Source of the DNA: a virus
IMG/VR virus record: IMGVR_UViG_3300000116_000308
Location: 1-20,953 of that record
Length of the DNA: 20,953 nucleotides
Strand: one strand, 5' to 3'
In this document: positions 1-20,953 of the stretch, piece after piece
Layout: each line of letters opens with the position of its first letter
How positions within the stretch are numbered: position 1 is the stretch's first letter
The notes under the pieces: generated by a model
Told to the model about the DNA's origin: nothing
Databases searched by the model: none
What the model saw: the letters and a program-made list of their open reading frames with translations, nothing else
Translations under genes and position numbers: made by a program

Positions 1-72
1 AGTTTTAATTCTGTCAACTGTATTTTCAATATTTTCTTCGGGAACAAATGTGCAGTATAAGCGATTATTCAT
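1..72 (-). CDS. Hypothetical protein, N-terminal fragment cut by the left edge
   Basis: An open frame begins with ATG at 72-70 and stays open for all 24 codons to the edge. The peptide starts MNNRLYCTFVPEENIENTV. It lies 40 bases after the polymerase-like gene, on the same strand, and a TATATTTATG element sits in that gap (105-96), so it could start its own transcript. The leader has no Shine-Dalgarno sequence, like its neighbours. I do not recognise the family from so short a piece. The call rests on the open frame, the plausible start and the fit to the gene layout. Confidence 0.55.
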   Translation of the reverse strand, partial: MNNRLYCTFVPEENIENTVDRIKT

Positions 73-95
73 AAAAAAACCATATATTAGTCCCA

Positions 96-105
96 CATAA
101 ATATA
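96..105 (-). promoter_or_regulatory. Promoter-like AT element before the left-edge gene
   Basis: On the minus strand this reads TATATTTATG. It lies in the 40-base gap between the polymerase-like gene and the next start codon. It resembles the elements before the tail tube, sheath and tape measure genes, and it fits TAnnTTT, the core of the Bacteroidetes -10 box. The window is very AT-rich, so chance matches are expected and confidence is low. Confidence 0.25.
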
Positions 106-112
106 CAATAAT

Positions 113-1402
113 TTATAAAGCCTCCAACACATCGTAATTTTTTCCTATCTTTATTTTTATAGGGTATTTTTTAGATACTATTTCCTTAATTTTTATAAGA
201 GTTTCTTTACCATCTGATTTACTAAAGTCAAATAAAAACGAATCATACACATATAATATTAAGGTAGACTTTTTGTCTTCTAAATATTTATTTACTTCTT
301 TAACAACCTGCATGTTGGTTTCTGTTTCATATGCCTGTATAAGATAATTAAATAATTGTTGACGAGTTAATTTAGGATGATTTTGTTTTTGTATTCGCTT
401 TCCTAATGTAGTTTCAACATAACCCATTCGATTAAACATTTCCCAATTTAAGTCTATATATTCTTGTGCTCTACTAAAATACGGATGGTGTAGGTTTTCT
501 TTTCTAATTCCCCCATACATCTGTTTGAATGTATGTTCTTTAGGATTAATGTTAGGGTCATTGTAAACTTCGCTTAATTCTTCATAAACGTTGTCTTTAG
601 AAAAAGAAAAGCCTACCATGTCCGCAATTAGTCGTGGATGATAACCACTATAATCAATTTCAATTAACAGGTCATTTTTAGGTTCAAATGACTTTCGCTC
701 TCCCGTTTTGTGTTTTAAACCCATAAAACTTAATCCGTTGAAATTGTTTACAGGCCTTCCGGTTGTTGTGTATGGATTATACCATCCGTATATATTATTG
801 TCTTTGGTTGAATGTTTGTCGCATGTTAATTTAAAGTATGTTTCAAAATGATCGTTAATCTTGATTGAATTTTTTTCTATGTGGTATAAACTTGGTAATA
901 TTATGTCGTTGTATAGTGAATCTACATTCTCGCTAAGTAGTGGAATTAACGCATTTTTTCTAGCTTCACACCGCTCGAAGTGTTTACCAATAGGAATCAT
1001 TTTATTTACCTTTATTTGTGGGAATTTACGGTAATAATGTGTGTGTGCTTGTGTGTTAAATTTGTCGTCGAATGGTAAGTTAGTTTGTTTGTAATGTAAG
1101 TGTTGTATATCCGTATGAGGGTTCGTGGGGTTGATATGTCGAGCTGCTTTTGAATCTTTTGTGTAAAACGACTTGCTATTTATCCACTGCCAAACTTCAT
1201 CTTTATCTAAACTGATACACTCTGGGTGGTTTAAAGGAAGTATAAAGCCTTTGCGTTCAAATGAAGAAACGTATATAGCAATAACTTCTGCAAGGGCGGG
1301 GTGAGTATTGTCATTTCCTAGGACATAGTCAATATAGCACTTGTCTGTGAGAATATCGCGGATTTCTGCGAATTGATTGGGTGTTTCGATAAGATAGAAC
1401 AT
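113..1402 (-). CDS. Compact family A DNA polymerase-like protein without a functional-looking exonuclease domain
   Basis: Residues about 160-429 carry the family A (Pol I) polymerase landmarks in order: TGR (214-216); RKSFEP (236-241); motif A with D250 in IDYSGYHPR; an O-helix pattern K288-x3-F292-x3-Y296-G297; GYVETTLGKR (327-336); and motif C, YVYDSF, with D387. Both catalytic aspartates are present. Departures from Pol I are histidine at the motif A position of the steric-gate glutamate (H255), serine after the motif C aspartate, and no arginine four residues before K288. The N-terminal 60 residues (IDYVLGN ... FILPLNHPE) look like the start of a 3'-5' exonuclease fold without the acidic DxE pair, and the rest of that domain is missing. 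At 429 residues it is far shorter than Pol I. It sits 20 bases after a structural gene at the end of the tail operon, an odd place for a replicative enzyme. A repair, gap-filling or primer-making role is possible. The family call is firm and the role is not. Confidence 0.85.
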   Translation of the reverse strand: MFYLIETPNQFAEIRDILTDKCYIDYVLGNDNTHPALAEVIAIYVSSFERKGFILPLNHPECISLDKDEVWQWINSKSFYTKDSKAARHINPTNPHTDIQHLHYKQTNLPFDDKFNTQAHTHYYRKFPQIKVNKMIPIGKHFERCEARKNALIPLLSENVDSLYNDIILPSLYHIEKNSIKINDHFETYFKLTCDKHSTKDNNIYGWYNPYTTTGRPVNNFNGLSFMGLKHKTGERKSFEPKNDLLIEIDYSGYHPRLIADMVGFSFSKDNVYEELSEVYNDPNINPKEHTFKQMYGGIRKENLHHPYFSRAQEYIDLNWEMFNRMGYVETTLGKRIQKQNHPKLTRQQLFNYLIQAYETETNMQVVKEVNKYLEDKKSTLILYVYDSFLFDFSKSDGKETLIKIKEIVSKKYPIKIKIGKNYDVLEAL

Positions 1403-1422
1403 ACCTTATCAATATATGAAAA

Positions 1423-3126
1423 TTATCTTGAATAGCCACCTCTTCCTGAAGGGGCTTTATTACCTGATGAAGATTTACCTGTTGATTTACCTACTAATAA
1501 TTTAGATTTTAAATTTGATTGTTGGTCAAAAGCTTCTTCAAAAGTTGAGGGTTGATCAGGTTCTGACCATCTGTTTAATATTGTAGATTCAATACCTAAA
1601 CTAGTAAGTGATTCTTGGATTGCAAATGCCTCTTCTTTTCTAAGTCTTCCATATCTTCTGTAAGGTAATTTTGTAAATGAAATAGATACTTTCCCACCAC
1701 CACCAAAAGCCATAGGTCCTGAACTTGATGGGTCTTGTTCTACTTTAAGACCCATAGCAACATCTACAGCTGAAGAGCCTATATCTACTGTATTTTTTAG
1801 TTTTTCTTTAAAATTACCAACTGCAGCTGTTGCAAAAGTCATCTTTGAGTATTCTTTTTTAAGTGCTTTGTCAGTTACATTAGTAATAGTAACATAATAA
1901 TTAGGTGGTAAACCAGCATCACCTGAATCTTGTTTAATAGTAATCATTGCTTCATTAACTAAAGCTTCACGAGTAGTAACTGATCTTGGGAAGGTATCAG
2001 AAGTATAAATTACTGAGTCAGGACTAGCTAATGTGTCTAATACTTCACAATATATACCAAATTTACTAGATTTTATATAATATTCATTATAACCTATTGT
2101 TTTAAATAATTCAGATTGAGAATCAACTGAAATATCGTTTTGTGTAGATGGGTCACTTTTAGAAGTACCTAACTCGTAACTATAATATAAATTACTATGG
2201 GGTTCTTCAATATGAATGGGACCTACCATAGGACCATTTATAGGGTGAACATGATATTCACCTATATACTCAGTGCCATTTTCAAAATATAATTCATTAC
2301 CCTCAGTATATAAATTGTTTTTTATTACTTGTGCATATTCAGTAGGATCACTAAATAAATTTTTTATGCCTAATAGAAATCGTTCATATCTAGTTATTAT
2401 ATTAGTATTAATTTCTTTAGCATTTTCTCCTAAAGACCATTTTATACTAAATACTTGGTATAAATTAATGTCAAATTTAGTTTTATTTTGGGATATTGAA
2501 TCATAAATAGATTTATCAATTTCAAAATATTTGTTTAATGAATTATTTCTTTTAGCAAAGTATCTTATATAACTTCCATTACTATAATCTGTGTCTTTAG
2601 GTCTAATTTTAGTAGATATAGGTGATTTATTTTGATTTAATTTTTTAAAAATACCAGGCTTTAAGTTATTGTAAATACTATTTGAAATAACTGTGTTATC
2701 TAATTCTACTTCTTCAGATTCAATTTGATCTAATAAATTTTTAATTTCGTTTTGTTCTTGTTCAGTTAAATCCCTACCTTCAGCATCATCTAATATTTCT
2801 TGAGCTTGTTCAACAATTAATTTATCTCCTGGGTTTATTAAATTTTTTAATAATGAAGTTAATAAATTTGCTAAAAGTTTTTTAGCTAATTCGGTTAAAG
2901 CAAATAATAAAAGATTTTTTAAGTAATTTAATAAAATATTTTTTGTTTTACGGGCTTCAGTAGGAATAATAACTCTACCAGGAGAATTAATATCGTCTCC
3001 TTCATAATATCTATTTTTACTTGTTTGTATATAATTTCCACTAAAAGGAGTTTTATCATCTTGGTATATATAATCACCTTCTTTTGCTGGTTTTACTTTA
3101 GCTTTATTTTTTGGAAAATATGCCAT
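1423..3126 (-). CDS. Putative tail or baseplate structural protein with a histidine-rich motif
   Basis: This 567-residue protein belongs to no family I can name. Residues about 60-98 form a leucine-rich, amphipathic or membrane-prone stretch (NYLKNLLLFALTEL), followed by an acidic helical segment (about 103-142). Near residues 285-312 lies a conserved-looking motif (GEYHVHPINGPMVG followed by HIEEPHSNLYY) with four spaced histidines. The last 80 residues are basic and glycine/serine-rich (GKSSSGNKAPSGRGGYSR). The start codon is one base from the upstream gene's stop, so translation is probably coupled. Its place after the hub candidate and LysM gene suggests a baseplate or tail-tip part. The HxHP motif recalls JAMM proteases but lacks their following serine and aspartate, so metal-dependent structure at the tail tip is as likely as catalysis. 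The function is inferred from context only. Confidence 0.7.
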   Translation of the reverse strand: MAYFPKNKAKVKPAKEGDYIYQDDKTPFSGNYIQTSKNRYYEGDDINSPGRVIIPTEARKTKNILLNYLKNLLLFALTELAKKLLANLLTSLLKNLINPGDKLIVEQAQEILDDAEGRDLTEQEQNEIKNLLDQIESEEVELDNTVISNSIYNNLKPGIFKKLNQNKSPISTKIRPKDTDYSNGSYIRYFAKRNNSLNKYFEIDKSIYDSISQNKTKFDINLYQVFSIKWSLGENAKEINTNIITRYERFLLGIKNLFSDPTEYAQVIKNNLYTEGNELYFENGTEYIGEYHVHPINGPMVGPIHIEEPHSNLYYSYELGTSKSDPSTQNDISVDSQSELFKTIGYNEYYIKSSKFGIYCEVLDTLASPDSVIYTSDTFPRSVTTREALVNEAMITIKQDSGDAGLPPNYYVTITNVTDKALKKEYSKMTFATAAVGNFKEKLKNTVDIGSSAVDVAMGLKVEQDPSSSGPMAFGGGGKVSISFTKLPYRRYGRLRKEEAFAIQESLTSLGIESTILNRWSEPDQPSTFEEAFDQQSNLKSKLLVGKSTGKSSSGNKAPSGRGGYSR

Positions 3127-3127
3127 A

Positions 3128-5527
3128 TTATATTGGTAGTATTGTTGCTTGTCCTGTTATAGTTGTAGTCCAATCTTGTCCCGTGATTTCTTGTTCTTCT
3201 CCCATTACTATAAAGCATACTTTATTTTGTTTATATAATTCAGGTAATCTAGAAGGATCTATTTTAAAAACATTACCTATAATTATACCACTTATACCAT
3301 CTAATTTTGCATTAAATTTAAGAGGGATTATTGATGATATATTAGGTTGAGTACGTTTGGGTTCTCCTATTACTCTATTTTCTCTTCCAGGTACTGATAA
3401 CCTTCCTAAATCAGCTTTTGCTGTGTTTAAAAATTTTAAAGCTGCTGTAGCTGAAGATAAGTCACCACCAGGAATTTCATTATAGTCTGTATATGGGTCT
3501 CCTACTAGTTTTATTTTCTTTTGATCACCTTCAACTCCTCTATTATATGATTGAGCTTGAATTAATGTTGGGTTTTCTGCAGATCCTGGAGCTAAATCAC
3601 TTGTTAATCTTAATCTTTGTAAGTATACTTCTAAAGCTATTTTTAATTCCATAAATCTAAATAACTTTTTTTCTGATGTTGAATGAGAAGCATTACTATA
3701 CCATCCATTTTTTCCTATTTCACCCCAATTAACATTATTATTTTTACTTTTAATAAATCTATTTTTTATACCCCTATTAAAAGCCGCAAACGTTACTTCT
3801 TCTAAAGATTCAGGATCATCTGGATTTTGTGCAGCAATAGCTATAGTAGAAGTTAAAGCACTAGGAATAGATAAATCATAATTAAAATCTCTTACTATTG
3901 AGTTTGTATTTAATACATTTAATGTAAATAAACTATCTGAGGTTATACCTTCACCTGTAAAACCTAAATCTATTATTCTTATTCTATGATTTCTTTCAAA
4001 ATCATTTTGAATTTGAAAATTATGGCCATTTCCACATGAAGCATTTACATCACTCCATATTTTTTTTATAAATTTTCCTATACTAAAATTCTCATTAGGC
4101 ACTTGTTCATTAAATTCATCTTTAGTATAATATTGGGATTTAAATGTTTTATAAAGATAAGTTACTTCAAAAGATATGTCTCCAATTCTTCTTGATTTTT
4201 CTAATTTAGGGGCTTTACCCGGTAATAATCTTTTTATATTTTCAGGAAAAAGACATATATTAGGATTTACTGAAAAACTTAAATTTGTGTAATATGTAAA
4301 TATCCCACAACCCTTTAATAAATCTGTTCCTCTAGAATTTGATTGAACTCCTGTAGAAATAGTTGATAAACTATCAGGAATAATATTTTGATTAAAATTT
4401 AATTTATCATGGGTTACTCTTACAAGAGGAAAACTATTAGCATCTAATGGGATACTATTATTTATTATTCCTATAAAATCTCTCCATCTTATCCATACAC
4501 TAGGGTTAGGATCTTTAGTATTAGAATATTTAATAAGTTTTTTATCTAATTTTGAGTAATTAGTTAAAAAATCTTGTTTTTCTTGTTCTCTTAAAAGTAT
4601 TACATCTTCAAGTCGTTGATCTGAATTAGAAAAAAATCCTCCATCACTATATTCTTTAATATCCCCCTCATAATCAGATTTTTGTGGTAATGCTATTGAA
4701 CCTGACTCAACTTGTTCTTCAAAATCATCTAATTCTTCATCTGTAGGTCTATAATCGCTTAATGCTTCTGCGTATTCACTTAGGTCTTCTAAGGTTTTTT
4801 CTAAATATGATTTAGTGTTGTCTTTATCAGATAATCTTCCTCCTAAACTTTCTAAAACTTCACCTATAGATATTAACTCGGTTTTACAAGAATAACCACC
4901 ATCAGATCTAACAGAGTAATTAAAATTTTTAACTATACCATATAAACCATCATAGTTACCTTTAGATGTTTCTTTTTTTGCTATTATTGCTTCTTGCAAA
5001 GTATCTTGATCATATTTTCCATCCTTACCCTCACCCCAAAATTTAGGATTACTTGAAAGATAAGTTAAATTAGATTCTGTGGTTCCATCATTTTTAATGT
5101 AAGGTGCCCATCCCCATTCTAATAAACATGGATACCCCGGTCTCATATATAATTTTTCTAATAAACTTAATTGATCAGTACTATGACATTCAAAATTTAC
5201 AGTAGCTTGTCTTAAAGATCCATAAGCAGTTTTAGTTTTTATATTAACCCCTGTAATACCCGCCATAGGAATTTTACCAAATCCATTTTTGGGTGCATCA
5301 TAAGAAGTAGCAAAACCTCCTCTAAGTGTATCATTTGACTTAGTTCCTCCTTCTAATACATTATTTTTGGCAGTAGTATTACTACCATTAACATTAACTC
5401 CTGAAGCCATTCTAATAGTACATTGTCTAGTAAGAAAATGTGTTCTATCTCCTTGGCTTACTTTAGTTTGTCTTTGGGCTATTTGACCTTGAACAAAATC
5501 TTCAAAACTTTTTTTAAATATAGACAT
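3128..5527 (-). CDS. Putative baseplate hub-like structural protein
   Basis: This 799-residue virion protein resembles large baseplate or hub proteins of marine T4-like phages. Recognisable parts are an N-terminal beta region (GVNIKTKTAYGSLRQATVNF, about 93-112), then LLEKLYMRPGYPCLLEWGW (about 122-140), then YDGLYGIVKNFNYSVRSDGG (about 192-211). The C-terminus (about 735-799), with GISGIIIGNVFKIDP and ITGQDWTTTITG, looks like the end of hub proteins of the gp27 / late-control-D type. The start codon overlaps the LysM gene's stop by one base (TAATG), so the two are probably translated in series and may be made in linked amounts. A LysM protein followed by a hub protein is common in contractile tail clusters. 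A hub role is inferred from this order and the C-terminal similarity, and another baseplate part cannot be excluded. Confidence 0.65.
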   Translation of the reverse strand: MSIFKKSFEDFVQGQIAQRQTKVSQGDRTHFLTRQCTIRMASGVNVNGSNTTAKNNVLEGGTKSNDTLRGGFATSYDAPKNGFGKIPMAGITGVNIKTKTAYGSLRQATVNFECHSTDQLSLLEKLYMRPGYPCLLEWGWAPYIKNDGTTESNLTYLSSNPKFWGEGKDGKYDQDTLQEAIIAKKETSKGNYDGLYGIVKNFNYSVRSDGGYSCKTELISIGEVLESLGGRLSDKDNTKSYLEKTLEDLSEYAEALSDYRPTDEELDDFEEQVESGSIALPQKSDYEGDIKEYSDGGFFSNSDQRLEDVILLREQEKQDFLTNYSKLDKKLIKYSNTKDPNPSVWIRWRDFIGIINNSIPLDANSFPLVRVTHDKLNFNQNIIPDSLSTISTGVQSNSRGTDLLKGCGIFTYYTNLSFSVNPNICLFPENIKRLLPGKAPKLEKSRRIGDISFEVTYLYKTFKSQYYTKDEFNEQVPNENFSIGKFIKKIWSDVNASCGNGHNFQIQNDFERNHRIRIIDLGFTGEGITSDSLFTLNVLNTNSIVRDFNYDLSIPSALTSTIAIAAQNPDDPESLEEVTFAAFNRGIKNRFIKSKNNNVNWGEIGKNGWYSNASHSTSEKKLFRFMELKIALEVYLQRLRLTSDLAPGSAENPTLIQAQSYNRGVEGDQKKIKLVGDPYTDYNEIPGGDLSSATAALKFLNTAKADLGRLSVPGRENRVIGEPKRTQPNISSIIPLKFNAKLDGISGIIIGNVFKIDPSRLPELYKQNKVCFIVMGEEQEITGQDWTTTITGQATILPI

Positions 5528-5838
5528 TATTCTGCTGTATTTAGATTTTCAAATGTATTAAGTATTACTTGTATATTATTAGGGATTCTAATTTGTATAC
5601 CAGGTTTTAGTAATAAACTATCTCTTCTTATTTTATCTGGATTTGCTTTTGAAATAATCCACCATAATGAAGTATCTTGATAAAAGTTATTAGCTAAAGT
5701 ATCTAATCTATCTCCTACTTGAGTTAACACATATATATCATTTATACTAGGGGGTATTTCGGGGTACAAAGTATTAGTATAATAACGATTTTTATTTTCG
5801 TCTGTTCTTATTGATGTATCTTTATATCTGTTTGCCAT
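5527..5838 (-). CDS. LysM-domain baseplate protein (gp53 / tail protein X-like)
   Basis: This is a 103-residue protein. Residues about 36-86 form a single LysM domain: YVLTQVGDRLDTLANNFYQD, then a tryptophan pair (WWIISKANPD), then the closing LLLKPGIQIRIP. Small LysM proteins join baseplate parts in many contractile phages: T4-like gp53 versions carry a LysM domain, and P2 tail protein X is built from one. No signal peptide is visible, so this is a virion part rather than a secreted wall hydrolase. It starts 7 bases after the preceding structural gene, and its stop overlaps the next start by one base. The fold is clear. The exact equivalence, gp53 or protein X, is not. Confidence 0.85.
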   Translation of the reverse strand: MANRYKDTSIRTDENKNRYYTNTLYPEIPPSINDIYVLTQVGDRLDTLANNFYQDTSLWWIISKANPDKIRRDSLLLKPGIQIRIPNNIQVILNTFENLNTAE

Positions 5839-5845
5839 AATTTAT

Positions 5846-7963
5846 TTAATTTATAAAAGGACTGTAGCCACCTGTTCCTTGTTCACTTTCAGGTACAGGA
5901 CCTTGGACTCCTGCTAATTGACCATTAGTGTAAACTTCTTCTTCTTCTTCATCTAAATAACTATCATCAGTGTCTATTTCTGTGACATTTATTGGGGTAT
6001 TAGGATCTATCCCTCCTCCTTGGAATTTTCCTCCTTTATCATAAAACGTCTCTGTAAATCCAGATGGTAAATAATTACGGTCTGCTTCTGTAGCTACACC
6101 TTGTTTGAGCCAGTTAGTACCTTGAGGTAATAAGAATGGAGAACTTTGAATAGAAGTTTTAGGTATAAAGTTATGTACAGGTGTAAAGTTACATTGAACA
6201 TCTAATACGTGAGGTAATTCCATCATTTTTTTATCTAACCCTCCTTCAGGTGAATCCATTGCAATTTCCCAAGGATAATCTTTTTGCCAAGATAAACTTA
6301 TACTACTAAAAAAGCCAGGTATTGATCTTATCATACTACCTATAGTTACTTTTACAAAAGTACCTCTCATTCTACCACTTTTATAAGTAGGAGCAGTAGT
6401 ACTAACTAAATAATTTAATTTTCTAAATAAAGGTCTCATTTCATGCCTTGTTTGGGCTGCTACTTTAAAACTAAAACCTATTGCTCTATCAAAATTATCA
6501 TATGTGTAAAATGGCTCACCCCTACCTGCATAATTAAATTTATTCCAATTACCACTATAATTGTCATTAAATCCTTCTAAAAATGCTCTAAATTGTATTC
6601 TACCTGAAAATGTTCCTCCTTCATATACATCAAAGTAAAATTTGATTAAATCTCTTTGAAATTCTAAAGGAACTGAGTTATCATGTATATCTAAAGCATT
6701 AATTTTATCTATTGTACCTGGTTCTAAATAATCATATTTTTCTGATTTTATAAATATTGTTCCTGGAGTACCAGTATTAACTCTATTTTCTCTATAAGCA
6801 TCAAATGGTCTATCTTCCCCAAATGAATTTTTTAATCTTTGATGCATTTCAGATTTTCCAGCTCTTATTTCACTAATTGAATCAGTACGAGTTACATTAT
6901 AACCATTAATGTCTACAATTAAAGGGTATTCTTTTTTAAAAGAATCAACTCCATCAGTTGCATATTTAATAGGTATAGCTGAATTTTGATATCTATAAAT
7001 TGTAGTTTTTCCTAAACCATATATTGATCCAGGTCCTTTATCATATTCATATAAAATAGCATTATTAGATTCACCTGTAAGGTCTTTTATTTTTTTAGAA
7101 GCTTTTTCTCCAAAATCTTTAGCTTTATTTCCTATATTTTGAAGTCCTTGACCAAATTTAGTTTTTCTTTCACGTTGTTCTTTTTCAAATGCAGCCTCAG
7201 GAATTACTCCTGTCATTCTTCCGTTATATAGTGTTAAAAGACGGTTTCCTCTATCACTTCCACCTATTCCAAAATCAGATTTTGTTGCTAATTTATCACC
7301 TTTAATAGTACCTATATTATTACCTATTTCAACCGCTAATTTAGCATATGTTTGACTATCTTGCCATATAGGTGATAAACCTGATCTGTTTAAATGTACA
7401 CCCGTAAAATTAACTGCTGCTTGACCTAATATATTTAAACCTACATTAAAAGTTCTATTGTTATTTAAATCTGCACCTGTTGTAAGACTTATAAATTTCC
7501 CTATTTCACCTCCAGCTTTTCCCGCTAATATATCAGGTTGGGCTGCTTGTAAAGCTAATTGTTGGGTTAAAAAACCTATACCTCTTTGTGATAAAAAGAA
7601 TTTACTTAATCTAGCTACATCTTTAGCTGATCTACTTACTGCTGTTGTAATACCACCTCTTATAAACCCGTCAGAAAAACTGTCAATAAAACCTAAAAAA
7701 CGAGAAGCACCTTTATCTAAATCAGGAATTTCTTGATTTTTCCCCATAAAAGGTTCTCTACTAAAACCTTGTCTAGGTCTATCATAAGCATTACCCTCAC
7801 CAAATTTAAGTTTTCTTTGGTTCCATGTAAAATTATCAAAAAGGGAAGTAGAATTACCTAAAGTAGATCCTCCATTATTAAATTGGGCATGGTTAGGATA
7901 TGAATCTACAACACCTGCTGTTTTTCCTTCTTCTAAATTTGTTAAGAGTTGTTTTAAAGCCAT
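5846..7963 (-). CDS. Large conserved tail/baseplate structural protein
   Basis: This 705-residue protein matches in style a virion protein found in many marine myoviruses. Residues about 85-150 are amphipathic helices (VARLSKFFLSQRGIGFLTQQ), followed by FNVGLNILGQAAVNFTGVHL (about 172-191). A basic linker lies around 260-295 (NKAKDFGEKASKKIKDLTGE). A beta-rich domain at about 420-570 includes GRIQFRAFLEGFNDNYSGNW, an FDRAIGFSFKVAAQTRHEMR stretch and KLNYLVSTTAPTYKSG. It resembles domains found in baseplate or tube-initiator proteins. The acidic C-terminus (DTDDSYLDEEEEEVY) is low complexity. It lies 7 bases from the LysM gene and 6 from the repeat protein gene, within the baseplate block. A role in tube initiation or the tail tip is inference, but a structural role is well supported by context. 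Confidence 0.65.
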   Translation of the reverse strand: MALKQLLTNLEEGKTAGVVDSYPNHAQFNNGGSTLGNSTSLFDNFTWNQRKLKFGEGNAYDRPRQGFSREPFMGKNQEIPDLDKGASRFLGFIDSFSDGFIRGGITTAVSRSAKDVARLSKFFLSQRGIGFLTQQLALQAAQPDILAGKAGGEIGKFISLTTGADLNNNRTFNVGLNILGQAAVNFTGVHLNRSGLSPIWQDSQTYAKLAVEIGNNIGTIKGDKLATKSDFGIGGSDRGNRLLTLYNGRMTGVIPEAAFEKEQRERKTKFGQGLQNIGNKAKDFGEKASKKIKDLTGESNNAILYEYDKGPGSIYGLGKTTIYRYQNSAIPIKYATDGVDSFKKEYPLIVDINGYNVTRTDSISEIRAGKSEMHQRLKNSFGEDRPFDAYRENRVNTGTPGTIFIKSEKYDYLEPGTIDKINALDIHDNSVPLEFQRDLIKFYFDVYEGGTFSGRIQFRAFLEGFNDNYSGNWNKFNYAGRGEPFYTYDNFDRAIGFSFKVAAQTRHEMRPLFRKLNYLVSTTAPTYKSGRMRGTFVKVTIGSMIRSIPGFFSSISLSWQKDYPWEIAMDSPEGGLDKKMMELPHVLDVQCNFTPVHNFIPKTSIQSSPFLLPQGTNWLKQGVATEADRNYLPSGFTETFYDKGGKFQGGGIDPNTPINVTEIDTDDSYLDEEEEEVYTNGQLAGVQGPVPESEQGTGGYSPFIN

Positions 7964-7969
7964 AATTTA

Positions 7970-8674
7970 TTAACCGGGCATGTTATCTTCATATTTTCCT
8001 GTTGATGGAAGGCCACCATTTAAATCTATACTTGGAAATTCATAGGGACCTGCTTGTCCTGGTTGATTTCCTGGGGTTGTAACCCCATATGAATAATTAT
8101 AAGGAGTATTTTGTAGTAAAGCTTCATGTAAATCTACTCCACCTAATTGTTTTCCTTGATACTTTCCAGGATTTACCATACCATGAAAATAACCATTACC
8201 CCCATCTATTGCATCTAAATCTTGATATTCTGAATTTCCTGTGGGGCCAGGAGCAGGTCCTATATTTTCTAAGGAATCACCATAAATGTAACCATAAGGG
8301 TTAGTTAATAAATGTTCATGTAAATCTACTCCACCTATTTGTTTACCTTGTTCTTTTCCAGGATTTGCTATACCATGAAAATAACCATTACCTCCTTCTA
8401 CCCCATTTAAATCTGGGTAATCTAATTCAGAAGGTAAATTTACTAGATTATCTTCTTGTAATATAGAATTTTCTCCTAAATCAAATTGTGGTCCTGGTTG
8501 TCCGTCTAAATCTTGGTAAGGTGAATTAGTTGGTACTTCTGGTAAAGAATTTTGCTGTAATGTAGAATCAGGACCTAAATCAAAAGATTGAGCTCCTTGT
8601 TGGTTACTCATATCACTAACAGGTTGATTTCCTCCTACTAAGTCGTATAATGATGATAAATCTTTAAGTGCCAT
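7970..8674 (-). CDS. Repeat-built putative virion protein
   Basis: This 234-residue protein is made mostly of two duplicated modules. The N-terminal pair reads FDLGPDSTLQQNSL and FDLGENSILQEDNL, 33 residues apart. The larger pair reads NGYFHGIANPGKEQGKQIGG and NGYFHGMVNPGKYQGKQLGG, 64 residues apart, each followed by VDLHExLL and a tyrosine/glycine stretch. Short DLDG/DLNG links separate the units. Proline, glycine and asparagine are abundant and no membrane segment is seen, so it is probably extended or loosely folded. It lies between the tape measure gene and a large baseplate gene, each gap being under 25 bases. I know no biochemical function. A scaffold-like or tail-tip role is a guess from position. 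Confidence 0.65.
   Translation of the reverse strand: MALKDLSSLYDLVGGNQPVSDMSNQQGAQSFDLGPDSTLQQNSLPEVPTNSPYQDLDGQPGPQFDLGENSILQEDNLVNLPSELDYPDLNGVEGGNGYFHGIANPGKEQGKQIGGVDLHEHLLTNPYGYIYGDSLENIGPAPGPTGNSEYQDLDAIDGGNGYFHGMVNPGKYQGKQLGGVDLHEALLQNTPYNYSYGVTTPGNQPGQAGPYEFPSIDLNGGLPSTGKYEDNMPG
8123..8424 (-). repeat. Two-copy direct repeat, about 110 bases each, offset by 192 bases
   Basis: Copy A (8123-8232) and copy B (8315-8424) match base for base over long runs, including CCATGAAAATAACCATTACC at 8181 and again at 8373. The offset of 192 bases equals 64 codons, so the frame is kept. The repeat encodes the NGYFHG...GGVDLHE module of the repeat-built virion protein. A second, weaker pair offset by 99 bases (around 8475 and 8574) encodes the FDLG modules. 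This looks like in-gene duplication. Confidence 0.85.
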
Positions 8675-8697
8675 AATAATTAGTTTTGTTATACATA

Positions 8698-10338
8698 TTA
8701 AGCAAATACAGCGTCTAATGAATTAATTGAATTAAAACGAGGAGTATTAAAGTCTACAGATATAGATCTAGCTGCTGCTTTTGTAGCTAATGATATTATT
8801 TCTGAATCTGAACGACCTTTTCCACCTCCACTACTTAATTGATTATTTGGTATTACATTACCTGAATTTGTAGGTACTATAAGTTCAGGACCTCTTTCTC
8901 CTACCATGTAAGGTTGCCCAGCAGCTATAGGTCCACCTATTGCTCTTCCTTTAGGAGCTCTAGACATATACATTGCTCCTGCAGCTAATGCACCAATTCC
9001 TAATGCTAAAGTAAAAGGATTAGAAAATGCTGCAGCTATTTTAGCAGATGTAATTCCGTTTTGGAGTGCTAACTGTATAGTATCAGAAATATTTTGCCTA
9101 TTTTTATATACTAAAATTGCTGCTTGGTAACCTTTTATAAGTAATAAAGTACCTGCAGTTGCAGCCGCAAATGTAGATATTAAATCCATATTATCAGCCA
9201 TTAAAGCCATTCCTGCAAATACAGGTTCTAAAACTGTAGCTATTGAAACAAATGCTGATTTAACTCTTAAAGTTATCATTTCAAATTGTTTTTGAATATC
9301 TAATCTTTCTAAATTAGCTAAAGTTTCTTCATCACCTTCTGCTCGTGCTTTTTCTTTTAATTCAGAAATAGATGCTTGATTAAATAATTGATCAGCTAAT
9401 TGATCTGATGTCATACCAACAGATTTAGCAATTGCATCTTGTTGTAAAACATTTAATTTACTAAATTCATAAAAATCACCTACATTAGCTGCAATTTCTC
9501 TAGTTAATCCTTCATAATCACCTGTTAAAGCAAATAAACGAGCTTGTTCTAAATTTAATTGTTTACCTGTTAATAATTCTGCTTCTAATTCTGCTTCAAT
9601 ACTACTTTGAAAATCTAATAATGCTTTACTTGTACCCGCAATAGCTTTTAATTCAAATCCTAATTCTTTAGCTACTGCTACTGCTCGTGTTAATTCATTA
9701 ACGTTACCTCCTAATTGGGCTCTAATTTGCCCACCAACTTGAGCTGCTTCATCTATTACTTCAGCAATATTTAATCTGGCACCTAATTCAGCTTCTACAC
9801 CTTTAACTACTCCTACTTGACCTAATACTAAATCTTCTACTGATTTACCTGTTTGGATTGATCTTTTAGCTATATTATTTTGTGCCTCTACAGACATTCC
9901 TAAAGTTAGAGCAAATCTACCTGCAGCTTCAGCTTGTTTAGTTATTAAATTAGTACCAGTACCTAAACTTTTATTAATATTAGTTATAGCTTTTTGTGTA
10001 CCTAAAAAACTAACTCCTATATTTCTACTAAAAGTAGCTGATATGGCTATTTGTCTAGTTAATTTAGTACTATCACTTACACTAAGACCTAAAGATTTTT
10101 GAAATTGAACTTGGGATTTATTAGCACCCTCTATAGCTTTTGCTATATTTTCAGAATTAATTTTAGATTCTTTTAAAAGATCATTTATCCCAAATTGGGA
10201 TTTTAATTGATTTTTTAAAGAACCTTCTATCTTTTTTTCTTCAGCAGCTAAATCTTTAGCAACTTGTTTAGATGCCTTAGCCTCCGTTAGCTTTCTATCG
10301 TATATTTTTTTAAAATCTTTGTCGCTTTCTTCAGCCAT
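8698..10338 (-). CDS. Tail length tape measure protein
   Basis: This 546-residue protein is mostly alpha-helical: a charged coiled-coil-like N-terminus (1-75), long alanine-rich helices (about 90-380), and two hydrophobic helices (about 389-411 and 438-458) of the kind that can enter the host membrane on injection. The C-terminal block GGPIAAGQPYMVGERGPELI (468-487), followed by a VIPN motif, is the typical tape measure tail motif. The protein fills the tube lumen and sets tail length. At about 1.5 angstrom per residue, 546 residues would give a tail near 80 nm, an estimate by rule of thumb only. It follows the gp26/extension chaperone-like pair, as tape measure genes follow their chaperones in other phages. 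A hairpin terminator and a promoter-like element lie just upstream. Confidence 0.9.
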   Translation of the reverse strand: MAEESDKDFKKIYDRKLTEAKASKQVAKDLAAEEKKIEGSLKNQLKSQFGINDLLKESKINSENIAKAIEGANKSQVQFQKSLGLSVSDSTKLTRQIAISATFSRNIGVSFLGTQKAITNINKSLGTGTNLITKQAEAAGRFALTLGMSVEAQNNIAKRSIQTGKSVEDLVLGQVGVVKGVEAELGARLNIAEVIDEAAQVGGQIRAQLGGNVNELTRAVAVAKELGFELKAIAGTSKALLDFQSSIEAELEAELLTGKQLNLEQARLFALTGDYEGLTREIAANVGDFYEFSKLNVLQQDAIAKSVGMTSDQLADQLFNQASISELKEKARAEGDEETLANLERLDIQKQFEMITLRVKSAFVSIATVLEPVFAGMALMADNMDLISTFAAATAGTLLLIKGYQAAILVYKNRQNISDTIQLALQNGITSAKIAAAFSNPFTLALGIGALAAGAMYMSRAPKGRAIGGPIAAGQPYMVGERGPELIVPTNSGNVIPNNQLSSGGGKGRSDSEIISLATKAAARSISVDFNTPRFNSINSLDAVFA

Positions 10339-10350
10339 AGAATTGTTTTG

Positions 10351-10362
10351 TTATAAATATTA
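10351..10362 (-). promoter_or_regulatory. Promoter-like AT element before the tape measure gene
   Basis: The minus strand reads TAATATTTATAA, ending 12 bases before the tape measure ATG and starting just after the terminator U-tract. It could restart transcription downstream of that terminator. Similar elements occur before other tail genes. In a genome this AT-rich the evidence is position and recurrence rather than sequence alone. Confidence 0.3.
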
Positions 10363-10363
10363 G

Positions 10364-10391
10364 AAAAAAAAAGATGTCTTGTGACATCTTT
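10364..10391 (-). terminator. Rho-independent terminator between the gp26/extension unit and the tape measure gene
   Basis: On the minus strand a perfect 9-bp stem (AAAGATGTC / GACATCTTT, 10391-10383 and 10378-10370) closes a 4-base ACAA loop and is followed by six further U residues (10369-10364). The 5' arm overlaps the stop codon of the frameshift extension (10392-10390). A ribosome finishing the fusion protein would therefore cover that arm. Confidence 0.8.
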
Positions 10392-10635
10392 AAATATTAT
10401 ATGTGGTTGAAGGATTTATGTTAGGTCTTGAAACTCCTTCTTTAGGAACATTTTGTTGAGCTTTTTTCATAGCTTTTTCTTGATCTTTAAAATGTTTATT
10501 TATTATACCAATATGATATCTTCTTAACCAAATAGGCATATCATATACTTCAGAATAAATAAAACCTCCACCTCCATGGAATACTAAATCATGTATTTCT
10601 CTAAAAATATTTTTTCTATACTCAGGATTCAGGCC
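10390..10635 (-). CDS. Frameshift extension of the gp26-type chaperone (no start of its own)
   Basis: The +1 frame relative to the gp26-type gene is open from a TAG just before the T7 run to TAA at 10392-10390, giving 81 codons from GGC at 10635. The product begins GLNPEYRKNIFREIHDLVFH, then a glycine run, then YDMPIWLRRYHIGIINKHF, and ends in a basic helix (KDQEKAMKKAQQ). The MPIWLRRY segment looks like the short proteins that follow gp26 in T4-like phages (gp51-like) and the T part of G/GT chaperones. The first in-frame ATG (10539-10537) would drop the first 32 residues of this coding-like sequence, so entry by frameshift is more likely, giving a fusion of about 330 residues. It lies directly upstream of the tape measure gene. 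The alternative is a homopolymer sequencing error splitting one gene. Confidence 0.75.
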   Translation of the reverse strand, partial: GLNPEYRKNIFREIHDLVFHGGGGFIYSEVYDMPIWLRRYHIGIINKHFKDQEKAMKKAQQNVPKEGVSRPNINPSTTYNI

Positions 10636-11383
10636 AAAAAAAGTTAACCCCTATAGGGATAGGTACCTCCTCTACCACTTTACCATCTAATCCTTCATAA
10701 TCAAACATTAATTTAACATCAGGCATTAATTCTTTTAGGTAACTTCTAAGCGATTTTGAATCTCTTGCTAATAACTGATTATCTACAAATTCTCTAATAG
10801 TTTTTTGTTCATAATCACCATTAATAGAAAGAATAGTATGTTTTAATTTCGTAGTTAAAAGTTTATTTCCTTGGCCTAGTTTTTCTAAACCTTTTAATTC
10901 TTTAGCAATTTTTTGTTCATCACCATGTGTTAAAAGTTTAAAAGTAATATTAACTTTAGAAATAGGAAGAGTAAAACTAAATTCATTTTTACTATTTGTA
11001 ACTTTAGATTCATCTAATTCTTTATCATCTATTTGAGTTAAATCTACTTCTGCTGTTTCTTCTTTACCAGTATTAGGGTGGATAAATTTAAACTTATAAT
11101 CTTTACCATATCCTAAAATACGTGAAGCAACTAATATAGCATTTTTATCTCCTACTAATAAATCATCATAATTTATAGGAGATAAAATTAATGCTTTAAG
11201 TAAAGCATCTATCACTGTACCATTTTGGATTAGGTTTTGGTTTGTTAATATATCCTCTTCACGAGCAGTCATATACTTCATTTCGATTTCTCCTTTTTTT
11301 AAGGGACTATTTTCGGGGTAGAGTAAACCTTTTGAGGGTAATGTAACTATTTCAGAAGGGAATTTGTAACTTGTTTGTTCCAT
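10622..11383 (-). CDS. gp26: Baseplate hub / tail-assembly chaperone protein, T4 gp26 family
   Basis: This 253-residue protein follows the gp26 family pattern of T4-like phages: LPSKGLLYPENSPLKKGEIE near the N-terminus, then MKYMTAREEDILTNQNLI, LLVGDKNAILVASRILGYGK, ITFKLLTHGDEQKIAKELKG, IREFVDNQLLARDSKSLRSY, and a C-terminal IPIGVNFFWPES. T4 gp26 was named a hub subunit, but its place before the tape measure gene suits a tail-assembly chaperone acting before tail completion. The seven-T run near its 3' end is a likely slippage site into an 81-codon extension, so two products are expected: 253 residues, and about 330 by frameshift. Terminators on both sides isolate the cassette. The family call is strong. 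The chaperone role is inference from gene order. Confidence 0.88.
   Translation of the reverse strand: MEQTSYKFPSEIVTLPSKGLLYPENSPLKKGEIEMKYMTAREEDILTNQNLIQNGTVIDALLKALILSPINYDDLLVGDKNAILVASRILGYGKDYKFKFIHPNTGKEETAEVDLTQIDDKELDESKVTNSKNEFSFTLPISKVNITFKLLTHGDEQKIAKELKGLEKLGQGNKLLTTKLKHTILSINGDYEQKTIREFVDNQLLARDSKSLRSYLKELMPDVKLMFDYEGLDGKVVEEVPIPIGVNFFWPES
10633..10660 (-). other. Putative programmed frameshift site (+1 or -2)
   Basis: Zero-frame codons read ATA GGG GTT AAC TTT TTT TGG. The T7 run is at 10642-10636. Skipping one T (+1), or slipping back two (-2), enters the open extension at GGC (10635-10633). A -1 slip would stop two codons later. AGGGG lies 5 bases before the first TTT, recalling the Shine-Dalgarno-like stimulator of the prfB +1 site. 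It is part of a small ATCCC-TATA-GGGGT hairpin (10660-10647). Confidence 0.65.
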
Positions 11384-11404
11384 AACTTATTTTAATTTTA
11401 TTCA

Positions 11405-11420
11405 GATATACATATATAAA
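11405..11420 (-). promoter_or_regulatory. Promoter-like element before the gp26-type gene
   Basis: The minus strand reads TTTATATATGTATATC and is followed by TGAATAA. The first 15 bases recur exactly before the coiled-coil gene (15074-15060), again with GAATAA three bases on. It sits just after the terminator that follows the tail tube gene and about 20 bases before the gp26 start. This fits a late promoter for the chaperone cassette. Confidence 0.45.
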
Positions 11421-11450
11421 AAAAAGAAAGGACGTCATAAAATGACGTCC
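11418..11450 (-). terminator. Rho-independent terminator after the tail tube gene
   Basis: On the minus strand GGACGTCAT (11450-11442) pairs with ATGACGTCC (11438-11430) around a 3-base loop, a perfect 9-bp GC-containing stem, followed by TTTC and eight U residues to 11418. It lies 29 bases after the tail tube stop and ends transcripts of the sheath/tube unit before the low-abundance chaperone and tape measure genes. Confidence 0.88.
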
Positions 11451-11478
11451 AGCCTCGCAACTTCGGGAGAGAAGTATA

Positions 11479-11964
11479 TTAATAATTTAAAATAGCATAA
11501 TCCATTCTAATTGTAAGTGTAATATCAGCAGGATCAGATGATGTCCAATCTGCATCTCCAAAATTAGCTGCATGGCAATATGCGCCTTTTAAAATCCATT
11601 CTTCAACTACATCACCTACAGGGCCTAAAGCATTAAATCTAATATCTTTTTTATAGAAATCAGAATAACCATCTCTACCTGTAACTGATTCATGAGATAA
11701 ACGAATCCATTCCATTACTGCTTGAGCTCCTGATGGTGTAACTGGATCATATAATGTACATTGTACATCTTCCCAATTAGCTTTACCTTTAATTTTTCTT
11801 TTCACATTAATGTGATCAAGAATTACGTCTGAAAATGTTATATTTGGTTTATTTGTTTGTCTTATTAAAAAAGCAGGGATACCATCTATAAACATTACAA
11901 ACCTGTTTTTCAGTTTCGGCTCAAAAGCCGTATACATCATTTCGTTTGTGTCTAATATTGCCAT
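11479..11964 (-). CDS. gp19: Tail tube protein (T4 gp19-like)
   Basis: The length, 161 residues, is close to T4 gp19 (163). The start LKNRFVMFIDGIPAFLIRQT, followed by the KPNITFSDVILDHINVKRKI strand pair, is typical of tube monomers, as are the central WEDVQCTLYDPVTPSGAQAV and the helix MEWIRLSHESVTGRDGYSDF. A GPVGDVVEEWILKGAYCHAA stretch and an ADITLTIRMDYAILNY end complete the fold. The protein stacks as hexamer rings to form the inner tube through which DNA passes. It lies directly after the sheath gene, the normal order in contractile phages, and is followed by a strong terminator. A promoter-like element lies in the 39-base gap upstream, as expected for a very abundant protein. Confidence 0.92.
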   Translation of the reverse strand: MAILDTNEMMYTAFEPKLKNRFVMFIDGIPAFLIRQTNKPNITFSDVILDHINVKRKIKGKANWEDVQCTLYDPVTPSGAQAVMEWIRLSHESVTGRDGYSDFYKKDIRFNALGPVGDVVEEWILKGAYCHAANFGDADWTSSDPADITLTIRMDYAILNY

Positions 11965-11978
11965 TGTTATTTATTTTA

Positions 11979-11992
11979 TTATAAATATATAA
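11979..11992 (-). promoter_or_regulatory. Promoter-like element before the tail tube gene
   Basis: The minus strand reads TTATATATTTATAA in the 39-base gap between sheath stop and tube start, ending 14 bases before the ATG. TATATTTA fits TAnnTTT of the Bacteroidetes -10 box. No terminator follows the sheath gene, so this would add to read-through and raise tube expression. Confidence 0.35.
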
Positions 11993-12003
11993 TTTTTAAG
12001 TTT

Positions 12004-14721
12004 TTATTCACCAAATGTTGCACCAGTTGGGAGAACATTAAAGTCTAATATAATAAATTCAGCTGTTTTAGTTGGTTGTAAATAAATAGCACCTACTAAT
12101 TGGTTTCTATCAATTACATCTGCTGTATTATTTGACTCATCCATTTGGACTCTAAAAGCAAATAAACCTTGTCTTGATTGTACTGATTCTAAGTATGGAT
12201 TAACAATATTTAAAAATCTATTACGTGTTGCTGCTGTATTTTGTTCAAATAGTAAGTATCTTGAAGAACTTCCAATGAATTTCTTAACAGCTATTAATAA
12301 TCTACGAACATTAATTCTATCTAATGCTGATGATTTTAACTGTAATGTTTTCTGACCCCAAATACAAACTCCTGTTTGGGGGAATGTTGCAATTGGATTA
12401 ACTCTTGCTTCATATAATTGATCTCTTTCAGCTTGATTTAACCTAATTCGAGCTTCTAATACATTTCCTAATACACCTCTATTTAAACCTGCGGGTGCAA
12501 ACCATTCAGCTTGTAAAGCATCACTTGCTGCGATAGCACCTGGTACTACTACTGATGGTGGTACAAATACTGGTTTATTTCGTGAAGTATCAAGTACTTT
12601 AACCCATGGATAATAAACTGCAGCATAATTGGTATCTACACCATCTGTTGCGTTTACAGCTGTGTTTACTGAATCATTGACTTGATTTAAATCCATTACA
12701 TAGAAAGCATCACTACGAGCTTCTACCATATCTATAGCAGCTTGTGTTACTGAAGAGTGTAAAGTTTTAATTACACCTGGTAATGCTAACATATTAATAT
12801 CATATTCATCCTGATTTGAAAGAATATTTAAAGCTTTTTTATATCCTTTATATCCTGCTTTATTAGTATTACTTAAATCAAATCCATATAAATTAGTTGA
12901 TGAAATATATTCTCCTGTTTGTGGTACTATTGTTGGACTTACCCCGTCTAACCCACCTTGGAAAGGAACTGAAAATTTAAGAAATGTATTTGTAGGACCA
13001 TTAATACCTGTATTGTCTATTGAAGCACTTAATGATTTACCTGCATGACTTATACTTGCATTAGAATTTACAAAGCAATTTTCAACATTAAAATCACCTG
13101 ATGCATTGGGCACATTAGTACCTGCTGCTGTTTTTGGTACTGGATTATTCCAGTTTTGATTATCTAATTCATTATAGTTCCATCCTAAGTAAATATTTGT
13201 ATTAAAATTACCATTTATATCTGTGCTACTTGTTTGGAATGAAGCACTTGGTAATTTAGCTGAATTAGGGAATCCTATTATAGTATCATTTACTGCTTTA
13301 AATCCTTTAGGGGATAATTTTGGAGAATAAGCTCCTTCTTCTACTGCAGATTTTACTTCAACTCTAATATATTGTGAAACATTAGGATAATTACCTTTTA
13401 ATTCTACTTTGCCTAAAGTTTCATTATATTGAGCGTATCTATCACCTATTTTTCTTGATATGTAATTTACATCATTAGGATCTAAAGTACAATTATTAAA
13501 TTGTTCTAATATAGAAAGTGATTTATCATTATCATCATATGCTCTAAGTAAAACACTAAATTGAGAATACTGTTCTACTCCATCTATGTTAGCAGGTTCT
13601 TTTAAATTAGCAATTGAAAGTTTAAATTGTTTATTTGTATTTGTACCATCTGCTAAAGTGTGGAATTTAAATAATTCTTTAGTATTTTTAGCTGAATCAA
13701 ATTGAGAAGTAATAAATGGAGTTGAAGCCGCGCTATATCCTTCAGCAAATGAACTAGTAAAAATACAAGCTGTTGTATTCTTTCGTAAAGATAATTGTAA
13801 TGCAAATTTATCAGCTAAGTGTTTTTGCCTAGATTTAAAGTTTAAATATGGGAAGGCTGAAAATTCATATGCATTAGCTCCTGTTTTACTATTAGCAGAA
13901 TTACCTGTTAAACCTAATGTTTGTTCAATGTAGTCATTTTGGGTAGTAACTAATGAAGCTGTAATATTTTTTGCAGATCCAGCTGAACCTGTTAAAGTTA
14001 AACCAAATGAACTTGAAATTGAAAATTTACTAGTACCTGTAACTGTTGCTTTTGCCGTTGAACTTCCTAATTCTAATGCAGATGCATTTGATGTATTTTG
14101 AGATGGGAAAAATACTGTTAGGATTTCATTTACTTCTACTCCTCTAGAAGCTGTAATTTTATTTGCTACGGTATTTGGAAGTGTAATAGGACTCTTTACT
14201 GTTAATGAAGTGTTACTTATAACAGAATCTACTACAAGATTTTGTGAAAGAGAACCTGTTTCTAGTTTAATAACATCTCCTGAAGCAAATTGAGTATTAA
14301 AAGAAGTATTACTACCTGTAACATGTATACTTACTCCTGATGTTCCAACATTCGCAAGAATACCTGATGAAGATTCAGTTAATTTTCTAAAATGAGAGCC
14401 TGTAGTTACTAATGCTACTAATTGTTTTGTGGTACCATCAAATTTGTAACCACCTCCTGCTAGTACTCTACATACCGTTACAGATCCTGCTGATCTAAGA
14501 TATTCTCTTACTGTTTGGGGGACGTATGTGTTAGGACTTAAACCCCCAAATCTTCTTTCAAATTCTGAAAAGCCATTTCTTATTACTATAGGAACAAAAG
14601 CAGGACCTTGTGGTGTGGGTCCTACAATTGCTGCTCCTATTTGTCCTATACCTTGGGGTAAGAAAGATTGGTCGTTTTCTCTAGTAAAAACACCTGGGGA
14701 TACAATAGTTTCGTTTGCCAT
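12004..14721 (-). CDS. gp18: Tail sheath protein (T4 gp18-like), enlarged
   Basis: The N-terminus has the sheath signature: SPGVFTRENDQSFLPQ (8-23), then IGAAIVGPTPQGPAFVPIVI (28-47), F-x-EFERRFGG and YVPQTVREYLRSAGSVTVCR. The C-terminus has the conserved assembly domain: GVCIWGQKTLQLKSSALDRI, then NVRRLLIAVKKFIGSSSRYL, and ends with TAEFIILDFNVLPTGATFGE. The protein forms the contractile outer tail. At 905 residues it is well above T4 gp18 (659). The extra length lies in the middle and includes a small beta domain near 127-192 (VTGSNTSFNTQFASGDVIKL, then SNTSLTV) of a kind seen in phage decoration or fibre proteins. It is followed by the tube gene. The identity is secure. The role of the insertions, probably surface decoration, is inferred. 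Confidence 0.95.
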   Translation of the reverse strand: MANETIVSPGVFTRENDQSFLPQGIGQIGAAIVGPTPQGPAFVPIVIRNGFSEFERRFGGLSPNTYVPQTVREYLRSAGSVTVCRVLAGGGYKFDGTTKQLVALVTTGSHFRKLTESSSGILANVGTSGVSIHVTGSNTSFNTQFASGDVIKLETGSLSQNLVVDSVISNTSLTVKSPITLPNTVANKITASRGVEVNEILTVFFPSQNTSNASALELGSSTAKATVTGTSKFSISSSFGLTLTGSAGSAKNITASLVTTQNDYIEQTLGLTGNSANSKTGANAYEFSAFPYLNFKSRQKHLADKFALQLSLRKNTTACIFTSSFAEGYSAASTPFITSQFDSAKNTKELFKFHTLADGTNTNKQFKLSIANLKEPANIDGVEQYSQFSVLLRAYDDNDKSLSILEQFNNCTLDPNDVNYISRKIGDRYAQYNETLGKVELKGNYPNVSQYIRVEVKSAVEEGAYSPKLSPKGFKAVNDTIIGFPNSAKLPSASFQTSSTDINGNFNTNIYLGWNYNELDNQNWNNPVPKTAAGTNVPNASGDFNVENCFVNSNASISHAGKSLSASIDNTGINGPTNTFLKFSVPFQGGLDGVSPTIVPQTGEYISSTNLYGFDLSNTNKAGYKGYKKALNILSNQDEYDINMLALPGVIKTLHSSVTQAAIDMVEARSDAFYVMDLNQVNDSVNTAVNATDGVDTNYAAVYYPWVKVLDTSRNKPVFVPPSVVVPGAIAASDALQAEWFAPAGLNRGVLGNVLEARIRLNQAERDQLYEARVNPIATFPQTGVCIWGQKTLQLKSSALDRINVRRLLIAVKKFIGSSSRYLLFEQNTAATRNRFLNIVNPYLESVQSRQGLFAFRVQMDESNNTADVIDRNQLVGAIYLQPTKTAEFIILDFNVLPTGATFGE

Positions 14722-14748
14722 CTCTTATATATTATTAATCTTAATTGC

Positions 14749-14773
14749 ATGAGTTATTCTCATATAAATATAA
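14749..14773 (-). promoter_or_regulatory. Promoter-like element with an adjacent inverted repeat before the sheath gene
   Basis: The minus strand reads TTATATTTATATG followed by an inverted repeat ATGAG-AATAA-CTCAT (14763-14749). The TATAT...TATATNNGAATAA arrangement matches the elements before the coiled-coil and gp26-type genes. The inverted repeat could be an operator or an RNA hairpin in the leader. The start codon lies 27 bases further on. Confidence 0.35.
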
Positions 14774-14800
14774 AAAGAAAGTGTAAACCAGGATTAATTA

Positions 14801-15028
14801 TTAATCTACTATTGTAAGTTTACCCGTGTCGATATCTAAAGTACCATTTCCGTATTTATCTGAAAGTGATTTTGCAACTTGTTCTTCTTGTTGTTGAAGT
14901 TTTTCAATTTCATTTTTTAATTGAAATTTTTTAATTTCTATTGTACCTAACTGTAGTGCTAGTTGTTGGATTTGATTTTGAAGATTTTTAATTGTGTTAA
15001 TTTCTTCTTGGGTAAGTTGTTTTTCCAT
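14801..15028 (-). CDS. Small coiled-coil protein, hypothetical
   Basis: This 75-residue protein is almost entirely one predicted helix: heptad-like leucine and isoleucine spacing in INTIKNLQNQIQQLALQLG, then IKKFQLKNEIEKLQQQEEQV, ending in LSDKYGNGTLDIDTGKLTIV. Glutamine and charged residues dominate and there is no signal or membrane segment. Small proteins of this form, ending KYGxGxxDxxxG, are common in marine phage tail regions, but I know of no assigned function. It lies between fibre genes and the sheath gene, with a promoter-like element upstream. A bundle-forming adaptor or an assembly helper for fibres is a guess. Confidence 0.75.
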   Translation of the reverse strand: MEKQLTQEEINTIKNLQNQIQQLALQLGTIEIKKFQLKNEIEKLQQQEEQVAKSLSDKYGNGTLDIDTGKLTIVD

Positions 15029-15057
15029 AACTTTTATTAATTATTATTTATTATTCT

Positions 15058-15074
15058 TATATACATATATAAAG
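15058..15074 (-). promoter_or_regulatory. Promoter-like element before the coiled-coil gene
   Basis: The minus strand reads CTTTATATATGTATATA, with AAGAATAA next. TTTATATATGTATAT is identical to the element before the gp26-type gene. The start codon lies about 30 bases downstream. Two exact 15-base copies at equivalent places argue for a real signal despite the AT richness. Confidence 0.45.
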
Positions 15075-15075
15075 A

Positions 15076-15570
15076 TTAAAAAGACCCACCATCAATATTA
15101 GTATTTGCAGTACTACTTCCACTTATTGTACCTAAAATTGTTAAGTTTCCATTATTATCTAATTTTAACAATTCAGATCCCCCCACACCTGGAACACCTG
15201 TGTCTTTAAACACACGAAATGATGAATTGTTATAAACATTTGCATTATCCATTAATAAATCAAAACCACCATTTGTTTTAATATAAGGGGGATTAGGAAG
15301 TGGTTGCCCATAATTAAAAGGTATACCACCATGTAAAGATATACCAGATCCTATTAATGGTTTACTAGTTACAACACCATAAAAACCATCAACTATATTA
15401 CTACCTTGATTGGTAGAACCTTGTACATTTTCTGTAGCATTACTTACAAATATTCTAAATAATTTAGTGTTAGTTTTAGCAAATAAATCCCCCGTAATTG
15501 TATTTAGTACAAGGTCTTCTTTACTAAATTCATTAATTTTAGGATCTCTATTTAACTGTATTAATTCCAT
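15076..15570 (-). CDS. Short tail-fibre-type structural protein
   Basis: This is a 164-residue protein. The N-terminus (ELIQLNRDPKINEFSKEDLV, then LNTITGDLFAKTNTKLFRI) follows the pattern of phage fibre N-termini, in which a short strand is followed by a data-like G-x-LF repeat. The middle is rich in Gly, Asn and Pro and the end reads LLKLDNNGNLTILGTISGSS, then NTNIDGGSF. The DGG[ST]F ending is shared with the first fibre-type protein of this block (20395-19868). Its start overlaps the previous gene's stop by one base (TAATG). It is probably a minor fibre or a fibre attachment part. No receptor-binding or enzymatic domain is visible. Confidence 0.6.
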   Translation of the reverse strand: MELIQLNRDPKINEFSKEDLVLNTITGDLFAKTNTKLFRIFVSNATENVQGSTNQGSNIVDGFYGVVTSKPLIGSGISLHGGIPFNYGQPLPNPPYIKTNGGFDLLMDNANVYNNSSFRVFKDTGVPGVGGSELLKLDNNGNLTILGTISGSSTANTNIDGGSF

Positions 15571-16238
15571 TATGTACCACTTATTTTGCCTACATTGGCT
15601 GTTGCTACTGTGTTAACTTTTCCTATATTTGCTGATGCTAAACCCATTATATCATGACTATAACCAGTTGCTAAAGTATAATCAATTTGTAAAGTACTAC
15701 CAAAATTAATACCTACATCAAATGATCCATCACCAGTATCTGCATCAGCATAATCTGAATCTGCTTCTACTAAAGCTATCCCAAAATGATCATTATTTTT
15801 TATATCATTTAAAGCATCTGAAGTTAATGTAAAATTATTATCTGCACTAGTATTCCAAGATTCTAATTCATTTGTGTATGTAGTACTATAATCTAAATTA
15901 TTAAAATCATCATCTGCTAAAATAGCGCTTCCATCACCCCCAAATGCTGTGCTTTTTACACCTATAACATCAGCATCAGTACTTATACCTGCCCCTCTTA
16001 TTTTTAATGTAGCAGAACTAATAGTACTTGTTATACCAGCTGTATTAAACACTAAGAAAGTTCTTATATATCTCATAGCACCCCCACCTCTACCTGCACT
16101 TCTAAACCACTGAATTGCAAAACTTATCTCACCTGTAGCATCAACATGAGTACCAGTAGTTGCATCACGAGCAGCTGCTTGGGTAGTTTGAGTAGTACCA
16201 GTTATATATCCTTTACCAATAGCATTTATTGTAGGCAT
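15570..16238 (-). CDS. Beta-rich virion protein, possible surface or carbohydrate-binding module
   Basis: In this 222-residue protein, residues about 55-190 resemble DNRLRE/CBM-type beta-sandwich modules: RYIRTFLVFNTAGI followed by ISSATLKIRG near the start, then LNDIKNNDHFGIALVEADSD and GSTLQIDYTLA at the end. The last 25 residues (IMGLASANIGKVNTVATANV, then GKISG) are a repeat tail that I know from several marine phage surface proteins. This would suit a receptor-binding or decorating part of the fibre apparatus. It is adjacent to the methyltransferase gene upstream (TAAATG junction) and overlaps the next gene by one base. The module assignment is by pattern only, and a plain structural role is possible. 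Confidence 0.6.
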   Translation of the reverse strand: MPTINAIGKGYITGTTQTTQAAARDATTGTHVDATGEISFAIQWFRSAGRGGGAMRYIRTFLVFNTAGITSTISSATLKIRGAGISTDADVIGVKSTAFGGDGSAILADDDFNNLDYSTTYTNELESWNTSADNNFTLTSDALNDIKNNDHFGIALVEADSDYADADTGDGSFDVGINFGSTLQIDYTLATGYSHDIMGLASANIGKVNTVATANVGKISGT

Positions 16239-16805
16239 TTAAAATTCTTTTTTAGGTAAATAATACTTATTTAAATTAAAGTAATTATTTACAGGAGGAT
16301 TAATATTTAATATTTGATAAGTTACATTTGGTATGTTATAAAAATTAGTTTCAGAAGGTTCATTATTCCACCAAGTTACTTTTGCTCCTTCTTTTACTAA
16401 ACTACTTAATGAAGAACTAAATTTATTCATATCTTGATCTCCAAAAGTATCATAAAATACGCCATCATAAGTTGATAAAGAATCTTTTACACTATACCAA
16501 CTACCAGTTATAATAGTTACATTTGATTTACTGGCTGCCCATTCTTGAGCTTTAGTAATTATTTGAGGATGGTTTTCAATTATTGTATGCGAATTAATTG
16601 AATGAGAATGCATGTAACCTGCTGATATACCCATTCCAAATCCTATTTCTAATATGTCTCCGCCTCCTTCACAAACATAAGCAGCTGAAGCTGACATTAG
16701 GGAATCTTCCCAATCCATCATTACTTCTCTATTACTACCAAAGGCTTTATCTGTATAATAGATTTTATCTGATTCGAATATTAATGTTTCTTCTAAATAT
16801 CCCAT
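16239..16805 (-). CDS. SAM-dependent methyltransferase, guanidinoacetate/arginine N-methyltransferase-like
   Basis: This 188-residue Rossmann-fold methyltransferase has motif I as ILEIGFGMGISA (51-62), the acidic end of strand 2 as HTIIENHP with E77, and YDGVFYDTFGD (113-123) after strand 4. The order VMMDWED (28-34), then the GFGMxIxA loop, then DGxxYDT is the pattern of guanidinoacetate methyltransferase (GAMT) and the related yeast RMT2 arginine methyltransferase. E33 (in DWE) and D119 (in YDT) align with the two acidic residues that bind the guanidino group in GAMT. The protein is shorter than GAMT (about 236), chiefly at the N-terminus. It overlaps the fibre gene stop by one base (TAATG), so it is made with fibre proteins. 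Possible targets are an arginine side chain of a virion protein or a small guanidino compound. The fold is secure, the substrate is not. Confidence 0.85.
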   Translation of the reverse strand: MGYLEETLIFESDKIYYTDKAFGSNREVMMDWEDSLMSASAAYVCEGGGDILEIGFGMGISAGYMHSHSINSHTIIENHPQIITKAQEWAASKSNVTIITGSWYSVKDSLSTYDGVFYDTFGDQDMNKFSSSLSSLVKEGAKVTWWNNEPSETNFYNIPNVTYQILNINPPVNNYFNLNKYYLPKKEF

Positions 16806-19800
16806 TATGCGTTAACTTCTACGAATGTACTATCCGGATTAAACCATATTTGACCATTTGAGGCATCTAAACAATATCCTACAATTCTTACTATATTACC
16901 ATTACCTGAAGGGGCAGTTGCACTAACATCTCCTGCTGTGGTTGTTAAATATAAAGCATCACCTACAGCTCCTGGATCATGATCTAAAGTAACCATACCT
17001 CTTAATAATACTCCATTAATGTCTGAAGCTGCTCCTAATGCTACTCCTAATAATCCATCAGATTTTGTATTATCGTCTGCATCTGCTAATTCCCAAGTAC
17101 CATTTGATTTATAATGGTATATAGCTCCTGCAGTCATTGATGTTGTTCCCCCAAATTTGACTATATCACCTTTAGCTTCTCCATCAGTTGTGCCTGTTAT
17201 ACTGTGTTGTGTTAATCCTGCTTGACCTGTTATAGTACCACTTGAACTTATATTACCTGAAGCTGTTACGTGACCACTGCCTATTATAACTTTATCACTA
17301 ACACTATTATTAAAAGTTATATTACCACCATCTGGGTTAACATGTAAATTAGAAACAGCACCATTATTTCTAGCCATTATTTCGTTATTATCTATAATAA
17401 CATTGGTAGAATTTGTTAATCCTGCTTGGAAAGCATGTCCTGTACTTGATACACTAGCATCTGTAGTTGATGATAATCTTAAAGTATTAGCTGTAACTGT
17501 GCCACTTGAGCTTATATTGCCTGAGGCTGTTACATTTCCTTCAACTTCTAAATGACCAGTACCAGTTGTTGGTCCAGTTTTTACTTTTAATGAGCCAGAT
17601 ATATGCACAGTATCAGGTTCAACACTATGTTGCCTCATGAAGAATTTCATTAAAGGCGTCTCTAAACTACCTCTTTGGATTTGTAATTCATATTGCGCAT
17701 TTGCATTTATTACAGGATAGGTTTTATTTGCAGCAGAAGGTCCAAAATGAAGTATATGATTTGCAAAACTTCCTTCACCAAGAAAAATATTATCTCGTGA
17801 TGAAATTGTTCCACCTGTTAAAATTGTAGAAGTACTACTACCACTTATATTACCTGAGGCTGTTATATTTGTATCTACATTAAAAGATGTTCCTCTTAAT
17901 TTTGTTTTTCTATTATCTTGACTAATGACAAGTTGACCATCATAATGGATAGCTTCCATGTCAGACGCTATTAATTTAGTAGTACCACTAAGTATTGCAT
18001 TAGCACTAAATGTTTTTGCTCCACTAAATGTTTGTGTTCCTGTCAGGTGAGCAGTGTTTGATGATAAATATGCATCTGCAATGGCAGTACCTTGCCAAGT
18101 ACCAGTTCCAATAGTACCTACTGTGGTAATATTTGAAGTACCTGCAAATGTTGAAATTGCTGTGTTTTCTACATTAGTTAAATTTGAACCAATAATTGTA
18201 CCACTTGAACTTATATTACCTGAGGCTGTTATATGATTATTTACAGTTAAAGATTTATCTTGATCTATAGTTGCTGCTAAAGCTGTTGCACTGGTAGTAT
18301 TTGGTGTGACATGAAATTCAAGTTTACTACCTCCATTAGCTTCAGATGCATGATCTTCTGTTGCAACACCTTTTATTCTTAAAGTAGTTCCATCATCATC
18401 TTCATTATTGAAAGCTATTTGTCCTAGTTCATCACCATCTGCTACTGTAGTACTTGCATCTAAAAGTGTTAATGCAGGTGTTGTTCCTTCTATAACCACA
18501 CTATCTGCTAAATAAACACGATCAAAACTACGTTTCATGTAAATTTGCCGCATAAAAGTATTATCATGCATAGTACCTATAGCAAACTCATCATTATCTT
18601 CATTGTAAACTATTTTTGCTCCATATTGAGGAGAGTCAACATCGTAAGTTCCTGTCTCATAAAATGTTATACCGCCGCCGCTAGCATCATCACCATTTTG
18701 ACAGTCAATAGAAATCCAATTATTTGATGTATCACCTGCGCCCCCAATTCTTAAATTACCTTGTAATGTAGTATCACCACTTATTATATCGTTAAAAGTA
18801 GTAGCACCATGTATCTGATTATTACTAGATGCACTTATAATTATTCTAATACCTTTTAGTTTTTTAGTGTCCCCTAATGTAATGTCATCTGCAAAATTTG
18901 AAGTACTAGCTATATCTAATGTGTTAGCTTTTATTTCTCCACTTGCACTTATATTACCATACACAGTTAACATATTAGTAGTATCAGGCGTTCCTCCTAT
19001 TGCAATACGTGCATTTTCATTTGCTGTTCCACCGGACGCCGATACCATAAAATGGTTAACAGAGGCTGGGTTAGTAATGCCGGCATTAATTATTAAACCA
19101 CCTTGTCCTATTCCAAACGTGTATTCATTTCCAGGATAGTCAAAGAATATTCCTGCGGTACTAGAGGCCATACGAATATCATCGCCTATAAATAAGTCAT
19201 CACTTATTGTTAAATCATCACAAAATATATCACCACTTGCACTTATGTTACCTGAGGCTGTTATATTAGTTGCTTTTATATCACCATCTACAGTTAATAA
19301 TGAATCACTTACTGTATTTGTTCCAATAGCCATTTTATTAGCTCCGGCATCTACAAATAATAAATGAGTATCAGAATTTGATTCTACTCTAAAATCAACC
19401 GGTGCTTGGCCCCCCTCATTAATCGTAACTCCTGCTGATGAAAATCTAGCTGCTTCTACACCATTAGCATTTATTTTCCAATAATCATCATTATTAGCTA
19501 TTATTCGTGTACCAGATGATCCTACAAAAATTTCACCATTATTAGATAATTCAATGTTACCATCCATACTTAACGCACCTGATACATTTAAAGAACCAGT
19601 ACGTTTATGAATATCACCAGAATCATCTCCAAAATCTGTTGAACCTGATAAGGTTTGAGTTGTTATATTAGTAACTGAAGTAGAAACTATGTAATTTTCA
19701 GCTGTTAAATTTTTAAAAGTAAAACTATTAACACTAACTGAACTTGAACCATAAAATAATTTACCATTATCAAGATTAATTGCTAATTCTCCATCTGCTA

Positions 19801-19855
19801 ATCCTGATGGGACTGATGTTCCTGTTCCTCTTTTTATTTGTATTGTACTTGCCAT
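16805..19855 (-). CDS. Large repeat-containing tail fibre protein
   Basis: This is a 1016-residue protein. The N-terminus STIQIKRGTGTSVPSGLADG, followed by ELAINLDNGKLFYG (to about residue 36), is the common fibre attachment motif. The shaft holds at least six copies of TASGNIS[AS]SG near residues 198, 298, 540, 661, 774 and 861, separated by variable beta segments. The last ~110 residues (AIYHYKSNGTWELADADDNT, then DGLLGVALG, VLLRGMVTLDHDPGAVGDAL and FNPDSTFVEV) form a conserved C-terminal domain found in other marine phage fibre proteins. It probably forms a trimeric fibre that contacts the host. It is followed, with one base of overlap, by the methyltransferase gene. Shaft repeats are also DNA-level repeats and may allow length change by recombination. 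No lyase or peptidase site was seen. Confidence 0.8.
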   Translation of the reverse strand: MASTIQIKRGTGTSVPSGLADGELAINLDNGKLFYGSSSVSVNSFTFKNLTAENYIVSTSVTNITTQTLSGSTDFGDDSGDIHKRTGSLNVSGALSMDGNIELSNNGEIFVGSSGTRIIANNDDYWKINANGVEAARFSSAGVTINEGGQAPVDFRVESNSDTHLLFVDAGANKMAIGTNTVSDSLLTVDGDIKATNITASGNISASGDIFCDDLTISDDLFIGDDIRMASSTAGIFFDYPGNEYTFGIGQGGLIINAGITNPASVNHFMVSASGGTANENARIAIGGTPDTTNMLTVYGNISASGEIKANTLDIASTSNFADDITLGDTKKLKGIRIIISASSNNQIHGATTFNDIISGDTTLQGNLRIGGAGDTSNNWISIDCQNGDDASGGGITFYETGTYDVDSPQYGAKIVYNEDNDEFAIGTMHDNTFMRQIYMKRSFDRVYLADSVVIEGTTPALTLLDASTTVADGDELGQIAFNNEDDDGTTLRIKGVATEDHASEANGGSKLEFHVTPNTTSATALAATIDQDKSLTVNNHITASGNISSSGTIIGSNLTNVENTAISTFAGTSNITTVGTIGTGTWQGTAIADAYLSSNTAHLTGTQTFSGAKTFSANAILSGTTKLIASDMEAIHYDGQLVISQDNRKTKLRGTSFNVDTNITASGNISGSSTSTILTGGTISSRDNIFLGEGSFANHILHFGPSAANKTYPVINANAQYELQIQRGSLETPLMKFFMRQHSVEPDTVHISGSLKVKTGPTTGTGHLEVEGNVTASGNISSSGTVTANTLRLSSTTDASVSSTGHAFQAGLTNSTNVIIDNNEIMARNNGAVSNLHVNPDGGNITFNNSVSDKVIIGSGHVTASGNISSSGTITGQAGLTQHSITGTTDGEAKGDIVKFGGTTSMTAGAIYHYKSNGTWELADADDNTKSDGLLGVALGAASDINGVLLRGMVTLDHDPGAVGDALYLTTTAGDVSATAPSGNGNIVRIVGYCLDASNGQIWFNPDSTFVEVNA
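17235..19268 (-). repeat. Dispersed in-gene repeat family in the fibre gene (six copies)
   Basis: Copies of about 25-40 bases lie near 17235-17272, 17499-17534, 17838-17868, 18198-18235, 18937-18960 and 19229-19268. On the plus strand they share CCACTTGAACTTATATTACC-type sequence, followed in most by TGAGGCTGTTA, and encode the TASGNISxSG motif. Spacing is irregular but always in frame. The copies are close enough at DNA level to recombine. Confidence 0.85.
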
Positions 19856-19867
19856 ATATTATAAATA

Positions 19868-20395
19868 TTAGAAGGTCCCCCCATCCAAAGTTGCATCGTT
19901 TATATTACCTTTAAGTTGTATGTCAGTATTACCATCACCAATTCGAGCATAATTATTATTTCCATTTAAATTAAAATCATGAAAAAGGGTACCACTAATA
20001 AATGTACCTATTCTGCCTGTAGTTGTGTATTTACTGTAAGTTGAATCATCATCTGGGTGCATTACAGCATCAGGACGAACAATGTTAGTTTTACCTGTGT
20101 CTCCACCTTTTAAATTTCTAGAAATAGTGTTGATTGTTTTTCCTTCTTTTAAAGTATCTAAGTCACCTTTATTAAAAGGAGTCCCACCAATAAAAATTGT
20201 ATTTGCATCAAATTCACCCGTAGAGGCTGATATTGTAGTACATATTATTCTGCCAAATGATCCTGTAGATGTAACTGTAATATCTGTAACTGTGGGGTTG
20301 ACTAAAGAACCAGTACCATCCTTAAGAGTACCACCATCAGTTTGTAATAATCGTTGGTAAGTGTCCTGTATATTTTGACCTGTTAGGTTAGCCAT
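19868..20395 (-). CDS. Short fibre-type structural protein
   Basis: This is a 175-residue protein. The N-terminus MANLTGQNIQDTYQRLLQTD, then GGTLKDGTGSLV, is a form I know from the first protein of marine phage fibre blocks. The middle has strand-turn stretches (ITVTSTGSFGRIICTTISAS). The end reads ARIGDGNTDIQLKGNINDAT, then LDGGTF, sharing the DGG[ST]F ending with the other short fibre protein of this block (15570-15076). It lies 12 bases before the large fibre gene. Both context and composition support a virion part, perhaps a connector between baseplate and fibre. No enzymatic domain is visible. Confidence 0.65.
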   Translation of the reverse strand: MANLTGQNIQDTYQRLLQTDGGTLKDGTGSLVNPTVTDITVTSTGSFGRIICTTISASTGEFDANTIFIGGTPFNKGDLDTLKEGKTINTISRNLKGGDTGKTNIVRPDAVMHPDDDSTYSKYTTTGRIGTFISGTLFHDFNLNGNNNYARIGDGNTDIQLKGNINDATLDGGTF

Positions 20396-20406
20396 TTAAA
20401 ACCATT

Positions 20407-20953
20407 TTATTTTTTACTTTCTAATATCTTTAAAACGCCATTAATAACTTTTTCAGTGTTATTAACTGTGTTTTCTTTAAGATAAGTAGCAACTATATTA
20501 TTTAATTTGTTTCTTTTGTATGATATATTATCAATGTTAATGTCTTCTTTTATAAGAAGTTTAAATAAGTTAACCACATGTTTCTTTTCAGATTTTGTAA
20601 CCTGTTGTGGTTTTATTGTCGCTTTAGCTTCTAAAATTGGTTTTTGGGTTGTTTGGGTTTTTACTTCTACAGTAACTTTTCGGCTTGTTTCAACTTCAAA
20701 ATCACTTTGCCATGGAGTAAAGAATGTGTCTTCAGCAATTACTTCTAAACGAATATTACCACTAGTATCTTCATCTATAAGGCCTTTAAGTTTTCTAATT
20801 GGTATTTCGCATTTACCCTTAGAATTAATAGAACCGTTAAAAAGTAAAGAGTAGTCTTGGGTTTCGACTACTAATCTTGCTTTTGATTTTTTTAAACTTG
20901 CACCTTGAAGTGAAATATTACACTCAAATAGTTCAGTTTTATCTGTAAATAAT
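20407..20953 (-). CDS. Conserved hypothetical phage protein, C-terminal part, cut by the right edge
   Basis: A frame with no stop runs from the right edge to TAA at 20409-20407, giving 181 codons with no start in the window. The visible product begins LFTDKTELFECNISLQGASL, has a beta-rich first half (KARLVVETQDYSLLFNGSIN, then KCEIPIRKLKGLI, LEVIAEDTFFTPWQSDFEVE), then a lysine/threonine linker (TVEVKTQTTQKPIL) and a helical C-terminus rich in Lys and Asn (VNLFKLLIKEDINIDNISYK, ending LKILESKK). It lies 11 bases before the first fibre gene on the same strand. The beta half resembles a conserved protein of marine myoviruses, but I know no function. A plus-strand frame over the same bases is its shadow. 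Confidence 0.7.
   Translation of the reverse strand, partial: LFTDKTELFECNISLQGASLKKSKARLVVETQDYSLLFNGSINSKGKCEIPIRKLKGLIDEDTSGNIRLEVIAEDTFFTPWQSDFEVETSRKVTVEVKTQTTQKPILEAKATIKPQQVTKSEKKHVVNLFKLLIKEDINIDNISYKRNKLNNIVATYLKENTVNNTEKVINGVLKILESKK

Follow-up and report, generated by a model that had tools for sequence, protein, structure and literature searches.

Tail assembly chaperones of long-tailed phages are made with the help of −1, −2 or +1 frameshifts, with phage T4 being named as an exception, in a review that also covers the frameshift generating the lambda chaperones gpG and gpGT (Xu, Hendrix & Duda 2004; PMC5009743). In SPP1, gp17.1* arises by a +1 shift at CCC UAA and gp17.5* by a −1 shift at UUUUUUC (PMC6316719). 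In T4-like phages, short and long chaperones come from two genes, according to the passage of PMC10274946 that cites Vladimirov 2022, and a passage of PMC12846349 refers to the same study for poly-T −1 signals in the chaperones of T4-like phages. Two genes are also used by phage 0305phi8-36 (PMC2147016).

In the 20,953-nucleotide stretch of marine phage DNA analysed here (the window), a single gene would, as in lambda, yield a short N form and a longer one carrying the C extension. In contrast to gpG/gpGT with its −1 shift, however, the predicted shift is +1, the N domain is of the PF12322 type and the phage is contractile-tailed; no sequence similarity of the window chaperone to lambda gpG/gpGT was found. 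With T4 gp26/gp51 it shares a homologous PF12322 N domain and, as suggested via the gp26 of cyanophages, probably also the C domain of gp51, but whereas T4 obtains its N and N+C proteins from two genes, the window phage would derive both from a single gene by a +1 shift, with the tape measure gene following immediately. SPP1 also has tail genes with programmed shifts, even in both directions, but the gene families differ, and its chaperone shifts −1 at UUUUUUC, a heptamer it has in common with the cyanophage site, whereas the window phage would shift +1.

The minus-strand gene order in the window is tail sheath, tail tube, gp26-type protein, +1-frame extension and tape measure protein. The gp26-type tail assembly chaperone gene (TAC-N, frame 0; positions 10622–11383) encodes 253 amino acids plus stop and matches PF12322 (T4_baseplate; E 3.5e-8, 33.8 bits versus a cut-off of 24.5) and phrog_150 (E 3.7e-14); it is the only PF12322 match in this 20.9-kb, incomplete contig. 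On the minus strand, its 3′ end reads GTT AAC TTT TTT TGG CCT GAA TCC TGA, including the putative +1 slip region AAC TTT TTT TGG CCT (10631–10645) with seven T residues in a row at 10642–10636. Frame 0 ends with the TGA at 10624–10622 and the +1 frame is open from 10650, i.e. both frames are open at 10622–10650; as the +1 frame is closed by a TAG at 10653–10651, a shift is confined to this overlap. Past the T run, the +1 frame encodes GLNPEYRKNIFREIHDLVFHGGGGFIYSEVYDMPIWLRRYHIGIINKHFK..., with codons GGC CTG AAT CCT GAG TAT ... from 10635 and the product GLNPEYRK...TYNI, and it ends with a TAA at 10392–10390, 51 nt before the ATG of the tape measure gene. This extension (TAC-C, 10390–10635) comprises 81 amino acids plus stop, and its earliest ATG, the M of MPIW, is located 32 codons in; the predicted fusion (TAC-NC, 10390–11383) has 330 amino acids. 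A first-pass annotation had pointed out the gp26-type gene ending in VNFFWPES-TGA, the T7 run and the 81-codon +1 frame without an early ATG, all of which were seen again.

The tape measure protein gene itself (8698–10338, minus strand) matches PHROG tape measure profiles. At 546 amino acids, as against approximately 1006 in phage immuto, its product is small, pointing either to a shorter tail or to a gene that is divided. Hairpins with T runs that resemble intrinsic terminators occur on both sides of the chaperone gene, within the series of tail genes: one at 11430–11450 and one on the minus strand at 10370–10391, between the chaperone and tape measure genes, with a similar hairpin in 49 of 197 relatives.

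An important question is whether the open +1 frame is peculiar to this DNA. Relatives were gathered by IMG/VR scans with the window protein and those of Flavobacterium phage immuto, LR756508 (an uncultured 484-kb phage), Bacillus phage SP-15, RM378 and locus L179 as queries, and together with one Winogradskyella MAG and annotated phages this gave 205 unique complete loci; a search of a plasmid collection produced no match. In 201 of these 205 loci, the +1 frame continues for 40 or more codons beyond the stop, although many of the relatives are close kin and the counts are thus not independent; the remaining four have a separate C gene (three loci) or a broken N ORF (one). In a first set of 162 loci, the +1 extension had a median length of 78 amino acids versus 10 in the −1 frame. 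In the +1 frame, the extension shows the substitution pattern of a coding sequence, with differences by codon position of 7012:4352:20060, and coding conservation begins with its first residues, GLT. A long ORF starts at a median of 46 nt past the extension (180 relatives). That the extension is retained in 201 of 205 loci excludes an open frame gained by chance or through a sequencing slip, and the alignment of related gp26 loci that the first-pass annotation had proposed as a check thus bore out both the frame relation and the extension. In public records the fusion goes unannotated: that of immuto lists a 'baseplate hub subunit' plus a 36-amino-acid hypothetical ORF, and that of Mel-JY01 shows two overlapping hypotheticals in its place.

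The site itself stands out by its lack of synonymous change. Among the frameshifters it reads TTT TTT TGG CCT in 100 loci, TTT CTT TGG CCT in 75, TTC TTT TGG CCT in 12 and TTT CTA TGG CCT in four, with further variants as single or double cases. Relative to expectation, synonymous variation is 0.00 at F310, 0.10 at F311, 0.00 at P313 and 0.06 at D314—the lowest four of 248 columns—as compared with about 1.1 in the columns directly 5′ of the site. Double coding, with Leu-Thr as the +1-frame residues, accounts for the constraint on P313 and D314, and a slip-site role fits the constraint on both Phe codons. The shortest overlap, 20 nt with ACTTTTTTTGGCCTGACGCC between both stops, pins the site. 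At all 201 sites there is a UUU with U or C as the next base; of 183 Phe-[Phe/Leu] pairs elsewhere in these genes, 99 have it. Where the second codon specifies Leu, it is CTT or CTA only, even though TTA makes up 56% of Leu codons; a slow A-site codon is perhaps the reason. In three distant Firmicutes phages, SP-15, LIS04 and GXN1 (L084, L085 and L086), a common xCC CGA TTY a few codons past the Phe pair is a candidate for a second +1 site.

Taken at the level of sequence comparison, a programmed +1 ribosomal frameshift giving rise to two tail assembly chaperones from one gene is very probably what happens here. For its direction, the first-pass annotation had allowed either +1 or −2, which lead to the same frame, with a −2 shift of the kind found in phage Mu adding one extra residue. 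Simple anticodon re-pairing, applied to all 201 sites, separates the two: a −2 shift could re-pair at 183 sites but not at the other 18 (TTC TTT T, TTC TTT C and TTT CTA), whereas +1 re-pairing is possible at every one, and it is on this basis that we take the direction to be +1 and give the −2 shift at the T run only a slim chance. A +1 shift could also take place at the CCT instead, with tRNA-Pro slipping from CCU to CUG or CUA. This would accord with the near invariance of CCT and with the G or A that follows it in frameshifters, L185 with its split genes having CCA; CCT is, however, also forced by the Leu of the +1 frame, slippage by tRNA-Pro leaves the constraint on both Phe codons unaccounted for and RM378 has TTT TTT TGG AAT without any CCT, which makes slippage at the Pro codon unlikely, if less so than a −2 shift. 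Comparison across the loci thus shows the frame of the fusion, its conservation, its site and its +1 direction.

Other explanations would dispense with a ribosomal shift altogether. The extension could be a separate protein made from an internal start by coupled re-initiation, and a separate ATG-started ORF after the N stop is indeed real in L179, L185 and L089. In the other 201 loci, however, a conserved start codon was looked for and not found; in 60 of 149 loci of the first set the first ATG lies 32 residues into the C domain, downstream of the codons for the conserved GLT..YR, and the slip codons are constrained, so that a separate protein without any fusion seems as improbable as a −2 shift. 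Transcriptional slippage on the T7 run could produce mRNAs with joined frames, and this run is found in about half of the members. More than 90 members, however, have a broken run; TTTCTTT is found in 76 of 201 and TTCTTTT or TTTCTAT in others, with the frame relation unchanged. With these 76 members and others lacking any run of more than four T residues, slippage by the polymerase is very unlikely; the conservation of the T run, which the first-pass annotation had proposed to test, extends to only about half of the family. A homopolymer error in assembly or sequencing, conceivable for a T7 run as in the window, has practically no probability, since the frame relation is identical in 201 unique sequences, many of which have no homopolymer and which include isolate genomes. 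A programmed +1 shift at the Phe codons is therefore the reading with which we continue, and the frameshift fusion before the tape measure gene that had been suggested from the window alone finds support in the extension and the constrained slip codons of the relatives.

The loci with a separate C gene are informative with respect to the function of the site. Within the TTTCTT frameshifters, L179 and L185 make up a nested clade (support 100/96 and 99/95), and here the C domain is a separate ORF with its own ATG just past the N stop (near position 3709). The equivalents of the slip site are TTC TTG TAT CCT in L179 and TTC CTT TGG CCA in L185, both without UUU-Y. A separate start for the C part thus goes together with a lost slip site, as would follow from a role of the site in making the fusion. 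The first-pass annotation had regarded a separately started extension in relatives as evidence against a fusion; beyond these two loci, it occurs only in L089, a very distant phage. The separate C genes of L179 and L185 carry approximately 20 extra N-terminal residues.

Are additional signals involved in the shift? The slip step CUU-U is that of prfB, the gene for RF2, and it is present in 76 relatives; as in prfB, a P-site tRNA would slip by +1. Unlike in prfB, the A-site codon is UGG and not a stop codon, the system is not autoregulatory and a Shine–Dalgarno-like word is not conserved. The AGGGG located 5 nt before the run, which had been likened to the prfB site, does exist in the window, but an SD-like word within 18 nt upstream of the site was found in only 39 of 198 relatives. 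The small hairpin also pointed out in the first-pass annotation can be drawn in the window too (5 bp, 10660–10647), but it is formed by the codons for Ile-Pro-Ile-Gly (IPIG), where synonymous variation is normal, and it is not conserved. Downstream RNA structure was equal to the control (mean folding z of −0.63 versus −0.58 in control windows), and an Rfam search gave no match.

The connection to T4 runs through the cyanophages. In a profile comparison, the window-family fusion matches the cyanophage gp26 fusion at 94.4% (276 columns, E 1.7e-8), and NFF-GL falls on SFF-RL in the alignment. The cyanophage N+C fusion profile in turn matches T4 gp51 over its full length and T4 gp26 to its end (99.7% each), and the two T4 proteins match one another over their N part (99.6%); direct profile comparison of the window-family fusion with T4 gp51 or gp26 gave no significant match. 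By these profiles, homology of the C part to that of T4 gp51 is supported, with the cyanophage fusion as the bridge, and T4 gp51 is seen as the in-frame N+C counterpart and T4 gp26 as the N part. An AF2 model, calculated with alignment rows consisting of unchanged N ORFs of relatives and the window's own fusion, reaches a pLDDT of 84.7 for the fusion; a model of the C domain by itself had a modest pLDDT of 68. The best two of the realigned PDB chains, both with middling Z, were YqbN (3klu; Z 5.5, rmsd 5.4, 89 aligned), a PBSX-type chaperone, and the HK97 tail assembly chaperone (2ob9; Z 4.8, rmsd 4.7, 99 aligned), and Foldseek of the model against the PDB yielded no significant E-value. Together, the profile links, the model and the place before the tape measure gene support a pair of a short and a long tail assembly chaperone. 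A study by Vladimirov, Gautam and Davidson (2022, Virology 566:9) reportedly treats T4 gp26/gp51 as T4-like tail assembly chaperones. The tie between gp26/gp51 and the general chaperone scheme drawn in the first-pass annotation is thus supported but not new, since Vladimirov 2022, as cited in PMC10274946 and PMC12846349, already deals with it.

The cyanophage (Kyanoviridae) gp26 with its short 'gp51' ORF has homologous N and C parts and the same Phe-Phe codons ending N. Unlike the window phage with its +1 shift, however, it would shift −1 at T TTT TTC, a sequence that 80 of 81 cyanophage-type loci have at these codons: a −1 extension of at least 40 amino acids is found in 79 of 79 complete loci and a +1 extension of 40 amino acids in none of 81. 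Short cyanophage ORFs annotated as 'baseplate hub assembly catalyst' (gp51) correspond to this −1-frame extension after gp26 (L277:2471–3369 and L287–L366).

How the ribosome would act at this site, on which codon and with what efficiency it would slip, and what the two proteins would do, we infer as follows. Most ribosomes would stay in frame 0 and synthesize the 253-residue TAC-N. With tRNA-Phe at either codon of the tandem Phe (or Phe-Leu) pair and U or C as the next base, a fraction would slip by +1, from UUU to UUU or UUC, or in some relatives perhaps from CUU to UUU, and then decode GGC CUG ... to generate the 330-residue TAC-NC. By analogy with lambda, the N form would form a coat on the product of the adjacent tape measure gene, to which the less abundant long form would recruit tail tube subunits.

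Among other genes in the window, a 429-amino-acid ORF (113–1402) that partially matches family A DNA polymerase, slightly below the Pfam cut-off, adjoins the tail module. A methyltransferase-like ORF of 188 amino acids (16239–16805; weak Methyltransf_25 match) lies amid tail fibre or appendage genes, and the adjacent 1016-amino-acid protein (16805–19855), with many ITASGNIS-like repeats and a weakly Mtd_N-like start, is likely a tail fibre or appendage.

Overall, we consider it probable that the same two Phe codons of one homologous chaperone gene are used for shifting +1 in one lineage, comprising Bacteroidota-type phages and relatives from Microcystis, Bacillus and Rhodothermus, and for shifting −1 in cyanophages, with two genes in T4 and at least one clade in which the gene is split, and, as part of the same reading, that no conserved stimulator other than the slip codons for tRNA-Phe is required for the +1 shift. 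In the literature searched, to which the full text of Vladimirov 2022 did not belong, no description of a +1 shift in gp26 was found; as far as searched, the existence and breadth of the +1 version, the UUU-Y rule, the clade in which the shift was lost and the switch between +1 and −1 at one site are apparently undescribed. This concerns about 200 phage sequences with either two unrelated ORFs or no ORF in their records, and short 'gp51' or hypothetical ORFs after gp26 should be annotated as frameshift extensions. T4 has been the standing exception to the frameshift-made tail chaperones of long-tailed phages (PMC5009743), yet counterparts of its gp26 appear to shift +1 in about 200 relatives, i.e. 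a T4-related branch would use the very frameshift that T4 was said to lack. With natural variants of the slip site, a clade without the shift and a sister group shifting in the opposite direction, both the mechanics of +1 frameshifting and its evolutionary reversal thus become testable.
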